A stretch of 64,000 bases of DNA from Ruania zhangjianzhongii (GTDB taxonomy: Bacteria; Actinomycetota; Actinomycetes; Actinomycetales; Beutenbergiaceae), in NCBI RefSeq assembly GCF_008000995.1, contig NZ_CP042828.1, positions 2,780,882 through 2,844,881 on the forward strand. The letters are read 5' to 3'. Under the pieces are notes generated by a model. The model was not told the origin of the DNA. It ran no database searches and saw only the letters and a program-made list of their open reading frames with translations. Below are positions 1 through 64,000 of the stretch, one piece after another. How positions within the stretch are numbered: position 1 is the first letter of the stretch; every line of letters begins with the position of its first letter. Both the position numbers and the translations under genes were made by a program.

Positions 1-263
1 CGCTCCAGCAGCATGTCCCAGTGGGTCCGGACCTTCTTGCCGGGCTTGATCTCCGGGCGGTCCGCATCCCGCAGCAACGCCTCACCGCCGCCGGGGGCTT
101 CCCAGACCGGGGGGATCTCTGCTTCAGCGGAGAACGGGATGATGATCACGCGGCCGTCGGGGCAGTCGTAGACGGCCTCCACCCGGGGTGCGAACTCGAC
201 CCCCTCTTCGGTCTCCATGCTGTTGGCGCCGATCCGCATGCCACGCAGTGCTCGTTCAGCCAT
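1..263 (-). CDS. rbpA: RNA polymerase-binding protein RbpA (3' end off window)
   Basis: RbpA is an actinobacterial transcription factor that binds the primary sigma factor and the RNA polymerase beta subunit and stabilises the open complex. The first 87 residues are visible and include the start MAERALRGMRIGANS, the motif AEIPPVWE and the diagnostic RTHWDMLLER, which leads into the sigma-interacting helices lying beyond the edge. The ATG follows a strong AGGAGG site at 272-277. Only one cysteine of the zinc knuckle remains (YDCPDG), and the usual CxxC is replaced by EAPGGGE. This is therefore a zinc-free RbpA like the mycobacterial form rather than the Streptomyces form. A SigR-type promoter lies upstream at 306-331. 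Identification is secure; the C-terminus cannot be seen. Confidence 0.95.
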   Translation of the reverse strand, partial: MAERALRGMRIGANSMETEEGVEFAPRVEAVYDCPDGRVIIIPFSAEAEIPPVWEAPGGGEALLRDADRPEIKPGKKVRTHWDMLLE

Positions 264-305
264 CGTGACTCCTCCTGTCCGTGACGTGTGGTCTCCAACC
301 TGTCC

Positions 306-331
306 AACGGGTGGGACGCCGGTTCTGTTCC
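306..331 (-). promoter_or_regulatory. SigR/SigH-type promoter of rbpA
   Basis: On the minus strand GGAAC (331-327), exactly 18 nt and GTT (308-306) match the GGAAT-N18-GTT layout of thiol-stress sigma factor promoters. Transcription would start about 35 nt before the rbpA ATG. Streptomyces rbpA is known to belong to the SigR regulon, which supports the reading. The match is by eye and short. Confidence 0.6.
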
Positions 332-378
332 GCCCGGGCGGTGAAGGTGGTGTGAAGTTGGCGGGGACGCCTCGTGAT

Positions 379-391
379 TAAAGTGGAGTTC
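379..391 (+). promoter_or_regulatory. -10 box of a probably leaderless aldo/keto reductase mRNA
   Basis: TAAAGT at 379-384 lies 7 nt before the GTG at 392. An upstream TTGGCG at 358-363 could serve as the -35 element with a short 15-nt spacer. This arrangement favours GTG 392 over the upstream GTG at 374 as the start. Confidence 0.4.
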
Positions 392-1342
392 GTGACTACC
401 GAGACGATGACCTACCGCCAGCTGGGTGCCTCCGGGCTGACCGTGTCCACTGTGGGACTAGGCTGTAATGCTCTGGGCGCAACGGTAGCGGACCACGACG
501 TCCCTGGCTTGGTGAGAGCCGCCATTGAGGCAGGAATCACCTTCTTCGACACCTCCGACACCTACTCGCTCGGCCGGAGTGAGCACCTGCTCGGTCGAGC
601 GCTCGGGCCGATGCGGGACGACGTGGTGGTGGCCACCAAGTTCGGGATGGACGCCCGGGGACTGAACGGCCCGGACTGGGGGGTGCGCGGCTCGCGCCGA
701 TACATCCGCAGAGCCGTCGAGGGCTCGCTGCGCCGCCTGGGCACCGACCATATCGACCTGTACCAGATGCATCAGCCCGATCCCCGGACCCCGATCGAGG
801 AGACGCTCGCGGCGCTGCACGAGCTGGTACTCGAGGGCAAGGTGCGCTATCTCGGCTCCTCGAACTTCGCCGGCTGGCAGGTGATGGACGCCGACTGGAC
901 CGCCCGCACCGGCGGGCTCACCCCGATGATCTCCGCGCAGAACCAGTACAACCTGCTCAACCGCGGGATCGAGACCGAACTGGTGCCCGCCGTCGAACAT
1001 GTCGGTGCCGGCATCCTGCCGTTCTTCCCGCTCGCCTCGGGCTTGCTGACCGGGAAGTACCGTCGCGGTCAGGACGCCCCCGCCGGCACCCGGCTGACTA
1101 GCCGGCCGGACCGGCTGGCGAACGCCGATTTCGACATGATCGAGGCGCTGCAGAGCTTCGCTGCGGAGCGGGAGCTGAGCCTGCTGCAGGTGGCCATCGG
1201 TTGGCTCGCCGCTCAACCGGCGGTCGCCTCGGTGATCAGTGGTGCCTCCAAGCCGGAGCAGGTGCGGGCCAACGCTGCTGCCGCAGCCTGGGAGCCGACA
1301 GCGGCGGACCTCGCCGCCCTGGACGAGATCACCGGCAGGTGA
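392..1342 (+). CDS. Aldo/keto reductase
   Basis: A cytoplasmic NAD(P)H-dependent aldo/keto reductase of the AKR TIM-barrel family, 316 aa from the chosen GTG. The catalytic tetrad is visible: Asp and Tyr in FFDTSDTYS (about residues 52-57), Lys in ATKFG (about 82) and His in YQMHQPD (about 126). The C-terminal cofactor segment ends in SVISGASKPEQVRANAAA. Starts at GTG 374 or ATG 407 are also possible; 392 was preferred because a TANNNT box ends 7 nt before it. The stop overlaps the start of the methyltransferase by 4 nt (GTGA), so the two genes are translationally coupled. The substrate cannot be inferred. Confidence 0.9.
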   Translation: MTTETMTYRQLGASGLTVSTVGLGCNALGATVADHDVPGLVRAAIEAGITFFDTSDTYSLGRSEHLLGRALGPMRDDVVVATKFGMDARGLNGPDWGVRGSRRYIRRAVEGSLRRLGTDHIDLYQMHQPDPRTPIEETLAALHELVLEGKVRYLGSSNFAGWQVMDADWTARTGGLTPMISAQNQYNLLNRGIETELVPAVEHVGAGILPFFPLASGLLTGKYRRGQDAPAGTRLTSRPDRLANADFDMIEALQSFAAERELSLLQVAIGWLAAQPAVASVISGASKPEQVRANAAAAAWEPTAADLAALDEITGR

Positions 1343-2115
1343 GAACGGCCCCGCCGGCCGAACTGGTCGCGCGGCTGCGCTCTGCCGGGTGCGTGTTCGC
1401 CGAAGAAGAGGCCGCGCTGCTGGTCGAGACGGCCGAGAACGAGGCGCAGCTGGCCGAGCTCAGCAACCGGCGCACCGGCGGCGAGCCGCTGGAGCAGGTG
1501 CTCGGCTGGGTAGCCTTCGACGGGCTCCGGCTGCGCCTGCGGCCGGGCGTTTTCGTCCCACGGCAGCGGACCACCTTCCTCGTACAGACCGCGGCCGCGC
1601 TTGCTCCCCGCCGCGGCGTCGTAGCGGATGTGTGCTGCGGCGTGGGCGCTGTTGCTGCGGCGCTGGCCGCGCGGCGTCCGGATCTGGACCTGTTCGCCAC
1701 CGACCTGGACCCGGTGGCGGTGGCCGTGGCGCGGGAGAACCTGCCCGATCAGGTCGGCACCGGCTGTGGTGACCTACTCACAGCGGTCCCGCTGAGCTGG
1801 CGCGGGCAGCTGGGGGTCGTGGTGGCGAACACCCCGTACGTACCCTCGGCAGAGATCTCGGGGTTGCCGCCCGAGGCGCGCGAGCACGAGCCGCTGGCCA
1901 CGCTCGACGGCGGAGCGGACGGACTGGACCTGCAGCGTCGCCTTGCTCAGCAGGCACCCGGGTGGCTGGCGCCGGGGGGCAGGGTGCTGACCGAGATCGC
2001 CGCCGCTCAGACCGATGCCGCTGTCACGGCATTCGCTGCGGCCGGGTTCGACGCCCGGGTACGCATCAGTGCCGAATGGGGCAGCGGGGTACTGGTGGCC
2101 CAGCTGTCCGAGTGA
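1339..2115 (+). CDS. PrmC/HemK-related protein N5-glutamine methyltransferase
   Basis: A 258-aa S-adenosylmethionine-dependent methyltransferase of the HemK/PrmC-related type. It shows an N-terminal helical region with the TGGEPLEQVLGW motif, an SAM-binding loop VADVCCGVGAVA, the acidic FATDLDP and the catalytic-site motif NTPYVP in place of the canonical NPPY. NTPY is typical of the actinobacterial PrmC-related subfamily rather than true PrmC, which methylates release factors. The GTG start overlaps the upstream reductase stop. Its physiological glutamine substrate is unknown. Confidence 0.85.
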   Translation: MRTAPPAELVARLRSAGCVFAEEEAALLVETAENEAQLAELSNRRTGGEPLEQVLGWVAFDGLRLRLRPGVFVPRQRTTFLVQTAAALAPRRGVVADVCCGVGAVAAALAARRPDLDLFATDLDPVAVAVARENLPDQVGTGCGDLLTAVPLSWRGQLGVVVANTPYVPSAEISGLPPEAREHEPLATLDGGADGLDLQRRLAQQAPGWLAPGGRVLTEIAAAQTDAAVTAFAAAGFDARVRISAEWGSGVLVAQLSE

Positions 2116-2230
2116 GGGCCATCCCGCGCTTTCCGCAGATCGTCGCACGCGTTCGCCGCGTCCCGACAGGACGCGGCACACCGATGGACTGCGCCACGGA
2201 GCGCGGCAAAGCGGCGTCCGGCTGCCGCGG

Positions 2231-2821
2231 CTACTCGCCGGTGGCGCCGTCGATGGCCTCGCGGATCAGGTCCGCGTGGCCGTTGTGCCGGGCGTACTCC
2301 TCGATCATGTGCACCAGGATCCAGCGCAGGCTGTGCCGCTGCCCGTCCGGCCAGCCGCGGACCGCGAGTGCGTCCAGTCCGTCGGTGAGCCCGTTCTGGG
2401 CAGTCTCTCGGGAGTGGGTGACCGCGTCCTGCCAGAGAGTGAACAGCTCGAGCGGGGAGTCCTCCGACGCTGAGGTCCACTCCCAGTCCGGCTCGGCGTT
2501 CCAGTCCACCTCACGCCAGAGGGCGGGCATATCTTGGCCGAGGAACATCTCGGTGAACCAGTGCTCCTCCACCCAGGCCAGGTGCTTGAGGATGCCGCCC
2601 AGGGTCATCGTCGAGGCGGCAACGCGCACATTGAGACCGGCGGCAGCCAAGCCGGAGCACTTCCAGTGCAGGGTGCCGCGCTGGAACTCCAGGAAGCTGG
2701 TCAGCGTGTGCCACTCGTCCACGGCCAACGGCGGATCGACGCGGCCCTGCTCGTCGAGGATCACCTCGCTGAGCTCCGGTGCTGCGGCGGGCAGTGCGGG
2801 AATCGTGGCATCAGTAGTCAT
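2231..2821 (-). CDS. DinB family protein (DUF664)
   Basis: A 196-aa four-helix DinB/YfiT-like protein. It carries the typical segments TLGGILKHLAWVEEHWF and HMIEEYARHNGHADLIREAIDG; the histidines in them normally form the metal site. Members are often thiol-transferase-like (mycothiol-dependent) enzymes of unknown substrate. The start MTTDATIP was chosen at 2821. The next upstream gene on the same strand is a methyltransferase 19 nt away, so the two may be co-transcribed. Confidence 0.85.
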   Translation of the reverse strand: MTTDATIPALPAAAPELSEVILDEQGRVDPPLAVDEWHTLTSFLEFQRGTLHWKCSGLAAAGLNVRVAASTMTLGGILKHLAWVEEHWFTEMFLGQDMPALWREVDWNAEPDWEWTSASEDSPLELFTLWQDAVTHSRETAQNGLTDGLDALAVRGWPDGQRHSLRWILVHMIEEYARHNGHADLIREAIDGATGE

Positions 2822-2840
2822 CGGAATCGAATCTATCGCC

Positions 2841-3593
2841 TCAACGGGGGCAGGCACGGATCAAGTGCCGGGTGGAGTGCGCAACGAATACGCCGTCGGC
2901 GCGGATCTGCGCATCGAGATCGCGCAGCCGGTCGGCGTAGCCAGCCACGGTGAAGTCTGGCACCCACCAGACACATTTGCGCAGGATCCACACCACTGCG
3001 CCGATGTCGAAGAACTCCATCCGGCACCGAGCGGTGCGCAGCTCGACCCTCTCGAGGCCGGCCCGCTCGGCAGCGCGGACCTCCTGCTCCGGGTCCCGGC
3101 CCTGGCCGTCGCGGGGGAGCGGGCCGAGGAAGTGCTCGCTCAGCTCGACCGCGGACGCCGGGCCCACGTGCTGGGCGAGGTAGTGGCCATCGGGAGCGAG
3201 CAGGCGGGCGATCTCCGCCCACTGCGGGGAGACCGGGTGCCGTGCGGTGACCAGCTCCACGGAGTGGTCGGGCAGCGGCACAGGTGCACCGGCATCAGTC
3301 TCCAGCACCTGCACCCCTCGCGGACCCAGCAGCGCCCTGGCTCGGGCGACGTTCGGTGGCCAGGCTTCGGTCACGGACATCGAGGCCGGCAGCCGCGGCA
3401 CCTCAGCGATCACCTCGCCGCCGCCGGTGTCCAGATCCACAGCGCTCTCGACCCTCGCGAGCGCGTCGGTGAGCAGCTGCAGGTACCCCCAGGGCGGCCG
3501 CTCCTCGGTGGCCCGTCCGTCCAACCAGGAGAAGCCCCATCCGGTCACGTCGGCGCCGGCCGCCTCACCCACCAGGTCCTCGAAGTCACGCAT
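2841..3593 (-). CDS. Class I SAM-dependent methyltransferase
   Basis: A 250-aa protein with a methyltransferase fold. AVDLDTGGGEVIAE is the SAM-binding glycine loop, SMSVTEAWPPNVARAR gives the acidic and adenine region, and LVTARHPVSPQWAEIARLLAPDGHYLAQHVG matches motif IV and the post-motif helix. The glycine loop reads DTGGG, slightly different from the usual DxGxG. The start MRDFEDL (3593) fits the family N-terminus. The substrate is unknown. It precedes the DinB gene on the same strand. Confidence 0.8.
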   Translation of the reverse strand: MRDFEDLVGEAAGADVTGWGFSWLDGRATEERPPWGYLQLLTDALARVESAVDLDTGGGEVIAEVPRLPASMSVTEAWPPNVARARALLGPRGVQVLETDAGAPVPLPDHSVELVTARHPVSPQWAEIARLLAPDGHYLAQHVGPASAVELSEHFLGPLPRDGQGRDPEQEVRAAERAGLERVELRTARCRMEFFDIGAVVWILRKCVWWVPDFTVAGYADRLRDLDAQIRADGVFVAHSTRHLIRACPR

Positions 3594-3671
3594 CTGTCGA
3601 TGCTGGCTGACTCCGCGACGTCCGGGCAAGGGAGATTCTTCGCTCTCGATCCCTCCCGGATCGAGCCGCGC

Positions 3672-4346
3672 TCAGGACGCGGACGGGGTGCGCTTGGTGA
3701 CCAGGCGCTGGACGGCGTCGTCCATATGCGCCACCAACAGGGACTTGGCCTGCTCCAGGGTTCCGGCGGCGATCGCGTCCTGGAGTTCGACGTGCTCACG
3801 CACCTGGGTGCTCAGGTCCGGGTAGGTGGTCTCCAGCTCGCCGAGGCACATCCGGGTCTCCACCACCAGGGTGCGCATCGCGCGGATCAGCCGCGGGCTC
3901 TGCGAGCACGCCACCAGCTTCTCGTGGAAGGCGTGGTCGGCGTCGGAGACGCCCGGAGCGCTGTCCCGGCGGGCCGCCGAACGCATCGCGGTGATACTCG
4001 GCGTGAGCGCCTGCGCGGTCTCCTCCCGGCGCCCCGCCATCACCAGCTCCAGGGCGCCGCGCTCGATCGCCGACCGGGTCCGGTAGATGTCCTCGACGTC
4101 GTCGGTGGACAGTTCCGTGACGAACACGCCACGGTTGCGGATCGCCTCCAACAGCCCTTCGGCCACCAGTCGTTGCATCGCCTCGCGTAGCGGTCCGCGG
4201 GAGACATCGAGGCGTTCGGCGAGCTCGGTCTCGCCGAGCTGCTCACCCTGCTCCAGCCGGCCGGCCATGATCGCCCCGCGCAGCTGCTCGGCCACGTACT
4301 CCACCGTCGACTGACGCTTCGGCGGTCTCAGCTCACCGACCGGCAT
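3672..4346 (-). CDS. GntR-family (FCD) transcriptional regulator
   Basis: A 224-aa regulator with an N-terminal winged helix (about residues 12-75, including EYVAEQLRGAIMAGRL, DVSRGPLREAMQRL and GVFVTEL) and a C-terminal FCD effector domain with DADHAFHEKLV supplying metal and ligand residues. It is the last gene of the run 5885 to 3672, and its start overlaps the upstream isomerase-like gene by 14 nt. The inferred operator ATTGTNNACAAT occurs at 5908-5919 and 12057-12068, upstream of its own operon and of the aminotransferase/aldehyde dehydrogenase genes. I infer that it represses both until a pathway intermediate binds. Confidence 0.93.
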   Translation of the reverse strand: MPVGELRPPKRQSTVEYVAEQLRGAIMAGRLEQGEQLGETELAERLDVSRGPLREAMQRLVAEGLLEAIRNRGVFVTELSTDDVEDIYRTRSAIERGALELVMAGRREETAQALTPSITAMRSAARRDSAPGVSDADHAFHEKLVACSQSPRLIRAMRTLVVETRMCLGELETTYPDLSTQVREHVELQDAIAAGTLEQAKSLLVAHMDDAVQRLVTKRTPSAS

Positions 4347-5067
4347 CGACCCTCCCCGCTGCGAACAGTGCTCCGAGCCGGGCACTGTACCGGGGCGCCC
4401 CGGCAAGGCGCAGGCCCTCCCAGATGGTGACCTGGTTCGCGGTCAGCACCGGTTGACCGAGCCGGCGTTCCAGCTCCGGCAGCACGGCGAGGGTGCGCAT
4501 CGCGGTGTCCGGAATGAGCAGTGCCTGGGCGTCGGCATGGTCGTTTCCGATCGCGAGCGCGGTGACCTCGTCCGCGGAGAGGTTCCCCACCTCGGCGGCG
4601 GTGTCGATCCCGGCGCTGGAGAAGGAGACCACCTCGACCCCCGCGGAGGCGAGGTAGTCCGCGAACAGGCGGGCGACGTCGTCGGGGTAGCTGGCGGCGA
4701 CCGCGACCCGGGTGAGTCCGAGCGCAGCCAACGCCGCCAGGTAGGCGCGGCTGGTACTGGAGGTGGGGACACCGGTGATCTGCGCCAGCTGGTCCACCTG
4801 CTCCTCGGCACCGTCCGGTCCGTAGACGAAGCTGCCGGAGGTGCACGCCCACACCACCGCCTGCGGATGCTGCGGTGCCAGCAGCCGTGCGCCTTCGGCC
4901 AGCCGGCCCGGGCTGCCCAGATCGAGCAGCTCGGGCACTGCGTGCAGGTCAGTGCCGTAGATGTGCGCCACCGGGAAGTGGGCGTCGAGCCAGCCGGCGG
5001 CCAGTGGATAGTCGTCCTCAGCGGCGTGGTCGGGATAGATGAACCCGACAGTCGGAGTCGTGTTCAT
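4333..5067 (-). CDS. Maleate isomerase/Asp-Glu racemase-superfamily protein, copy 2
   Basis: A 244-aa protein related to maleate cis-trans isomerases and arylmalonate decarboxylases. The first active-site cysteine is present in VWACTSGSFVYG. At the position of the second cysteine the sequence reads LLIPDTAMRT, so that residue has become Asp. Enzymes of this superfamily use one or two cysteines for proton abstraction at an alpha carbon, so single-cysteine chemistry (decarboxylase or isomerase) is possible. The ATG overlaps the stop of the upstream paralogue (ATGA) and the end overlaps gntR. The exact reaction is not assignable. Confidence 0.8.
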   Translation of the reverse strand: MNTTPTVGFIYPDHAAEDDYPLAAGWLDAHFPVAHIYGTDLHAVPELLDLGSPGRLAEGARLLAPQHPQAVVWACTSGSFVYGPDGAEEQVDQLAQITGVPTSSTSRAYLAALAALGLTRVAVAASYPDDVARLFADYLASAGVEVVSFSSAGIDTAAEVGNLSADEVTALAIGNDHADAQALLIPDTAMRTLAVLPELERRLGQPVLTANQVTIWEGLRLAGAPRYSARLGALFAAGRVDAGR

Positions 5068-5885
5068 GACACTCCTTCCTCGAGTACGTCTGGCGGTGCC
5101 CCGATCTCGGGCGAAGGCGGCACGTCGGCGTCCTCCTGAAACACCCCGCGCAATGAGTCGCCGGGACCGACCATCGGCAGCCCCATCCGGCCCAGGCAGG
5201 CCCAGATGGTGAGCTGGTTCGCGGTCAGCACCGGTTTGCCCAGGTTGCGCTCCAGCGGGGCGATGATGTCGTACGTGGGCAGATTCGTGCAGGAGACGAA
5301 GATGGCCTCCGCGGCCGGGTCGTCGGCAGCCATCACCAGGTCGGCCACCGTACGGTAGTTCACCTTCCAGATCCCGCCACCCAGTCCGAGATACTGCGAG
5401 CGCACCACGGTCACGTCCAGCTCGCCGAGGAACTCCTCCAGCCGCCGGGTGAGCGGCTCGTCGTAGGGGGTGACCACCGAGATCGAGCTCAGTCCCAGCG
5501 TGCGGACCGCCTCGGCCAAGGCGCCGGACGTGGTCAGGCCGGAGGGTGCGCCGGCCGACTCGATCGCCGCACAGAGAGCCTCCTCGTACGCGACGCCGTG
5601 CACGAAGCTGCCAGAGCTGCACAGGAACGCGACTACCTCCGGCTCCACCCCGAGTACATCCCGGGTAGCGGTCTGCAGGTGGTCGGTGGCGGAGACCAGC
5701 TCGGCCATCTCCAGGCTGACCGGCACCGGTTCGTACGGGGTACGGGCCAGGTGCAGGCTCACCTCCATCGGTGCCCAGCGCCACAGCTCGCGCTCCAGTG
5801 CCAGGTCGAAAGGCGCGATGATGCCGATACCGCGTTGGGCCAGTGGGCCCTCGAACTCCGCGTCGCTCACTTCCACATATCTCAC
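5064..5885 (-). CDS. Maleate isomerase/Asp-Glu racemase-superfamily protein, copy 1
   Basis: A 273-aa paralogue of the next gene. Both superfamily cysteines are present, in FLCSSGSFVHG and FVSCTNLPTYD, as in maleate cis-trans isomerase. The ANQLTIWACL segment is shared with the neighbour (ANQVTIWEGL), showing tandem duplication with divergence. The start is GTG 5885; a weak AAAGG precedes it. It is the first gene of the GntR operon, transcribed away from the dehydrogenase-amidase pair across a shared 60-bp regulatory region. It probably isomerises or racemises a dicarboxylate-like intermediate. Confidence 0.85.
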   Translation of the reverse strand: MRYVEVSDAEFEGPLAQRGIGIIAPFDLALERELWRWAPMEVSLHLARTPYEPVPVSLEMAELVSATDHLQTATRDVLGVEPEVVAFLCSSGSFVHGVAYEEALCAAIESAGAPSGLTTSGALAEAVRTLGLSSISVVTPYDEPLTRRLEEFLGELDVTVVRSQYLGLGGGIWKVNYRTVADLVMAADDPAAEAIFVSCTNLPTYDIIAPLERNLGKPVLTANQLTIWACLGRMGLPMVGPGDSLRGVFQEDADVPPSPEIGAPPDVLEEGVS

Positions 5886-5907
5886 CTTTGCATCGGCGGA
5901 TCATCTG

Positions 5908-5946
5908 ATTGTTGACAATAGTAGGAGCGGCTCATACGTTGTCAAT
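5908..5946. promoter_or_regulatory. Interlocked divergent promoters with GntR operator
   Basis: ATTGTTGACAAT (5908-5919) is a palindrome around a 2-bp centre, and a second half site GTTGTCAATA spans 5938-5947. On the plus strand TTGACA (5912-5917), 17 nt and TACGTT (5935-5940) place the start of transcription at the ATG 5947. On the minus strand TTGACA (5945-5940), 16 nt and TACTAT (5923-5918) serve the isomerase operon. Each -35 box sits inside an operator half, so one bound repressor would block both directions. Confidence 0.7.
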
Positions 5947-6918
5947 ATGCGAGATCGGCCCGTTGTCGTGCTGCACGACGGCGAGGTGCCCAGCCCCGAG
6001 ACGATGGCACCTCTCCAGCAGCTCACCCAGGTGCAGTACACCGATGAGGCGGGCCTCGCCGAGGCCTTGCCCGGCGCCGAGGTGTTGTTCGCGTACCACT
6101 TCACCTCGAAGGCGCTACCGGGGGCCTGGCACGCAGCCGATACGCTGCGCTGGCTGCATGTGGCGGCCGCCGGTGTAGACCCGTTCATGACCGAGGACGT
6201 GCTCGCCTCCGACGTCGTGGTGACCAACAGCCGGGGCGTGTTCGACGAGGCGATCGCCGAGTACGTGCTCGGCCAGGTGCTCGCGTTCGCCAAGGACCTG
6301 CCCGGCTCCTGGCGGCGGCAGCAGGAACAGCACTGGGAACACCGGGAGTCCGAGCGGGTCGCCGGCACCCGCGCGCTGGTGGTCGGCACCGGTCCGATCG
6401 GGCGGACGATCGCACGGTTGCTGCGCGCGGCCGGACTGCAGGTGCGAGGCTCCGGGCGCCGCGCCCGCGAGGACGATCCGGACTTCACCACGGTGTGCGC
6501 CCAGGAGGACCTGCCCCGTGAGCTCGCTCGAGCGGACTGGGTGGTGCTCGCGGCACCGCTGACCGACGCCACCCGGGGAATGATCGACACCGACGCGCTG
6601 GCCGCGATGCGCCCTGGTGCCCGGCTGATCAACGTCGGCCGCGGCGAGCTGGTCCGCACCGACGACCTGGTCAGTGCACTGCGCGATGAGGTGATCGCCG
6701 GTGCAGCCCTGGACGTGATGGATCCGGAGCCGTTGCCGGCCGCGCACCCGCTGTGGCAGCTGCCCACGGCGCTGATCACCCCGCACAACTCCGGGGACTT
6801 CGTCGGCTGGCGCCGTGCGCTGGTCGAGCTGTTCGCCGAGAACCTCGCCCGCTGGCAGGCGGGGGAACAGCTGGAGAACATCGTGGACAAGACCATGGGA
6901 TACGTACCAGGGAGCTGA
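5947..6918 (+). CDS. D-2-hydroxyacid dehydrogenase
   Basis: A 323-aa NAD(P)-dependent D-isomer-specific 2-hydroxyacid dehydrogenase. The Rossmann motif GTGPIGRTIAR is at about residue 147, the substrate Arg is in NVGRGELVR (about 231), the Glu is in MDPEPLP (about 260) and the His is in ITPHNSGD (about 279). No Shine-Dalgarno site is well placed, and the promoter geometry predicts a leaderless message beginning at this ATG. It lies 1 nt before the amidase gene and opposite the isomerase operon. It probably interconverts a 2-oxo acid and a D-2-hydroxy acid in the pathway controlled by the nearby GntR protein. Confidence 0.92.
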   Translation: MRDRPVVVLHDGEVPSPETMAPLQQLTQVQYTDEAGLAEALPGAEVLFAYHFTSKALPGAWHAADTLRWLHVAAAGVDPFMTEDVLASDVVVTNSRGVFDEAIAEYVLGQVLAFAKDLPGSWRRQQEQHWEHRESERVAGTRALVVGTGPIGRTIARLLRAAGLQVRGSGRRAREDDPDFTTVCAQEDLPRELARADWVVLAAPLTDATRGMIDTDALAAMRPGARLINVGRGELVRTDDLVSALRDEVIAGAALDVMDPEPLPAAHPLWQLPTALITPHNSGDFVGWRRALVELFAENLARWQAGEQLENIVDKTMGYVPGS

Positions 6919-6919
6919 C

Positions 6920-8287
6920 GTGGAACCCACCGAGATGACCGCCGTCGAACTCGTCACCGCCTACGGCGCCGGTGACCTCTCCCCGGTGGAGGTGACTTCC
7001 GCCGTCCTCGATCGGATCGAGGAGGTGGACCCGGAGCTGAACGCCTACAACCTGGTGGACTCCGAGGCGGCGCTGGCCCAAGCAAAGGAGTCCGAGCAGC
7101 GGTGGCAGTCCGGCTACAGCAAGGGCTTGCTCGACGGTGTGCCGATCTCGATCAAGGACATCTTCCTCACCAAGGGCTGGCCCACGCTGCGCGGGTCGGC
7201 CTCGGTGGATCCGGACCAACCGTGGGAGGTGGACTCCCCGGTGGCCGCCCGGCTGCGCGCGGACGGGATGGTGTTCGTCGGCAAGACCACCACCCCGGAG
7301 ATCGCGTGGAAGGCCGTCACCGACTCCCCGCTGACCGGGATCACCCGCAACCCGGCGGACCCGACGAAGACTGCTGGCGGCTCGTCCGGTGGAGCCGGTG
7401 CAGCAGTGGCTGCCGGGATGGCACCGCTGGCTGTGGGTACCGACGGCGGGGGAAGCGTCCGGATCCCCGCGAGCTTCTGCGGGATCGTCGGGTTCAAACC
7501 CACCCAGGGTCGGATCCCGATGTTCCCGGCGAGCCCGTTCGCGCCGCTGGCTCATGCCGGGCCGATGACCCGGACAGTGGAGGACGCGGCGCTGCTGATG
7601 GACATCCTTGCGCTGCCGGACCACCGCGATCCCACGTCGCAGGCGCCGCCGCACCTGACCTACCGGGGGGAGTTCAACCGGGAGGTCACCGGGATGCACG
7701 TGGCCTACTCCCGCGACCTCGGCTACCTGCAGGTGGACGAAGAGGTGGCGCAGATCGTGGACGCCGCTGTAGCCAAGATCGACCAGGCCGGACTGCACGT
7801 GACCGCGGCCGACCCTGGCTTCGGCGATCCGATCGAGTCGTTCGAGAAGATGTGGGCCAGTGGTGCGGCGACGCTGCTGCGGACGATGCCCGGCGCCCGG
7901 GAGACCATCGATCCCGGTCTCGGTGCGGTGTGGGACCTGGGGGAGAGTCTCAGCGCGATCGACTACATCCAGGCCCGTGGTGTCGGTGCCGCCGTCGGCA
8001 TCCGGATGGGGGAGTTCGGCGAGGAGCACAACGCGCTGCTCACTCCGACCGTGGCGATCCCGCCGTTCGAGGCCGGCCACGACGTACCCCCGGACAGCGG
8101 GATGACCCGGTGGCCGCAGTGGGCCGGGTTCAGCTTCCCGTTCAACATGACCGGGCAGCCGGCGATCAGCATCCCGGTCGGCCACACCGCCGCCGGACTG
8201 CCTGTCGGCCTGCAGATCGTCGGTCCCCGGCACGCGGACGACCTGGTGCTCGCGCTCGGCCGGTTCGTGGAGTGGCTGCTGGCCTGA
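6920..8287 (+). CDS. Amidase (amidase signature family)
   Basis: A 455-aa amidase signature hydrolase. The Ser-cisSer-Lys triad is visible: Lys in PISIKDIF (about residue 78), cis-Ser in GGSSGGAGAA (about 154) and nucleophile Ser in DGGGSVRIPASFCG (about 178). The GTG start follows GGGAG by about 6 nt and the dehydrogenase stop by 1 nt, so the genes form one operon. The family hydrolyses carboxamides to acid and ammonia; the substrate is not determinable here. The operon context suggests that an amide enters or leaves the GntR-regulated catabolic route. Confidence 0.93.
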   Translation: MEPTEMTAVELVTAYGAGDLSPVEVTSAVLDRIEEVDPELNAYNLVDSEAALAQAKESEQRWQSGYSKGLLDGVPISIKDIFLTKGWPTLRGSASVDPDQPWEVDSPVAARLRADGMVFVGKTTTPEIAWKAVTDSPLTGITRNPADPTKTAGGSSGGAGAAVAAGMAPLAVGTDGGGSVRIPASFCGIVGFKPTQGRIPMFPASPFAPLAHAGPMTRTVEDAALLMDILALPDHRDPTSQAPPHLTYRGEFNREVTGMHVAYSRDLGYLQVDEEVAQIVDAAVAKIDQAGLHVTAADPGFGDPIESFEKMWASGAATLLRTMPGARETIDPGLGAVWDLGESLSAIDYIQARGVGAAVGIRMGEFGEEHNALLTPTVAIPPFEAGHDVPPDSGMTRWPQWAGFSFPFNMTGQPAISIPVGHTAAGLPVGLQIVGPRHADDLVLALGRFVEWLLA

Positions 8288-8364
8288 TCAGGGGGTAACT
8301 CCGGCGGCGGCCGGGCCGGGGTCACGTTGTTCACCGGTAGCCGTGCGCCGGCCATGGGGAGGTC

Positions 8365-8385
8365 ACCTGCGCGTCATTCGCAGGT
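8365..8385 (+). terminator. Possible hairpin after the amidase gene
   Basis: ACCTGCG (8365-8371) pairs with CGCAGGT (8379-8385) across a 7-nt loop, about 80 nt after the amidase stop and before the phosphatase gene. There is no T-tract, so termination is only a guess. Confidence 0.3.
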
Positions 8386-8431
8386 CTCAGGCTGGCGTGG
8401 TCCATCACCGCCACCCCTTGCCGGAGACACC

Positions 8432-10264
8432 GTGCTGCCTGACCACCGATCCCTCCGACCACTCGCCACCGCGGCCCTCGCCACCGCGCTCGGCGCCATG
8501 CTGACCCTGCCGGCGAGCGCCGCACTCCTCGAGACCGACGATGCCCGGACGAATGTGATCGTCCTGATCGCCGACGGTATGGGCTACAACCACATCGATG
8601 TTGCCAACCTCTTCACCGACGGCCAGGCGACCTACCAAGACCAGGAGGTGAATCCCCACCTGGCCACCCACGGTTCGGACTCGGTTCCGGTGCAGGACTA
8701 CCAGAGCTTCGACGTCCAGCTCGCCGTCGAGACCGGCTACATCTACTCCCAGCCGTACGCCGGGATCGGTGCGTGGGACACGCCGCGGCACGCGACCCGC
8801 GACAACCCGAACGAGCGGCTCAACGTCACGGACTCCGCCGCCGCAGCGACCGCCATGTCCACCGGAGTCCGGACGAAGGGTGGCTTTCTTGGCCTGGACG
8901 ATGACGAGGAGCCGCTCCTCGACATGGTGGACGTCGCCAGCACCGAGGGTCTGGCGACAGGGATCGCGACCACGGCGCGGTTCTGGTCCGATACTCCGGC
9001 GGGTTTCGCCGTGCACACCGACGACGATGACACCGACGGCATCATCGCCCAGTTGCTGGGGCACGAGGACCTCGACGTCATCATGGGCGGCGGGCACCCT
9101 GAGTTCACCAACGACGGTGAACCGAAGCCGGGGTACTTTCGCTACCTCCACCAAGACGTGTGGGAGGGCCTCAACGGCGGACCGGCCGTCGAAGGGCTCC
9201 CGGACTGGACATTGGTCGACGATCGCGCCAGCTTCCAGGGGCTGGCGACCGGCGAGACTCCGCAGCGGGTCTTCGGTCTCGCGCCCACGGACGGCGCCCT
9301 ATTCCACGATCGCCCCGGCGATCGTGAGATCCCGTTCGCCGAGCCGAGGTCGGAGGAGATTCCCCGGCTGCCCGAGATGGCCCTAGGCACGCTGAACGTC
9401 CTCGCCAACGCCAGTGCGGACGGGTTCTTCGCGCTGATCGAGCAGGCGACCGTCGACAGCGCCGGCCACGCCGGCGAGCTCGGTCGCACCATCGAGAATA
9501 TGGTCGCGTTCCACGAGACCGTCGACGCCGTTATCGAGTGGGTGGAGACCGAGTCCTCGTGGGCGGAGACCACTGTCATCGTGACCGCCGACCACGAGAC
9601 CGGAAACCTGCAGGGGGCAGGCACCCTGGACAGCGGTGGCTTCGAGCCGATCACCGGCTCCGCCGGCGAGCTTCCCGCCGCCGAGTTCACCGACTTCACG
9701 GACGGCGAACCGGGGGAGCAGAACCCGCACTACCACACCCACCAGCTCGTTCCGCTGTTCGCCCAAGGACCGGCCGCGGACGCCTTGGCGGCAGCCGCCA
9801 CGAACACCGACCCGGTGCGCGGCGCCTACCTGCAGAACACTGATATCGCCCACGTCCTGCACGCCGAGCTGCGGTCCGCGAACGATGCACCAGAGCCAGA
9901 GCCAGAGCCAACGCAGGACCCGGAGCCGGAGCCGACCGACGCGCCGTCACCTGACCCTGCCCCGGCACCGGGGCCCGAACCGGAACCGACCGGACCCGGT
10001 GAGGCTCCGGGGATGGACCCCACCGCCGGTGGCGAGCCCCAGCCGGACGAGACCGACGCCCCCGAACCCAGCGACGGTGCACCGGAACCGGCCGACGAGC
10101 CGGCCACCGGGACGGCTGCCTCCGACAGTGGCGCCCTGGCGCAGACCGGGGTGAGCGCCGCTGGCCTCCTCGCCACAGTCGCCGCCGCTTTCCTGCTCAC
10201 CGGCGGCCTCACCCTCGGCATCCGCCGGAGCCGAGCCCACGCAGGCCCGCCGACCGAGGGGTGA
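8432..10264 (+). CDS. Secreted alkaline phosphatase with LAxTG sortase anchor
   Basis: A 610-aa exported, wall-anchored phosphomonoesterase. An N-terminal signal peptide ends near LTLPASAA. The alkaline phosphatase domain follows, with VIVLIADGMGYNHID (metal Asp), the nucleophile region TDSAAAATAMSTG (about residue 133), TVDSAGHAGE and VTADHETGN. After about residue 485 comes a Pro/Glu-rich linker (PEPEPEPTQD and similar). The protein ends with LAQTG (569-573), a hydrophobic helix and RRSR, which is a class E sortase (LAxTG) signal. GTG 8432 was chosen because GGAG precedes it and the signal peptide begins there. It ends 2 nt before a convergent gene. Confidence 0.92.
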   Translation: MLPDHRSLRPLATAALATALGAMLTLPASAALLETDDARTNVIVLIADGMGYNHIDVANLFTDGQATYQDQEVNPHLATHGSDSVPVQDYQSFDVQLAVETGYIYSQPYAGIGAWDTPRHATRDNPNERLNVTDSAAAATAMSTGVRTKGGFLGLDDDEEPLLDMVDVASTEGLATGIATTARFWSDTPAGFAVHTDDDDTDGIIAQLLGHEDLDVIMGGGHPEFTNDGEPKPGYFRYLHQDVWEGLNGGPAVEGLPDWTLVDDRASFQGLATGETPQRVFGLAPTDGALFHDRPGDREIPFAEPRSEEIPRLPEMALGTLNVLANASADGFFALIEQATVDSAGHAGELGRTIENMVAFHETVDAVIEWVETESSWAETTVIVTADHETGNLQGAGTLDSGGFEPITGSAGELPAAEFTDFTDGEPGEQNPHYHTHQLVPLFAQGPAADALAAAATNTDPVRGAYLQNTDIAHVLHAELRSANDAPEPEPEPTQDPEPEPTDAPSPDPAPAPGPEPEPTGPGEAPGMDPTAGGEPQPDETDAPEPSDGAPEPADEPATGTAASDSGALAQTGVSAAGLLATVAAAFLLTGGLTLGIRRSRAHAGPPTEG

Positions 10265-10266
10265 GT

Positions 10267-10764
10267 TCAGTCTGCCCGCGCATAGCTGAGCCGCTCGCCG
10301 ACGAACCCGTGCCGCCACAGGTCGTTGCAGGCGGCCGCTATCGCGGGCAGACCCACCTCGATGGTGGCGAACACATTGCCCGGCACCCAGCCGACGTCTC
10401 CGTTCAGCAGCAGGTTGTTCCGGTCGTAGAAGATCGCCAGGTCGGTGGCCCCGTTCTCGGCGTGCGCCTGGGAGTCAGCCTCGTAGCCGTAGGCGGGGTT
10501 GCCGATCTCCCACGGTTCGAAATCGAACAGACACACATCTCCCGGGATCGGGGTCACGGTCGGGTTCTCCCGCCGCGGGGCGGTGGTGATCCGGGGGACC
10601 AGGGCGTAGACCTCGTTCCGAGCGAACTTGGCGTGCACGGCGTCCCCGGACTGCGGGAGCGAATCCCAGACCGCCCGGCTGGTAGCCGGCGCAGCCTCGT
10701 CCAGCAGCCGCGCCCGGCAGCTGATGCCGGCGCGCTCCAGGGTGATGGTGATGTATCGCGGCAT
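10267..10764 (-). CDS. DUF3830 family protein
   Basis: A 165-aa cyclophilin-like DUF3830 protein, recognised by RYITITLERAGISCRARLLDE, AKFARNEVYALVP, PGDVCLFDFEPWEIGNPAYGYE and AIFYDRNNLLL. Its biochemical role is not established. The family often accompanies amidases, racemases and oxidoreductases of small catabolic clusters, as here. An AGGAGG site lies upstream, and the aminotransferase gene ends 24 nt before, so the two are probably co-transcribed from the GntR operator at 12045-12072. Confidence 0.8.
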   Translation of the reverse strand: MPRYITITLERAGISCRARLLDEAAPATSRAVWDSLPQSGDAVHAKFARNEVYALVPRITTAPRRENPTVTPIPGDVCLFDFEPWEIGNPAYGYEADSQAHAENGATDLAIFYDRNNLLLNGDVGWVPGNVFATIEVGLPAIAAACNDLWRHGFVGERLSYARAD

Positions 10765-10788
10765 GACCGCCTCCTAGCATCCGAGGGC

Positions 10789-12030
10789 TCAGACTTCGGC
10801 GAGGACGTCGGACCAGATGCTCAGTCCTTCCTCGATCTCCGCGGCGGTGATCACCAGCGGCGGGATCATCCGCACGGTGTTCATGTACGCCCCACAGGTG
10901 AGCATCAACAGCCCCTTGTCCGCGGCAGCCTGCTGGGCAGCGGCAGCCCGAGCGGTGTCCGGCCGACCGTCGGCGGTGGTGAACTCCGAGCCGACCAGCA
11001 GTCCGAGGCCCCGGACATCACCGATGGCATCAGTGGCCAGATCCCTCGCCCCGGCGAGTAGTTGATGGCCCCGCTCGGCGGCGTTCGCCACCAGGCCCTC
11101 GTCCTCGATCACGTCGATCGTGGCCAGCGCCGCGGCACAGGAGACGGCGTTCGCACCGTAAGTTCCGCCCTGAGAGCCAGGCCAGGCCTTGGCCATCAGC
11201 TCGGCGGAGGCCGCCATCCCGGAGATCGGGAAGCCCGAGGCCAGTCCCTTGGCGATGGTGATCACGTCCGGTCGGACGTCGAAGTGGTCGTGTCCGAAGA
11301 ACTTCCCGGTGCGGCCGAACCCGGTCTGGATCTCGTCCATCACCAGCAGGATGCCGTGCTCGTCCGCGCGCTGGCGCAGCCCCTGGAAGAACGCGGTGTT
11401 ACCGGGGATGTACCCACCCTCACCGAGCACCGGCTCGACGATGAACGCGGCCGTCTCCGCCGGGGAGCTCACAGTGGCGAACAGGTAGTCCAGCTCCTGC
11501 AGCGCAAAGGCGGTGGCCTCCTCCTCGCTCCAGCCGTACCGGTAGGCGGTGGGGAACGGGGCCACGTGCACACCGGCCATCAGCGGTGCGATACCAGCAG
11601 AGAACCGGGTACCGGAGGTGGTCATGCTGGCGGTGGCCAGAGTGCGGCCGTGGAACCCCCCGTGGAAGACGATCACGTTCGGGCGGCCGGTGGCCTGCCG
11701 GGAGAGCCGCAGCGCCGCCTCGACCGCCTCGCTGCCGGAGTTGGCGAAGAACACCGAGTCCAGGCCCTCAGGCAGCACGTCACCGAGGCGGGTGACCAGG
11801 TCCTGCAGCGGCCGGTGCATCACCGTGGTGTACTGCCCGTGCACGAGCTTGCCGATCTGCTCCTGAGCAGCAGCAACCACCCGGGGATGGCAGTGCCCGG
11901 TACTGGTGACCCCGATCCCCGCGGTGAAGTCCAGATAACGGCGACCCTCGCCGTCGAAGACCTCACAGCCACGGGCGTGGTCCACCACGACAGGGGTGGC
12001 CTGGCGCAGCAGGGGTGACAGGGTAGCCAT
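10789..12030 (-). CDS. Class III aminotransferase (4-aminobutyrate-type)
   Basis: A 413-aa PLP-dependent class III omega-aminotransferase. ANSGSEAVEAALRLSR binds the cofactor phosphate, FHGGFHGRT gives the stacking region, VMDEIQTGFGRTG contains the PLP Asp, and ITIAKGLASGFP contains the Schiff-base Lys (about residue 260). GABA transaminases look like this, and the divergent neighbour resembles succinate-semialdehyde dehydrogenase, so GABA or a similar omega-amino acid is the likely substrate. The start MATLSPLL (12030) follows GGAGG. The preceding in-frame start at 12045 lies inside the operator. Confidence 0.92.
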   Translation of the reverse strand: MATLSPLLRQATPVVVDHARGCEVFDGEGRRYLDFTAGIGVTSTGHCHPRVVAAAQEQIGKLVHGQYTTVMHRPLQDLVTRLGDVLPEGLDSVFFANSGSEAVEAALRLSRQATGRPNVIVFHGGFHGRTLATASMTTSGTRFSAGIAPLMAGVHVAPFPTAYRYGWSEEEATAFALQELDYLFATVSSPAETAAFIVEPVLGEGGYIPGNTAFFQGLRQRADEHGILLVMDEIQTGFGRTGKFFGHDHFDVRPDVITIAKGLASGFPISGMAASAELMAKAWPGSQGGTYGANAVSCAAALATIDVIEDEGLVANAAERGHQLLAGARDLATDAIGDVRGLGLLVGSEFTTADGRPDTARAAAAQQAAADKGLLMLTCGAYMNTVRMIPPLVITAAEIEEGLSIWSDVLAEV

Positions 12031-12044
12031 AAGTCCTCCAAGCA

Positions 12045-12072
12045 AAGTATTGTCGGATTGTCGACAATACTT
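12045..12072. promoter_or_regulatory. GntR operator between aminotransferase and aldehyde dehydrogenase genes
   Basis: Arms AAGTATTGTCG (12045-12055) and CGACAATACTT (12062-12072) form a perfect inverted repeat with 6 nt between. Inside it lies ATTGTCGACAAT (12057-12068), the same ATTGTNNACAAT motif as at 5908-5919. The site is 15 nt from the minus-strand ATG and 31 nt from the plus-strand ATG, well placed to repress both genes. Confidence 0.75.
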
Positions 12073-12102
12073 CTCGGCTAGCGATGAGGCAAGGAGTTGC
12101 AG

Positions 12103-13575
12103 ATGGAAACCAGCACGAGCATCACGACCAACGAGCGCGCGGCGATCGACTCAGTCCCCAAGGGCCTGTTCATCGGCGGCCAGTGGCGCCCCACCGCAGC
12201 GACCCTCCCGGTGGAGGATCCGTCCACCGGCGAGGTCCTCTGCGAAGTCGCCGACGCCACACCCGCGGAGGCCCTTCCGGCCCTGGATGCTGCCGCTGCC
12301 GCGCAGGCGGACTGGGCCCGCACCGCTCCGCGCGAGCGCAGCGAGATCCTCACCCGCGCGTATGACCTGATGATCGCGGAGAAGGAACGGCTCGCGCTGA
12401 TCATGACGTTGGAGATGGGTAAACCACTGGCGGAGGCGCGCGGCGAGGTCGGCTATGCGGCCGAGTTCCTGCGGTGGTTCGCCGAGGAGGCGGTGCGCAT
12501 CGACGGCGGGTACATGACCGCCCCCGCAGGCGGCTCGAAGTTCCTGGTGTCCAAGCAGCCGGTCGGCGTGAGCCTGATGATCACGCCGTGGAACTTCCCG
12601 CTGGCGATGGGTACCCGCAAGATCGGCCCAGCGATCGCCGCCGGCTGCACCTCGCTGATCAAACCGGCGGCACAAACGCCGCTGTCCACGATGGCGTTCG
12701 CCGAGCTGCTCACCCGCGCTGGTCTGCCGGACGGGGTGGTGAACGTGGTCACCACCTCCAGCTCGGACGAGGTGATGACCCCGCTGATCCTGGACGAACG
12801 GTCCCGCAAGCTGTCCTTCACCGGTTCCACCGGGGTGGGCAAGCACCTGCTCGAGCTGTGCGCGAAGACGGTGATGCGCACCTCGATGGAGCTCGGCGGC
12901 AACGCACCATTCCTGGTGTTCGCCGATGCCGACCTGGACGCTGCCGTGGACGGGGCGATGCTGGCCAAGATGCGCAACATCGGCCAGGCCTGCACGGCGG
13001 CGAACCGGATCCTGGTGCAGCGAGAGGTAGCGGCGGAGTTCGCCGAGCGACTAACCACCCGGATGCGCGAGCTGCCGATGGGGCGCGGCACCGAGGACGG
13101 TGTCGTGGTGGGTCCGCTGATCGACCAGCGCGCCGTGCAGAAGGTCACCGACCTGGTCGCCGATGCCACCAGCCGGGGCGCAACCGTCCACCTGGGTGGA
13201 CAGGCCCACGAGGGGAAGGGCCACTTCTACCCGGCGACCGTGCTCACCGACGTCTCCCCGGACGCCGAGATGGGCAGCACCGAGATCTTCGGACCGGTCG
13301 CCGCGATCACCCCGTTCGACTCCGAGGAGGAGGCCATCGCCCTGGCCAACGACACCCCCTACGGCCTGGTCTCCTACGCCTACACCCGGGATCTGGCCCG
13401 CGGCTTCCGCGTCGGCGAGGGGCTCGAGGCGGGCATGGTCGGGCTGAACCTGGGCGTGGTCTCCAATCCGGCCGCCCCGTTCGGCGGGATCAAGGAGTCC
13501 GGATTGGGCCGCGAGGGCGGTTTCCTCGGCATCGACGAGTTCCTGGAAACCAAATACATCGGGATCGCGATCTGA
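12103..13575 (+). CDS. NAD(P)-dependent succinate-semialdehyde-type dehydrogenase
   Basis: A 490-aa aldehyde dehydrogenase. MELGGNAPF supplies the catalytic Glu (about residue 262) and NIGQACTAANR the catalytic Cys (about 296). TPWNFPLAMGTRKIGPAIAAGCT and FTGSTGVGKHL form the NAD(P)-binding region. The pattern matches GabD-type succinate-semialdehyde dehydrogenases. AAGGAG at 12091-12096 selects ATG 12103 over the TTG two codons earlier. It is transcribed divergently from the omega-aminotransferase and shares its operator, so together they would turn an omega-amino acid into a dicarboxylate feeding the TCA cycle. Confidence 0.93.
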   Translation: METSTSITTNERAAIDSVPKGLFIGGQWRPTAATLPVEDPSTGEVLCEVADATPAEALPALDAAAAAQADWARTAPRERSEILTRAYDLMIAEKERLALIMTLEMGKPLAEARGEVGYAAEFLRWFAEEAVRIDGGYMTAPAGGSKFLVSKQPVGVSLMITPWNFPLAMGTRKIGPAIAAGCTSLIKPAAQTPLSTMAFAELLTRAGLPDGVVNVVTTSSSDEVMTPLILDERSRKLSFTGSTGVGKHLLELCAKTVMRTSMELGGNAPFLVFADADLDAAVDGAMLAKMRNIGQACTAANRILVQREVAAEFAERLTTRMRELPMGRGTEDGVVVGPLIDQRAVQKVTDLVADATSRGATVHLGGQAHEGKGHFYPATVLTDVSPDAEMGSTEIFGPVAAITPFDSEEEAIALANDTPYGLVSYAYTRDLARGFRVGEGLEAGMVGLNLGVVSNPAAPFGGIKESGLGREGGFLGIDEFLETKYIGIAI

Positions 13576-13615
13576 GGGCTTCACCCCGTGGTGGAGGTCG
13601 TGACACGATCGGGGC

Positions 13616-14059
13616 ATGGCCTCCACCACGGCTGCGGAGCAGCGGCTGCAGGATCTGCGGCTGCTCCGGCGCGTCCGCGACCGGATCGACCGGGAGTACG
13701 CGCAGCCGCTGAACGTCGAGGCGCTGGCCAGCGAGGTGCACATGTCCGGCGGTCACCTGAGCCGGCTGTTCCGGGCTGCCTACGGCGAACCGCCGTACAG
13801 CTATCTGATGACCCGGCGGGTAGAGCGGGCGATGACGCTGCTGCGCCGCGAGGAGACCTCGGTGACCGACGTGTGCTTCGCCGTCGGCTTCTCCTCGCTG
13901 GGCACGTTCAGTACCCGGTTCAGCGAGCTGGTGGGGATGCCGCCCAGCCAGTACCGGGACGAGCTGGCGGAGTCGGTGCAGGGCATCCCGCCGTGCATGG
14001 CCAAACGCGTCACGCGACCGGTCAGGAATCGAGAAGCCACCCCGGGGGCCGCGCTCTAG
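13616..14059 (+). CDS. Small AraC-family HTH regulator
   Basis: A 147-aa regulator consisting almost entirely of the AraC DNA-binding domain. The first helix-turn-helix is LNVEALASEVHMSGGHLSRLFRAA and the second is SVTDVCFAVGFSSLGTFSTRF, followed by the PSQYR motif. No N-terminal sensor domain is present. Paired AraC-VOC genes are common in actinobacteria, and the VOC gene follows within 10 nt. Regulation of the neighbour is likely but not shown. Confidence 0.9.
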   Translation: MASTTAAEQRLQDLRLLRRVRDRIDREYAQPLNVEALASEVHMSGGHLSRLFRAAYGEPPYSYLMTRRVERAMTLLRREETSVTDVCFAVGFSSLGTFSTRFSELVGMPPSQYRDELAESVQGIPPCMAKRVTRPVRNREATPGAAL

Positions 14060-14069
14060 GCTGAATCGC
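14057..14069 (+). promoter_or_regulatory. -10 box for a leaderless VOC transcript
   Basis: TAGGCT (14057-14062) overlaps the TAG stop of the AraC gene and ends 7 nt before the VOC ATG at 14070. The VOC gene lacks a Shine-Dalgarno site, so it may have its own leaderless message. Confidence 0.45.
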
Positions 14070-14480
<411 letters not shown>

Positions 14481-14518
14481 CCGCCATGTGCAGCCCGGGC
14501 AAGGAAGGTCCACCAGCG

Positions 14519-14806
14519 ATGCGCACGGCGCGCAACCTCGCCGCAACCTCCGCGGCCCGCCTGGGGGTGGGTCCCACCCGGGACGTGGTGATGATCGACG
14601 CCCAGGTGGAGCGGATCGTCTCCGCCAGCGACCCGCAGGCTGCGGACACCATCGGGGAGGCCTACGCGGCCCAGGCGGACTGGGACCCGCGCGGTGCGGA
14701 CTCGCAGGTGTACGTTGTCCTGCACCCGGCCCGCATCCAGGCCTGGCGGGAGGCCGACGAGCTCACCGGTCGCACCGTGATGCGCGATGGCGCGTGGTTG
14801 GTCTGA
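14519..14806 (+). pseudogene. 3' remnant of a pyridoxamine 5'-phosphate oxidase-like gene
   Basis: Reading from an ATG at 14519 gives RTARNLAATSAARLGVGPTRDVV, then AAQADWDPRG and HPARIQAWREADELTGRTVMRDGAWLV, which looks like the C-terminal half of a PNPOx-like flavin protein. The usual N-terminal FMN-binding strand pair (a LATVRxDGxP type segment) is absent. The space before it belongs to the VOC gene, so the 5' half has been deleted. It may be untranslated or a domain remnant. Family assignment is from memory of related C-termini. Confidence 0.5.
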
Positions 14807-14876
14807 CCCGTACGGCCGCCAGCCGGCCGATACTCTTGTCCCCGCCTGCTCGACCGATCGAAGGAGACCAGCCCTG

Positions 14877-17255
14877 ATGGCCAGCACTGCACAGGCCCCC
14901 GCGAGCACGCATCTGGCGGACAGCCACGAGAAGATTCGGGTACACGGCGCGCGGGAGAACAATCTCGCCGGCATTGACGTAGAGATCCCGAAGCGCCGGT
15001 TGACCGTGTTCACCGGGGTGTCGGGCTCGGGGAAGAGCTCGCTGGTGTTCAACACCATCGCCGCCGAGTCCCAGCGGATGATCAACGAGACCTACAGCGC
15101 CTTCGTCCAGGGCTTCATGCCCAACCAGCCGCGCCCCGATGTGGACCTGCTGGACGGACTGACCACCGCGATCATCGTGGACCAGGAACGGATGGGCGCC
15201 AACCCCCGGTCCACCGTCGGTACCGCGACCGACACCTACACGATGCTGCGCATCCTGTTCAGCCGGATCGGCACCCCGCACATCGGCTCACCGCAGGCGT
15301 TCGCCTTCAACGTCGCCTCGATCAGTGGTGCCGGGGCCGTGGAGATCGAGCGCGGCGGAGAGAAGGTGCGCGAGCGGCGCGACTTCAACATCGTCGGCGG
15401 CATGTGCCCGCGGTGCGAGGGCCGCGGAGACGTCAGCGATTTCGACCTCACCGCGCTGTACGACGAGAGCAAGTCCCTGTCCGAAGGGGCGCTGACCGTT
15501 CCCGGCTACAGCATGGACGGCTGGTACGGCCGAATCTTCTCCGGCGCCGGCCTACCGATGGACAAGCCGATCGGCCAGTACACCAAGAAGGATCGGCACA
15601 AGCTCCTCTACGCGGAGCCGACGAAGATCAAGGTGGAGGGCGTCAACCTGACCTACGAGGGGCTGATCCCGAAGATCCAGAAGTCCATGCTGAGCAAGGA
15701 CCGGGAGGCGATGCAGCCGCACATCCGCGCGTTCGTGGACCGGGCGATCACCTTCGACGTCTGTCCGGAGTGCCAGGGCACCCGGCTCAGCGAGGGGGCG
15801 CGCTCGGCGAAGGTTGCCGGGATCAACATCGCCGAGGCCGCCACGATGCAGATCACCGATCTGGCCGAGTGGGTGCGCGGTCTGGACGAGCCGTCGGTGG
15901 CTCCGCTGCTGACCTCGCTCGGCGAGACGCTGGACTCGTTCGTGGAGATCGGGCTCGGCTACCTGAGCCTGAACCGGCCAGCCGGGTCCCTCTCCGGCGG
16001 CGAGGCACAGCGGACCCGGATGATCCGGCACCTGGGCTCCTCCCTGACCGACGTCACGTACGTGTTCGACGAACCGACGATCGGGCTGCACCCGCACGAC
16101 ATCGAGCGGATGAACACGTTGCTGCTGCAGCTGCGGGACAAGGGCAACACGGTGCTGGTGGTCGAGCACAAGCCGGAGACGATCGCGATCGCCGACCATG
16201 TGGTCGACCTCGGCCCCGGCGCCGGCACCGACGGCGGGCAGATCACCTTCGAGGGCACCGTGGACGGCCTGCGCGGCAGTGACACGATCACCGGCCGCCA
16301 TCTGGATGACCGCGCCCGGCTGAAGGAGTCGGTGCGCGCCGGCTCCGGCGCGCTAGAGGTGCGCGGCGCGGACACGAACAACCTCCAGGGTGTGGACGTC
16401 GATCTCCCGCTCGGGCTGCTCTGTGTGCTCACCGGCGTGGCCGGCTCCGGGAAGAGCTCGCTGATCGCCGGGTCGGTGGCCAAGCGCGACGGTGTGGTGC
16501 TGATCGACCAGAGCGGGATCAAGGGTTCGCGTCGGTCCAACCCGGCCACCTATACCAACCTGCTGGACCCGATCCGGAAGGCATTCGCGAAGGAGAACGA
16601 GGTCAAGCCGGGCCTGTTCAGCGCGAACTCCGACGGCGCCTGCCCGGCCTGCAAGGGCGCCGGGGTGATCTACACCGAGCTCGGCTTCATGGAGACGTTC
16701 TCCACCACCTGCGAAGAGTGCGACGGCAAACGGTTCCAGGCCAAGGTGCTGGAGTACACCCTCGGCGGGAAGAACATCGCCGAGGTTCTGGAGATGTCGG
16801 TGGCCGAAGCCACGGCGTTCTTCGCCGATGGTGCGGCGAAGGTGCCGGCGGCGCACAAGATCTTGGACCGGCTGGTGGACGTAGGCCTCGGCTACGTGAA
16901 GATCGGCCAGCCGCTGACCACCCTCTCCGGTGGCGAACGGCAGCGGTTGAAGCTGGCTGTGCAGATGGGCGCCAAGGGTGAGGTCTACGTCCTGGACGAG
17001 CCGACCACGGGGCTGCACCTGGCCGATGTCGAGCAACTGCTCGGCCTGTTGGACCGGTTGGTGGACAGTGGCAAGTCGGTGATCGTGATCGAGCACCACC
17101 AGGCGGTGATGGCGCATGCGGACTGGATCATCGATCTGGGTCCGGGGGCAGGGCACGACGGCGGTCGCGTGGTTTTCGAGGGCACGCCGGCTGATCTGGT
17201 GGCCGGTAAGAAGACCCTGACCGGCAAGCACCTGGCGGAGTACGTCGGCGCCTGA
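14877..17255 (+). CDS. Short UvrA-like ABC ATPase (drug-resistance type)
   Basis: A 792-aa soluble protein with two UvrA-type ATPase halves. Walker A motifs are GVSGSGKSS (about residue 45) and GVAGSGKSS (about 519). Signature LSGGE occurs at about 371 and 682, and Walker B is FDEPTIGLH and LDEPTTGLH. Zinc-knuckle cysteines are CPRCEGRG, CPECQGTR, CPACKGAG and CEECDGKR. It is about 150 residues shorter than housekeeping UvrA (about 950), matching the class that includes the daunorubicin-resistance protein DrrC and other self-resistance paralogues. AAGGAG precedes the ATG by about 10 nt. It probably removes or tolerates bulky, intercalator-type DNA lesions. Confidence 0.9.
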   Translation: MASTAQAPASTHLADSHEKIRVHGARENNLAGIDVEIPKRRLTVFTGVSGSGKSSLVFNTIAAESQRMINETYSAFVQGFMPNQPRPDVDLLDGLTTAIIVDQERMGANPRSTVGTATDTYTMLRILFSRIGTPHIGSPQAFAFNVASISGAGAVEIERGGEKVRERRDFNIVGGMCPRCEGRGDVSDFDLTALYDESKSLSEGALTVPGYSMDGWYGRIFSGAGLPMDKPIGQYTKKDRHKLLYAEPTKIKVEGVNLTYEGLIPKIQKSMLSKDREAMQPHIRAFVDRAITFDVCPECQGTRLSEGARSAKVAGINIAEAATMQITDLAEWVRGLDEPSVAPLLTSLGETLDSFVEIGLGYLSLNRPAGSLSGGEAQRTRMIRHLGSSLTDVTYVFDEPTIGLHPHDIERMNTLLLQLRDKGNTVLVVEHKPETIAIADHVVDLGPGAGTDGGQITFEGTVDGLRGSDTITGRHLDDRARLKESVRAGSGALEVRGADTNNLQGVDVDLPLGLLCVLTGVAGSGKSSLIAGSVAKRDGVVLIDQSGIKGSRRSNPATYTNLLDPIRKAFAKENEVKPGLFSANSDGACPACKGAGVIYTELGFMETFSTTCEECDGKRFQAKVLEYTLGGKNIAEVLEMSVAEATAFFADGAAKVPAAHKILDRLVDVGLGYVKIGQPLTTLSGGERQRLKLAVQMGAKGEVYVLDEPTTGLHLADVEQLLGLLDRLVDSGKSVIVIEHHQAVMAHADWIIDLGPGAGHDGGRVVFEGTPADLVAGKKTLTGKHLAEYVGA

Positions 17256-17261
17256 TCGGTC

Positions 17262-18065
17262 TCAACTGGCCGTGGTGGGCTCGGTTCGTCCGAACCGGGC
17301 GAGGTAGTGCCAGACGCGCTTGAGGGACTGCAGGTCGTGCCGGCCCGTGCGGGCGGCACGACCGACGAGGTCCGGGGTGAGCACCGGCCCGAGCGATAAC
17401 GCGAGCTCGACATACTCGGCGCCGCGATAGCTGGGGTCGAGATCGGCCGTGGCCACCCGGAACCCGGGGTGGTAGCGCACCGGGCAACCGAGGCCTGCGG
17501 CCGACGCGGCCACCGGGGAGCCCGCGAAGCAAGGGTCGAGCACGATTGCCTCGACGTCGTGGGCGAGCACGACCGGCCCGTGTACCTGTGCCTCCACGGC
17601 GTCGTCCAGGTGGTCCAGATCGGTGGCACGGTCCGCGAGCACGCAGAGCCGGGGGAGCAGCTCCGGGCCGCCATGGTCCGCGGGCTCGAACACCGAGTCC
17701 GGGAAGCAGAACGTGGTCCGGTCCACGACGGCAGGACGGAGCTGCAGGTAGGCGGAGCCGAATCGGGCAGCGCCGCCATAGGGGTCACCGCGCCGGTTCC
17801 ACGCGCCGTAGACGGGGCGTTCTTCGGCCGGGCCGGAGTCGTACCGGCCGGCGAAGAGCCGGCTCTCCCAGCGCCAGCGATCACCACCGGGGTGGGCGGT
17901 GAGCCCGCCGTTGGAGATACCGGTGACGAACTGTGACCGGTAGCGGCCGGTGGCTGCGAGCGCCTCGATCACCATCCGACCCTGGTGCGGGAAGTCCGGG
18001 TGGAACTGCAGCGTCACGGCGGGCTCGACCAGCAGCGGGTCGGTCCCGCTCCCTCGATCGGACAT
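17262..18065 (-). CDS. DUF3626 domain-containing protein
   Basis: A 267-aa protein with the hallmarks LQFHPD, SQFVTGISNGGLTA, GGDRWRWESRLF and FGSAYLQLRP, which are characteristic of DUF3626. The role is unknown; some members are annotated as possible toxins or nucleic-acid-associated proteins, without proof. No signal peptide or membrane segment is visible. The start MSDRGSG (18065) was chosen. It converges on the UvrA-like gene with a 6-nt gap. Confidence 0.75.
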   Translation of the reverse strand: MSDRGSGTDPLLVEPAVTLQFHPDFPHQGRMVIEALAATGRYRSQFVTGISNGGLTAHPGGDRWRWESRLFAGRYDSGPAEERPVYGAWNRRGDPYGGAARFGSAYLQLRPAVVDRTTFCFPDSVFEPADHGGPELLPRLCVLADRATDLDHLDDAVEAQVHGPVVLAHDVEAIVLDPCFAGSPVAASAAGLGCPVRYHPGFRVATADLDPSYRGAEYVELALSLGPVLTPDLVGRAARTGRHDLQSLKRVWHYLARFGRTEPTTAS

Positions 18066-18129
18066 GCTGAGCCTCCACCGCGCACAGACTGGGCTTGCCA
18101 TGATGCCAGTGGGCGGATCATCGCATCTG

Positions 18130-18166
18130 TTGCTCACCAGCGAATATGGCGCCATAATGGCGCCAT
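18130..18166 (+). promoter_or_regulatory. vapBC promoter with two operators
   Basis: TTGCTC (18130-18135), 17 nt and CATAAT (18153-18158) form a promoter whose start would be the ATG at 18165. The perfect palindrome ATGGCGCCAT occurs twice, at 18146-18155 and 18157-18166, 11 bp apart. It therefore overlaps both the -10 box and the start codon, the arrangement expected for autorepression by the antitoxin-toxin complex. Confidence 0.7.
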
Positions 18167-18395
18167 GCCCAGCGTGCAGATCAAGAATGTCCCCGAAGAG
18201 ACTCATCGGGTGCTGCGCCGTCGCGCCGCAGCAGCGCACCAGTCTCTGCAGGAGTACCTTCGCGCCCAGTTGATCGAGCAGGCGAAGCAACGCAGTCTTG
18301 ATGACGTGCTTGCCGATGCGGCGGCGCAGTCCGGCGGATCAGCAACTTTCGCCGACACGGTGGCCCTGGTGCGGTCCGATCGTGATCGTCGTTGA
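18165..18395 (+). CDS. vapB: FitA/VapB-type ribbon-helix-helix antitoxin
   Basis: A 76-aa antitoxin. MPSVQIKNVPEETHRVLRRRAA forms the ribbon-helix-helix DNA-binding domain, and the C-terminal tail LDDVLADAAAQSGG would wrap around the toxin. There is no Shine-Dalgarno site, and the ATG is predicted to be the transcript start. The gene overlaps the PIN toxin gene by 14 nt. It should repress the promoter through the twin ATGGCGCCAT sites. Confidence 0.9.
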   Translation: MPSVQIKNVPEETHRVLRRRAAAAHQSLQEYLRAQLIEQAKQRSLDDVLADAAAQSGGSATFADTVALVRSDRDRR

Positions 18396-18774
18396 TGCCA
18401 GCGTCCTCGCCCCGGTACTGGCGGACGACGGCCCGGACGGCCGCGTCGCTCGTGCCCGGCTGGCTGGAGAGCAACTCGCCGCTCCGGAGGTGATCGACCT
18501 GGAGGTCGTCTCCGTGGTCCGTGGTCTGGCCATCGCCGGAAAACTCGGAGCCGCCCGGGCAGATCACGCGATCGAGGCACTAGCGGCGCTACCCATTGCT
18601 CGTGCCTCCCATCGTCACCTGACCAGGCGCTGCTGGGAACTGCACCACAATCTCACGCCGTACGACGCGGCCTACGTCGCTCTGGCGGAAGCACTGGAGG
18701 TGCCGCTGGTCACCGCGGACGCACGGCTGGCGCGCGCGTCTGGTCCACAGTGCGCGATCGAGTTGCTCAGCTAG
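18382..18774 (+). CDS. vapC: VapC PIN-domain toxin
   Basis: A 130-aa PIN endoribonuclease. Catalytic acidic residues are visible in IVVDASVL, DLEVVSVVRG, TPYDAAYVALAE and TADARLARA, the canonical four-carboxylate Mg site. VapC toxins cleave tRNA or rRNA and are neutralised by the upstream antitoxin. GTG 18382 was chosen because it starts right at the PIN core. The module appears intact, unlike several others in this window. Confidence 0.9.
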   Translation: MIVVDASVLAPVLADDGPDGRVARARLAGEQLAAPEVIDLEVVSVVRGLAIAGKLGAARADHAIEALAALPIARASHRHLTRRCWELHHNLTPYDAAYVALAEALEVPLVTADARLARASGPQCAIELLS

Positions 18775-18823
18775 GCTCGGCGACCGCCACGCACGGTCTG
18801 GGACCATCGGAAACCCGGCGCGC

Positions 18824-19285
18824 TCAGTCCAGGCAGAACTCGTTGCCCTCGGGATCCTGCATCACGATGAAGCCGTGGCTCATCGGTGGGTCGGGCTCGA
18901 ACCGCTGCACCCGAGTGCCGCCGAAGGCCACCAGCCGAGTGCACTCCGCCTCCAGCGCAGCCATCCGCTCCTCACCGTCCAGCCCGGCTGCGGCCCGCAG
19001 GTCCAGGTGCAGCCGGTTCTTGGCGGTCTTCGGCTCGGGAACCCGCTGGAAGAAGATCCGCGGTCCCACGCCGTCGGGATCTTCCAGCGCCGAGTTGCTC
19101 CGGCGCTCGGACTCCGGCACCCCGGTGCGCGCGAGGAACTCGTTCCAGACGCTGAACGGGTCGGTGCCCTCGGGGATCTCGTAACCCGGGGGAGCGGGGT
19201 GCACGTACCTCAACGCCTCGGCCCAGAAGTAGGACAGCGCGACCGGGTCGTGAGCGTCGAACGTGACTTGGAACGTGGTACTCAT
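18824..19285 (-). CDS. VOC-family protein (glyoxalase-like)
   Basis: A 153-aa glyoxalase-like protein with FQVTFDAHDPVALSYFWAEALRY at the N-terminus, RIFFQRVPEPKTAKNRLHLDL in the centre and HGFIVMQDPEGNEFCLD at the end. This is the common actinobacterial VOC pattern with His, Glu and Asp metal-ligand candidates. The ATG overlaps the stop of the DinB gene by 4 nt (ATGA), so the pair is translationally coupled. The substrate is unknown. Confidence 0.88.
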   Translation of the reverse strand: MSTTFQVTFDAHDPVALSYFWAEALRYVHPAPPGYEIPEGTDPFSVWNEFLARTGVPESERRSNSALEDPDGVGPRIFFQRVPEPKTAKNRLHLDLRAAAGLDGEERMAALEAECTRLVAFGGTRVQRFEPDPPMSHGFIVMQDPEGNEFCLD

Positions 19286-19854
19286 GCGGTGCCTCCATGG
19301 GTGTGCAGGTACAGGTCGCGCAGCAAGCAGACCTCGGACATGTGGTGGATCAGCTCGCGGTTGATGTGCAGCACCAGGACCGCCATCGCGGCGTCCGGGT
19401 ACGGCTCCGCTGCACCCACCGGCACGGCGAGACCGTCCGCACCCAGCGAGCGCACGCCGTCCAGCCAGACGTCGAGCTGGGTGTTGAACTGCTCCAGCGC
19501 CCCAGCCGCGGTGCCGGCGTAGTCCCAAGATTGATAGGTCGCCGGCGGAGCCCCGAAGTGCGCGGCGTTCCGGGCGGCGAGCACCCCGACGATCACGTGG
19601 CCGAGTCGCCAGGCGATCGTCGTGAATGGCGCAGGGTCCGGCTCGGGGAGCGCGAAGTCGATGGTGAAGTCGCCGGAGCCCGCCTGCACCGGCGCCGTGG
19701 AGGCGCCTCGCGGGTGCACGTTCCACGCGCCGGGTACGGGGGAGTAGAAATACTCCTCATCGGTCAGCCCGGCCAGCCGCCGCTGCCAGAGGGCACTGCG
19801 GTGGAAGGTGATCTGTTCGAGGAGTTCGTGGTTCCAGTCCACTGTCGTCGTCAT
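19282..19854 (-). CDS. DinB-family protein
   Basis: A 190-aa DinB-like four-helix protein: WNHELLEQITFHRSALWQRRLAGLTDEEYFYSPVP at the N-terminus, the helix TTIAWRLGHVIVGVLAARNAAHFG with a metal-site His, and LHINRELIHHMSEVCLLRDLY at the end. The start MTTTVDW (19854) was chosen. It is likely a mycothiol-dependent transferase-like protein of unknown substrate and is coupled to the VOC gene by ATGA. Confidence 0.85.
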   Translation of the reverse strand: MTTTVDWNHELLEQITFHRSALWQRRLAGLTDEEYFYSPVPGAWNVHPRGASTAPVQAGSGDFTIDFALPEPDPAPFTTIAWRLGHVIVGVLAARNAAHFGAPPATYQSWDYAGTAAGALEQFNTQLDVWLDGVRSLGADGLAVPVGAAEPYPDAAMAVLVLHINRELIHHMSEVCLLRDLYLHTHGGTA

Positions 19855-19893
19855 ACCACCACCGTCCTCGACCAAGAGGACAGGAGCGGTCCG

Positions 19894-21132
19894 CTAGGAC
19901 ACGGATATCCCTCGAGCGGCGCGGTACTCCTCGAGGAACTCCGCGATCCGCCCGATCGCTTCTTCGAGCATCTCCACGTCCGGCAGCGTCACCAACCGGA
20001 AGTGGTCCGGGTTGGGCCAGTTGAAGCCGGTGCCATGGGTGACCAGGAGGTGCTTGGAGCGCAGCAGGTCGATGACGAACTGCTGGTCGTCAGCGATCGA
20101 GTACACCTCGGGATCCAGTCTCGGGAAGCAGTACAGGGCGCCGTCCGGGCGCACTGACGAGACACCGGGGATCTCGTTCAGCAATCGGTCGGCGAGCATC
20201 GACTGCTCGTAGAACCGCCCGCCCGGGCCGACGAACTCCTCGATCGACTGGTAGCCGCCGAGCGCGGTCTGGATCGCGTGCTGCGCCGGGACGTTGGAGC
20301 ACATCCGCATGTTCGCCATCAGGGTCAGGCCCTCGATGAAGTCCGCGGCACGGTCCTTGGGACCGGAGATCATCAGCCAGCCGGCCCGGTAACCGCACAC
20401 CCGGTAGGCCTTGGACAGGCCGCTGAAGGTCAAGCAGAGCACGTCATCGTCGGCGTAGGTGGCGGTGTGGTGGTGCTCGGCTCCGTTGAACAGGATCTTC
20501 TCGTAGATCTCGTCGCTAAAGAGCACCAGGTCGTGCCGGCGGGCGATGTCCACCAGCGCTTTGACGGTCTCCTCGGAGTAGACGGCGCCGGTGGGGTTGT
20601 TCGGGTTGATGATCACCAGCGCATGGGTGTTCTCGGTGATCTTCGCCTCGATGTCCGCCAGGTCCGGCATCCAGCCGTTGGATTCATCGCACAGGTAGTG
20701 CACCGGGGTGCCACCGGCCAGCGACACTGCGCCGGTCCACAGCGGGTAGTCCGGGGCGGGGACGAGGATCTCGTTGCCATCGTCCACGAACGTCTGCAGC
20801 ACCATCGAGATCAGCTCGGAGACGCCGTTGCCGATGAACACGTCCTCCACGTGCGCATCTTGCAGACCGTGCGACTGGTAGTACTGCGCGACGGCGGTCC
20901 GGGCGGAGAAGATGCCGCGAGAGTCGGAGTACCCCTGCGCCTCGGGCAGGTGGTGGATCACGTCGGCCTGGATCGCCTGCGGGGCCTCGAAACCGAACGG
21001 CGCCGGGTTGCCGATGTTGAGCTTGAGGATCCGGTGCCCGAGGGCTTCCAGGCGCTGTGCCTCGACCAGGATCGGTCCGCGTACGTCGTACCGGACGTTC
21101 CTCAGCTTCTTGCTCTGTTTGATGGTGCGCAC
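19894..21132 (-). CDS. AlaA-type class I aminotransferase
   Basis: A 412-aa PLP-dependent aminotransferase of fold type I, close in pattern to AlaA alanine-glutamate transaminases: YDVRGPILVEAQRLEALGHRILKLNIGNPAPFGF, IGNGVSELI, INPNNPTGAVYS and the PLP lysine in FSGLSKAYRVCGYRAGW (about residue 240). It would link pyruvate/alanine with glutamate. The start is GTG 21132, with GGAG just before. The divergent neighbour is a WYL regulator. Confidence 0.9.
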   Translation of the reverse strand: MRTIKQSKKLRNVRYDVRGPILVEAQRLEALGHRILKLNIGNPAPFGFEAPQAIQADVIHHLPEAQGYSDSRGIFSARTAVAQYYQSHGLQDAHVEDVFIGNGVSELISMVLQTFVDDGNEILVPAPDYPLWTGAVSLAGGTPVHYLCDESNGWMPDLADIEAKITENTHALVIINPNNPTGAVYSEETVKALVDIARRHDLVLFSDEIYEKILFNGAEHHHTATYADDDVLCLTFSGLSKAYRVCGYRAGWLMISGPKDRAADFIEGLTLMANMRMCSNVPAQHAIQTALGGYQSIEEFVGPGGRFYEQSMLADRLLNEIPGVSSVRPDGALYCFPRLDPEVYSIADDQQFVIDLLRSKHLLVTHGTGFNWPNPDHFRLVTLPDVEMLEEAIGRIAEFLEEYRAARGISVS

Positions 21133-21248
21133 ACTCCATCTTTGCAGGCGCGCCAGGGACTACCGGTGCTGATTCTCGGTGTGCCGCGATCTGGCCCATC
21201 GACCAAGCGGACAGACGAAGTCCGCATCGGGTGGCAGAGTGATGCCCC

Positions 21249-22217
21249 ATGGAAGGACTGGAGCGAGTGGAGCGGGGGACCGCGGAGCGAGTCCTGGCAC
21301 TGCTCGGACTGCTGCAACGACGCCAAGTCTGGACCGGACCGGAGCTCGCCGGCCAGCTGCACGTGACTACTCGCACCGTGCGGCGGGACGTCGACCGACT
21401 CCGCGGGCTCGGGTATCAGGTCCAGGCCGGTCAGGGCACCGGCGGCGGCTACCGGCTCCGACCGGGGCAGGAGGTGCCGCCGTTGCTCCTGGAGGACGAC
21501 GAGGCGATCGCCGTAGCGGTGGCCCTGTTGGCCGGCGCCGGAGCGGGAGTGGCCGGCACCGGCGAGGCGGCACTCGCTGCCCTGACCAAGCTCGACCGGG
21601 TGCTGCCGGTGCGACTGCGGCACGAGGTCCGCGCGCTGACCAGTGCGGTCGAGTCCTTCGGCGGCGCCAGCGTCGGCGTCGCCGCGGACCTGCTGATGAC
21701 GCTCGCCCGCGCCTGCCGGGACGAGGTGGAGGTCGGGTTCGACTATCAGTCCGGGGACCAGCGGCAACGGCGGCGGGTGGAGCCGTACCGGCTGGTCACC
21801 TCGGCGGCGCACTGGTACCTGCTCGGCTACGACATCGACCGCAGCGACTGGCGCACCTTCCGCCTGGACCGGATGAGCGAGGTGGCGGCGCGCACCTGGC
21901 GGTTCACCCCGCGGCCGGCACCGGATGCTGCCGCGCACGTGCAGGAGGGCGTGGCCAGCCGGGCCTATCCTCGGCAGGCTCGTTTCCTCGTCCATGCCCC
22001 CGCGGCCACGGTGCGCAACCAGATCCCGGCGCGGGCCGCCGTCGTGCAGGAGCAGAACGACCAGCAGTGTGAGGTGCGAGCGGGCGCAGACAACCTGGAC
22101 TTCGTGCTGCTGCAGGTGGCCCTGCTCGGGCATGAGTTCGAAGTGATCGACCCTGCGGACCTGGCCGAGCGCGCCGCGGAGGTCGGCCGGCGCCTGGCCC
22201 GCGCGCATCCCTCGTGA
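21249..22217 (+). CDS. YafY-type WYL-domain transcriptional regulator
   Basis: A 322-aa regulator. The N-terminal winged helix contains RVLALLGLLQRRQVWTGPELAGQLHVTTRTVRRDVDRL, followed by GTGGGYRL and a WYL sensor domain (about residues 150-235) with RRVEPYRLVTSAAHWYLLGYDID and WRTFRLDRM, and a C-terminal WCX-type extension. WYL domains bind nucleic-acid or nucleotide-like ligands in several regulators. Its target genes are not evident; the divergent aminotransferase is a candidate. It ends before a strong bidirectional terminator. Confidence 0.92.
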   Translation: MEGLERVERGTAERVLALLGLLQRRQVWTGPELAGQLHVTTRTVRRDVDRLRGLGYQVQAGQGTGGGYRLRPGQEVPPLLLEDDEAIAVAVALLAGAGAGVAGTGEAALAALTKLDRVLPVRLRHEVRALTSAVESFGGASVGVAADLLMTLARACRDEVEVGFDYQSGDQRQRRRVEPYRLVTSAAHWYLLGYDIDRSDWRTFRLDRMSEVAARTWRFTPRPAPDAAAHVQEGVASRAYPRQARFLVHAPAATVRNQIPARAAVVQEQNDQQCEVRAGADNLDFVLLQVALLGHEFEVIDPADLAERAAEVGRRLARAHPS

Positions 22218-22254
22218 CCTGATCGCCCTGCACTGGTGTCGTGGGGATGCGCGG

Positions 22255-22304
22255 CTCGCGAGTGCGATCGCTGGGGTGATAGCCCCAGCGATCTCACTCG
22301 CGAG
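22255..22304. terminator. Strong bidirectional terminator hairpin
   Basis: The left arm 22255-22276 pairs with the right arm 22283-22304 around the 6-nt loop TGATAG. The stem is about 22 bp with a single mismatch (C22265 against T22294). It sits between the convergent WYL and MerR genes, and the MerR stop codon (22294-22296) lies inside the right arm. There is no T-tract, as is usual in high-GC actinobacteria. Confidence 0.8.
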
Positions 22305-23037
22305 TTGCTGCGGTCAGCTCGAGCAGGTGCACACCCGCCGTCAGCAGCGCGCGCGATCGAGCGTCGAGGGCCTGTCCGCGCCGGTCGAGGCGCTCCAGCA
22401 CATCGGCCGGCAGGCCGGTCCGGCGCAGCTCGTCGAGGATCGCGCGAAGGTCCGGGATCCGGTAGCCGGCGCGGCGGAGCTGGTCCACGATCCGGGCATC
22501 GCGCACGTTGTTGGGGGAGTAGGACCGCGTGCGGCCGCGGCGCTGCGGGGTGAGCAGCCCTTCTCTTTCCCAGTGCCGTAGCGTCGAAGGGCGGACATCG
22601 AGCGCCGAAGCGAGCAGGCCAATGGTCATGGCATCGCCGGCGTGCTGCTCGCCCATCGCCTCTGCGGAGATCGCACTGGACGCGGTGACGGCGCGGCGCA
22701 GCGTCGTGCGCTCGGCATGCAAGGCGGCATGCAGCTCATCCATGCGGATCGCACTGGTCCGGGGTTCGGCCTGCAGCTCGCGCATCACTGCCTTCGCTGC
22801 GACGGGACCGAGGGCGGCGCTCAGCGCGGCGTAGGCCAGCACAGCGTGCAGGTGGCGGGGGGTGAACTGCCGGTACCCGTTCGCGGCCCTGATCGACGGC
22901 GGAATCACGCCTTCCGCTTCGAGGTTCCGGATGTGCTGTGCCGAGCTGGCAGTCAGGTCGGCCAGCTGGCCTGTGCTGAAGGAGGCGTTGAGGCTTGTGG
23001 CGCCGTGACGGCGATGATGCTGCGGCCCACCCTCCAT
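22294..23037 (-). CDS. TioE-like MerR-family regulator with two HTH domains
   Basis: A 247-aa regulator carrying two MerR-type helix-turn-helix segments. The first is FSTGQLADLTASSAQHIRNLE with GYRQFTPRHLHAV (about residues 20-70). The second is MTIGLLASALDVRPSTLRHWE with RTRSYSPNNVRDARIVDQLR (about 140-205). This two-headed layout is known from TioE-like actinobacterial proteins. The start MEGGPQHH (23037) lies immediately behind the palindromic element 23043-23062. It probably regulates itself and the divergent DUF6194 gene. Confidence 0.85.
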   Translation of the reverse strand: MEGGPQHHRRHGATSLNASFSTGQLADLTASSAQHIRNLEAEGVIPPSIRAANGYRQFTPRHLHAVLAYAALSAALGPVAAKAVMRELQAEPRTSAIRMDELHAALHAERTTLRRAVTASSAISAEAMGEQHAGDAMTIGLLASALDVRPSTLRHWEREGLLTPQRRGRTRSYSPNNVRDARIVDQLRRAGYRIPDLRAILDELRRTGLPADVLERLDRRGQALDARSRALLTAGVHLLELTAATRE

Positions 23038-23042
23038 AAGGA

Positions 23043-23062
23043 CTTCAATGTAACGCTTGAAG
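23043..23062. promoter_or_regulatory. MerR-type operator between the two-headed MerR and DUF6194 genes
   Basis: CTTCAA (23043-23048) and TTGAAG (23057-23062) form an inverted repeat across 8 nt, the size of a classical MerR operator. TACATT on the minus strand (23052-23047) is a possible -10 box for the merR gene, ending 9 nt before its ATG. The plus-strand ATG at 23064 touches the other end. Confidence 0.65.
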
Positions 23063-23063
23063 C

Positions 23064-23516
23064 ATGGATATCGAAGACGTGGTGGAGGTGCTGGCCGGCA
23101 ACGACCAGATCCTGGTGTTGCGGCCGGGCCCTGGCGACGACACACCGGAGATCGCCTGGGGTGATGTGTTCTTCTACTTCTCTGCTGACGGTGAGATCCC
23201 GCCCGGTCAGCCGTTCGCCACCGTGATCACGAAAGACTATCCGCACGAGCCCGCCTGGCAGCGAGAAGCACACAGCATCCGAGTGAACATCCACGTGGGG
23301 GCTCCCGCGTTCGCCGAGCTGCTCGGCTACGCCCCGGGGGAGAGGAGCGGCCCGGAACCCTCCGCCGTCGATGTGCTGATGCCGCACCCCGCCTACGGCG
23401 AGCTCGGCTGGATCGCTGTGGTGGACCCTGGCACTCGCACGAGCGCGATCGTGACCGAGCAGCTCGGGGCGGCGTACCGGGCAGCTCGCCGGCGGGGTGA
23501 GCGTCGCCGGCGCTGA
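23064..23516 (+). CDS. DUF6194 family protein
   Basis: A 150-aa protein of the actinobacterial DUF6194 type, recognised by DPTPEIAWGD-like text (here DDTPEIAWGDVFFYFSADG), FATVITKDYPHEP and RVNIHVG, with a basic tail RRRGERRRR. The function is unknown; the family is usually small, single-domain and cytosolic. It has no Shine-Dalgarno site, and its ATG lies 1 nt from the palindrome of the divergent MerR gene, so expression is probably controlled by that regulator. Confidence 0.7.
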   Translation: MDIEDVVEVLAGNDQILVLRPGPGDDTPEIAWGDVFFYFSADGEIPPGQPFATVITKDYPHEPAWQREAHSIRVNIHVGAPAFAELLGYAPGERSGPEPSAVDVLMPHPAYGELGWIAVVDPGTRTSAIVTEQLGAAYRAARRRGERRRR

Positions 23517-23582
23517 GGCCGGTAGCCGAGGTCAATCGTTCGGAGGACGACAGCCTGCCACCGCCCTGCTCACGATGGGGTG

Positions 23583-24263
23583 ATGACGAACTGGACGGCG
23601 ACCGCAACCCCACCGGGCACTCGTGCCCGCCTCAGCGCAGCCCTCTGGTTGGCCCAACCGGTCTACCTCGTGGTGGAGCTGATCGCCGCAGCACTGGCCA
23701 CCGCGCCGTACACCCTGCTGCACCACACGATCAGTGACCTGGGCGCCACCACCTGCACCACGATCGCCTACCCTAGCCAGGACGTGCCGGTCTGCTCGCC
23801 GGCGCATCTCGCGGTGAATGCCTCGTTCGTCCTGTTCGGCGTGGCGATGGCGGTCGGCGCACTGCTGCTTCGGCCGTGGCTGCCTCGGAGCGGGCTGACC
23901 ACGGCTGCCGTAGTGCTCTGGGTAGTAGCCGGAGCTTCGTCGATCGGCAGCGGTCTCACCCCGCTGGACCAGCTGCTCGAACTCCACGCCCTGGTCTCGA
24001 CCCCGGGCATCGTGGTCAGCGGCGCGGCGATGGCTCTCACCGGCTCAGCGTTGGCGCGGTCATCGGGCCGGTCCTGGTGGTGGCTGGTCGCAGCCGGTGC
24101 GATCAGCACGATGGCGGGTGTGCTGATGGTGGTCCGGCTCGAGGTCCAGTGGGGCGGCCTGATCGAGCGGATCGCTCTGTGGCCCTCGTTCGCCGCCTGC
24201 GCGGTCGTCGCCCTTGCGGTGCTGCGGAACCGCCCAGCGGTAGATCTGCCCATTCCACGCTGA
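23583..24263 (+). CDS. DUF998 family integral membrane protein
   Basis: A 226-aa membrane protein with about six hydrophobic segments, for example QPVYLVVELIAAALATAPY, LAVNASFVLFGVAMAVGALL and TTAAVVLWVVAGASSIGSGL. The N-terminal HHTISDLGATTC pattern is characteristic of DUF998. The extracytoplasmic loop has two cysteines (TTCTTIA and VPVCSPA) that could form a disulfide. A GTG one codon earlier (23580) is an equally possible start. The function is unknown. Confidence 0.85.
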   Translation: MTNWTATATPPGTRARLSAALWLAQPVYLVVELIAAALATAPYTLLHHTISDLGATTCTTIAYPSQDVPVCSPAHLAVNASFVLFGVAMAVGALLLRPWLPRSGLTTAAVVLWVVAGASSIGSGLTPLDQLLELHALVSTPGIVVSGAAMALTGSALARSSGRSWWWLVAAGAISTMAGVLMVVRLEVQWGGLIERIALWPSFAACAVVALAVLRNRPAVDLPIPR

Positions 24264-24289
24264 CCCCGGGAAGGGGCAGAATCACGACT

Positions 24290-24904
24290 ATGAAGGCTCT
24301 GTCGTCCGACACCGCAAGGAACGTCCTGGCCGGCCTGGCCGCGGGGGTGCTCCTCGGGGGCTGCTCGGTGACCACGAACACCCCGGAGGGCGCCACCACC
24401 GGCACCGGGGAGAACTCCTCGTTCACCGAGGCCGGCATCGAACAGATCATCGAGGACGGTGAGGCGACGATCGACCTCCGTAGCCCGCTTCTTGCCAGCG
24501 ATCTGGGCGCCGACGAGCAGGCCCGTCTCCGTGACCTCGACGAGCGTGGAGAGGACCCGATCGAGGTAACCCTCCTGGGCGCCAACGGTGAGCTCGTGGT
24601 GCCGGCTGAGGTTATCCGCATCCTGGTGCAGCCCGAGGGCGCGGAGATCCAGAGCATCGCGGTGTTCGAAGGCGTCGAGGACGCCGCCGATCTCGCCGAA
24701 CGACTGCGCGAGGTCGCCGGAACGGTGGGGTTCGACGACTCAGTCACCGAGCCCATCCTCGACCAGCTGACGGATGCCCCTGAGCAGGAGCACGACCGCT
24801 GGCTGAACGGCGGCACCGCCCTCGGGCCGACCGTCGGGCTGAATGCTGTGCACCACCCCGACGGGGACTCGCTGCTCCAGTACGAGCTGACACCTCCCGC
24901 CTGA
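24290..24904 (+). CDS. Putative secreted lipoprotein
   Basis: A 204-aa protein with a lipoprotein signal: a short N-region, the hydrophobic stretch [14 protein letters not shown] and the lipobox LLGGC with Cys25 as the lipidation site. The mature part is acidic and contains [33 protein letters not shown] and [18 protein letters not shown] recognise no catalytic domain. CAGAAT lies 7 nt before the ATG, so a leaderless start is possible. It would be tethered to the outer face of the membrane. Confidence 0.75.
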
Positions 24905-25005
24905 CAGCAGTGATATGGAACTCCCCAGGTCGGCGCACACAGCCGAGGGGGCTAACCCATCGACCGCGTGCGATGGCGCCACTCAGGCGGGCCAGGACGG
25001 CGGCG

Positions 25006-25017
25006 TATCGTTGGTGT
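25006..25017 (+). promoter_or_regulatory. -10 box of a leaderless vapB
   Basis: TATCGT (25006-25011) ends 6 nt before the ATG at 25018. No -35 element or Shine-Dalgarno site is evident. Confidence 0.45.
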
Positions 25018-25227
25018 ATGGCGCGCACCAACATCGAGATCGACGACGCGCTCATCAGCGAGGCGATGCACCGATTCGGCCTTTCCACCAAGCGCGAAGC
25101 GGTCGACTACGCCCTTCGTCGCCTGGTCGGCCCGGTGATGGGGCGCGAGGAGATGCTGGGCATGGAGGGCTCCGGTTGGTACGGAGACTTCGACGGTAAG
25201 CGCACCGACGAGATCGAACGCGTGTGA
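25018..25227 (+). CDS. vapB: VapB antitoxin (orphaned)
   Basis: A 69-aa VapB antitoxin. [37 protein letters not shown] is the DNA-binding and dimerisation part, and the tail [12 protein letters not shown] is the classical VapB toxin-binding motif. Its toxin gene, which starts 4 nt inside this one (GTGA), is truncated after about 15 codons. The antitoxin therefore has no local partner and may act as an orphan repressor or an anti-addiction factor for related toxins. Confidence 0.88.
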
Positions 25228-25340
25228 ATCTGGTCGACACCTCCGTCTGGGTCGAGTTCCTCCGCGAGATCGCCCCGCGCCACCGGACACCAACCACGGT
25301 CGCTCGACGACAGCCTGATCGCCGCAGTCTCTCTCGGCGG
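25224..25340 (+). pseudogene. vapC: Truncated VapC toxin
   Basis: The reading frame starts [15 protein letters not shown], the exact opening of a VapC PIN domain including the first catalytic Asp. It then loses all similarity: the remaining acidic catalytic residues are missing and the frame runs antisense into the DinB gene. About 110 residues are lost, by deletion or rearrangement at roughly 25270-25340. The product cannot be an active RNase. Confidence 0.7.
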
Positions 25341-25901
25341 TCACTGCCCCACGCGGCCGTCGATGCACTCTCGCAACAGGTCGGCGTGCCCGCAGTGCCG
25401 CGCATACTCCTCGATCCGGTGCACCATCAGCTCCCGCACCGCGATGCCGTCGGCGCCGAGGCGCGCACCCAGATCCGGGTGCGCCGCTAGCGCAGCATCG
25501 GTGCGGGTCTGTTCCTCCTTGAGGGCGCTGTAGGCGGCGCGGACCACCGAGTCCTCGGCCAATGCGCCGTCGAAATCGCCGTCGGCGTACAGTCGGGGCT
25601 CCGGTTCTCCCTCGCAGATCCAGCCCCGCCAGTCGCGTTCCACCTCGGCCAGGTGTCGCAGCAGCCCGAGCAACGACATCGTCGATGGCGGAACCGACCG
25701 GCGGGCCAGCTGGGCGGCATCCAGTCCCGCGCACTTCATCAGCAGGGTGTTCCGGTAGTCGCTGAGGTAGTCCTGGTAGGTGGCCAGCTCACCGTCCGGA
25801 CTGACACCGTCGGTGTTGCGCGGGTCGTCGTCGGGATCGACCCACATGTCGGGAAAGACCGTCGCCTGGGTCCAACGTCGTTGTGGCTCCATAGGTGCCA
25901 T
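25341..25901 (-). CDS. DinB-family protein (DUF664)
   Basis: A 186-aa DUF664/DinB protein: WTQATVFPDMWVDPDDDPR, the metal helix MSLLGLLRHLAEVERDWRGWI and the C-terminal ELMVHRIEEYARHCGHADLLRECIDG, closely parallel to the DinB protein at 2231-2821. ATG 25892 is an alternative start (183 aa). Its 3' end abuts the truncated vapC, so whatever event removed the toxin also brought this gene in or spared it. The thiol-transferase role is only suggested by family. Confidence 0.85.
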   Translation of the reverse strand: MAPMEPQRRWTQATVFPDMWVDPDDDPRNTDGVSPDGELATYQDYLSDYRNTLLMKCAGLDAAQLARRSVPPSTMSLLGLLRHLAEVERDWRGWICEGEPEPRLYADGDFDGALAEDSVVRAAYSALKEEQTRTDAALAAHPDLGARLGADGIAVRELMVHRIEEYARHCGHADLLRECIDGRVGQ

Positions 25902-26005
25902 CGTGGGTCCAGCGCCGGCGCAGGGCAACGTGTTTGCCGTGGTCGAGGCGTGTGCCGGCACAAATTCAGGTGCACGCCGGCCCTGGCGTGGTGTCTGATC
26001 AGCAG

Positions 26006-26872
26006 ATGACTCTCGAGTTGAAGACACCCGCGGTCGACGAGCTGGGCGCAGTGGTGGCGGAACTGAGCCGGTGGCAGAGCGACGAGGCACCACTGCAGCT
26101 GCACCCGGGCGATATCGGCTGGTTCGAGCGCTATGGCACAGAAGCGACCGCCGCGGCTGTGCGCACCTGGAGCCAGGATGGGCAGCTCCTGGCCATCGGC
26201 TTGCTGGATGGGGCCGATCTGCTCCGGATGACACTGGCACCACAGGTTCATCGGGACCAGAGGCTCGCCGAAGCCATCGCCGCCGATATCGCCGATCCGG
26301 AGCGCGGCGTACTGCCGGTCGGCGCCGCCGTCGTCGAAGCACCAACGGCAGCGCTGGTCAAGGAGGTGCTGGCCGACCGCGGCTGGGCGATCGACGAACC
26401 GTGGACACCGCTGCGCCGAGACCTGGGCGAAGCGGTGGCGGACCCGGATCTCCGGGTGGAGGTGGTCGGTCCGGACCAGGCCTCGGACTGGGCAGCCATC
26501 GTGCGCTCCGCGTTCGGCTCCACCACGTTCACCGAGCAGCGATGGCACGCCATGTCAGCAGGAGTGGTGCACGCCGATGCGCAGAGCCTGCTCGGCTACG
26601 ACGACCAGGGCGCCGCCGTGGCGACGATCACGGTGTGGTCCGCGGGACCGGGACGGCCGGGGCTGATCGAACCGATGGGGGTGCACACCGAGCATCGCGG
26701 CCACGGCTACGGCCGGTCGATCACGGTGGCGGCCGCCAGGGCGCTGCGAGACCTCGGTGCCTCCAGCGCTCTCGTCTGTACCGAGAGCTCGCGAGTCGGC
26801 GCGGTAGCGACCTACCGGTCAGCGGGCTTCCAGCCGGATCCGGAACGCACCGATCGGCGTCGCGGGGCGTGA
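26006..26872 (+). CDS. GNAT-family acetyltransferase
   Basis: A 288-aa protein with a C-terminal GNAT domain. The acetyl-CoA motif is MGVHTEHRGHGYGRSITVAAARAL (RGHGYG), followed by SSALVCTESSRVGAVATYRSAGFQ. The N-terminal half looks like a degenerate first GNAT domain. A GTG five codons upstream (25991) is an alternative start. It ends 31 nt before the rifamycin-associated element, so it is outside the rph transcript. The acceptor is unknown. Confidence 0.85.
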   Translation: MTLELKTPAVDELGAVVAELSRWQSDEAPLQLHPGDIGWFERYGTEATAAAVRTWSQDGQLLAIGLLDGADLLRMTLAPQVHRDQRLAEAIAADIADPERGVLPVGAAVVEAPTAALVKEVLADRGWAIDEPWTPLRRDLGEAVADPDLRVEVVGPDQASDWAAIVRSAFGSTTFTEQRWHAMSAGVVHADAQSLLGYDDQGAAVATITVWSAGPGRPGLIEPMGVHTEHRGHGYGRSITVAAARALRDLGASSALVCTESSRVGAVATYRSAGFQPDPERTDRRRGA

Positions 26873-26903
26873 TCTCCTGCCGCTATCAGACTATGCCGCC
26901 TCT

Positions 26904-26925
26904 GGGGGCTTGTGGCAAGGCCCCC
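26904..26925 (+). promoter_or_regulatory. Rifamycin-associated element (RAE)
   Basis: GGGGCTTGTGGCAAGGCCCC (26905-26924) is a nearly perfect inverted repeat centred in the promoter region of rph. It matches the palindromic element known upstream of rifamycin-inactivating and rifamycin-protecting genes of actinobacteria, which governs rifamycin induction. It lies about 70 nt before the ATG, overlapping a potential -35 region, with GAGAAT (26935-26940) as a possible -10. Confidence 0.82.
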
Positions 26926-26993
26926 TGCCCGGGCGAGAATCCAGGGACTTATTCGGCCGAGGTGCCGGATGCGATGGAAAAAAGGGGTAATGG

Positions 26994-29624
26994 ATGACTG
27001 AGACGTACAGGGCCGCGACGGTCGCGGCCGAGAATGACCGCTACGTGCTGAGCCTGGGCGAGATCCGCCAGGAGCAGCTGCCGCTGGTCGGGGGCAAGGG
27101 CGCGAATCTGGGCGAGCTCTCCCCGGTCGACGGCGCAGACGTACCGGACGGGTACTGCGTCACCACCACGGCGTTCCGGGAAGTGCTCGCCGGGGCAGAT
27201 TGGCTCGCGGAACTGCTCGACGGCCTGGGGGAGGTAGAGGCTACCGATCATGAGGGCATCGGCGCGCTCAGTGCGCAGCTTCGCGACGGCGTCCGGCAAG
27301 CGGATCTGTCGGCGGACCTGGCCGAGGCGATCGTGGCCCCGCTGGTGCGGTTCGCTCCAGGCACGGCGTTCGCCGTGCGATCGAGCGCGACGGCGGAGGA
27401 CCTGCCGACGGCATCGTTCGCCGGCCAGCAGGACAGCTACCTGAACGTGATCGGCGCCGATGCGGTGCTCGCGCAGGTGCGCGCTTGTTGGGCCTCCCTC
27501 TTTACCGACCGAGCTGTCGCCTATCGGCTGCACCACGGCATCGACCACCGCGCGGTGACGATGGCCGTGGTGGTGCAGGAGATGGTCGCCGCAGATGCGG
27601 CCGGGGTCCTGTTCACCGCCGACCCGGTCACCTCGAATCGCACGGTGACCACCGTCGAGGCCGGCTTCGGCCTCGGCGAAGCACTGGTCTCCGGTCTGGT
27701 GAACCCGGACGTCTACCAGGTCACCGGCAGCGAGGTGACCACGCGGACAGTCGGGGTGAAGGCCCAGGCGAGCTACGCCGTCGACGGTGGTGGCACGCGC
27801 GAGGAGGCTCTTCCCCCGGACCACCAGACCAGCCGCGTGCTCACCGATGCCCAGGTACTGCAGCTGGCCGAGCTGGGCCGGCGGATCGAAGCACATTTCG
27901 GCCGCCCGCAGGACGTGGAGTGGTGCCTGGACGGCGAGCGCTTCCACATCGTGCAGAGCCGGCCGATCACCACGCTGTTCCCGATCCCGGAGACCGACAA
28001 GCCGGGCAACCGCGTGTACCTGTCCGTGGGCCACCAGCAGATGATGACCGATGCCATCAAGCCGCTCGGCCTGTCCTTCTGGCAGATGACCACACCGCGG
28101 CCGATGGCAGTCGCGGGTGGGCGGCTGTTCGTGGACGTCACCGATCGACTGGCGACGCCGACCACACGGGATGCACTCCTGGAGGGTATGGGCCGGTCCG
28201 ATCCGCTGATGCGGGATGCGCTCGAGACCGTACTGGCCCGGGAGGACTTCCTGCCGGAGGTGTCAGGCGAACCGGTCGAGGCGCTACCGCAGGATTCCCT
28301 GCCCCCGATCGATGCCGACCCCGATCTGGTGACCGAGCTGATCGGACGAGCCGAGGCTTCGCTCGCCGTTGCCGAACGAGAGATCGCGCAGGTCCGTGGC
28401 GCTGAGCTGTTCGACTTCATCCTGGCCGACTTTCCCGAGCTGCGGCAGCGGGTTTTCGATTCGGAGAGCCTGCAGGCGATCATGGCGGGGATCGGCGCCG
28501 CCTGGTGGCTGAACGAGAACCTGGGGGAGTGGCTGGGAGAAGAGAGCCCGGCAGATGCCCTCACGCAGTCGGCAGCGAACAACGTCACCTCCCAGATGGG
28601 CTTGGCATTGCTTGACGTCGCTGATGTGATCCGCCCGCATCCGGAGGTGGTGGCATTCCTGCGAGCGACCGCGGATGAGCAGTTCCTCGACCAGCTGCCG
28701 GACCTCTCGGGTGGTGAGCAGGCGCGGGCGGCGATCCAGGAGTACCTGGACAGCTACGGGATGCGCTGTATCGGGGAGATCGACCTCACCCGGCCGCGGT
28801 GGAGTGAGCAGCCGGCGGCACTGCTGCCAGCGATCCTGGCGAATGTGGACGCTTTCGAACCAGGCGAGGCGGAGCGCCGGTTCGAGGCCGGGCTGCAGGT
28901 GTCCCGAGCCAAGGAGCACGCCGTGCTCGAGCGCGTGCGTCTCCTGCCGGACGGCGAGGAGAAGGCTGCCCAGACGAAGCAGATGATCGACCGAGTGCGC
29001 GTGTTCACCGGCTATCGGGAGTACCCGAAGTACGGGATGATCAGCCGCTACTTCGTCTACAAGCAGGCGTTGATGCGCGAAGCGCAGGTTCTGGTGGACG
29101 AGGGAGTGCTCGCCGATGCCGAAGAGGTGTACTACCTGACGTTCGAGGAGTTCGCCGAGGCGGTGCGCTCACGCCGGGTCGACCACAGCCTGATTCGCTC
29201 GCGGGCGGCCGAGCACGCGGCTAGCGCGGCGCTCACCCCGCCGCGGGTACTGACCTCGGACGGTGAGTCGGTGCTGGGGCAGTACCGGCGGGAGGATCTG
29301 CCGGAGGGTGCGCTGCCCGGTCTGCCGGTGTCCGCCGGGACCGTGGAGGGTCGGGCCCGGGTAGTACGGGACGTGGCCGACGCCGACCTGGTGGCTGGGG
29401 ACATCCTGGTCACCGCCTTTACCGATCCGAGCTGGTCCCCGTTGTTCGTCACCATCGCCGGTCTGGTCACCGAGGTCGGCGGGCTGATGACCCACGGCGC
29501 TGTGGTCGCTCGGGAGTACGGCCTGACCGCCGTCGTCGGTGTGGAAGGCGCGACCGACCTGATCCGCGACGGCCAGCGCATCCGGGTGAACGGCACCACT
29601 GGCTACGTAGAGATTCTGTCCTGA
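26994..29624 (+). CDS. rph: Rifamycin-inactivating phosphotransferase
   Basis: An 876-aa dikinase-type enzyme that uses ATP to phosphorylate the ansa-chain C21 hydroxyl of rifamycins, releasing AMP and phosphate. The N-terminal ATP-grasp domain has VGGKGANLGEL and AVRSSATAEDLPTASFAGQ. The rifamycin-binding domain begins near NRVYLSVGHQQMMTDAIKPLGLSFW, a signature that separates Rph from PEP synthase. The swivelling phosphohistidine domain has GGLMTHGAVVAREYG with His834. The length matches the family (about 865 aa). An AAAGGGG site precedes the ATG and a rifamycin-associated element lies upstream. Confidence 0.93.
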   Translation: MTETYRAATVAAENDRYVLSLGEIRQEQLPLVGGKGANLGELSPVDGADVPDGYCVTTTAFREVLAGADWLAELLDGLGEVEATDHEGIGALSAQLRDGVRQADLSADLAEAIVAPLVRFAPGTAFAVRSSATAEDLPTASFAGQQDSYLNVIGADAVLAQVRACWASLFTDRAVAYRLHHGIDHRAVTMAVVVQEMVAADAAGVLFTADPVTSNRTVTTVEAGFGLGEALVSGLVNPDVYQVTGSEVTTRTVGVKAQASYAVDGGGTREEALPPDHQTSRVLTDAQVLQLAELGRRIEAHFGRPQDVEWCLDGERFHIVQSRPITTLFPIPETDKPGNRVYLSVGHQQMMTDAIKPLGLSFWQMTTPRPMAVAGGRLFVDVTDRLATPTTRDALLEGMGRSDPLMRDALETVLAREDFLPEVSGEPVEALPQDSLPPIDADPDLVTELIGRAEASLAVAEREIAQVRGAELFDFILADFPELRQRVFDSESLQAIMAGIGAAWWLNENLGEWLGEESPADALTQSAANNVTSQMGLALLDVADVIRPHPEVVAFLRATADEQFLDQLPDLSGGEQARAAIQEYLDSYGMRCIGEIDLTRPRWSEQPAALLPAILANVDAFEPGEAERRFEAGLQVSRAKEHAVLERVRLLPDGEEKAAQTKQMIDRVRVFTGYREYPKYGMISRYFVYKQALMREAQVLVDEGVLADAEEVYYLTFEEFAEAVRSRRVDHSLIRSRAAEHAASAALTPPRVLTSDGESVLGQYRREDLPEGALPGLPVSAGTVEGRARVVRDVADADLVAGDILVTAFTDPSWSPLFVTIAGLVTEVGGLMTHGAVVAREYGLTAVVGVEGATDLIRDGQRIRVNGTTGYVEILS

Positions 29625-29638
29625 CGCGAGAGGAAACT

Positions 29639-30583
29639 GTGTCCTTGGAGATTGTTCAACCCGCCTCGGCCGACGAGGCGATCAGGTGGCTCGCTGCCTC
29701 GCCGCCCCCGTTCGAGAGCCCCACCCAGCAGCGGTTCCGGAGGATGGAGCATCTGCAGCCCGCGTTCGAGCGTGGCCAGCGCCGGCCCGAATGGGTCTGG
29801 GCGGCCCTGGACGGCGGCGGGGAACCAGCCGCCGTGGTGGCCGGTCTGGGTCACGCCGACGGCCTGATCCTCGACTACTTCGGTGCCGCCGACCCCGCCG
29901 CACTGACCCCGGCGTTGCGCGCTGCCACGGCCGCAGCCCGCGAGTTTCCGGAGGCGGAAGCCTGCCTGTATGCACCACCGGGTCTGCCCGCAACTTCCGA
30001 GGAGGTCCGCGCTGTGGTGAGCGCCCTGGCCGAGGCCGGATGGCAGCTGTTGGTCGAGCGGTGCCACTACGAGTTCACGCCCGAACCCGGGTTGGCCGGG
30101 GACGACGCCAGCACGCTGCGGCTGGAGCAGCTGCACGGCCCGGACGATGCTCGGCTGATCGATCTGCAGCGAGAGATCATGCGCGAGACGCTCGATGCGC
30201 ATGATCGGGTACTCATCGAGCGTGACGGCCTCGAGGCGGCCACCCGCCAGGCGATGGAGGATGTCCTGGACGCTGATCCCTGGGAGTGCATCCACCTCGC
30301 CTACGCGGACGGCACCGGTCTGGAGGGTCCGGTGGGATTCGCGTCCTGGCGCGCGATGACCTCAGGTCGCGGCTACCTCGCGTTCGTCGGGGTAGCGCAG
30401 ACGGCCCGGGGCCACGGCTTCGGCCGCCAGCTGGTCACGCTCGCCACCGCCGGTCTGATCGCGGACGGTGCCACCACGCTGATCGCCGATACCGACCGGA
30501 CCAACTACCCGATGGTGCGCGCGTTCGCCGACGCCGGCTGGCCGGAGACGGAGACGCGGATGGACTTCACGCCGATCGGCTGA
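29639..30583 (+). CDS. GNAT-family acetyltransferase downstream of rph
   Basis: A 314-aa protein with a C-terminal GNAT domain: GYLAFVGVAQTARGHGFGRQLVTLA is the acetyl-CoA loop and IADTDRTNYPMVRAFADAGW the end of the fold. The N-terminal half (about 1-150) resembles a second, degenerate acetyltransferase domain. The start is GTG 29639, preceded by GAGAGG. It lies 14 nt after rph, so it is probably on the same rifamycin-inducible transcript. Its 3' end overlaps the convergent membrane-protein gene by 17 nt. Confidence 0.87.
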   Translation: MSLEIVQPASADEAIRWLAASPPPFESPTQQRFRRMEHLQPAFERGQRRPEWVWAALDGGGEPAAVVAGLGHADGLILDYFGAADPAALTPALRAATAAAREFPEAEACLYAPPGLPATSEEVRAVVSALAEAGWQLLVERCHYEFTPEPGLAGDDASTLRLEQLHGPDDARLIDLQREIMRETLDAHDRVLIERDGLEAATRQAMEDVLDADPWECIHLAYADGTGLEGPVGFASWRAMTSGRGYLAFVGVAQTARGHGFGRQLVTLATAGLIADGATTLIADTDRTNYPMVRAFADAGWPETETRMDFTPIG

Positions 30584-31553
30584 CCGGCGGCGCAGCTCGA
30601 TGGGACCGGCGAGCCTTGACGAAGGCGTCGATCGCATCGCCGATGCAGACCCCGACGATCCCGAACGCCACCAGGATGGTGACGATCTGTGCGACCTGAG
30701 CGCCGTCGTCGGGGATTCCTGCTAGCCACGGCTCGCTGTTCAGCAGCCGGCTCTGGGCCATCAGCCACAGCACGGGCACGGCGATGGCGAGGTTCAGGAT
30801 CGCCTTGACCGCGGCTCGGCGGTAGGTCCAGCGGTGGCGCAGATAGGCCCCCACGGCCACCGCCACCGACGCCACCATCAGCACGACCGCGCCGCCGGAC
30901 CACCACGGCCAAAGGCTGGGGTGCAGGAACGAGTGCCATTCGCCGCCGAGCCGGACGAGTCCGAACGCCTGGTCCCAGACGATCACGCCGATGGTGATCG
31001 CCGCCAGCACCACGGCGGAGACAGCATCGGAGAGCCGGACGCGGTAAGCCTGCGGCTCGGGCAGTCGGTCCGGTGTCCACGGTGTGGTCAGGTCTTCCTT
31101 GCTCGTTGCCGTGCTGCGTTCGATGACGGCGAAGACGAGAGTCGTCCAGAACGAGACGAGCAGGAACGCGCCGACGGTGCTGGCCCAGGTCGTGGAGACG
31201 ATCTCGCCCACCGGTGCACCGGCGAGGGTCTGACCCAGGGCGACGGCGAACGCGACGATGGGAGTGACGATCCAGAGCAGGAGCTTGAGCAGCCGCCACC
31301 AGAGGAGGAAGTAGCGCGGTCCGATCAGGTAGAGCGGTCGATCGGTGTAACTTGCGGCGAGCTTGTCCGGGTCGCCGAGATGCTCGAGCACGGCCCGTTC
31401 GGCTGCGGCCGGATCCTCACCGGCATCGGTGCGGGCTTCGATCTGGTCCTCGATCGAGGTGCGCAGCTCTGCGGCGAGGTCGGCCCGCTGGGCTTCTGGC
31501 ACTGTGCGCATCGCCGCATCGAGGTAGCGCTCGGTGAGGGTGGTGGTGTCCAT
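30567..31553 (-). CDS. HAAS/permease-prefix-type integral membrane protein
   Basis: A 328-aa protein. The N-terminal soluble domain MDTTTLTERYLDAAMRTVPEAQRADLAAELRTSIEDQIEAR, ending LEHLGDPDKLAASYTDRP, is the HAAS/permease-prefix domain typical of partners of PadR-like regulators. About six membrane segments follow, such as LLLWIVTPIVAFAVALG and VLMVASVAVAVGAYL. The ATG lies 1 nt after the padR stop, making a two-gene operon. It probably senses or modulates envelope conditions; the mechanism is unknown. Confidence 0.85.
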   Translation of the reverse strand: MDTTTLTERYLDAAMRTVPEAQRADLAAELRTSIEDQIEARTDAGEDPAAAERAVLEHLGDPDKLAASYTDRPLYLIGPRYFLLWWRLLKLLLWIVTPIVAFAVALGQTLAGAPVGEIVSTTWASTVGAFLLVSFWTTLVFAVIERSTATSKEDLTTPWTPDRLPEPQAYRVRLSDAVSAVVLAAITIGVIVWDQAFGLVRLGGEWHSFLHPSLWPWWSGGAVVLMVASVAVAVGAYLRHRWTYRRAAVKAILNLAIAVPVLWLMAQSRLLNSEPWLAGIPDDGAQVAQIVTILVAFGIVGVCIGDAIDAFVKARRSHRAAPPVSRSA

Positions 31554-31554
31554 C

Positions 31555-31890
31555 TCAGGTCTCCTGGGGGAGTGCGGTGATCGCTTCGGCAATGGCGCCG
31601 AACTCGTGGGTCAGGGCCGCGGCCAGGCGCTCGCCTGCGGCAGTGGTGCGGTAAAACTTGCGGGGCCGGGATTCGTCGGTGTTCCACTCGCTGCTGAGGT
31701 GACCCTGCTTCTCCAGGCGGCGCAGCAGCGGGTAGAGCGTGTTCGCATCAGTCTCGAAACCGCGCGCCTGCAGCTCTTCGAGCAGCCCGTAGCCGTAGCC
31801 GGGCCGGACGAGCAGTCGCAGGCAGGCAAGGACCACGGTGCCGCGGCGCAGCTCCTGCACATGCGTCTCGATCACTGACGGCTCGACCAT
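31555..31890 (-). CDS. PadR-family transcriptional regulator
   Basis: A 111-aa winged-helix PadR protein: RRGTVVLACLRLLVRPGYGYGLLEELQARGF, DANTLYPLLRRLEKQGHLSSEWN and RPRKFYRTTAAGERLAAALTHE. The short C-terminal helix is for dimerisation, giving the small PadR-s2 form. Its promoter overlaps a palindrome (31899-31923), and the ATG is predicted to be the first transcribed base, so autorepression is likely. The neighbouring HAAS membrane gene is the expected target. Confidence 0.92.
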   Translation of the reverse strand: MVEPSVIETHVQELRRGTVVLACLRLLVRPGYGYGLLEELQARGFETDANTLYPLLRRLEKQGHLSSEWNTDESRPRKFYRTTAAGERLAAALTHEFGAIAEAITALPQET

Positions 31891-31897
31891 ACTTCAC

Positions 31898-31927
31898 ACT
31901 ATACTGTGTGACACACACTATAGGCAA
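31898..31927 (-). promoter_or_regulatory. padR leaderless promoter and operator
   Basis: On the minus strand TTGCCT (31927-31922), 18 nt and TATAGT (31903-31898) end 7 nt before the padR ATG (31890). CTATACTGTGT (31899-31909) and ACACACTATAG (31913-31923) form an inverted repeat with one mismatch and a 3-nt centre, covering the -10 and spacer region. Confidence 0.65.
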
Positions 31928-32081
31928 TGGCACAGGTTAAATCGGCTCGCTGCGGAGGGGAGCTGATGGCCGTGACGGCCGGGGCCGGCCGCGGATCAGC
32001 CCTGCACGCAGAGGTTCTGATCTCAGGACGCTTCCGCTGAAGCGCCCGAGCCCGGGGGAGTGGGGGAGTAGCGGCGCTCGA

Positions 32082-32777
32082 TCAGGCCGGACGTACCGCG
32101 AGCTGGGTGCAGTCGAGCTCGAAGCCCAGCCGGGTCGCAACCGCGCGCGAGGCGCTGGTGGTGCTCAGCGTGCGCCAGCGCGCAATGCCGTGCCTCTCGA
32201 CCGCGAACCGAGCTGCTGCAGCAGCCACAGCGGTGGCGTAGCCACAACGACGCGCGTCCGGCGCGACGAGCACGCCGACATCAGCGGGGACGTCGTCGAA
32301 GACGGCGAGGTTCGCAGCGGCAACAGCACGCCCGGTACCGTCCTCGAGCAACCAGGCATTGGCGACGTCGGAGTCGAAACCGCTCTCGGACCAGTCGGCA
32401 GCGACGACGCGTCCGAGCAGCGCGTCGCGGACCTCGGCACCGCTGGCCGGACGTGCGGCGACGATCTCGGGGAGGAGCGAGGTGTGGTCCAGGAACGAAT
32501 GCTCGCTGGGCCCGAGCACCTGCCAACCCGGCAGTCGATCGGACCACCAGCACGGATCGAGCACTGTGTCGGCGTCTGGTGCCCACTGACGGACCTGTGA
32601 CGTCAGCGCCGGGGGAGCGGAGACGAAGCACCGGCCGTCACCTCGGACCGCGTAGACCCCGGGATAGCCAGCCAGCCGGAGTCCGTGCGTGACGACTCGC
32701 CCCGCCTCGGTGCCCACGGCGGGACCGAACAACGCAGCCCAGAAGCCGTCGAGACGGTGGCGGGTGTGCGAGTGCAT
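32082..32777 (-). CDS. GNAT-family acetyltransferase
   Basis: A 231-aa protein whose C-terminal half is a GNAT fold. VGVLVAPDARRCGYATAVAAAAARFA is the acetyl-CoA loop (RRCGYA), followed by TLSTTSASRAVATRLGFELD. The N-terminal part has GRCFVSAPPALTSQVRQW, as in the GCN5-like proteins whose first domain is degenerate. The acceptor is unknown. The 190 bases between it and padR hold only the padR promoter and a G/C-rich spacer. Confidence 0.83.
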   Translation of the reverse strand: MHSHTRHRLDGFWAALFGPAVGTEAGRVVTHGLRLAGYPGVYAVRGDGRCFVSAPPALTSQVRQWAPDADTVLDPCWWSDRLPGWQVLGPSEHSFLDHTSLLPEIVAARPASGAEVRDALLGRVVAADWSESGFDSDVANAWLLEDGTGRAVAAANLAVFDDVPADVGVLVAPDARRCGYATAVAAAAARFAVERHGIARWRTLSTTSASRAVATRLGFELDCTQLAVRPA

Positions 32778-32802
32778 AGGGGGAGTGAATCACAGTGCTC
32801 GC

Positions 32803-33690
32803 TCAGGCTCCGGTCACGATCCGGTCCAGCGCGGCGTAGCCGGCGGGCTCCCAGGTCGGTTTGCCACCGGCCCGGCCGAGCCTGCCGTTCGCGCCGATCT
32901 GGATCAGCACCAGGGCACGCAGGATGGCCCAGCCGCGGGCGCGAGTGATGGTCGCTTCGTCGGCCGCTGCATAGGCGTCGAAGAACGCGCCGGCGGCGCC
33001 GGCAGGCAGCAGAAGCCAGGCGGCGGCCAGATCCCAAGCGGGATCGCCCGCGCACAGGTCACCGAAGTCGAGCACCCCGGCGAGCCGGCCGTCCTGGACG
33101 ACGACGTTGGCCGGGTGCAGGTCGCCGTGCAGCCAGAGCGGTTCACCCGCCCAGGCCGGTGCGGCGACAGCCGCGCTCCACAGCTCTCGCAGTGTTCCGA
33201 CCTGCGGTGCGTCGGTGATCGGCTCGAAATGGCCGTCGACCGGCCCGACCTGGTCCAGGGGGAGGCCCCGGGGCGGGTTGACCGGGGCCTCGGGTGGCGC
33301 TTGCTGATGGAGTGCGGTGAGGAATCCGGCGAGGAGCTGTGCCGAGTCGGGCTCGCTGATCGGCGCGCGGTCGGCCGGTTCGCCGTGCACCCAGCGCACG
33401 ATGTTCCAGGTGTGTGCGAACAGGTCCGACGGCGTGCCGGCGTGCACCGGGACCGGCGTGGGTAGCGGGAGCCGGCCGGCGAATCGCAGCAGCCAGGTCT
33501 GCTCCCGGTGCAGCAGCTCCGGGGCCCGTTCGGTGCGGGGCAATCGCACCGCCAGGTGCTTGCCGAGCCGCCACTGCTGGTTGTCCCAGCCACCGTGCAC
33601 CTCGCGCAGCTCGAGGCCGGCAAGATCGGGGTGTTGTTCCTGCAGGAGGGCGCGCACCAGGTCCGTCTCGAACCGTACTGCGTCCAGCAT
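32803..33690 (-). CDS. APH-family phosphotransferase (aminoglycoside/choline kinase-like)
   Basis: A 295-aa kinase with the APH fold. The catalytic loop is LHGDLHPANVVV (about residue 182) and the Mg-binding segment is LDFGDLCAGDPAWDLAAAW (about 206). The N-lobe shows LAVRLPRTERAPELLHRE with the ATP-lysine position altered to Arg. The family phosphorylates aminoglycosides, macrolides, choline or sugars. Sequence alone does not show which, and a resistance role is not proven. Confidence 0.87.
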   Translation of the reverse strand: MLDAVRFETDLVRALLQEQHPDLAGLELREVHGGWDNQQWRLGKHLAVRLPRTERAPELLHREQTWLLRFAGRLPLPTPVPVHAGTPSDLFAHTWNIVRWVHGEPADRAPISEPDSAQLLAGFLTALHQQAPPEAPVNPPRGLPLDQVGPVDGHFEPITDAPQVGTLRELWSAAVAAPAWAGEPLWLHGDLHPANVVVQDGRLAGVLDFGDLCAGDPAWDLAAAWLLLPAGAAGAFFDAYAAADEATITRARGWAILRALVLIQIGANGRLGRAGGKPTWEPAGYAALDRIVTGA

Positions 33691-33745
33691 GGGCCTTCCG
33701 ATCCTCGGTGGAGCAGTCAGCGTAGCGCTGTGGCACAGTAGCCGG

Positions 33746-34813
33746 GTGCAGCCGTCGACCGCTGGACCGATCCCGTGGGTGACGTGGCTGCGGATCGTCG
33801 CCGTCTACGCAGTCGTGCTGATCCACACTGCCGGTCCGACTGCCGCTGGTGGTGGCTCGACCACGACTGTCGACGGGTGGGTGGCGCGGGCTCTCGATCT
33901 GCCGTTCATGTGGGCGGTGCCCGTCTTCGTGATGATCTCCGGTGCGCTCTCGCTGGATCCGGGTCGGTTCCGGGGGACCGGTGACTACCTGCGCAAAAGG
34001 GTCGCGCGGCTGGTGCCCGCGATCGTGTTCTGGAACGCCGCGTATCTGGTTTACCTCCTGGCGACGGCGGACGACTGGGGCCAGGGATGGCGTGACGCTC
34101 TCGGGCTGGTGCTCGCCGGGGAAGTGGCCCCACATCTGTACTTCTTCTGGATCGTGCTGGGGCTTTCGATCCTTACCCCTGTGCTTGTTCCGTGGCTGGC
34201 GGGCACGCGCCGTCGCACCTGGTTTATCGCCGCCGTCGCAGCCTGGTCCGTGCCGGTCCTGTCCACCTGGCCGCTGCTCCCGGGCGGAGAGTCGCTGGGC
34301 GTCCATACGGCAGCCTGGTCCTGGTGGATCCCGTACCTCGGGGCCTATCTGATGGGCTGGGCGCTGCGCGGGGTGCTGCTGCCGCGCTGGGCGATAGTTC
34401 CCGCCGCCGCGCTGGCCGTTGCCCTGATGGGTCTGCTGACCTGGCAGTGGAAGAACCCCGCGGCGCCGGAGTGGCTCGACCTCTGGTTCCCGGCGACCTA
34501 CTACGGGCTGACGGTGGCCGTCCTGTCCTGTCTGGTCCTGCTGCTGGCACAGACGCTCATTCGACCCGGTGGCATCGGGGGAGTGCTGACCGGGCCTGGG
34601 GTGATGCGCGTGGCGTCACCGGTGGGGTCAGCCACCTTGGGCATCTTCGCGCTGCACCTCCTGATCCTGAGCGCCGGAACGATGACCGGAATCCTCGGTG
34701 CGCCCGAGACCGCCTGGCCGATCTTGCTGCTGCGGTTCGCAGTCGTCAGCGTCGTCACGACGGCGGTGGTGCTGGTGGTGCGCAAGGTTCCGGTGGCGCG
34801 GCGGGTGCTGTGA
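33746..34813 (+). CDS. Membrane acyltransferase family 3
   Basis: A 355-aa integral membrane protein of the acyltransferase-3 (OafA/NodX-like) family. The first helix carries RIVAVYAVVLIHTAGP with the conserved membrane His, followed by VPVFVMISGALSL and about nine more hydrophobic segments. Such enzymes O-acetylate or acylate cell-surface carbohydrates. GTG 33746 was chosen because it precedes the first helix directly. It is divergent from the APH-type kinase with a 55-nt gap. Confidence 0.85.
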   Translation: MQPSTAGPIPWVTWLRIVAVYAVVLIHTAGPTAAGGGSTTTVDGWVARALDLPFMWAVPVFVMISGALSLDPGRFRGTGDYLRKRVARLVPAIVFWNAAYLVYLLATADDWGQGWRDALGLVLAGEVAPHLYFFWIVLGLSILTPVLVPWLAGTRRRTWFIAAVAAWSVPVLSTWPLLPGGESLGVHTAAWSWWIPYLGAYLMGWALRGVLLPRWAIVPAAALAVALMGLLTWQWKNPAAPEWLDLWFPATYYGLTVAVLSCLVLLLAQTLIRPGGIGGVLTGPGVMRVASPVGSATLGIFALHLLILSAGTMTGILGAPETAWPILLLRFAVVSVVTTAVVLVVRKVPVARRVL

Positions 34814-34930
34814 GTCCGAGAACGACGTCGACGTCGCAGCGGATCTCCACTGTTCATCGATCGCGCCCGTGACCGCAGGCCTTCGTCGCATGTGACTGAG
34901 CAGACGCCTCGTCCCAGCCCGCTCTGTCAG

Positions 34931-34949
34931 TGGGTGCACTGTGCACCCA
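34931..34949 (+). promoter_or_regulatory. Operator of the second vapBC module
   Basis: TGGGTGCACTGTGCACCCA is a 19-bp perfect palindrome around a central T. It ends 19 nt before the antitoxin ATG, as expected for autoregulation by a FitA-like antitoxin. Confidence 0.7.
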
Positions 34950-34968
34950 TCTGTGCGATGCTGGTGTT

Positions 34969-35211
34969 ATGCCAAAGGTCATCCACATCCGAGACGTTCC
35001 TGACGACGTCCACTATGCGCTCACCGAAGCCGCCAAAGAAGAGGGACTTTCGCTGACCCGCTACATGCAGCGCGAGCTGGACGGACTCGCCAGCCGACGC
35101 CGGATCGTGCAGGAAAACGCCGGTACGATTCGACGCACACAGGCCGCCGTCGACAGCAAGGTGGAGCGCAACACGATCCTGTCCGTTCTGCACGAGGGGC
35201 GCGGCGATTGA
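34969..35211 (+). CDS. vapB: FitA/VapB-type antitoxin
   Basis: An 80-aa ribbon-helix-helix antitoxin: VIHIRDVPDDVHYALTEAAKEEGLSLTRYMQREL is the DNA-binding part, and the tail TIRRTQAAVDSKVERNTILSVLHEGRG binds the toxin. It overlaps the toxin start by 4 nt (TTGA). A 19-bp palindrome upstream is the probable operator. Confidence 0.88.
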   Translation: MPKVIHIRDVPDDVHYALTEAAKEEGLSLTRYMQRELDGLASRRRIVQENAGTIRRTQAAVDSKVERNTILSVLHEGRGD

Positions 35212-35588
35212 AGATCGTCGACGCCGGAGTCATAGTCGAACTGCTCGCCGGCAACCTTGATCCTGGTCGACTCGGCGAGGAAGAGCTCGCCGCACCACAC
35301 TTGATCGACAGCGAAGTCACCCACGTGCTGCGGGGACTGGTACGCCGTCAGGTTCTCAGCGAAAACCAAGGGAGCCTGGCGCTGGAAGGATTCACCCAAC
35401 TCACTCTGGCCAGGTACCCCGCCGATTGGCTCCGCGCACGGATATGGGCGCTGCGGCACAACCTCAGCGGCTACGACGCCACGTATGTGGCGCTGACCGA
35501 GATGATCGGTGCCACCGCGCTGATCACCACCGACGCCCGCTTGGCCGACGCGCCTGGACCCGCCTGTCGGATCGAGCTGCTGCGCTGA
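35208..35588 (+). CDS. vapC: VapC PIN-domain toxin
   Basis: A 126-aa PIN RNase. IVDAGVIVELL, LIDSEVTHVLRGLVRR, SGYDATYVALTEMIG and TTDARLAD carry the acidic active-site residues. The start codon is TTG, overlapping the antitoxin stop. The module looks complete. Its second half is similar in order to the VapC at 18382-18774 (YDAxYVALxE, TxDARLA). Confidence 0.88.
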   Translation: MKIVDAGVIVELLAGNLDPGRLGEEELAAPHLIDSEVTHVLRGLVRRQVLSENQGSLALEGFTQLTLARYPADWLRARIWALRHNLSGYDATYVALTEMIGATALITTDARLADAPGPACRIELLR

Positions 35589-35597
35589 GGGCGTCCA

Positions 35598-35783
35598 ATG
35601 GCCGCCGCACGGGAGTGGACCGATCGGCGTGGCATGCAACTCATGCTTGACGTCGTCGATGACGACAGTCCGGCGATCTCTCTCTACGAACGCTTGGGGT
35701 GGAGCTTGGTCGACAGGCGTGACGCCGACTGGGTGACCCCCGAGGGGCGTCGCCATCAGGTCCGCATCTACCTTGCGCCGTAG
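35598..35783 (+). pseudogene. C-terminal fragment of a GNAT acetyltransferase
   Basis: Sixty-one codons read AAREWTDRRGMQLMLDVVDDDSPAISLYERLGWSLVDRR, the last third of a GNAT fold including the conserved AISLYERLGW motif. The acetyl-CoA-binding region is missing, and the reading frame starts right after the vapC stop, so the gene was decapitated at the 35588/35598 junction. It is unlikely to be functional. Confidence 0.75.
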
Positions 35784-35869
35784 GAACGACCATCATCCCC
35801 GGACGGCCAAGATCCGGAGATCACCATCAGTCTCGCGCACATCGCCACGGAGGAGCCTCCTCATAGCCG

Positions 35870-35883
35870 ATAATGTACATTAT
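35870..35883. promoter_or_regulatory. Orphan palindromic operator
   Basis: ATAATGTACATTAT is a perfect 14-bp palindrome with the TGTACA core typical of Phd/YefM-type operators. It lies in an AT-rich patch of a 180-nt stretch (35784-35962) without a gene. The neighbouring mazF remnant runs towards it, and no antitoxin gene begins next to it. It may be a relic of a lost module. Confidence 0.5.
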
Positions 35884-35962
35884 GTCATTTCATTGTCCGT
35901 GTACTCGATCCGACCATGCGTCGCCCTCCCCCCGGCGACCGGATTTGCCGCGGAGCCTGCGG

Positions 35963-36308
35963 TCACAATTGCAGGTGGAGGCGCAGCGCTTCTTCGACCG
36001 CAGCCATGACACGAGGCGAAACGCGGCCCACCGCGGAGCCGACCCGCTCAACAGCGACCGAGCGCACCTGCTCAGCTTGTGCTTTGGAATCCACTCTCAG
36101 GCCCGTCTCGTCCGCAGGCAGCAGCACCTGGAACGGGAAGATGCGCTCTACGTTGCTGGTGACGGCACAACGGTCACAGCCCCCGACCAAACCGCTGAGC
36201 CACCGTATTGGCCCGGTCATTGCTGACGAGCACAGCGGGTCGACGCTTATTGGCCTCACCCCCTCGCACGGGGTCCAGATCGACGAGGCAGATCTCGCCG
36301 CGCAGCAT
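35963..36308 (-). pseudogene. mazF: Frameshifted MazF/PemK-type toxin
   Basis: The first part, MLRGEICLVDLDPVRGGEANKRRPAVLVSNDRANTVAQRFGRG, is the N-terminal half of a MazF RNase. It stops at about 36180. The second half, VTSNVERIFPFQVLLPADETGLRVDSKAQAEQVRSV and LRLHLQL, continues in another frame. Two single-base losses near 36160-36185 account for the shift. The active-site Arg and Thr lie on separate pieces, so the toxin should be inactive. Confidence 0.75.
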
Positions 36309-36540
36309 CGATGAGTCCGTCGGCGGATGCTGCACTCCATGCGTCTTCATCCCCCGCCATGGCCCACTCCTCCCAGGCGGAGGCATACGCCGCCTCCAAC
36401 TGCGGGTCCTGCAGGCGGCGGATAGCCTGCTGGACGGCGGCTGACCTCGACCCGAGGCCGGCCTGTTCCACGTACTGGTCGAGGGTCGCGAGGTCCTCCT
36501 CGCGATGAGCCGGATCCACCGCGGCGGCGGGTAACGTCAA
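36256..36540 (-). CDS. MazE-like ribbon-helix-helix antitoxin
   Basis: A 94-aa antitoxin with EEDLATLDQYVEQAGLGSRSAAVQQAIRRLQD as the DNA-binding and dimerisation part and EAAYASAWEEWAMAGDEDAWSAASADGL as the toxin-binding tail. It reads on for 16 more residues and overlaps the toxin gene by 53 nt, longer than usual, suggesting loss of the original stop. The partner toxin is frameshifted. Confidence 0.78.
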   Translation of the reverse strand: MTLPAAAVDPAHREEDLATLDQYVEQAGLGSRSAAVQQAIRRLQDPQLEAAYASAWEEWAMAGDEDAWSAASADGLIDAARRDLPRRSGPRARG

Positions 36541-36794
36541 CGGTAGACGTCCGAGCGGTGCTCAATCGCGATGATGGTGACCCGATCGTCGATCCGGTAG
36601 ATGATTCGGTAATCGCCACGGCGTGCGCTGTGGAGACCTTCGAGGTCGAAGCGCAACGCTTTGCCGACGCGGTGCGGGTTACTCGCGAGTGGGCCGTAGA
36701 TGAACTCGATGGCGGCCGTCGCGACCTTCTCTGGAGGTCGCTGCAGCACGCGCTTTGTCGTCGCCGTCCATGCGACCTCGTACTGCTCCGCCAT
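36537..36794 (-). CDS. RelE/ParE-type toxin
   Basis: An 85-aa toxin: YEVAWTATTKRVLQRPPEKVATAAIEFIYGPLASNPHRVGKALRFDLEGLHSARRGDYRIIYRIDDRVTIIAIEHRSDVY, with the RGDYRIIYRI core and the terminal His/Tyr residues of RelE-like mRNA interferases. It appears intact. The intended antitoxin stop would overlap its ATG (TGATG), but the antitoxin frame has shifted. Its 3' end abuts the mazE gene. Confidence 0.85.
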   Translation of the reverse strand: MAEQYEVAWTATTKRVLQRPPEKVATAAIEFIYGPLASNPHRVGKALRFDLEGLHSARRGDYRIIYRIDDRVTIIAIEHRSDVYR

Positions 36795-37074
36795 CAGGAA
36801 CGCAGTGCGGCGAGGATGTCTCCTTGTTGAGCACATCGACGTCGCCGGCAGCCATCTCGGCGATGCTGTCACGTACCTGGGCAATCAGCTTAGGCCGGCT
36901 CATGACTTTCAGCGTCTCCTCCAGCGAAGCGAGGTCCTCAGTGCTGATGACAACCGCTGCCGCCTTGCCGTGGCGAGTGATGACGACTCGGTCATGCTCG
37001 CGCTCGACCTGATCGACGACTTCGGACAGCCGGTTCTTCACATCCCGTAGGGCCATCGCCTCATCAACGCTCAT
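36679..37074 (-). CDS. YefM/Phd-type antitoxin with a frameshifted tail
   Basis: The N-terminal 80 residues are a normal YefM/Phd antitoxin: AMALRDVKNRLSEVVDQVEREHDRVVITRHGKAAAVVIS, SLEETLKVMS and VRDSIAEMAAGDVDVLNKE. There the frame slips near 36822. One added base would give EDILAALRS and a stop overlapping the RelE start. As it stands the protein is 131 aa, reading through the first third of the toxin gene with a meaningless basic tail. Toxin neutralisation may be weakened. Confidence 0.75.
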   Translation of the reverse strand: MSVDEAMALRDVKNRLSEVVDQVEREHDRVVITRHGKAAAVVISTEDLASLEETLKVMSRPKLIAQVRDSIAEMAAGDVDVLNKETSSPHCVPDGGAVRGRMDGDDKARAAATSREGRDGRHRVHLRPTRE

Positions 37075-37082
37075 AGCTACAA

Positions 37083-37094
37083 GTGTGGCCACAC
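37083..37094 (-). promoter_or_regulatory. Palindromic operator of the YefM-RelE module
   Basis: GTGTGGCCACAC is a perfect 12-bp palindrome 8 nt upstream of the antitoxin ATG (37074). Its position fits autorepression. Confidence 0.55.
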
Positions 37095-37289
37095 GCTGAC
37101 AGCGGTCAAGCGATCTTCCGCTCGCTGGCAAGACCGGTCCCGCTCCCCCAGCCACCGAGCCGAATTGAAGCCTGTCCTCGACAAACGCGGGCCTGTACAA
37201 CCGCGAGACAGCGCAATGACGTCCGGCCACGCCTCCAATCGCAGGACAACAAGGCGGCGGTTTGGGCCCGCATCATCCGGTCATCGTCC

Positions 37290-37301
37290 TACGGTGGATC
37301 G
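37290..37301 (+). promoter_or_regulatory. -10 box of a leaderless GNAT gene
   Basis: TACGGT (37290-37295) ends 6 nt before the ATG at 37302, with no Shine-Dalgarno site. The 200 bases upstream contain only the YefM operator. Confidence 0.45.
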
Positions 37302-37904
37302 ATGAGTAGCGACACAGGTGTCGACGCGACGTTCGACGTTAGCCCGCTCAGCACCGAGACCTGGCCGGCGTTCGAGGCCCTCGTCCAGCGGCACAACGGC
37401 ATCTTCAGTGGGTGCTGGTGTACTAACTTCCACGACTGCGCCGAACGTGGGCCGGGCTACGAAGGCAGCCGCGCATTCAAGAGGCAGTTGGTGGAAGCTG
37501 ACGTTGCGCACGCCGCACTGGTGCTGGCCGGCGACGAGGCGATCGCCTGGGCGGAGTTCGGCACGCCGGGCGAGTTGCCCAACCTGCACCATCGCAAACA
37601 GTACGACGCGGAGAAAGAGGGCGAACCCGACTACCGCATCACCTGTGTCTTCGTTGACCGCAGGTACCGCCGCCAAGGTGTCACCGAGACCGCGATCCGG
37701 GGTGCCCTCGACCTCATCGCGCAGGCGGGCGGCGGTGTGGTCGAGTCCTATCCACACGATCTGACGCAGCAGACGAAGAAGATGTCGTCGTCGTTCCTCT
37801 ACAACGGCACCCGCCGGCTCTACGAACGACTCGGCTTCACCTACCTGCGGCCCAAGGGCTTGAAGAACTGCGTGATGTCGATCGAGGTGCCGGTGCAACC
37901 ATGA
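37302..37904 (+). CDS. GNAT-family acetyltransferase
   Basis: A 200-aa acetyltransferase with the unusual N-terminal FSGCWCTNFHDCAERGPGYEGSRAFKR segment shared by a small GNAT subgroup. ITCVFVDRRYRRQGVTETAIRGALDLI is the acetyl-CoA loop, and FLYNGTRRLYERLGFTYL ends the fold. The cysteine pair CWC could be redox or metal active. Its stop overlaps the next ATG by 4 nt (ATGA). Confidence 0.85.
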   Translation: MSSDTGVDATFDVSPLSTETWPAFEALVQRHNGIFSGCWCTNFHDCAERGPGYEGSRAFKRQLVEADVAHAALVLAGDEAIAWAEFGTPGELPNLHHRKQYDAEKEGEPDYRITCVFVDRRYRRQGVTETAIRGALDLIAQAGGGVVESYPHDLTQQTKKMSSSFLYNGTRRLYERLGFTYLRPKGLKNCVMSIEVPVQP

Positions 37905-38626
37905 CTGCGGCTCACCACGAGAACGGAATCGGATCCATGGACATGTTGATGGGCGAACAGATCGCCGAGGCCAACCTGACCGACTGGCGCAAGCTGGCCC
38001 AGGGGTTGCACGCCCGCTACCTGGTCGATGATTTCGGCACTGCCGTGCGGTTCGTCGCCGCGGTCGGCGAAGCAGGCGATGCGCTCCGGCACCACCCGAG
38101 CGTGTCGATCGGCAACGGGTACGTCGACCTCAAGCTGATCACCGCCAACGCGATCTATCGCGATGACGAGGGCGACGAGTTCGCCGTCGAATGGCCGACC
38201 CAGCAGGACATCGACCTGGCGCGACGGATCACCGAGATCGCCACCGACCACAAGCTCGCCGCCGACCCGGCTTCGGTCAGCATGGTCGAGCTCGGCCTCG
38301 ACACCGCCGACTCCTCGACCATCGCGCCGGTGTGGACCGCCATCCTGACTGGGAGCGCCGAGGCCCACGACGAGGTCCGAGATGCCACGGGCCGGGTACC
38401 GAACCTCTGGTTCGGGCCCCCCGGCGATCACGAGAGCACGCGTCAGCGGTTCCATGTCGAGGTCTACGTGGCGCCCGAGGTGGCCAAGCAGAGGATCACG
38501 GCGGCCGTCGCCGCTGGCGGGACCGTGGTCGATGACAGCGAGGCGCCCGCACTCACCGTGATCGCCGACCAGGACGGCAACGAGGGAATCGTCTGCGTCG
38601 ACATCTCAGCGGCGCAGAAGGAGTGA
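37901..38626 (+). CDS. Pterin-4a-carbinolamine dehydratase-like/VOC fusion
   Basis: A 241-aa two-domain protein. Residues about 15-115 resemble 4a-hydroxytetrahydrobiopterin dehydratase (WRKLAQGLHARYLVDDFGTAVRFVAAVGEAGDALRHHPSVSIGNGYVDLKL), with the HHPSVSIGNGYVDLKL active-site stretch in which the usual HHPDW/TH pattern is altered. Residues about 140-240 form a VOC domain (VPNLWFGPPG, RQRFHVEVYV, DQDGNEGIVCVD). The gene is coupled to the GNAT gene by ATGA. The fusion is recurrent in actinobacteria; the substrate is unknown. Confidence 0.83.
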   Translation: MTAAHHENGIGSMDMLMGEQIAEANLTDWRKLAQGLHARYLVDDFGTAVRFVAAVGEAGDALRHHPSVSIGNGYVDLKLITANAIYRDDEGDEFAVEWPTQQDIDLARRITEIATDHKLAADPASVSMVELGLDTADSSTIAPVWTAILTGSAEAHDEVRDATGRVPNLWFGPPGDHESTRQRFHVEVYVAPEVAKQRITAAVAAGGTVVDDSEAPALTVIADQDGNEGIVCVDISAAQKE

Positions 38627-38644
38627 CCCATCGGCTCGGCTCAG

Positions 38645-38661
38645 GGCGGGTGGAGCCCGCC
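38645..38661. terminator. Short hairpin between convergent genes
   Basis: GGCGGG (38645-38650) pairs with CCCGCC (38656-38661) over a 5-nt loop, 18 nt after the dehydratase-VOC stop and at the 3' end of the opposing GNAT gene. Confidence 0.45.
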
Positions 38662-38662
38662 G

Positions 38663-39310
38663 TTACCAGCCCAGTCGCACCGACGCTGCCTGCACATCAT
38701 CGAGCCGGATGTCATCGCGGCGCTCCCGCTGCCACACCGCACGCGTCAGCCGCCACCGCTGCATCGGTGCCCGCTGGCCGCGTCGGGTCTGCCACTCGAT
38801 CCCGTCGGGTTCGTAGCCGAGTGCTCGAGAGACGGCGTTCGACCCGCTGTTGTCCGTGAACGCGCTGCTGGTGGCCTCGCTCGCTCCCAGCCCATCGAAG
38901 GCGAGGTGCAGGATCGCGTGCCGCATCTCCCGCCCTATTCCCCGGCCGCGAAAGGCGGCCGCGAGCCACGAGAACGTGGTCACCGTGCGATCATTCCCGT
39001 CCCGAGCGCCGAGCAGATCCTGCATGCCGACAGGCTCACCGTCGACCACTACCGCGAAGTACAGACGCCAGGAATCGGAGTCGAAGCGCACTCTCCCGCG
39101 GTTGATTCCTTGCCGCCACTTCTGCACCCGGAGCTCAGGATCGGCCTCATACAGTGAGATCGGATCGTCGAACGGCGGCGGCTCCGCGTCCGCCTGGCCG
39201 TTGCGCACGTGCGCCGCCAGCCGGTCGAGCAACTCCTCGGTAGCACCGCACAGTTGCAGGACCGGCGTCGTCACGGTGAGCGCCAGCAGCGGATCGGTCG
39301 ACACCCGCAC
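38663..39310 (-). CDS. RimJ/RimL-type GNAT acetyltransferase
   Basis: A 215-aa acetyltransferase of the RimJ/RimL type. LYEADPELRVQKWRQGINRGRVRF and YFAVVVDGEPVGMQDLLG form the substrate side. TFSWLAAAFRGRGIGREMRHAILHLAFDGLGASEATSSAF is the acetyl-CoA loop, and SNAVSRALGYEPDG ends the fold. The start is GTG 39310. The gene ends close to the convergent dehydratase-VOC gene. Confidence 0.86.
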   Translation of the reverse strand: MRVSTDPLLALTVTTPVLQLCGATEELLDRLAAHVRNGQADAEPPPFDDPISLYEADPELRVQKWRQGINRGRVRFDSDSWRLYFAVVVDGEPVGMQDLLGARDGNDRTVTTFSWLAAAFRGRGIGREMRHAILHLAFDGLGASEATSSAFTDNSGSNAVSRALGYEPDGIEWQTRRGQRAPMQRWRLTRAVWQRERRDDIRLDDVQAASVRLGW

Positions 39311-39361
39311 ACAGTAGTTGACCGACTCCCCCGCTCCCCCGGGGCCAGCAGCTGAGCGTGC

Positions 39362-40543
39362 TCACCGATGCGCTGCCAGCACTGCCGCCAGACCATCTTG
39401 CAGATCGGTCACGAAGTACTCCGGTACCTCCAGCGACGGGAAGTGCCCCCCGGCCTCCGGCTCGCTCCATCGGACGATCTGGCGGTACCGTTCCTGCGCC
39501 CAGGTGCGAGGACACTTCTCGATGTCCCGGGGATAGACGCTGATCGCTGACGGGACATCGACCACGAGCTCGGGATCGACTGCATTCACACCGCCGTGGC
39601 TCTCGAAGTAGATGCGTGCCGCCGATGCACCCGTCCGCGTCAGCCAGTAGAGCGTGACATCGTCGAGCACTCTGTCGATCGAGACTGTCTCGAACGGGCC
39701 GTCGTCGGTATCGGTCCAGTCAGCGAACTTGTCCAGGATCCAGGCGAGGAGACCGATGGGTGAATCGACCAGCGAGTAGCCGATGGTCTGCGGCCGGGTG
39801 GCCTGCTGCTTCGCGTACGCCGCATGGTGGAGCCAGAAATCGCGGGTCTCCTCAGCCCAGCGGCGCTCGGCCGAGCTCAGCCCGTCCATCGTCAACCCGG
39901 GCGGTGGCTGCGCCAACGTGGTGTGGATGCCGAGAACCTGCTCCGGGAACCTCCCGCCGAGAACAGTGGTGACCACCCCTCCCCAGTCACCGCCGTGAGC
40001 GACGAAGGTGCCATAGCCCAACCGTTCCATCAACGTCACCCAGGCGGCCGCGATCCTGCCGGCTCCCCACCCCGTCGTCGCTGGCTTCTCGCTGAAACCG
40101 AATCCCGGCAACGATGGCACCACGACGTGGAACGCCGGCACATCCGGACGCTTCGGGTCCGCCAGTTCATCCACCACATCGATGAACTCGGCGATACTGC
40201 CTGGCCACCCATGCGTCATGATCAGCGGGGTGGCATCTGCGCGCGGGGATCGGCGGTGCAGAAAGTGGATGCCGAGACCATCGATGGTCGTGCGGAACTG
40301 GCCGATCCGGTTCAGGCGCTCTTCGAACGACCGCCAGCTGTACGCGGTCCGCCAGTAGGTCGCGAGATCCACAAGATCGGTCAGCGGAACGCCCTGGCCC
40401 CATCGGTCAGCCTTGGGCCCGGCACGGGCGACCGTTTCGGCTTCCGGAAGCCGCGCTGCAGCCAACCGTGCGCGCAGATCCTCGAGGTCGCCCTCCGGTT
40501 GGTGCGCGTCGAATGGTTCTACCTCGCCGGTGAGACCAAGCAT
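39362..40543 (-). CDS. Epoxide hydrolase (microsomal-type family)
   Basis: A 393-aa alpha/beta-hydrolase of the EPHX1-like family. The N-terminal EHN domain is VEPFDAHQPEGDLEDLRARLAAARLP. The oxyanion motif is MTHGWPGSIAEF, the nucleophile Asp is in FVAHGGDWGGVV, and the catalytic His is in AGGHFPSLEVPEYF. The start MLGLTGEV (40543) precedes the EHN domain. Divergent from a CGNR regulator, it shares the palindromic region 40584-40642 and is probably controlled by it. The natural epoxide is unknown. Confidence 0.9.
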   Translation of the reverse strand: MLGLTGEVEPFDAHQPEGDLEDLRARLAAARLPEAETVARAGPKADRWGQGVPLTDLVDLATYWRTAYSWRSFEERLNRIGQFRTTIDGLGIHFLHRRSPRADATPLIMTHGWPGSIAEFIDVVDELADPKRPDVPAFHVVVPSLPGFGFSEKPATTGWGAGRIAAAWVTLMERLGYGTFVAHGGDWGGVVTTVLGGRFPEQVLGIHTTLAQPPPGLTMDGLSSAERRWAEETRDFWLHHAAYAKQQATRPQTIGYSLVDSPIGLLAWILDKFADWTDTDDGPFETVSIDRVLDDVTLYWLTRTGASAARIYFESHGGVNAVDPELVVDVPSAISVYPRDIEKCPRTWAQERYRQIVRWSEPEAGGHFPSLEVPEYFVTDLQDGLAAVLAAHR

Positions 40544-40583
40544 GAGTTCTCCAGACTGTCGTGGAACCGCCCGCGCGATCTGC

Positions 40584-40644
40584 GAACCGGCTAAGCCGGT
40601 TCTACCAGGCTGGATGGTGCCGCGCAACCGGCTATGGTGGTTCC
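40584..40644. promoter_or_regulatory. Twin operators and leaderless promoter between epoxide hydrolase and CGNR genes
   Basis: GAACCGGCTAAGCCGGTTC (40584-40602) is a perfect 19-bp palindrome with a single central base. A second, imperfect copy CAACCGGCTATGGTGGTTC occupies 40625-40643. TATGGT (40633-40638) inside the second copy ends 6 nt before the CGNR ATG (40645), giving a leaderless promoter. Both copies lie between the divergent starts. Confidence 0.7.
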
Positions 40645-41223
40645 ATGTCTGCTGCATACCCGGACTTCCGCCTTGGCAGCGTGTTGGCGACCAGCTTCAC
40701 GGCGACGCTGACGGAGCGCCGGGGCGACGCCGTGGAGCGCATTCCCACGCCGGAACGGCTCGTCGACTGGCTGACGGTCAGTGGTCTCGCTGTGGCGTCC
40801 GGCACCTCGGCCCAGCTCGACCGCGCCAGGGAGCTGAGAGAGGCGATTCACGCCGCAGCGACGGCGGCCGCGCGCCAGGAGCCGCTCCCTCCCCCGGCTG
40901 TCCAGAGCATCAATGACTTCAGCGGTCAAGGTCGGGCAGCAGCGATCCTCACCCCGGAGGGCGAGCGGCACTGGCGCCTGCGTGCGGCGTCCGGCCTCGA
41001 GGATGCGCTCGGCGTGATCGCCGCCGACGCGATCAGCATCATTGCCGGCGAGCGGGACGGCAGGCTGGCGCTGTGCGCATCGCCGACCTGCCGAGCCGCC
41101 TTCTTCGACACCAGCCAGAGCCGCACCCGCAGGTGGTGCGACATGAACACCTGCGGGAATCGTCAGAAGAAGGCGCGCTTCAAGGCGAGCCAGGTCAAGA
41201 CCACTGGCCCCGCCGCTATCTGA
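40645..41223 (+). CDS. CGNR zinc-finger regulator (ABATE domain)
   Basis: A 192-aa stress-type transcriptional regulator. An N-terminal ABATE domain (residues about 10-140, with LATSFTATLTERRGDAVERIPTPERLVDWL) is followed by a CGNR zinc finger: CASPTCRAAFFDTSQSRTRRWCDMNTCGNRQKKARF, with four cysteines. The protein would act on the two AACCGGCT palindromes just upstream. It overlaps the convergent kinase gene by 8 nt. Confidence 0.9.
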   Translation: MSAAYPDFRLGSVLATSFTATLTERRGDAVERIPTPERLVDWLTVSGLAVASGTSAQLDRARELREAIHAAATAAARQEPLPPPAVQSINDFSGQGRAAAILTPEGERHWRLRAASGLEDALGVIAADAISIIAGERDGRLALCASPTCRAAFFDTSQSRTRRWCDMNTCGNRQKKARFKASQVKTTGPAAI

Positions 41224-42115
41224 GGTAGCGACCGGAGAACGCCAGGAGCTCCTGACTGCGCTGATCGCTCCCGAACCAGGTGATCCGCGAGATGGCGGTG
41301 ACCACCGCGTTGACCGCACTCCAGGCCAGCAGCCGGTCAGGGTCCACGCCGGTGAGCCCGGCGAGCCGTCGAGCGCGCGCTGCCATCTGCTCCGTATCGC
41401 CGGCCACGGCTACGAAGTCCACCATGTCGAAGCAGCGGTCCCCCACGCACAGCTTCGGATCCACTGCTACCAGCCCGTGCTGATCGCTGGTCAGCGCGTT
41501 GCCGAGGTGCAGATCACCATGGATCGCGGCCTGATCGCCCCCGCCCTCAAGCAGCCGGCGGCAGACCTCAATAGCACGCTCCCAGGTGGCATCGGGCACC
41601 TGTGCCCGGACTCCCTCCACGGCCTGACGGGCACCGATCCGCTCGAACATGTCCGCACAGCGATCATCCAGCCGGTCGACCACCGGTGCCGGCGCGGTGG
41701 AGTGGAGGTCGCGCAGCAGATCTGCCCACTCCTCCTCGCTCGGCGGCACCCGGCCGTCGGTTCCGGCCTCCTCCCCCGGCAGCACCCGCTCCATCAGCAC
41801 GGCACCTACCGCCGCGTCATAGACCGCCGGCACTCGTCCCGTAGGCGCGAGGTGCTCCAGCATCCACACCTGACGCGCCAGCGCCTCGGCGTCGGGACTC
41901 ACCTTGACCACTGCAGGCTCACCAGTAGCCAGCAGCGCCCCAAGCACCACGGCGCTTGCGCCGGAGTCGACGAGGGGGCCGACCTCGATCCCCCACTGGC
42001 TGGTCAGCACGCGCAGCCGGTCCGGCAGGTCCGCCCCGAACCGGGACGCCGCCTCAGTCCCGAACCTGTCATGCAGTCCCGCACCCGCCTGGATGAGCTC
42101 CTCGCTATCAATCAC
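41216..42115 (-). CDS. Aminoglycoside/hydroxyurea-type antibiotic kinase (APH(6)-like)
   Basis: A 299-aa kinase of the aminoglycoside/hydroxyurea resistance family related to streptomycin 6-kinase. PAVVKVSPDAEALARQVWMLEHL holds the ATP lysine, AVLMERVLPG the hinge, and AAIHGDLHLGNALTS (about residue 197) the catalytic Asp. LVAVDPKLCVGDRCFDMVDFVA holds the metal-binding Asp. All key residues are present. Streptomycin is a plausible substrate, but the specificity is not visible. Confidence 0.85.
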   Translation of the reverse strand: MIDSEELIQAGAGLHDRFGTEAASRFGADLPDRLRVLTSQWGIEVGPLVDSGASAVVLGALLATGEPAVVKVSPDAEALARQVWMLEHLAPTGRVPAVYDAAVGAVLMERVLPGEEAGTDGRVPPSEEEWADLLRDLHSTAPAPVVDRLDDRCADMFERIGARQAVEGVRAQVPDATWERAIEVCRRLLEGGGDQAAIHGDLHLGNALTSDQHGLVAVDPKLCVGDRCFDMVDFVAVAGDTEQMAARARRLAGLTGVDPDRLLAWSAVNAVVTAISRITWFGSDQRSQELLAFSGRYLR

Positions 42116-42147
42116 CCAGCAAGGCTATGTCCACGGCGCAAGAAGAT

Positions 42148-42543
42148 TCAGGATCCCGGTGCCACACACCGCACGCCGGCCCGCCCGGCGACTTGCAGCA
42201 GTTCCCGGTCGTAGGTGAGCAGTTCGTCGGCCTGTACGCGTAGCGCTGTTGCCAGGTGCAGCGCATCAGCACTTCGCAGCCCCCACGCCGACGTGCCGGC
42301 TCGGATCATGTCCTCGCGTTCGAGATCGATCAACGCGAGCGCATCCAAGACGGCGTTCACCGACTCCGCCGCGATCCCCCGTCGGCGATATGCGGCGCAG
42401 TGGAGCTCTGTGTAGAGCAGCCAGGACGCGACCACGTCGTCCCCGCGCGCCATGGAGTCTTCGAGGCTGTCGGCAAGGAGATCGGCGAACGGCTCATCCA
42501 CGAGGAGCTTCAGCGCTGCTGAGGTGTCGAGGTACCGGATCAT
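42148..42543 (-). CDS. vapC: VapC-type PIN toxin
   Basis: A 131-aa PIN-domain RNase: RYLDTSAALKLLV (first Asp), WLLYTELHCAAYRR (Glu), LRSADALHLATAL (Asp) and LLTYDRELLQVA (Asp). The active site is complete. The start overlaps the antitoxin stop by 4 nt. This type differs from the other two VapCs here and pairs with a Phd-type antitoxin. Confidence 0.88.
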   Translation of the reverse strand: MIRYLDTSAALKLLVDEPFADLLADSLEDSMARGDDVVASWLLYTELHCAAYRRRGIAAESVNAVLDALALIDLEREDMIRAGTSAWGLRSADALHLATALRVQADELLTYDRELLQVAGRAGVRCVAPGS

Positions 42544-42803
42544 CGATCGCCCCGCAGGTCCTCCAGCAGCTCGGCACTGGTGACGTTCTTGGTCCGCTGC
42601 AGATCGCGGAGTGAGCGTCGGTCCGGACGCGGCGGGCGGAGCCGCCCTGCCGCGGCGAGGTCGTCAAGGGGCCGCGCCCCCGGCGGCCCGATCACCGCGG
42701 CCGCTTCGCCGTGATTGGTGACCGTGAACGACTCGCCCTTGGCCACGCGGGCAAGCACCCGAGAACTCTCGTTCCTCAACTGCCGGTGCGGAATGCTTTC
42801 CAT
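42540..42803 (-). CDS. Phd/YefM-type antitoxin
   Basis: An 87-aa antitoxin: IPHRQLRNESSRVLARVAKGESFTVTNHGEAAAVIGPPG is the Phd DNA-binding and dimer core, and LRPPRPDRRSLRDLQRTKNVTSAELLEDLRGDR the toxin-binding tail. AGGAGG lies 8 nt before ATG 42803, which settles the start. Tandem 9-bp repeats overlap its promoter. Confidence 0.88.
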   Translation of the reverse strand: MESIPHRQLRNESSRVLARVAKGESFTVTNHGEAAAVIGPPGARPLDDLAAAGRLRPPRPDRRSLRDLQRTKNVTSAELLEDLRGDR

Positions 42804-42819
42804 CGCCGCCACCTCCTTC

Positions 42820-42837
42820 TGTAGCAACTGTAGCAAC
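42820..42837 (-). promoter_or_regulatory. Tandem 9-bp repeats in the Phd-VapC promoter
   Basis: TGTAGCAAC occurs twice without a gap (42820-42828, 42829-42837). On the minus strand they create TACAGT (42832-42827), a fair -10 box about 24 nt before the antitoxin ATG, so they may be the antitoxin-binding half sites. Confidence 0.5.
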
Positions 42838-42923
42838 CGCAGGCGAAGGGCGCTCTCGCTACACCACTCATCATCGACGGCGGAGCACCCGGGGGAACTC
42901 TTGCGTCGCCGTCCTCCGGTGGT

Positions 42924-45089
42924 TCAGTACGTCAGGCCGTGCCCGTAGCTGAACAGCTCACCATCCGCGGTGCCCTCGTACCCGGGAAGATCGCTCGCCT
43001 GCTCCTCGACGGCCGCCCGTGTACCGGCCAGGGCGAACGGCATCCGGCCCTGAGGAGAGAATCGACCGGTGAGCACGTCCAGCAGAGCTTCGTCCGAGAT
43101 ACCGAAGGTCGCCACGATCGCCCCTGCCTCGCGCAGGCCGCTCGCCTCGTCCAGCACGAACGGCTGACGGAAGTACACATCCAGCACCACCTTGGTCGCA
43201 TCGCCCACCTCACCGATGACCTCCTGGATGGTCCGCAACGAGGGCCGCACCCGCCACGACTCGGCCTCCTCCATCCCAGAGAAGTCGATCACTGTGCTCT
43301 CCCAGGGCAACGGGCCACCGAACGGTAGCCCGTCATCGGTGCTCGCCTCGGCGCCGTAGGCCACGCCCGCGTCCGCCGCACCATAGGGGCTGCGCCCATC
43401 CAGCCCGCGCACTCCGGGGAACACGATCGGGTTGATCTTGTCCGGACGCATCCCGGAGGTGGCCTCCGCGCTCCGGTACTCCCCCGTACCCAGCGTCAGC
43501 GCGCTCAGCCGCACCACCACGTGATCCGCTCCCTGGGCGCTCGGCCGGTCCTCCGCATTGCCATCCACCACCTCGAACCCGGCGGCGGTGAGCACGTCAG
43601 TGTCCACCTCGCCCAGCACGTAGACCCTCGCCCCCGGCTGCAGCGGCAGCGCCCGACCAGCACCGTCGGCCCGGTCCCGGTTCTGCAGCAGCACCACGGA
43701 GCGGCGCTGCACCTGCAGAGCGGTCTCACCGTGCTCCGGGCTGGCGAGCACGGCATTCGCCGCCGTCTCATCCACGTACGGGTTCTCGAACAGTCCCATC
43801 AGGAACATCGGCACGAGCAGGCGCCGCGCGGCAAGGTCGATCCGCTCCTCGCTCACCAGACCGTCGGTGACCAGGCTGGTGATCACGTCGATGTCGTGGA
43901 AACCCGACAGCGTATCGGTACCGGAGTTGATGGCAGCGGCCACCCGCTGCGGCACACTCGCCTCTTCCAGTCCCCAGGCACGGTCGGTGACGATCCCGGT
44001 ATCGGAGTTGACATAACCGGCGAAGCCGAGGCTCTCCCGCAACAAGCCGCCCACGATCTGGTCGCTGAACGCCATCCCGATCTCGTCATAGCGCACACCC
44101 TCGTAGGTCACCCCCATCGGCACCCCGTAGTAGGGCATGATCGCGGCCGCGCCGCCGGCCACCGCGGCCCGGAACGGCTGCAGATGCTGGCCGAAGTTCC
44201 CCCCGGGATACACCTGGGTCTTGCCGAAGGAGTAGTGCGGGTCGAGCCCTCGCTCCTGCGGTCCACCGCCGGGAAAATGCTTGATCGTCAGCGCGACGTC
44301 CGACGCCGGGCTCAGCGACGAACCATCGGTCACCTCCGGCCCCTGCAAGGTGCCCAGCAGCGCAGTGACGATGTCGCTGGTCAGGTCGGCACTCTCGCTG
44401 AAGCACTCGTGCGTGCGGTACCAGCGCGGTTCAGTGATCAGGTCGACCATGTACCCGTACATCCCGCGGAGCCCGATCGCGCGCCACTGGGCGCCCATCA
44501 CCTTGGCGAAGGCCGAGATCGGCTCCATGCTGCCCGCGCCCAGAGCCGCGGCGGCCAGACCGGCCTCCTTCGGAAACCCGCTGAACGCGCCGTTGCTCTC
44601 GTTGATCCCGGCCCGGGCATCCGGATCGATGTGGTTCCGGGCATTCGATTTGGCCAGCACCGGGATTCCCAGCCGGCTCCCCTCGGCCAGCTCCTGCACC
44701 TCGTTCATGAACGAAGCGGCCTGCTCCGCTGTCACTGACGACCCCGCGACGAACGGGTGGGAATCGTCACCCTGGCGCTCCTGACCGGGGACTGCCACCA
44801 CGTTCCGGAAGATGATCCGGCGCATGTGCTGTCCGCCGATGTACTCCGCGGCTACATCGGTGGGCCTGCCGCCCCACTGGGCGTTCACCGTGTCGATGAG
44901 CATCAGCCCGGCCTTCTCGGCCCATGTCATCCGGGCCACCAGGTCCTCGGCCCGCTCCTGGGCAGGCAGTCGCCAGTCCTCGTACGGCGCCAGCTGCCCG
45001 TCGCCGTCGAGGTCCCGGAAGTGCAGGCCGTCGACGGCGATGGTCGCCTTGGTCCGGACACCGAGAGTGGGCTGCTCAGGAGTGGGCAT
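42924..45089 (-). CDS. Glycoside hydrolase family 3
   Basis: A 721-aa family 3 glycosidase without a signal peptide, hence cytoplasmic. The N-terminal TIM-barrel has ALTIKHFPGGG with substrate-binding residues and GYVNSDTGIV, in which the Asp of the usual SDxxxM motif is retained as nucleophile. The second domain shows RRSVVLLQN, and the end YEGTADGELFSYGHGLTY is typical. The N-terminal DLDGDGQLAPYEDW is an EF-hand/dockerin-like calcium loop. GAGGAA precedes the ATG. It lies 47 nt after the sugar symporter gene, so imported oligosaccharide or glycoside would be split in the cytosol. Confidence 0.9.
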   Translation of the reverse strand: MPTPEQPTLGVRTKATIAVDGLHFRDLDGDGQLAPYEDWRLPAQERAEDLVARMTWAEKAGLMLIDTVNAQWGGRPTDVAAEYIGGQHMRRIIFRNVVAVPGQERQGDDSHPFVAGSSVTAEQAASFMNEVQELAEGSRLGIPVLAKSNARNHIDPDARAGINESNGAFSGFPKEAGLAAAALGAGSMEPISAFAKVMGAQWRAIGLRGMYGYMVDLITEPRWYRTHECFSESADLTSDIVTALLGTLQGPEVTDGSSLSPASDVALTIKHFPGGGPQERGLDPHYSFGKTQVYPGGNFGQHLQPFRAAVAGGAAAIMPYYGVPMGVTYEGVRYDEIGMAFSDQIVGGLLRESLGFAGYVNSDTGIVTDRAWGLEEASVPQRVAAAINSGTDTLSGFHDIDVITSLVTDGLVSEERIDLAARRLLVPMFLMGLFENPYVDETAANAVLASPEHGETALQVQRRSVVLLQNRDRADGAGRALPLQPGARVYVLGEVDTDVLTAAGFEVVDGNAEDRPSAQGADHVVVRLSALTLGTGEYRSAEATSGMRPDKINPIVFPGVRGLDGRSPYGAADAGVAYGAEASTDDGLPFGGPLPWESTVIDFSGMEEAESWRVRPSLRTIQEVIGEVGDATKVVLDVYFRQPFVLDEASGLREAGAIVATFGISDEALLDVLTGRFSPQGRMPFALAGTRAAVEEQASDLPGYEGTADGELFSYGHGLTY

Positions 45090-45136
45090 CGATTCCTCGC
45101 TTCTATCGGGCTGCCGTGCGCTGGCAGGTCAGGCGT

Positions 45137-47227
45137 TCAGGCGTTCGACGGCGGATTCGCGCCCGCCTCTGGGTACTTGCTGCGGTAGAAGCCGACGATC
45201 ATGTCGACCACCTGCGCATAGGTCACCGTGCCGGTGTTGATCACCAGATCGTAGGACTCATCGGTGTGTGGGTCCCACTGGTACAGGTTGCGGGACATCT
45301 CGGCGCGCACACTGTCCTCGAAATCAATCCTCGCCTCGGCGCCGCGCTCGTCCAGTTCGGTCTTGGACATCACCCGCTGGATACGCATCGGCAGCGGAGC
45401 CGTCAACCGCACGTGCAGCGCTCCGACGGCACGGCCGAGCACGACCGCGCCGTTACGACCGGCGATCACGGCACCGTCCTCGGCGAACTTCAACAGTTCC
45501 AGGCGGTTGCGCTCGGCGACGGAATGGTCTTCGGCAGTCTCGATTGCCCGAGCCATGTCCGCGTCCTGGGTGCCGGTGTAGGAGACCGTACGCAGCCAGC
45601 GATCGAAGGCGCTGTCCGAGGTGAGCAACTGCGCATCGGCATCGGCGACCTGGTCGGAGCTGAACTTCTGCGGCACATACTTCACCCCCAGCTTCTTCGC
45701 GACCGCTGGCCCGATGTCCGAGGCGCCGGCACCTTCGCGTTCAAAGATCGTCACCACCGGCAGCGTTCCCCGGTCCCGAGGGCGCAGGAGGAGGTCCCGG
45801 GCATCGCCCAGACCGTCGACACGCACCCGCGAGGCATCAACCCCATAGTTGCTGCTCACCGCGCCCACCGAGCGACGGGCGTTCAGGTCCCGGACGAGCT
45901 CCTTGTGCTGATCGACGCTCAGGTTGTACCAGATCATCACCACAGTGGCTGCGACCGCGATCGCAGCGGGCACCAGACCGGTGGCCAGTCGGATGCCCTC
46001 TTGCGCCGTCGCATCCTGCACATCGGCCTGTGCCACGTATCCGTACGCGCCGATCAGGGCTGCGCCGGCCCAGCCGCCGACTCCCTGACCACACTTCCGG
46101 ATGAAGGAGAGGATCGAGTAGGAGCCACCCTCGGAGCGCAACCCGGTCTTCCACTCACCGAAGTCCACCGTGTCCGCTTGCATCGAGAACATCAGCGCGT
46201 TGGTGCCGCCGGTGCCGAGGCCGAACAGGAACCAGGCCACGATCGCCAACGGCAGACTGCCCTCTGGCACGAGGTAGATCAGCACGAACGCCAGGATGGT
46301 GACCATCGCTGCACCGATATAGCCGTTGCGCTTTCCGAACCGCGAGGTGATCCCGGCCACCAGCGAGGCGATCAGCACGGTGCCCACGGTCTGGGCGATC
46401 GTCAGGAAGATGTACCAGGCCGCATTGCCCAGCACGTAGCGCGCGTAGTACATCGCCACGGCGTTCATCATGAACATCGCGGCGAGGAGGAAGAACGCAC
46501 CCAGGCACAACACGATCAGCGGCCGGTTCTGTCGCAGCATTGTCAGTGTGCGCCGGAGCGAGATCTTGGTCGCGCTGCGCGGAACGACCTCCTTGGTGTT
46601 CCGGAAGCAGATCAGGTACAGGACCACGGCCACGAGCCCGAGTGCGACCGTCGTCAGGGTGAACTGCAGCCGCACACCATCGCTGGTGGTGTCCTGGAAC
46701 TGCGGTGCGACGACAGCGGACAGTGCGACTGCTGTCAACGAGTTGGTGATCGACCGAGCGCCCGACAGCTTCGACCGGTCCACCGAGTCCTGCGTCATCG
46801 CGGCTGCCAAGGAGCCGTAGGGGATGTTGACGAAGGAGTAGGCCAGCTGGAACGCCGCGTCGAGCAGGAAGATCCACGCGATCGTCAGCGCGGGACTGAG
46901 ACCGGCAGGCACGCTGAAGAGGAGGACGAACACGATCGCCAACGGCGTGCTGCCGAACAGCAGCCATGGGCGCAACCGGCCCCACCGGGTGTTCGTCCGG
47001 TCGACGACCTGGCCCGCGATCAGGTCCGCGGCACCCGCCCAGATCTTGGTGACACCGTAGATCGTGCCCGCCACCCCGGCCGAGAGCCCGGCGATGTCGG
47101 TCATGTAGACCATGAGGAACATCGACGTCATCATGAACGTCAAGTTGTTCGCGACGTCACCGAGGGAGTAGGAGAACACCTGGCCGCCGGAGAGCGTACC
47201 CCCGGTCCTCCCGGACTTCTCCGCCAT
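45137..47227 (-). CDS. GPH-type sugar:cation symporter fused to a cytidylate kinase-like domain
   Basis: A 696-aa fusion. Residues about 1-455 form a 12-helix MFS carrier of the glycoside-pentoside-hexuronide (MelB-like) family: VYMTDIAGLSAGVAGTIYGVTKIW, AGQVVDRTNTRWGRLRPWLL and QADTVDFGEWKTGLRSEG. After a linker, residues about 487-690 match cytidylate-kinase-like domains: VVTIFEREGAGASDIGPAVAKKLGVKYV, DGAVIAGRNGAVVLG, RLTAPLPMRIQRVM and YDLVINTGTVTYAQVVDMIV. The P-loop is degenerate (GAGAS). GGGAG selects the start MAEK. It is the first gene of the operon with GH3. Confidence 0.87.
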   Translation of the reverse strand: MAEKSGRTGGTLSGGQVFSYSLGDVANNLTFMMTSMFLMVYMTDIAGLSAGVAGTIYGVTKIWAGAADLIAGQVVDRTNTRWGRLRPWLLFGSTPLAIVFVLLFSVPAGLSPALTIAWIFLLDAAFQLAYSFVNIPYGSLAAAMTQDSVDRSKLSGARSITNSLTAVALSAVVAPQFQDTTSDGVRLQFTLTTVALGLVAVVLYLICFRNTKEVVPRSATKISLRRTLTMLRQNRPLIVLCLGAFFLLAAMFMMNAVAMYYARYVLGNAAWYIFLTIAQTVGTVLIASLVAGITSRFGKRNGYIGAAMVTILAFVLIYLVPEGSLPLAIVAWFLFGLGTGGTNALMFSMQADTVDFGEWKTGLRSEGGSYSILSFIRKCGQGVGGWAGAALIGAYGYVAQADVQDATAQEGIRLATGLVPAAIAVAATVVMIWYNLSVDQHKELVRDLNARRSVGAVSSNYGVDASRVRVDGLGDARDLLLRPRDRGTLPVVTIFEREGAGASDIGPAVAKKLGVKYVPQKFSSDQVADADAQLLTSDSAFDRWLRTVSYTGTQDADMARAIETAEDHSVAERNRLELLKFAEDGAVIAGRNGAVVLGRAVGALHVRLTAPLPMRIQRVMSKTELDERGAEARIDFEDSVRAEMSRNLYQWDPHTDESYDLVINTGTVTYAQVVDMIVGFYRSKYPEAGANPPSNA

Positions 47228-47258
47228 CGCCCGCTCCCTCTCAACTCCGTCGGTGACA

Positions 47259-47287
47259 AGTTGACCTGACAACTAACTCTGACTATA
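47259..47287 (-). promoter_or_regulatory. Promoter and putative operator of the symporter-GH3 operon
   Basis: TATAGT on the minus strand (47287-47282) is a clear -10 box about 55 nt before the symporter ATG. AGTTGACCTGACAACT (47259-47274) just downstream is an inverted repeat (AGTTGWC around CT) covering the expected transcription start, so a repressor site is likely. No regulator gene lies next to it. Confidence 0.55.
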
Positions 47288-47361
47288 GGTCAGGATGCCG
47301 TCGCGTGCGCCGCCGCTGTCCCTAGGTGACGGTGCGGCTGCCCGCGTGACATGCTGCCGGG

Positions 47362-48168
47362 ATGGCGCGAAGCTGGTTGTCCGTCACCGTTGAGCTGCTG
47401 GGCGGCCGCGGTGAAGAATTCTGGCCATGGCCCGGCCGGATCTTCGCAGTCGGGCCCTCGCACACATTCGCCGACCTGGCACATGCGATCAACGGCGCCT
47501 TCGCCCGCTGGGACCTGTCCCACCTGTCGATGTTTACGCTCGCGGACGGCACCCTGGTCGCGGATAGTGAAACGGTCGGCGAGCTGACCGAGTCGCCCTT
47601 CGGGCCGATCACACTCGGCCTCGACATGGACTCGGCCAAAGTGGCAAAGACACTGCAGCCGGGCGCCGAGTTCCGGTTCGTCTTCGATCTGGGCGACGAC
47701 TGGACCCATCGGTGTGTGATCGAGGAGGAGAAGGTCGATCCGGTGGAGGTGCTCGGCATTCGCCCCAGCGCTCCCCTGTCCTACTGGGGCTGGGGCGCGA
47801 TGCCGGACCAGTACGGGCGCCGCTGGGCCGACGACGACGGGCAGGGACGCACCCCACGCCGCCCCAACGCACCGCACCCGATGCTCGATGGCGCATGGCC
47901 GCAGCAGAACCAGGCCGAACCGGTGGATATCGCTGAGGTCCGTGCGGCAGTCGAGGCCGAGGACGTCGGTCGCTATCTAGCCGCGATCACCGGGCGGGAG
48001 ATCGACAACGATCTGCACGAGGTGGCCGCTGGCATCCGGATGGTCCTGGCTCAGCAGCGCGGGAGCATGGAAGCCGTCGCGCTCTCCATCGTCAACCGGC
48101 TCACCTTCCGCCGCGGCCCGGGAGACGAGGAGCTGGCCGAGACCCTCCTGGCGCAGCTTCGGCACTGA
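47362..48168 (+). CDS. pRiA4b ORF-3-like family protein
   Basis: A 268-aa protein of the plasmid pRiA4b ORF-3 family (also the IS1096 passenger type): WLSVTVELLGGRGEEFWPWPGRIFAVGPSHTFADLAHAINGAF, HLSMFTL, FRFVFDLGDDWTHRCVIEE and the C-terminal tail. The family has no established activity and is often carried by plasmids or mobile elements, but no transposase is nearby. The start ATG 47362 lacks a Shine-Dalgarno site. Confidence 0.85.
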   Translation: MARSWLSVTVELLGGRGEEFWPWPGRIFAVGPSHTFADLAHAINGAFARWDLSHLSMFTLADGTLVADSETVGELTESPFGPITLGLDMDSAKVAKTLQPGAEFRFVFDLGDDWTHRCVIEEEKVDPVEVLGIRPSAPLSYWGWGAMPDQYGRRWADDDGQGRTPRRPNAPHPMLDGAWPQQNQAEPVDIAEVRAAVEAEDVGRYLAAITGREIDNDLHEVAAGIRMVLAQQRGSMEAVALSIVNRLTFRRGPGDEELAETLLAQLRH

Positions 48169-48269
48169 TCGACAGCTGGTCGCTCAGCGATGTCGAGAAA
48201 CCCGTCCCAGTTCCGTCTCCTGAATACCCGCAACCACTCCCGGTTGCCGCACATCGAAGGAGAGAGACG

Positions 48270-48674
48270 ATGAAGTACCTGATGCTGAAGCACTACCGCG
48301 GCGCCCCCACCAGCGTGAATGACGTGCCGATGGACCAGTGGACGCCCGAGGAGGTCACCGCCCACGTCCAGTTCATGAACGACTTCGCCGCGCATCTGGA
48401 GCAGACCGGGGAGTTCGTCGACGCTCAGGCCCTCTCCCCCGACGGCACGTTCGTCCGGTTCGACGGCGCCGGTAAGCCGCCGGTCACCGACGGTCCGTTC
48501 GCGGAGACGAAGGACCTGATCGCCGGCTGGATGGTGATCGACGTGGACAGCTACGACCGCGCCGTCGAGCTGGCCGGTGAGCTTTCTGCCGCCCCCGGTG
48601 CCGGGGGTGCGCCGATCCACGAATGGCTCGAGCTGCGCCCGTTCCTCACCGAGACCCCCGACACGACGGCGTGA
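48270..48674 (+). CDS. YCII-related (DGPF) protein, ECF42 partner
   Basis: A 134-aa YCII-related protein: KYLMLKHYRGAP, VQFMNDFAAHLEQTGEFVDAQALSPDG, VTDGPFAETKDLIAGWMVIDVDSYDRAVELAGELS with the DGPF motif, and EWLELRPF. AAGGAGAG precedes the ATG. Such proteins sit beside ECF42 sigma factors throughout actinobacteria, as here, with a 4-nt overlap (GTGA). They are thought to be part of the same response, but the mechanism is unknown. Confidence 0.9.
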   Translation: MKYLMLKHYRGAPTSVNDVPMDQWTPEEVTAHVQFMNDFAAHLEQTGEFVDAQALSPDGTFVRFDGAGKPPVTDGPFAETKDLIAGWMVIDVDSYDRAVELAGELSAAPGAGGAPIHEWLELRPFLTETPDTTA

Positions 48675-49819
48675 TCGGGATCGACGAGGCACTCCTGCGG
48701 GGCCTCGTGCCCCGCGTGATCGGCGTCCTCGTCCGCCGCGGAGCAGACTTCGCTGCGGCCGAGGACGCCGTCCAGGAAGGGCTCATCGAAGCACTGCGCA
48801 CGTGGCCGGACCGGCCGCCTCGGGATCCCCAGGCATGGCTCGTCACCGTCTCCTGGCGCAAGTTCCTCGACCTGGTCCGCTCCGAGGACGCCCGGGCGCG
48901 CCGCGAAGAGGTGACCGCTACCGAACCTGCCTCGCCAGTCAGCACGGCCACGGACGACACCCTGCAGCTGTACTTCCTCTGCGCCCATCCGAGGCTCACC
49001 CCCGCCTCCGCCGTCGCGCTGACCCTGCGCGCCGTCGGGGGCCTCACCACCCGGCAGATCGCCGCGGCCACCCTGGTGCCGGAAGCCACGATGGCCCAAC
49101 GGATCAGCCGCGCCAAACGCACGATCGCCACCGAACCGCTGAACCGGCCCGGCGATATCGCCACCGTCTGCCGGGTGCTCTACCTGATCTTCAACGAGGG
49201 CTACTCCGGTCATGTCGACCTGGCCGCAGAGGCGATTCGGCTCGGCCGGCAGCTGCACCGGATGACCGCACACCCCGAGGTCGCCGGGCTGCTGGCACTG
49301 ATGCTGCTGCACCACGCTCGCCGCGCAGCACGCACCACGGCCGACGGCGAGGTGGTCCCTCTCCCGGACCAGAACCGCGGGCAGTGGGACACCCACCTGA
49401 TCGCCGAGGGCATCGCCATCCTGCAGGAGGCGTTGGCCACCGACCAGCTGGGCGAGTACCAGGCACAGGCCGCGATCGCCGCGCTGCACGCCGACGCCCG
49501 GGACGCTGCCGAGACCGACTGGGTCCAGATCACCGAGTGGTACGACGAACTCGTCGCCCTCACCGATAGCCCGATCCACCGGCTCAACCGGGCTGTTGCC
49601 CTCGGTGAAGCTGATGGCCCCCGCGCCGGACTCGCAGCGCTGGCCGCACTCGACCCTGCACTCCCCCGCTACACCGCGGTGTCCGCACATCTGCACGAGT
49701 CCGACGGCGATCACGCGCAGGCTGCGCGGCTGTACGCGGAGGCCGCCGGGCACGCGGCGAGCATTCCGGAACGTCACCACCTGCTTCGCCAGGCGGCACG
49801 GCTGAACGCCGATCGCTGA
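48671..49819 (+). CDS. ECF42-type RNA polymerase sigma factor
   Basis: A 382-aa extracytoplasmic-function sigma factor. Region 2 is AAAEDAVQEGLIEALRTWP with PQAWLVTVSWRKFLDLVRSE. Region 4 is LTTRQIAAATLVPEATMAQRISRAKRTI. The long C-terminal extension (about residues 180-382, LIFNEGYSGHVDLAAEAIRLGRQL and following TPR-like helices) is typical of ECF42, which has no anti-sigma factor. GTG 48671 overlaps the YCII gene. The C-terminal domain probably sets activity. Confidence 0.92.
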   Translation: MIGIDEALLRGLVPRVIGVLVRRGADFAAAEDAVQEGLIEALRTWPDRPPRDPQAWLVTVSWRKFLDLVRSEDARARREEVTATEPASPVSTATDDTLQLYFLCAHPRLTPASAVALTLRAVGGLTTRQIAAATLVPEATMAQRISRAKRTIATEPLNRPGDIATVCRVLYLIFNEGYSGHVDLAAEAIRLGRQLHRMTAHPEVAGLLALMLLHHARRAARTTADGEVVPLPDQNRGQWDTHLIAEGIAILQEALATDQLGEYQAQAAIAALHADARDAAETDWVQITEWYDELVALTDSPIHRLNRAVALGEADGPRAGLAALAALDPALPRYTAVSAHLHESDGDHAQAARLYAEAAGHAASIPERHHLLRQAARLNADR

Positions 49820-49833
49820 GAGCCCCCGCTCTC
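49818..49833 (+). terminator. Weak hairpin after the ECF42 gene
   Basis: GAGAGC (49818-49823) pairs with GCTCTC (49828-49833) over 4 nt and overlaps the stop codon. The stem is short and lacks a T-tract. Confidence 0.25.
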
Positions 49834-49929
49834 CCCTCGCCACTATCAGTTATACCAGTTCCGACAAGCCGTCATGAGGCGCGAATTTTTCCCCTACTGT
49901 GGCGCACTCCACCGATCGGAGTGACGTGC

Positions 49930-52173
49930 ATGACTGACCTGACCACCAGCACCTTCGACCTTCCCCGTGACCTCACTGCCAAGGCCGATCCGGCCCTGAT
50001 CGCTACCGACGACGCGCACTTCGCCGCGATCGCCGCACACCTGCGCCACACCACCACCGACCTGACCGAACGCCTCGCGATCGAGCGCAGGGCACCAGGC
50101 GGCGGTGGACAGGAGGCGATGGACCGCGATCTGCAGATCCACCGGCTCACTGCACGGCTGAACCTGCTCCGCCGGTTCAGTCTCGAGGTCTGCCTGGGCC
50201 GGATGGTCACAGCCGGCGCCGAGACCGTCTATGTCGGCCGGATCGGTCTGAGCGACGGTGACGGCAACCCGCTGCTGATCGACTGGCGCTCCCCCGCCGC
50301 CGCGCCATTCTTCGGCGCCACACATGCCCAGCCGATGGGCCTGACCAGCCGCCGCCGGTACCGCTGGACCGACGGCCGGATCACCGACTACTGGGACGAG
50401 GCGTTCACCACCGAGGGCCTCGCGCACGGCACCGCGTTGGATGACCAGTCCGCGTTCATCGCCAGCCTCGGCACCAGCCGCACCGAGCAGATGCGGGATG
50501 TGCTCGGCACCATCCAGGCCGATCAGGACGAGATCATCCGCGCCAGCTCCCAGGGCCCGCTCGTGGTCGACGGCGGTCCTGGCACCGGGAAGACGGTCGT
50601 TGCCTTGCACCGGACTGCTTTCCTGCTCTACTCCGACCCCCGCCTGGGTCACCGCCGCGGTGGGGTGCTGTTCGTCGGCCCGCACCAGCCCTATCTGAGC
50701 TACGTGGCCGATGTGCTGCCGAGCTTGGGTGAAGAAGGAGTGCTGACCACCACTGTGCGCAGCCTGGTACCGCAGGGAGCGACCGCGACCGCGGAGACCG
50801 ACCCCGAGGTCGCCCGGCTGAAGGCGGATGCCCGGATGGTGGCCGCAGTGGAGCCCGCCGTGACGATGTACGAGGAGGCGCCCATCGAGCCACTACGGGT
50901 CCGCACCCCTTGGGCGGACGTCTGGGTGAGCGCACAGGACTGGGCCGAGGCCTTCGCCACCCCGGAGAGCGGCACACCACATAACGACGCACGGGAGGAG
51001 GTCTGGTCCGCCCTGGTGGACCTCCTCGTCGACAAGCTCGCCGAGGTCACTCCCGCTGTCGACGATGACCTCGACGAGGACTCGGGGAGCCTGACCGGCG
51101 CGCCACTCGCCCTGGCGGATCCGGACAGCTTCGACGCCTACGGTCTGGAGCAGCAGGACACCACGGAGCACCTCCGCCGCACGCTGACGACCCACGCGAC
51201 CCTGCGGGAGGCCTTCGGACGGGCCTGGCCGGTGCTCGAGCCAACCGACGTGGTGGCCGACCTGTGGTCGGTGCCGGCCTACCTGCGCAGGTGTGCGCCG
51301 CATCTGAGCCGGGCGGAGATCGCTGCCCTGCAACGTCCGGCAGACTCCGCTTGGACGCTGGCGGACCTGCCCATCCTGGACGCTGCTCGGCTTCGCCTCG
51401 GTGACCCGGAGGCCTCCCGGCAGCGCCGGCGAGCACAGGCAGAGGCGAGCGCCGAGCGGAACCGGCTCTCCGCCGTCATGGATGATCTGATCGCGACAGA
51501 CGACTCGGACATGCAGGTGATGTCGATGCTGCGCGGGCAGGACCTGCAGGCTGCGCTGGGCGAGGAGCGTCGCGTGCCGACCGACGACCTCGCCGGTCCG
51601 TTCGCTCACCTGGTGGTGGACGAGGCGCAGGAGCTCACCGACGCCGAGTGGCAGATGCTGCTCGCCCGGTGCCCGTCCCGCAGCCTGACCGTGGTCGGTG
51701 ACCGGGCCCAGGCCCGGCGGCCGTTCACCGAGTCCTGGGCCGAGCGCCTGGACCGGGTGGGGTTCGGCGAGGCTCGCCTCGCCACGCTGACGATCAACTA
51801 CCGGACCCCGCAGGAGGTGATGGCCGAGGCCGAGCCGGTGATCCGCGGTGTGCTGCCCGATGCGAACGTGCCCACCTCGGTGCGCAGTACCGGCGCAGGC
51901 GTCACGCGTGGTCCGGTCACGGACCTGACGCGCGTTCTCACCAGCTGGCTCCAGGAGCACAGCGAGGGCATCGCTGCCGTGATCGGGTCCGCTGCGGTCG
52001 CCGACCACCCGCGAGTCCACCACCTCAGCCCTGAGCTGGCCAAGGGCCTGGAGTTCGATCTCGTGGTGCTGGTGGATCCGGACTCCTTCGGCAGCGGCAC
52101 CCAGGGGGCCGTGGACCGGTATGTGGCGATGACCCGGGCCACCCAGCAGCTGGTGGTGCTGACCAGCGACTGA
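49930..52173 (+). CDS. helR: HelR-type RNA polymerase-recycling/rifamycin-protection ATPase
   Basis: A 747-aa superfamily 1 helicase-like motor of the HelD/HelR group that removes stalled or rifamycin-bound complexes from RNA polymerase. The P-loop GGPGTGKTVVALHRTA is at about residue 215, VVDEAQELTDAEWQML (Walker B) at about 561, and TVVGDRAQARRP, TINYRTPQEVM and the final RYVAMTRATQQLVVLTS complete the helicase motifs. The N-terminal coiled region and the short insert between motifs match actinobacterial HelR rather than Bacillus HelD. GGAG lies 9 nt before ATG 49930. No rifamycin-associated element is present. Confidence 0.87.
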   Translation: MTDLTTSTFDLPRDLTAKADPALIATDDAHFAAIAAHLRHTTTDLTERLAIERRAPGGGGQEAMDRDLQIHRLTARLNLLRRFSLEVCLGRMVTAGAETVYVGRIGLSDGDGNPLLIDWRSPAAAPFFGATHAQPMGLTSRRRYRWTDGRITDYWDEAFTTEGLAHGTALDDQSAFIASLGTSRTEQMRDVLGTIQADQDEIIRASSQGPLVVDGGPGTGKTVVALHRTAFLLYSDPRLGHRRGGVLFVGPHQPYLSYVADVLPSLGEEGVLTTTVRSLVPQGATATAETDPEVARLKADARMVAAVEPAVTMYEEAPIEPLRVRTPWADVWVSAQDWAEAFATPESGTPHNDAREEVWSALVDLLVDKLAEVTPAVDDDLDEDSGSLTGAPLALADPDSFDAYGLEQQDTTEHLRRTLTTHATLREAFGRAWPVLEPTDVVADLWSVPAYLRRCAPHLSRAEIAALQRPADSAWTLADLPILDAARLRLGDPEASRQRRRAQAEASAERNRLSAVMDDLIATDDSDMQVMSMLRGQDLQAALGEERRVPTDDLAGPFAHLVVDEAQELTDAEWQMLLARCPSRSLTVVGDRAQARRPFTESWAERLDRVGFGEARLATLTINYRTPQEVMAEAEPVIRGVLPDANVPTSVRSTGAGVTRGPVTDLTRVLTSWLQEHSEGIAAVIGSAAVADHPRVHHLSPELAKGLEFDLVVLVDPDSFGSGTQGAVDRYVAMTRATQQLVVLTSD

Positions 52174-52309
52174 CGCCCAGTCGCTGCGACACCTCGCCCC
52201 AGCTCTGCGGGCCAGCCGGGCGCACCCGGATGGAGATCTCGTCGATCGGTGGGTCGTCCACGACCATTCTCCCGGTGCTGCCTTCACCGACCTGCAAGAA
52301 TCGCCTGCG

Positions 52310-52912
52310 ATGTCCTCACCACCGGATCCGCCGGCCACCGTCACGTTCGGGAACCCCACCGCCGAACGCACGGTACTGCTGCTCCCGGGCAGCGGCGACC
52401 GGCTGGCGGATCCCGATCCGGCGGTCACGGCCCGGCGGAACGTCACGGTACTGGGGTTCGCCACGGTCCCGGCGTCTGGGCAGCCGACCCCGTGGCCCGC
52501 GCAGCCCGCCCTCGATGGGCCCCTGCCCGCCGTCGACGACCGCGTCCCGCACGGATCGCTCGGCCTCATCGCGGTCGGCGACGCTGCCGCGTCGGGCGTT
52601 CTGCTCGCGCATCGGCTCGCCGACCGGGTGGACCGCCTCGTGCTGATCTCGGCCCCGGTGCCCGGTGTTGGCCCCGAACGCGAACGCCTCGAGGAGCTGC
52701 TCGGGACGCTGACCACGCGAACCCTGCTGATCAACGGCCAGCGCGATCCCGCGGCAGCGAATGCCGAGGCCAGCTGGCATCGTCAGCGCCTTCCTCGGGC
52801 GCGGATCGAGATGATCCCCGCGTCCCGGTTGCCGCACGGACGACTCGAGCTGCGCATCGTGTGGGCCCGTGCTCTCGCCCACGTAGCACCGGGTACCGCG
52901 GCTGACCCCTGA
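52310..52912 (+). CDS. Alpha/beta-hydrolase-like protein lacking the nucleophile Ser
   Basis: A 200-aa single-domain alpha/beta-hydrolase-like protein: RTVLLLPGSGDRLADPDP, LGLIAVGDAAASGVLLAHRL, VDRLVLISAPVPG and TLLINGQRDPAAA. The expected GxSxG elbow reads VGDAAAS, so the nucleophile Ser is missing or has moved, and the acid and His are only loosely placed. It may be a non-catalytic relative or a thioesterase-like enzyme with altered chemistry. It lies between helR and tetR with a 3-nt gap to the latter. Confidence 0.6.
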   Translation: MSSPPDPPATVTFGNPTAERTVLLLPGSGDRLADPDPAVTARRNVTVLGFATVPASGQPTPWPAQPALDGPLPAVDDRVPHGSLGLIAVGDAAASGVLLAHRLADRVDRLVLISAPVPGVGPERERLEELLGTLTTRTLLINGQRDPAAANAEASWHRQRLPRARIEMIPASRLPHGRLELRIVWARALAHVAPGTAADP

Positions 52913-52915
52913 CGC

Positions 52916-53506
52916 TCAGCCGCGCAGGGAGGCCAGGTGCCGGAGCAGCACCTCGTGTGCCCAGCCGGGATCGGCATCGCCGGCCTCGTAGATCAGGTGT
53001 GCGGCGAGCCCGTCGATGAGCGCATGCAGCCGACGTGCCTCCACCTCGTGGTCCGCCCCGCCGGCGAGGAGCCCACCAGCGTCGAGCTGCTCGATCATCC
53101 ACCGGCAGCCGGCCAGCACGCTCTGGTGTGCCACATCGCGGGCCGGGCGCAGATCGGCATCGGCGTTCGCTGCGGTGAACAGCGCGAGGTAGACCTCCAT
53201 CTCCGCGCGCCGCTGGGCGTCCAGCGGCAGCAGCTGTGCGGCCACGGCTTGCACGCGTTCGAACGGACCGGGCACCTCTCGGAGGGAATCCACCCGCTCC
53301 TCCGCGCGGTCCACCACGAGCTGCAGCGCGAAGACCAGCAGCTCACTCTGGCTGGCGAAGACGTGCCGGAGCGAGCCGGCCGAGTGACCGGCCTCGGCGG
53401 CGACCGTACGTACCGACACCTTCCCGACGCCGTCGCGCAGGATCACCCGCCAGGTCGCCTCCGCGAAGGCCTGCCGACGTTCATCGTGATCGATCAGCCG
53501 GGGCAC
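52916..53506 (-). CDS. TetR-family transcriptional regulator
   Basis: A 196-aa TetR/BetI-like regulator. The N-terminal helix-turn-helix is RRQAFAEATWRVILRDGVGKVSVRTVAAEAGHSAGSLRHVFASQSELL, followed by the all-helical ligand domain with DAEVEARRLHALIDGLAAHLI-like packing. Its targets are unknown; the adjacent membrane protein on the same strand, 31 nt upstream, is a candidate. Confidence 0.92.
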   Translation of the reverse strand: MPRLIDHDERRQAFAEATWRVILRDGVGKVSVRTVAAEAGHSAGSLRHVFASQSELLVFALQLVVDRAEERVDSLREVPGPFERVQAVAAQLLPLDAQRRAEMEVYLALFTAANADADLRPARDVAHQSVLAGCRWMIEQLDAGGLLAGGADHEVEARRLHALIDGLAAHLIYEAGDADPGWAHEVLLRHLASLRG

Positions 53507-53537
53507 GCTACCCCCTGCCGAGGTGCGGGCACAGCCC

Positions 53538-54065
53538 TCACCGGCCTTGCGCCGTCGATCGTTGCCGCTGGTGAGCAGAGAAGAACTCGCGAACGGACCG
53601 GGGCACCCAGAGCAGCACCAGCATCATCAGGTGCAGCGCATCGGTGGGAATCACTGCGATCAGGTAGGAGTCCCCCATCGCCGCGGAGTACAGGCTGCCG
53701 CCGGTGGCAATCACCAGGTAGACGGTCATCGCGATCCGGGCCCACTGCCGCCCCTTCCAGACCTTGACCATCAGCCAGATGGTCACCACGACGTCAACAG
53801 CGTGCAGCACCGCGGCGTAGAGGATCGAGGCCCAGACTGCAAACTCCAGCTGCTTCTCGGTCAGGCCCGGGTCCTGCGCCAGGATCGAGTCGGTGAGGAA
53901 ACCGTCCCTGCCCAACCACATCGCGAGCGGCAGCCCGATGAGGAGCACCACTCCCCCGACCACACCGGCGAAGACCCACTTCAGTGGTGTCGGCGGTCGC
54001 AGAGCTGATGCCGTGTCGTCGCTCGCTCGGTGGTCAGACTTATGGTGGTACACCTGTGCTTCCAT
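53538..54065 (-). CDS. Small integral membrane protein of unknown function
   Basis: A 175-aa protein with four hydrophobic helices: WVFAGVVGGVVLLIGLPLAMWL, FAVWASILYAAVLHAVDVVVTIWL, ARIAMTVYLVIATGGSLYSA and SYLIAVIPTDALHLMMLVLLWV. The cytoplasmic N-terminus carries HHKSDHRASDD and the C-terminus is basic. A GTG one codon upstream is possible. I do not recognise the family. It may share a transcript with the tetR gene downstream. Confidence 0.75.
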   Translation of the reverse strand: MEAQVYHHKSDHRASDDTASALRPPTPLKWVFAGVVGGVVLLIGLPLAMWLGRDGFLTDSILAQDPGLTEKQLEFAVWASILYAAVLHAVDVVVTIWLMVKVWKGRQWARIAMTVYLVIATGGSLYSAAMGDSYLIAVIPTDALHLMMLVLLWVPRSVREFFSAHQRQRSTAQGR

Positions 54066-54147
54066 CACGTCTAAGGTGGCACACTCGTACTAGCACCGTC
54101 AAGGCTGAACGCTTCTGCAGAAGCGCGACGGCACGGTCCTCAAGCTC

Positions 54148-54768
54148 TTACTCGAACGGCTCCGGGTCGCCGGCGCCGTAGCGGGCGATCTCGGCATAAC
54201 CGGCAGAGAGATCCACCACAGTGGTGGGTACGTCACCGCACTCCCCCGCATCGACTACCGCATCCAGCTGGTGGTCGAGCTCCTCCTTGATCTGCCAGCC
54301 GTCGGTCATCGGGACCTCCTCACCCGGCAACAACAACGTGCTGGACAGGATCGGCTCACCGAGCTCAGCGAGCAGAGTATGCACCACCGGATGATCGGGG
54401 ATGCGCACGCCGACGGTCTTCTTCTTCGGGTGCAGCAGCCGGCGGGGCACCTCTTTGGTGGCCGGCAGGATGAAGGTGTAGGAGCCCGGAGTGGCGGCCT
54501 TCACCGCACGGAACACGGCGTTGTCCACGTGCACGAACTGCCCGAGCTGGGCGAAGTCGGCGCAGATCAGGGTGAAGTCGTGCCGTTCGTCCAGACCGCG
54601 CAGGCGCAGGATCCGGTCCTTGGCATCCTGGTTGCCCAGCTGAGCCCCGAGGGCATAGCAGGAGTCCGTGGGATAGGCGACCAGCCCGCCGTCCCGAATC
54701 AGATCCGCCACCTGACGGATCGATCGAGGCTGCGGGTTGACCGGGTGAACATCGAAGTAGCGAGCCAT
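54148..54768 (-). CDS. Sua5/YciO/YrdC-family protein (threonylcarbamoyl-AMP synthase-like)
   Basis: A 206-aa protein of the Sua5/YciO/YrdC fold: IRDGGLVAYPTDSCYALGAQLGNQDAKDRILRLRGLDERHDFTLICADFAQLGQFVHVDNAVFRAVKAATPGSYTFILPA and KKTVGVRIPDHPV. The KxR-type nucleotide-binding residues are present in altered form (RGLDERHD), closer to YciO than to TsaC. The t6A function is therefore plausible but not certain. It lies 15 nt downstream of pyc. Confidence 0.85.
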   Translation of the reverse strand: MARYFDVHPVNPQPRSIRQVADLIRDGGLVAYPTDSCYALGAQLGNQDAKDRILRLRGLDERHDFTLICADFAQLGQFVHVDNAVFRAVKAATPGSYTFILPATKEVPRRLLHPKKKTVGVRIPDHPVVHTLLAELGEPILSSTLLLPGEEVPMTDGWQIKEELDHQLDAVVDAGECGDVPTTVVDLSAGYAEIARYGAGDPEPFE

Positions 54769-54783
54769 GGGCCCATCCTCCCC

Positions 54784-57700
54784 TCAGCCGACGACGAGCA
54801 CCAGATCTCCGCCGTCGACCGCCCGTGCGGTCGGCGAGACCACCCGGCGGACCGTGCCGGCGACGGAGGACGTGATGGCCGCCTCCATCTTCATCGCCTC
54901 GATCGTCGCCACGGTCTGCCCGGCCGAGACCTCATCGCCTTCGCCGACCACCGGGGTGACCGAGCCGGCGAACGGTGCGCCGATGTGCCCGGGAACCGAG
55001 GGATCGGCGCGCTCGGCCTCGGCCACCGTCACCGCTGCGGACTCATCGCGCACCTGGACCGGGCGCAAATGGTTGTTCAGCGTGGCCATCACCGTGCGCA
55101 CACCGCGCTCGTCTGGTTCGGAGATCGCCTCCAGCCCGATCAGCAGCCGGACACCACGCTCCAGCGTCACCGTCACCTCTTCCCCGGACTGCAGCCCGTA
55201 GAGGTAGTCGAGGGTGTCGATCACCGAGATGTCGCCGTACTCGCGGCGGAGCTCGGTGAACTCTTTCGCCGGGCCCGGGAAGAGCAGGGCGTTCAACCGT
55301 TCGCGGCGTCGGCTGCGGCCCGCCGCCAGCTCGGTCTGATCCTCTTCGGTGAGCGCGGTCATCTCCCGACGCGGACCGCGCCCGGCGAGTGCCTTGGTGC
55401 GGAACGGCTCCGGCCAGCCGGCCGGCGGCACGCCGAGCTCACCGTGCAAGAAGGCGATCACCGAGTCGGGGATATCGAACGAGCCGGGGTCGGCCTCGAA
55501 CTCGGCAGGGTCGGCACCGGTGGCCACCAGCTGGAGGGCCAGGTCGCCGACCACCTTGGACGAGGGCGTCACCTTCACCAGGTGGCCGAGGATCCGGTCC
55601 GCGGCGGCATACATCGCTTCGATCTGCTCGAACTTCTCGCCCAGACCGAGGGCAATCGCCTGCTGGCGCAGGTTGGACAGCTGCCCGCCGGGGATCTCGT
55701 GGTGGTAGACCCGCCCGGTGGGCGCCCGCAGCCCGGTCTCGAACGGACCGTAGAGGCTGCGGACCGCCTCCCAGTACGGTTCCAGGTCGGTGACGGCGGA
55801 CAGGCTCACCTCGGGAGCGCGGTCGGTGTGCTCCAGGGCCGCGACCAACGCCGAGGCCGGCACCTGGCTGGTGGTCCCGCCCAGCGGCGCACTGGCCACG
55901 TCGACGGCGTCCACCCCGGCTTCGATCGCCGCGATCAGCGTGGCCAGCTGGCCGCCCGCGGTGTCATGGGTGTGCAGGTGGACCGGCACATCGAACCGCT
56001 CCCGCAGCGCGGTCACCAGTGTGCGCGCTGCCGGTGGCCGGAGCAGCCCGGCCATGTCCTTGATAGCGAGCAGGTGCGCACCGGCAGCCACGATCTGCTC
56101 GGCCAGCCGCAGGTAGTAGTCCAGGGTGTACACCCGTTCACCCGGATCGGTGAGATTGCCGGTGTAGCACAGGGCCACCTCGGCGACGGCGTGCGTCCCG
56201 CGCACGGCGTCGATCGCCGGGCGCATCTGGTCCACATCGTTGAGTGCGTCGAAGATCCGGAACAGGTCCACCCCGGTGCGGGCCGCCTCGGCGACGAACG
56301 CGTCGGTCACCTGGGTCGGGTACGGCGTGTAGCCGACCGTGTTCCGGCCGCGCAGCAGCATCTGCAGGGCCAGGTTCGGGGCAGCCTCACGCAGCCGCTC
56401 CAGCCGCTGCCACGGGTCCTCGCCGAGGAACCGCAGTGCCACGTCGTAGGTGGCTCCGCCCCACGCCTCCAACGAGAGCAGCCCCGGTAGCGTCCGGGAC
56501 ACCTGGGGCGCCACGGCGAGCAGATCCGTGCTGCGCACCCGGGTGGCCAGCAAGGACTGGTGGGCGTCCCGGAACGTGGTGTCGGTCAGGGCCACCGGCG
56601 TCTGCTCGCGCAGCCGGCGGGCGAAGGCTTCCGCACCGAGCTCAGCGATCTGCTGGCGGGTGCCGGGAGCCGGCTCGGTGCCGCTCTCGGACTCGGTGAG
56701 CTTGGTCGCCGGGGCGATCAGGTGCTCGGGTCGTGGCCCGTAGGGGGCGTTCACGGTCACGTGCGCCAGGTAGGTGAGCAGCTTGGTGCCCCGGTCGGCG
56801 CTCTCCCGCGGGGTGAGCAGTTCGGGTCGCTCCTCGATGAAGGACGTCGCCACGTCGCCGCGCAGGAAATCCTCGTCCTCCAGTACCGCCTGCAAGAACG
56901 GGATATTGGTGCGCACTCCACGGATCCGGAACTCCGCCAGCGCCCGGCGCGCCCGGCGCACGGCGATCGGGAACTGCGAGCCGCGGCAGGTGAGCTTGAC
57001 CAACATCGAGTCGAAGTGGCCGGTGATGTCTGCACCGGCGTGCGCCGTGGCCCCGTCCAGCCGCACCCCGGCTCCCCCGGGTGAGCGGTAGGCAGTGATC
57101 CGGCCGGTGTCCGGGCGGAACCCGTTCGCCGGGTCCTCAGTCGTGATCCGGCACTGCAGCGCGTACCCGTTCACCCGCAGCTCATCCTGGCGGATACCGA
57201 GCTCGGCCAGGCTCGCACCGGCAGCGATGCGCATCTGCGCCGAGACCAGATCGACGTCCGTGATCTCCTCGGTGACCGTGTGCTCGACCTGGATCCTCGG
57301 GTTCATCTCGATGAACACGTGCTGCCCGGCCCGCTCACCCTCGGTGTCCACGAGGAACTCGACCGTGCCGGCGTTCTGGTAGCCGATCGCCCGGGCGAAC
57401 TTCACCGCGTCCGCACACAGAGCCGCCCGGGTCTGCGGGTCCAGATGTGGGGCCGGCGCCATCTCGATGACCTTCTGGTGCCGGCGCTGCAGGGAGCAGT
57501 CCCGCTCGAACAGGTGCACCACGTCGCCGTGGCTGTCGGCGAGGATCTGCACCTCGATGTGCCGCGGACGCAGCACGGCCCGCTCCAGGAACACGGTCGG
57601 GTCGCCGAAGGCGGTGTCCGCCTCGCGCATCGCCGCAGCCAGCGCATCGGCGAGGTCGTCCGGTCCGGCTACCCGGCGCATCCCCCGGCCGCCGCCCCCG

Positions 57701-58182
57701 GCCACCGCCTTGACGAACAGCGGGAAACCGACTTGATCGGCAGCCGCCAGCAGCTCGTCCGGATCGGCAGACGGCGCACTCGAGGGCAGCACCGGCAGGC
57801 CGGCCTCGCGGGCGGCCTGCAAGGCTGCCACTTTGTTGCCGGCCATCTCCAGCACCTCGGCCGGTGGACCGATGAAGGTGATCCCGGCCTCGGCCGCCGC
57901 GCGGGCCAGCTCGGGCTGTTCGGAGAGGAACCCGTACCCGGGGTAGATCGCGTCCGCGCCGGACTCCCGGGCGACGCGGAGGATCTCGTCGATGTCCAGG
58001 TAGGCCCGGACCGGGTGCCCGTCCTCACCGATGAGGTAAGCCTCGTCGGCCTTCAGCCGGTGCTCAGAGCTCCGGTCCTCGTGCGGGAACACCGCAACGG
58101 TCCGCCCGCCCAGCTCGTAGGCGGCCCGGAAGGCGCGCACCGCGATCTCGGCACGGTTAGCGACCAGTACTTTCGCGAACAT
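54784..58182 (-). CDS. pyc: Pyruvate carboxylase
   Basis: An 1132-aa biotin-dependent enzyme that makes oxaloacetate from pyruvate, bicarbonate and ATP, replenishing the TCA cycle. The biotin carboxylase domain has KVLVANRAEIAVRAFRA and GGGGRGMRRV. The carboxyltransferase domain has TTFRDAHQSLLATRVR, ALNDVDQMRPAI and HLHTHDTAGGQLATL. The carboxyl carrier domain ends with EAMKMEA, the biotinyl lysine being residue 1098. All domains are intact and of normal length. GGGGAG precedes the ATG. Confidence 0.97.
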   Translation of the reverse strand: MFAKVLVANRAEIAVRAFRAAYELGGRTVAVFPHEDRSSEHRLKADEAYLIGEDGHPVRAYLDIDEILRVARESGADAIYPGYGFLSEQPELARAAAEAGITFIGPPAEVLEMAGNKVAALQAAREAGLPVLPSSAPSADPDELLAAADQVGFPLFVKAVAGGGGRGMRRVAGPDDLADALAAAMREADTAFGDPTVFLERAVLRPRHIEVQILADSHGDVVHLFERDCSLQRRHQKVIEMAPAPHLDPQTRAALCADAVKFARAIGYQNAGTVEFLVDTEGERAGQHVFIEMNPRIQVEHTVTEEITDVDLVSAQMRIAAGASLAELGIRQDELRVNGYALQCRITTEDPANGFRPDTGRITAYRSPGGAGVRLDGATAHAGADITGHFDSMLVKLTCRGSQFPIAVRRARRALAEFRIRGVRTNIPFLQAVLEDEDFLRGDVATSFIEERPELLTPRESADRGTKLLTYLAHVTVNAPYGPRPEHLIAPATKLTESESGTEPAPGTRQQIAELGAEAFARRLREQTPVALTDTTFRDAHQSLLATRVRSTDLLAVAPQVSRTLPGLLSLEAWGGATYDVALRFLGEDPWQRLERLREAAPNLALQMLLRGRNTVGYTPYPTQVTDAFVAEAARTGVDLFRIFDALNDVDQMRPAIDAVRGTHAVAEVALCYTGNLTDPGERVYTLDYYLRLAEQIVAAGAHLLAIKDMAGLLRPPAARTLVTALRERFDVPVHLHTHDTAGGQLATLIAAIEAGVDAVDVASAPLGGTTSQVPASALVAALEHTDRAPEVSLSAVTDLEPYWEAVRSLYGPFETGLRAPTGRVYHHEIPGGQLSNLRQQAIALGLGEKFEQIEAMYAAADRILGHLVKVTPSSKVVGDLALQLVATGADPAEFEADPGSFDIPDSVIAFLHGELGVPPAGWPEPFRTKALAGRGPRREMTALTEEDQTELAAGRSRRRERLNALLFPGPAKEFTELRREYGDISVIDTLDYLYGLQSGEEVTVTLERGVRLLIGLEAISEPDERGVRTVMATLNNHLRPVQVRDESAAVTVAEAERADPSVPGHIGAPFAGSVTPVVGEGDEVSAGQTVATIEAMKMEAAITSSVAGTVRRVVSPTARAVDGGDLVLVVG

Positions 58183-58187
58183 GGCTC

Positions 58188-58232
58188 CCCTAGGGTCGGC
58201 GGCGAGACGCCGAGCAGCGTATCGGCCCTAGG
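58188..58232 (-). promoter_or_regulatory. Inverted repeats in the pyc leader
   Basis: CCCTAGGG (58188-58195) and CCCTAGG (58226-58232) flank CGGCG/CGCCG arms, giving a possible stem-loop or a repressor site directly before the pyc Shine-Dalgarno. TACGCT on the minus strand (58223-58218) is a potential -10 box. Confidence 0.35.
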
Positions 58233-58296
58233 TCACGGCCTGCAGCACCATCTCATCGCAGCGGTGACCGGGATCACAACTGCCGGGAACTACACC

Positions 58297-58881
58297 TCAG
58301 CCGGTCTGTCGGGCAGCGCGACGCTTGGCCAGCTCGTCACCGGCGACGTCCACGGGCCCGTCGTCACCAGCGCGCTCGGTCGGGAACTCGGCAAGGTTGT
58401 TCTCCACCTCGCGCCACACCCGCCCGACGGCGATGCCGAACACGCCCTGACCGCCCTGCACCAGGTCGAAGACCTCGTCGGCGGACGTGCACTCGTACAC
58501 GCTGGCACCGTCGCTCATCAGCGTGATCTGGGCGAGGTCGTCCACTCCGCGCTCACGCAGGTGCAGGACCGCGGTACGGATCTGCTGCAGCGAGACGCCA
58601 GTGTCCAGCAGTCGCTTGACCACCTTGAGCACCAGCACATCCCGAAAGCTGTACAGCCGCTGGGTGCCCGAACCGGTGGCGGGCCGGATGCTCGGCTCCA
58701 CCAGCCCGGTGCGGGCCCAGTAGTCGAGCTGCCGGTAGGTGATGCCTGCAGCACGGCAGGCGGTCGGTCCACGGTACCCAGTGTCCTCGTCCAGGTCCGG
58801 CAGAGTGTCACCGAACAGCAACCCCTGCGCCCGCTGCGGGGTCGAGGGGGTGGCGCCCGTCTGCGCGTCGATGCCGCTCAC
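58297..58881 (-). CDS. MerR-family regulator (Rv1828-like)
   Basis: A 194-aa MerR protein: ACRAAGITYRQLDYWARTGLVEPS, RLYSFRDVLVLKVVKRLLDTGVSLQQIRTAVLHLRERG, and the effector region DDLAQITLMSDGASVYECTSADEVFDLVQGGQGVFGIAVG. The order MerR, nuclease, MerR/FtsR, FHA is the same as in the mycobacterial Rv1828/Rv1829/Rv1827 area. GGAGAAGG precedes the GTG start. A 17-bp palindrome lies 176 bases upstream. Confidence 0.9.
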   Translation of the reverse strand: MSGIDAQTGATPSTPQRAQGLLFGDTLPDLDEDTGYRGPTACRAAGITYRQLDYWARTGLVEPSIRPATGSGTQRLYSFRDVLVLKVVKRLLDTGVSLQQIRTAVLHLRERGVDDLAQITLMSDGASVYECTSADEVFDLVQGGQGVFGIAVGRVWREVENNLAEFPTERAGDDGPVDVAGDELAKRRAARQTG

Positions 58882-59056
58882 GCCTTCTCCGTTCTTCTAC
58901 CACGTCTGAGCACACTGTACTCGTGGTGCCTTCCAGGCCGCTATCCGTCCGAACCATCTCGCCCCGGACACCCCTGACGTTAGAGGGGCCGGCGGGGTGG
59001 GTCAACGACATGCGGCCGAATGCGTGTCGGCGTGTCGCGGCTGGGCGAGTCTGAGT

Positions 59057-59073
59057 CTCAACCTCAGGTTGAG
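59057..59073. promoter_or_regulatory. Palindrome upstream of the Rv1828-like merR
   Basis: CTCAACCTCAGGTTGAG is a perfect 17-bp palindrome in the 227-nt gap between the merR start (58881) and the nuclease stop (59109). Its form fits a MerR operator. The rest of the gap holds no gene. Confidence 0.6.
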
Positions 59074-59108
59074 GTGAGCGAAGTTTTCCGCATGGTCTCC
59101 AGGATTCT

Positions 59109-59642
59109 TCAGGGCTGTCCTGGTTCGCCCTGGTCGGAGAAGTCCTCCGGCTCGACGGAGTCGAGGAACTCGCGAAATTCCGCCACCCGTTCCTCCGCCT
59201 CGGCCGCTCCCATCTCCGAGACCATCCGCACGTGTGCGTGATCGTCCTCGTCCACGTCCAGCACCACCGCGGCGGCCTGGAGCACCGGCTCGGCGCACCA
59301 CACCCCCACCTGGGCGCGCAACGCCAGCGCGATCGCATCTGAGGCGCGCGCGTCCACGCGCTGACCGTTGGAGAGCACCAGCTCGGCGATGAACGTGCCC
59401 TCCCGGAGCTCGATGATGCTCACCTGGACCAGGTCCACCCCCGCTGCGCCCAGGCAGTTCAGCAGCAGATCGTGCGGACCCGGCCGGGGCAGACTCATCC
59501 CGGCCTGCGCCGTCGCGATGGCGACCCCCTCATGCGGTCCGATCACGATCGGCAGGGACAGCTCGCCGTCGGACTCGGTGAGCACGACGAGCACCTCGTG
59601 CTCCGGCGCGTTCAGCCGGACACGTACGCCAAGCACACCCAT
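59109..59642 (-). CDS. Bifunctional nuclease family protein (Rv1829-like)
   Basis: A 177-aa protein of the bifunctional nuclease (BFN) family: GVLGVRVRLNAPEHEVLVVLTESDGELSLPIVIGPHEGVAIATAQAGM and GQRVDARASDAIALALRAQVGVW form the trimeric BFN domain. An acidic tail (EEFLDSVEPEDFSD-like) follows, as in actinobacterial members. The start MGVLGV follows GGAGGGG. It lies in the MerR-FtsR-GarA block, and the true biochemical role is unsettled. Confidence 0.9.
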   Translation of the reverse strand: MGVLGVRVRLNAPEHEVLVVLTESDGELSLPIVIGPHEGVAIATAQAGMSLPRPGPHDLLLNCLGAAGVDLVQVSIIELREGTFIAELVLSNGQRVDARASDAIALALRAQVGVWCAEPVLQAAAVVLDVDEDDHAHVRMVSEMGAAEAEERVAEFREFLDSVEPEDFSDQGEPGQP

Positions 59643-59694
59643 CCTTCGCACCCCTCCACGCTACGCCGCGCACGAGGAGAATGCGACGGGTGCA

Positions 59695-60468
59695 CTACTC
59701 CAGCCGGTCGACCGCCGAACGCAGCAGCGCCGTGTGCAGAGCGGTGAAGGTCTTCGCCAGCTCACTGCCCAGCGCATGGGAACGAGCACGCGCTCCACTG
59801 GCCGACGGACCGCTGCGCTGGGACCGGACCGGGGCAACGATCTGCTCGATCAGGTCGACCTGCCGATCGGCAGCAGTGCGCACCGTCCGCAGGTGCCGGT
59901 GGTCGATGCCGTGCTCGGCAAGCTGGCCGGCCAGGGTGGCGATCTCCACCGCGACCGGCGGATACTTCCCGCCGGCATCGGCAGTCAGCAGCCCGCCGCG
60001 GGTAAGCGCATCCACCGCCGAGGCCTCGCAGCCGGCACGTTCGGCCACCTGGTCGGCGGTGAGCCGGGAGGGCGTGTCTGTGGTGACCAGGTCGCCGTCC
60101 TCGGTGACCACCCGCGCACCGGGTGCCGGGACGTCCGGGCCGCCCTGGTCCAGCTCGGCGAGCCGCTCCCGGACCACTTTCCACGGCAGGAACGAGTCCC
60201 GCTGCGCCGCGAGGCAGAACCGCAGCCGTTCGACGTCGGCCTGGGAGTAGGTGCGGTACCCGGACGGGGTTCGGTGCGGGCTGACCAGGCCTTGGTCCTC
60301 CAGGAACCGGATCTTCGACACCCGGACCGCCGGGAACTCCCGTTGCAGGATGCTCAGTGCGGAGCCGATCGTCATCGTCGGGGTCCGGGAGACCCCGAAC
60401 GGCCACGCGGACTCTTCTTCGTCCCCGGAGGGCTGCTCCCCTCGGGCGGCGGCTCCGGCCTGGCTCAC
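59695..60468 (-). CDS. ftsR: FtsR-type MerR regulator of cell division
   Basis: A 257-aa MerR-like protein. MTIGSALSILQREFPAVRVSKIRFLEDQGLVSPHRTPSGYRTYSQADVERLRFCLAAQRD is the winged helix and wing. The long C-terminal part carries TADQVAERAGCEASAVDALTRGGLL, a second HTH-like segment. The pattern and position next to garA match FtsR, which activates ftsZ in Corynebacterium. The ATG overlaps the garA stop by 4 nt. Confidence 0.9.
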   Translation of the reverse strand: MSQAGAAARGEQPSGDEEESAWPFGVSRTPTMTIGSALSILQREFPAVRVSKIRFLEDQGLVSPHRTPSGYRTYSQADVERLRFCLAAQRDSFLPWKVVRERLAELDQGGPDVPAPGARVVTEDGDLVTTDTPSRLTADQVAERAGCEASAVDALTRGGLLTADAGGKYPPVAVEIATLAGQLAEHGIDHRHLRTVRTAADRQVDLIEQIVAPVRSQRSGPSASGARARSHALGSELAKTFTALHTALLRSAVDRLE

Positions 60469-60974
60469 TGTTCGGAGGATGGGGCCGAGGCCGCCGAGTC
60501 CTCACCACGGCGTGGACTGGGGTGGAACGTCAATCGATACTTGCCGATCTGTACCTCGTCGCCAGCGTGCAGCACGGCGTCGTCGATCCGGGACCTGTTC
60601 ACGTAGGTGCCGTTCAGGCTGCCGATGTCCCGGACGGTGAACTGCCCGGCCTCGCCGACGAACTCGGCGTGCTTGCGGGAGACCGTGACGTCATCGAGGA
60701 AGATGTCGGCGGCCGGGTCGCGGCCGGAGGTCACCCGGGGGGCGTCCAGAAGGAACCGGGCTCCGGCGTTCGGCCCGTGCTGGACGATCAGTAGTGCCGA
60801 GTGCGGGGGCAGCGCCTCGACCGCAGTGCGGTCGCTGGCGTCGATCGAGCCCGGAGCCAGCTCCTCGTAGTCGGCTGGGGTGATCCGGCCCAGGGCTGCC
60901 GTGGTGTGGGGCGCTGGGCTGCCGGGGGTGGAGTCCGGACCCGTCGGGTTCGTCTCATCTTCCGGTGCTGTCAT
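60465..60974 (-). CDS. garA: FHA-domain regulator GarA/OdhI
   Basis: A 169-aa protein that binds 2-oxoglutarate dehydrogenase and glutamate enzymes through its FHA domain, controlled by Ser/Thr kinases. The FHA domain (about residues 60-155) has SGRDPAADIFLDDVTVSRKHAEF and GSLNGTYVNRSRI. The N-terminal region has HTTAALGRI in place of the classical ETTS motif, keeping the two threonines but not the acidic residue and Ser. GGGGAGG precedes the ATG. It is co-transcribed with ftsR. Confidence 0.93.
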   Translation of the reverse strand: MTAPEDETNPTGPDSTPGSPAPHTTAALGRITPADYEELAPGSIDASDRTAVEALPPHSALLIVQHGPNAGARFLLDAPRVTSGRDPAADIFLDDVTVSRKHAEFVGEAGQFTVRDIGSLNGTYVNRSRIDDAVLHAGDEVQIGKYRLTFHPSPRRGEDSAASAPSSEQ

Positions 60975-61158
60975 AGCGCGCCTCCCCGTATCTGTCTGCC
61001 TTGCGGCGTCTCGCCATCCGTGCCGGGCTTGGCGGATGGGTATGGATCGTTGACTCTACCGGGTCCACTCTAGTTCGCGACAACCACTGCGGACAGTCCA
61101 GGCCCGGAGCAGAAACGTCCGACGCCGCCGCCGGGTGCAGATCGAGGGTCGTTCCTGC

Positions 61159-61956
61159 TCACTCCTCAGGATCGGTCGGCGTTGCATACTCCGGGTCACT
61201 CACGTCACGCACAGCGGTGATCTGCACCAGATCGCGCTCGACCAGCTCGACGGTGGCACCGGCGGTGCGCATGCTCGCCAGCGCGCCGCCGGGGATGTCC
61301 AGCGCCACGGCGAGGGTCTCCGGGCTGCCGATCACTCGCCACTCCTGCGGTGAGCTGACCAGCTGTCCGTCCACCTCGACCCCGTCCACTGTGTCCACGA
61401 ACGCCGACGAGGCGGTCAGCCGCTGCCCGGAGACCGCGATCGCTTCGGCGCCTGCGTTGCGCATCTCCTCCACCATGTGCACCATCCGCTGCGCATCCAC
61501 GGAGTTCTCTCCTGCCTCCACGGTGACCACGATCCCGGACCCCTCCACCGGCACGGTGCCGGCCAGGATCGCCTGCAGGCGGGCATAGTCCTCCGCCACC
61601 TGGCGGTCCCCCGAGCCGGAGGAGAGCGCGGCAAGGTCGCGGCGCAGCTGGGTGCGTTCCTCGGTGAGCTGTTCGTTGCGCTCGGTCACCTCGTCCATCA
61701 GCCGCACCAGGTCGTCCTGCCGGAGGGCAGCGAACTCGTCGTCCTGGGTCTGGCGCACCTGCGCGACGATCCCGATTCCGAGCAGCACGCTCATCAGGGC
61801 GATCAGCAGCTGGGCCCGGAGCGAACGTCCGCTACCGCGCCGGTTGGCCGGCTGAGGCGGACCCGCCTCACCGTGCTCTGCACCGGGCGTGCGCGTCCTC
61901 TCGACCCCGCCGTCGTCAGCGGGTTCGGGAGTGCTCGAGGAGTGCCGGGCGTTCAT
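61159..61956 (-). CDS. DUF881 family membrane protein, copy 2
   Basis: A 265-aa protein with one N-terminal membrane helix (LLIALMSVLLGIGIVAQV), a coiled-coil segment (DDLVRLMDEVTERNEQLTEERTQLRRDL) and the DUF881 domain (VPVEGSGIVVTVEAGE, MVHMVEEMRNAGAEAIAVSGQRLTASSAF). The cytoplasmic N-terminus is long and charged. The ATG overlaps the Sbp stop (ATGA). The family clusters with Sbp and divisome genes in actinobacteria and firmicutes. Confidence 0.9.
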   Translation of the reverse strand: MNARHSSSTPEPADDGGVERTRTPGAEHGEAGPPQPANRRGSGRSLRAQLLIALMSVLLGIGIVAQVRQTQDDEFAALRQDDLVRLMDEVTERNEQLTEERTQLRRDLAALSSGSGDRQVAEDYARLQAILAGTVPVEGSGIVVTVEAGENSVDAQRMVHMVEEMRNAGAEAIAVSGQRLTASSAFVDTVDGVEVDGQLVSSPQEWRVIGSPETLAVALDIPGGALASMRTAGATVELVERDLVQITAVRDVSDPEYATPTDPEE

Positions 61957-62285
61957 GCCTTGAAGACATGCCGGCGGATCGAGGCCGCATTGGAGAAGAT
62001 CCTGATCCCCAGCACCACCACCACGGCCGTGCTGAGCTGGGAGCCGACACCCAGCTGGTCACCGAGGAAGACCAACAGTGCGGCGATCACCACGTTGAAC
62101 AGGAACGAGGTGACGAAGACCCGCTCGTCGAAGACGTCCTCCAGCCGAGCGCGTACGGCGCCGAACAACGCGTCCAGTGCTGCGACCACCGCGATCGGCA
62201 GGTAGGGCTGCAGGTCGACCGGGACGGAAGGCTGCAGGATGAGGCCGAGCACCACCCCCACGATCAGGCCGGCCACGGCGATCAT
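61953..62285 (-). CDS. sbp: Small basic family protein Sbp
   Basis: A 110-aa membrane protein with three hydrophobic helices and the conserved PYLPIAVVAALDALFGAVRARLEDVFDERVFVTSFLFNVVIAALLVFLGDQLGVG stretch of Sbp (DUF1290). The position between two DUF881 genes is the standard one. The function is unknown; the location beside pgsA and division genes suggests an envelope role. Confidence 0.93.
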   Translation of the reverse strand: MIAVAGLIVGVVLGLILQPSVPVDLQPYLPIAVVAALDALFGAVRARLEDVFDERVFVTSFLFNVVIAALLVFLGDQLGVGSQLSTAVVVVLGIRIFSNAASIRRHVFKA

Positions 62286-62349
62286 CGCACTCTCCCTCCG
62301 CCGTCAGAGCACAGTCTTGCACGTCGGCACTGACGTGCTCGGCCCTCGA

Positions 62350-63210
62350 TCATGACGATTCGGTCACATAGCGCAACGCCGCCCCCGACCCGCCGGGCAG
62401 CTGCAGATCCTCGGCGGTCTGGATCGTCGAGGCGATCGAGTACTGCGAAGCGAGCAGGTTCAGCGCAGCGGCCGCAGTGGTACGGGCGAACTCCGTGCGC
62501 ATCTCGTCCGGATCACCGATCGCTGAGATCACGTACGGCGAGACCAGCGGCTGCAGGTCGACCAGGATCGCATCGCCCGCCGTGCGGATCGCCGTGCGGG
62601 AGGTGAGTCGGTGACCATTGACGGCGATCGCCTCGGCGCCGGCCGCCCAGAGCCCGTTCACCACGATCTGGACGTCACCGTCACGGACGCGTTCGTTCTC
62701 CGTGCCCGGTTCGCCCTGGGCCGCGCGTTCGGAGTCCTCCATGGTCACCTGCACACCGGGCCCGTGTACCGCCGCCGTCCCGGCCCAGATGGCCAGCGTC
62801 GCGGTCTCTTCCAGCAGTGCCTGCGCCTCCGGCCCGAGCAGCGCGCCCTGCAGCTCGGTGATCTCGGCCCGCAGCTGCTCGTTCTCGGCGAGCAGGTCAT
62901 CACCCACAGCGGAGCGCTCCCGCAGCTCATCAGCGAGCACGCTGGAGGCACTGGTCACTCCCCCGGTGGGCACCCGCAGCTCACGAGCGGCCCACACGCA
63001 GACGAGCCCGAGCACCACCGCCAGAGCGAACTGCAGCGCCCGACCGGCCACCGTCGGTCGTTTGGCTCGGCCGGTTCGCCGGTCCTCGGCCGCGGCCGCG
63101 TACCCCGGGTCCAGGGGACGCTCGATCACCTCGTTCAGCAGGGTCATCGAGGCATCCACCCGCCGGCCGGTCGCGGTCCGGAGCGCGCCCGGCGCCTGCT
63201 GCGACCTCAT
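62350..63210 (-). CDS. DUF881 family membrane protein, copy 1
   Basis: A 286-aa DUF881 protein: one membrane helix (LQFALAVVLGLVCVWAA), a coiled coil (LADELRERSAVGDDLLAENEQLRAEITELQG) and the DUF881 domain (VHGPGVQVTMEDSE, VQIVVNGLWAAGAEAIAVNGHRLTSRTAIRTAG). The start MRSQQAPG overlaps the pgsA stop by 4 nt. Paralogous with the copy at 61159-61956, it probably extends outside the membrane. Confidence 0.9.
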   Translation of the reverse strand: MRSQQAPGALRTATGRRVDASMTLLNEVIERPLDPGYAAAAEDRRTGRAKRPTVAGRALQFALAVVLGLVCVWAARELRVPTGGVTSASSVLADELRERSAVGDDLLAENEQLRAEITELQGALLGPEAQALLEETATLAIWAGTAAVHGPGVQVTMEDSERAAQGEPGTENERVRDGDVQIVVNGLWAAGAEAIAVNGHRLTSRTAIRTAGDAILVDLQPLVSPYVISAIGDPDEMRTEFARTTAAAALNLLASQYSIASTIQTAEDLQLPGGSGAALRYVTESS

Positions 63211-63848
63211 GCGGTACTCCCGGTGCCCCCTGTGCCCAGCCGTCTCCTGTGCCACGCCACCACCTGGCGGAACTGGTTCAGGTAGATCAGCCCAGCGGCC
63301 CAGTACAGGTACACACCCCAGAGGGCGGCGGCCCAACCGGTGATCCAGGCGATCGTCCCCACCGCGCCGTCGATATGCGCAAGCAGCAACAACGGGAAGG
63401 CATACATCAGCGCGAACGTACCGGCCTTACCGGCCACGTGCACCGGAAACCCGGTATAACCGCGCCGCATCATGTACGGCAGGCTCGCCCCGACTGCCAC
63501 CTCACGAGCCACGATCGCCGCCACCAGCCACCAGGGAATGATCTCCTGGTAGGCCAGTCCGACGATGGTCACGAAGATGAACAACCGGTCCGCGAACGGA
63601 TCCAGGAGCCGGCCCAGCTTGGACGTCTGGTTGAACCGCCTCGCGATCACGCCATCGAGCCAGTCGCTGGCGCCGGCCCCGATCAGCACGACGAACGCCG
63701 CCACCAGATGACCCTGCACGATCAGCACGCCCACCACCGGCACCAGCAGGAGGCGGATCAGGGAGATGACGTTCGGGACGGTGAGCACACGATCGCTGAC
63801 CGGTTCGGCGGCAGGGCCGTCTGGGTCGGGGTCAGGGCTCGAGCTCAC
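63207..63848 (-). CDS. pgsA: CDP-alcohol phosphatidyltransferase (PgsA-like)
   Basis: A 213-aa membrane enzyme with the CDP-alcohol phosphatidyltransferase signature spread over ASDWLDGVIARRFNQTSKLGRLLDPFADRLF (D-x2-D-G-x2-A-R-x8-G-x3-D-x3-D). About six helices follow, including WLVAAIVAREVAVGASLPYM. It makes phosphatidylglycerol phosphate or a related phospholipid at the cytoplasmic membrane. The GTG start gives a short charged N-terminus. It leads the DUF881-Sbp-DUF881 operon. Confidence 0.9.
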   Translation of the reverse strand: MSSSPDPDPDGPAAEPVSDRVLTVPNVISLIRLLLVPVVGVLIVQGHLVAAFVVLIGAGASDWLDGVIARRFNQTSKLGRLLDPFADRLFIFVTIVGLAYQEIIPWWLVAAIVAREVAVGASLPYMMRRGYTGFPVHVAGKAGTFALMYAFPLLLLAHIDGAVGTIAWITGWAAALWGVYLYWAAGLIYLNQFRQVVAWHRRRLGTGGTGSTA

Positions 63849-63914
63849 GCCGCGACTCTATGCGATCGGGGTGGCACCGTCCCAGGCGATAACGCGATCT
63901 GGGACACTGGCACC

Positions 63915-64000
63915 ATGCTGCTCGCCTTCTCCATCGCGCCGCTGGGTGCCGGGGAGTCCGTGACCGACGCTGTGGCGGACGCTGTCGCCATCGTGCGCGA
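63915..64000 (+). CDS. MTH1187-family thiamine-binding protein (3' part off window)
   Basis: The first 28 residues, MLLAFSIAPLGAGESVTDAVADAVAIVR, match the start of MTH1187/YkoF-like proteins, which bind thiamine or a related pyrimidine in the cytosol. The ATG is divergent from pgsA with a 66-nt gap, and GACACT lies 6 nt before it, again a leaderless-type spacing. The remainder is beyond the window. Confidence 0.75.
   Translation, partial: MLLAFSIAPLGAGESVTDAVADAVAIVR

Follow-up and report, generated by a model that had tools for sequence, protein, structure and literature searches.

What does a nucleotide-kinase-like domain do at the C-terminus of a sugar symporter? The question is raised by one gene in the 64,000-nucleotide stretch of the Ruania zhangjianzhongii genome analysed here (hereafter the window). 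The gene, which encodes a GPH symporter with a Cytidylate_kin2 tail (696 aa), occupies positions 45137..47227, the interval given without a strand in an earlier note on this DNA. It lies on the minus strand, where an ATG at 47227 and a stop codon ending at 45137 enclose 696 codons without interruption; an alternative TTG start further out gives a frame of 711 aa. GAGAGGGAG precedes the ATG. Further upstream, on the same strand, is a candidate −10 element, TATAGTC (47281..47287). By eye, the same word occurs upstream of the fusion gene in three related loci (L001, L008, and L011) and is absent from the 200 bases upstream of L002 and of L003. A palindrome upstream of the gene, GTTGTCAGGTCAAC, was considered as a further element and dropped because it is present in the window only.

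The predicted protein is laid out in three parts. Residues 14–452 (45872..47188, minus strand) form the symporter part, which exceeds the cut-offs of both Pfam MFS_2 (282.9 bits against 27, residues 19–436) and the GPH family model TIGR00792 (362.6 bits against 231.35, residues 18–451), and so belongs to the GPH family. In the predicted model this part is mostly helical, with block pLDDT values of 73–97 and one block at 59. A linker of residues 453–485 (45773..45871, minus strand) follows. It is poorly conserved (33–73% identity to nine relatives), and its pLDDT is <50 at residues 453–484. The remainder is a cytidylate-kinase-like domain, residues 486–689 (45161..45772, minus strand), that matches PF13189 (Cytidylate_kin2; 97.6 bits, cut-off 28) over residues 491–666, which corresponds to profile positions 1–175 of 176. 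With MFS_2 and PF13189 both over their cut-offs, the earlier description of the gene as a GPH carrier with a C-terminal nucleotide-kinase-fold domain holds.

An obvious objection, already raised in that note, is that the gene is really two, joined by an overlooked stop codon or an error in sequencing. The frame contains no internal stop. Moreover, a search of genome contigs returned 15 loci, 11 of which have the fusion architecture (L001–L011); the other four (three Clostridium and one Solobacterium) match only up to residue 456 at most. The 11 records comprise two Tessaracoccus, one Knoellia, five Corynebacterium (two of them MAGs), and three other MAGs named Actinomycetales, Propionibacterium, and Candidatus Avipropionibacterium. 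Nine are in one open frame, the exceptions being L009 and L010. A further fusion from the search of the order, L058, is likewise in one frame, with identities of 59% (carrier) and 35% (tail). A search for the same domain order in other genomes, which the note had proposed, has therefore turned up the fusion in another 12 actinobacterial loci, of which 10 read as a single open frame. The tail is retained in all 13 fused loci, including that of the window, and in L009 up to the point where the contig ends. The recurrence of one architecture across other assemblies excludes a missed stop or a sequencing error as far as sequence allows. The artefact reading is already refuted by these loci, and we consider its probability practically negligible. 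By these comparisons, the fusion is genuine and conserved.

The two loci outside this open-frame set deserve a separate remark. L010 (Corynebacterium lubricantis) has one frame break in the fusion gene, at about 5741–5780. L009, a MAG contig of 5 kb whose end falls within the tail, has several, between 3659 and 5070. Each may be a pseudogene or an assembly error.

The fusion is rare in even samples of genomes. In the order sample, 6 of 396 genomes have a tail match at E 1e-10, two of them fused. Within the class sample a tail match occurs in 34 of 394 genomes, and a frame of fused length (711 aa) was found in the window's genome only, the next longest being 374 aa. PF13189 itself is widespread in the phylum sample, for which at most eight candidates were scored per genome: 361 of 396 genomes match at E 0.001 and 326 exceed the cut-off, many of these matches being low-scoring. 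Besides the window's 711 aa frame, seven of the matches listed lie in frames of at least 600 aa (G009, G051, G092, G104, G189, G194, and G370), and two of these (G092 and G189) match PF13189 with >100 bits. In the family of G1073, two of 341 genomes had a match at E 1e-100, neither with the tail; the genomes listed for this family are mostly large. Plasmids gave matches without the tail only: none of 71 plasmid-collection records matching at E 1e-40 had one place covering 80% of the query. The patchy taxonomy of the fusion suggests horizontal spread.

Two loci contain PF13189 matches of >100 bits within very long open frames, L060 (about 6636–7196, in a frame of 1118 aa) and L061 (about 7236–7787, in a frame of 896 aa). 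These might be other fusions or merely long open frames.

Phylogenetic analysis indicates how often carrier and tail were joined. In a maximum-likelihood tree of 31 transporters, from which L009 and L010 were left out because of their frame breaks, the 11 fused transporters, L058 included, form one clade (support 100/100). A second tree, of 54 tail domains (without L009; L046/L059, L066/L097, and L075/L105 are duplicates under two ids) unites the 11 fused tails with those of L058, L054, L055, and L056 in a clade of 15 (support 100/99). Constraining all 12 fused tails to one clade costs 0.44 log-likelihood units and is not rejected (p-AU 0.463), a weak test given the long-branch warning in this tree, which includes L058. 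Because L058 lies within the fused transporter clade and a single tail clade is not rejected, a second fusion event is not needed, and we set aside the idea of two separate events. One fusion event followed by fast change in L058 would be the simplest reading of both trees.

The tail could still be the neutral remnant of an accidental fusion, and the catalytic residues missing from it (see below) fit such an origin. We therefore compared selection on the parts of the protein by the Nei-Gojobori method, using the window and its five closest relatives (L001, L002, L003, L008, and L011). The dN/dS ratio of the tail (0.150–0.205) resembles that of the carrier (0.147–0.191), and the 33-residue linker has ratios of 0.235–0.593. 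Purifying selection on the tail is thus as strong as on the carrier among close relatives. Low ratios of this kind argue that the tail is no drifting remnant, and together with its retention in all 13 fused loci they make a neutral remnant very improbable. The protein has what would be looked for in a carrier with a fused regulatory domain, namely a conserved extra C-terminal domain under selection. Against four Corynebacterium sequences the ratios rise to 0.33–0.46 in the tail and 0.18–0.35 in the carrier, but these values are unsafe because dS is near or above 1. Judged instead by identity to the window, Corynebacterium tails (49–54%) have diverged more than the carriers (62–73%), so between these groups the tail has evolved faster than the carrier.

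Is the tail still a kinase? We compared its residues with those of the genome's own Cmk (L128) in a MAFFT alignment at low identity, which contained 54 PF13189 rows: 11 fused tails, the four relatives L058, L054, L055, and L056, and 39 others. The P-loop of Cmk, GPSGTGKST, aligns to EREGAGASD in the window's tail, where the segment GAGASD (residues 499–504; 45716..45733, minus strand) has an alanine at the Walker lysine. The P-loop is indeed altered, as had been read from the sequence at first sight. Alanine takes the place of the lysine in all 11 fused rows and in the four relatives, and the 39 other rows have glycine (37), alanine (one), or a gap (one); the lysine is thus missing from 53 of the 54 rows, the remaining one having the gap. 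Since its loss is common to the PF13189 rows examined, it is by itself no sign of decay in the window's protein. The earlier view of a degenerate nucleotide-kinase-fold tail, unrelated to EIIA domains, consequently stands in part. The lysine is gone and no PTS or EIIA domain matches the fusion in Pfam up to E 1, but the P-loop change is not peculiar to this protein, and we rejected that part of the claim.

The fused branch is nevertheless altered beyond other PF13189 rows, with alanine instead of glycine at the lysine position and the aspartate after strand 2 mostly gone. This aspartate belongs to the DTGAMYR motif, which contributes to substrate binding in Cmk. In the region of the alignment that is least sure, it is present in two of 11 fused rows, none of the four relatives, and 36 of the 39 others. 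The Tyr-Arg of the same motif is similarly depleted in the fused rows (Tyr in 0/11, Arg in 1/11). As aligned, these further losses are a sign of decay in the fused branch. Other parts of the old site are kept. The GRD motif of CMP kinase has its counterpart in a Gly-Arg-Asn at residues 590–592 (45452..45460, minus strand), whose arginine is present in all 11 fused rows and in 54/54 PF13189 rows overall. Both arginines of the RxxR stretch are likewise present in 11/11 fused rows. Among the positions that never vary in the fused tails are several arginines and the GxGA and GRNGA motifs of the former ligand site.

The AF2 model of the tail has intermediate confidence scores (pLDDT 67.3, pTM 0.68). 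The structures closest to it are 3hdt (Clostridium symbiosum) and 3fdi (Eubacterium ventriosum), Cytidylate_kin2 proteins deposited as a putative kinase and an uncharacterized protein, respectively. They differ from the fusion in that the deposited chains have no joined transporter.

These observations bear on two possible activities. We rejected the idea that the tail is the cell's CMP kinase, given its missing catalytic residues and the presence of a standard cmk (178 bits) elsewhere in the window's genome. The (d)CMP kinase model TIGR02173 gives the tail only 23.9 bits against a cut-off of 102.1, and the window's genome has no second PF13189 match besides the fusion. The tail could instead be an active kinase or phosphotransferase with an unusual P-loop that acts at the mouth of the carrier on an imported sugar, its aglycone, or a nucleotide, so trapping the product. 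Because the lysine is lost in all sampled PF13189 rows, catalysis in this family may occur by another route, a point against any non-catalytic reading. However, the fused rows combine that loss (11/11) with the absence of the aspartate (9/11) and the depletion of the Tyr-Arg pair, and a gluconokinase is separately encoded close to the fusion in L007, with similar genes in L004 and L010. An active enzyme is accordingly an unlikely reading.

The missing catalytic residues in a conserved domain also fit a structural or docking module without a small-molecule ligand, which would stabilise the carrier, oligomerise, or bind a partner such as the glycosidase encoded nearby. The greater divergence of Corynebacterium tails than of their carriers points the same way. 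The invariant GxGA, GRNGA, and arginines of the old ligand site do not, and neither does the inconstancy of the glycosidase neighbour described below. We hold a purely structural role to be rather improbable.

Three GPH carriers exceed the cut-off in the window's genome, and the tail is found on the fusion only (the other two, L148 and L149, have no tail match). The best NCBIfam model for the carrier is the UidB glucuronide transporter (NF007353), with 448.3 bits, below the equivalog cut-off of 528; UidB is therefore named here as the nearest model only, and the fusion is not assigned to it. UidB (GusB), the GPH glucuronide transporter of Escherichia coli, shares ∼40% identity over residues 12–454 in E. 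coli records and differs from the fusion in having no tail. The window's genome encodes a β-glucuronidase (808.8 bits) and a glucuronate isomerase (UxaC, 555.7 bits), so the organism can probably use glucuronides. Both loci are far from the fusion, and an MFS_1 gene lies just upstream of the β-glucuronidase gene, which weakens the glucuronide assignment for the window's carrier. Candidates for its substrate are a glucuronide, another hexuronide, and a β-glucoside.

The genes next to the fusion differ between loci. In the window, a gene for a family 3 glycosidase (GH3; 721 aa; 42924..45089, minus strand) begins 47 bp downstream of the fusion and, from its position, is probably on the same transcript. 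The identification of this neighbour in the earlier note is borne out (Glyco_hydro_3, 93.5 bits), although no NCBIfam model passed its cut-off for the enzyme; no signal peptide was seen by eye at its start. The GH3 gene also follows the fusion in L001 and L008, and the three copies are 81% identical. All five Corynebacterium loci have glucuronate genes near the fusion instead. L007 has genes in the order glucuronate isomerase (604.7 bits, cut-off 387), fructuronate-reductase-like gene (281.1 bits, below the cut-off of 603), β-glucuronidase (822 bits, cut-off 544), fusion, and gluconokinase (TIGR01313, 184.2 bits, cut-off 113.75). L004 has a mannonate dehydratase ManD (642.3 bits, cut-off 550) and a β-glucuronidase 59% identical to that of L007; the glucuronate genes of the other Corynebacterium loci were assigned by similarity or reading only. 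Neither GH3 nor glucuronate genes adjoin the fusion in L002, L003, and L011, and by reading no glycosidase was seen among the genes called beside L058. The link of UidB to β-glucuronidase and glucuronate catabolism is thus present in the Corynebacterium loci and absent at the window, and the glycosidase partner of the fusion is not constant (GH3, GH2, or none).

Other genes near the fusion were noted in passing. The window (48270–49819) and L058 (6356–8038) both have a YCII-domain gene and, after it, a sigma-70-family (ECF-like) gene. Identities are 76% and 71%, the arrangement differs, and the two pairs may mark a shared neighbourhood or a coincidence. Downstream of the GH3 gene, at 42148–42836 of the window, a PIN-domain gene accompanies a Phd/YefM-like antitoxin gene (29.3 bits, cut-off 29.8), likely a toxin-antitoxin pair.

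PF13189 genes also occur unfused beside GPH genes. In L056, from the family of the window's organism, a PF13189 gene precedes a GPH gene by 35 bp on the same strand, and its product belongs to the clade of the fused tails (100/99). In L059, genes for a PF13189 protein, a β-glucuronidase (882.8 bits), and a GPH carrier 42% identical to the window's follow one another in that order and in the same orientation; a GPH start at 10199 would make the β-glucuronidase and GPH genes overlap by 4 bp. The PF13189 protein of L059 falls in a clade other than that of the fused tails. As one of these loci lies inside the fused clade and the other outside it, the pairing of PF13189 with GPH carriers seems to have arisen twice. 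This is suggestive of a link between the two families. The PF13189 gene of L059 is uncommon in its genus: one of 150 sampled genomes, that of L059, has it at E 1e-20.

More generally, we examined wide flanks for 21 of the 33 remaining matches in the class sample (the window's excluded) and for four of the five other genomes from the order search (G611 being the exception). In this small sample a GPH gene lies near an unfused PF13189 gene in two of 25 loci, and a malic-enzyme gene lies near a PF13189 gene in 19 of 26 loci (the 25 unfused ones and L058). These frequencies indicate that PF13189 is not a transporter-specific partner. Among the free-standing PF13189 genes L093–L112, mostly from one actinobacterial family with large genomes, a malic-enzyme gene was nearby in 19 of 20 and a thioredoxin-TPR gene in 18 of 20, the gene families having been identified in L093. 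The malic-enzyme and thioredoxin-TPR neighbourhood provides a second functional lead for PF13189. A different arrangement is seen in L055 (7668–11026), where an OmpR-type response regulator gene comes immediately after the gene for a free relative of the fused tail, and what read like ABC transporter genes come next.

We put the chances at about even that the tail is a non-catalytic ligand-binding domain that modulates sugar uptake. The carrier would be a cation-coupled, UidB-like GPH symporter for a hexuronide or related glycoside, and the tail a cytoplasmic, non-phosphorylating domain of the CMP-kinase fold. The former substrate and phosphate site of the tail might bind a small, anionic ligand from the cytoplasm; candidates are nucleotides and phosphorylated or uronic products derived from the imported sugar. 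With the ligand bound, the tail could alter transport through the flexible linker, and uptake would then follow the energy or metabolite state of the cell. In this model we infer the coupling ion, the substrate, the ligand, the regulation itself, and the direction of its effect.

Several observations favour regulation: similar selection on tail and carrier, a tail kept in every fused locus, a single transporter clade, catalytic residues gone with arginines kept, a separate cmk in a genome whose sole PF13189 match is the fusion, and a variable linker. The unfused pairs in L056 and L059 and the precedent of regulatory tails on MFS carriers add to these. Regulation is opposed by the scarcity of GPH pairs (2/25), the faster divergence of the tail towards Corynebacterium, and the middling AF2 model of the tail. 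A bolder version holds that a dead CMP-kinase fold, as a nucleotide or metabolite sensor gating a GPH symporter, was co-opted two or more times next to hexuronide uptake, on one occasion as a fusion and on another as a separate gene in a β-glucuronidase operon; we regard this as possible, with our judgement leaning against it.

The literature searched contained no description of the fusion or of a function for PF13189; domain-architecture databases, which may list the architecture, and most subscription papers were outside its scope. What appears new here is a kinase-fold putative regulatory domain on a secondary carrier, a fold not met in that role in the literature searched. Because the tail is compact, conserved, found both fused and separate, and has clear candidate residues, a kinase fold could be tested directly as a transport switch. 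Such a test would give PF13189 a first functional lead.

Among known systems the nearest in logic is LacS, a GPH carrier with a fused EIIA domain that sets its activity, according to a review (PMC10710835). The likeness is confined to that logic, that is, a GPH carrier, a fused domain, and metabolic control, the last only proposed for the fusion. The two differ in that EIIA is phosphorylated by HPr and the fusion has no EIIA or PTS match in Pfam up to E 1. The folds of EIIA and of the fusion's tail also differ. According to the same review, fused domains without a known function are found on many bacterial transporters, and MFS carriers may have CBS, cyclic-nucleotide-binding, PAS, or UspA tails as plug-in domains (PMC10710835). 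All four are domain families other than that of the fusion's tail. The review also states that UspA fusions had not been characterised in transport (PMC10710835). UspA nonetheless offers a close parallel in arrangement, since it occurs with MFS carriers both fused and in the same operon (PMC10710835), as PF13189 does here.
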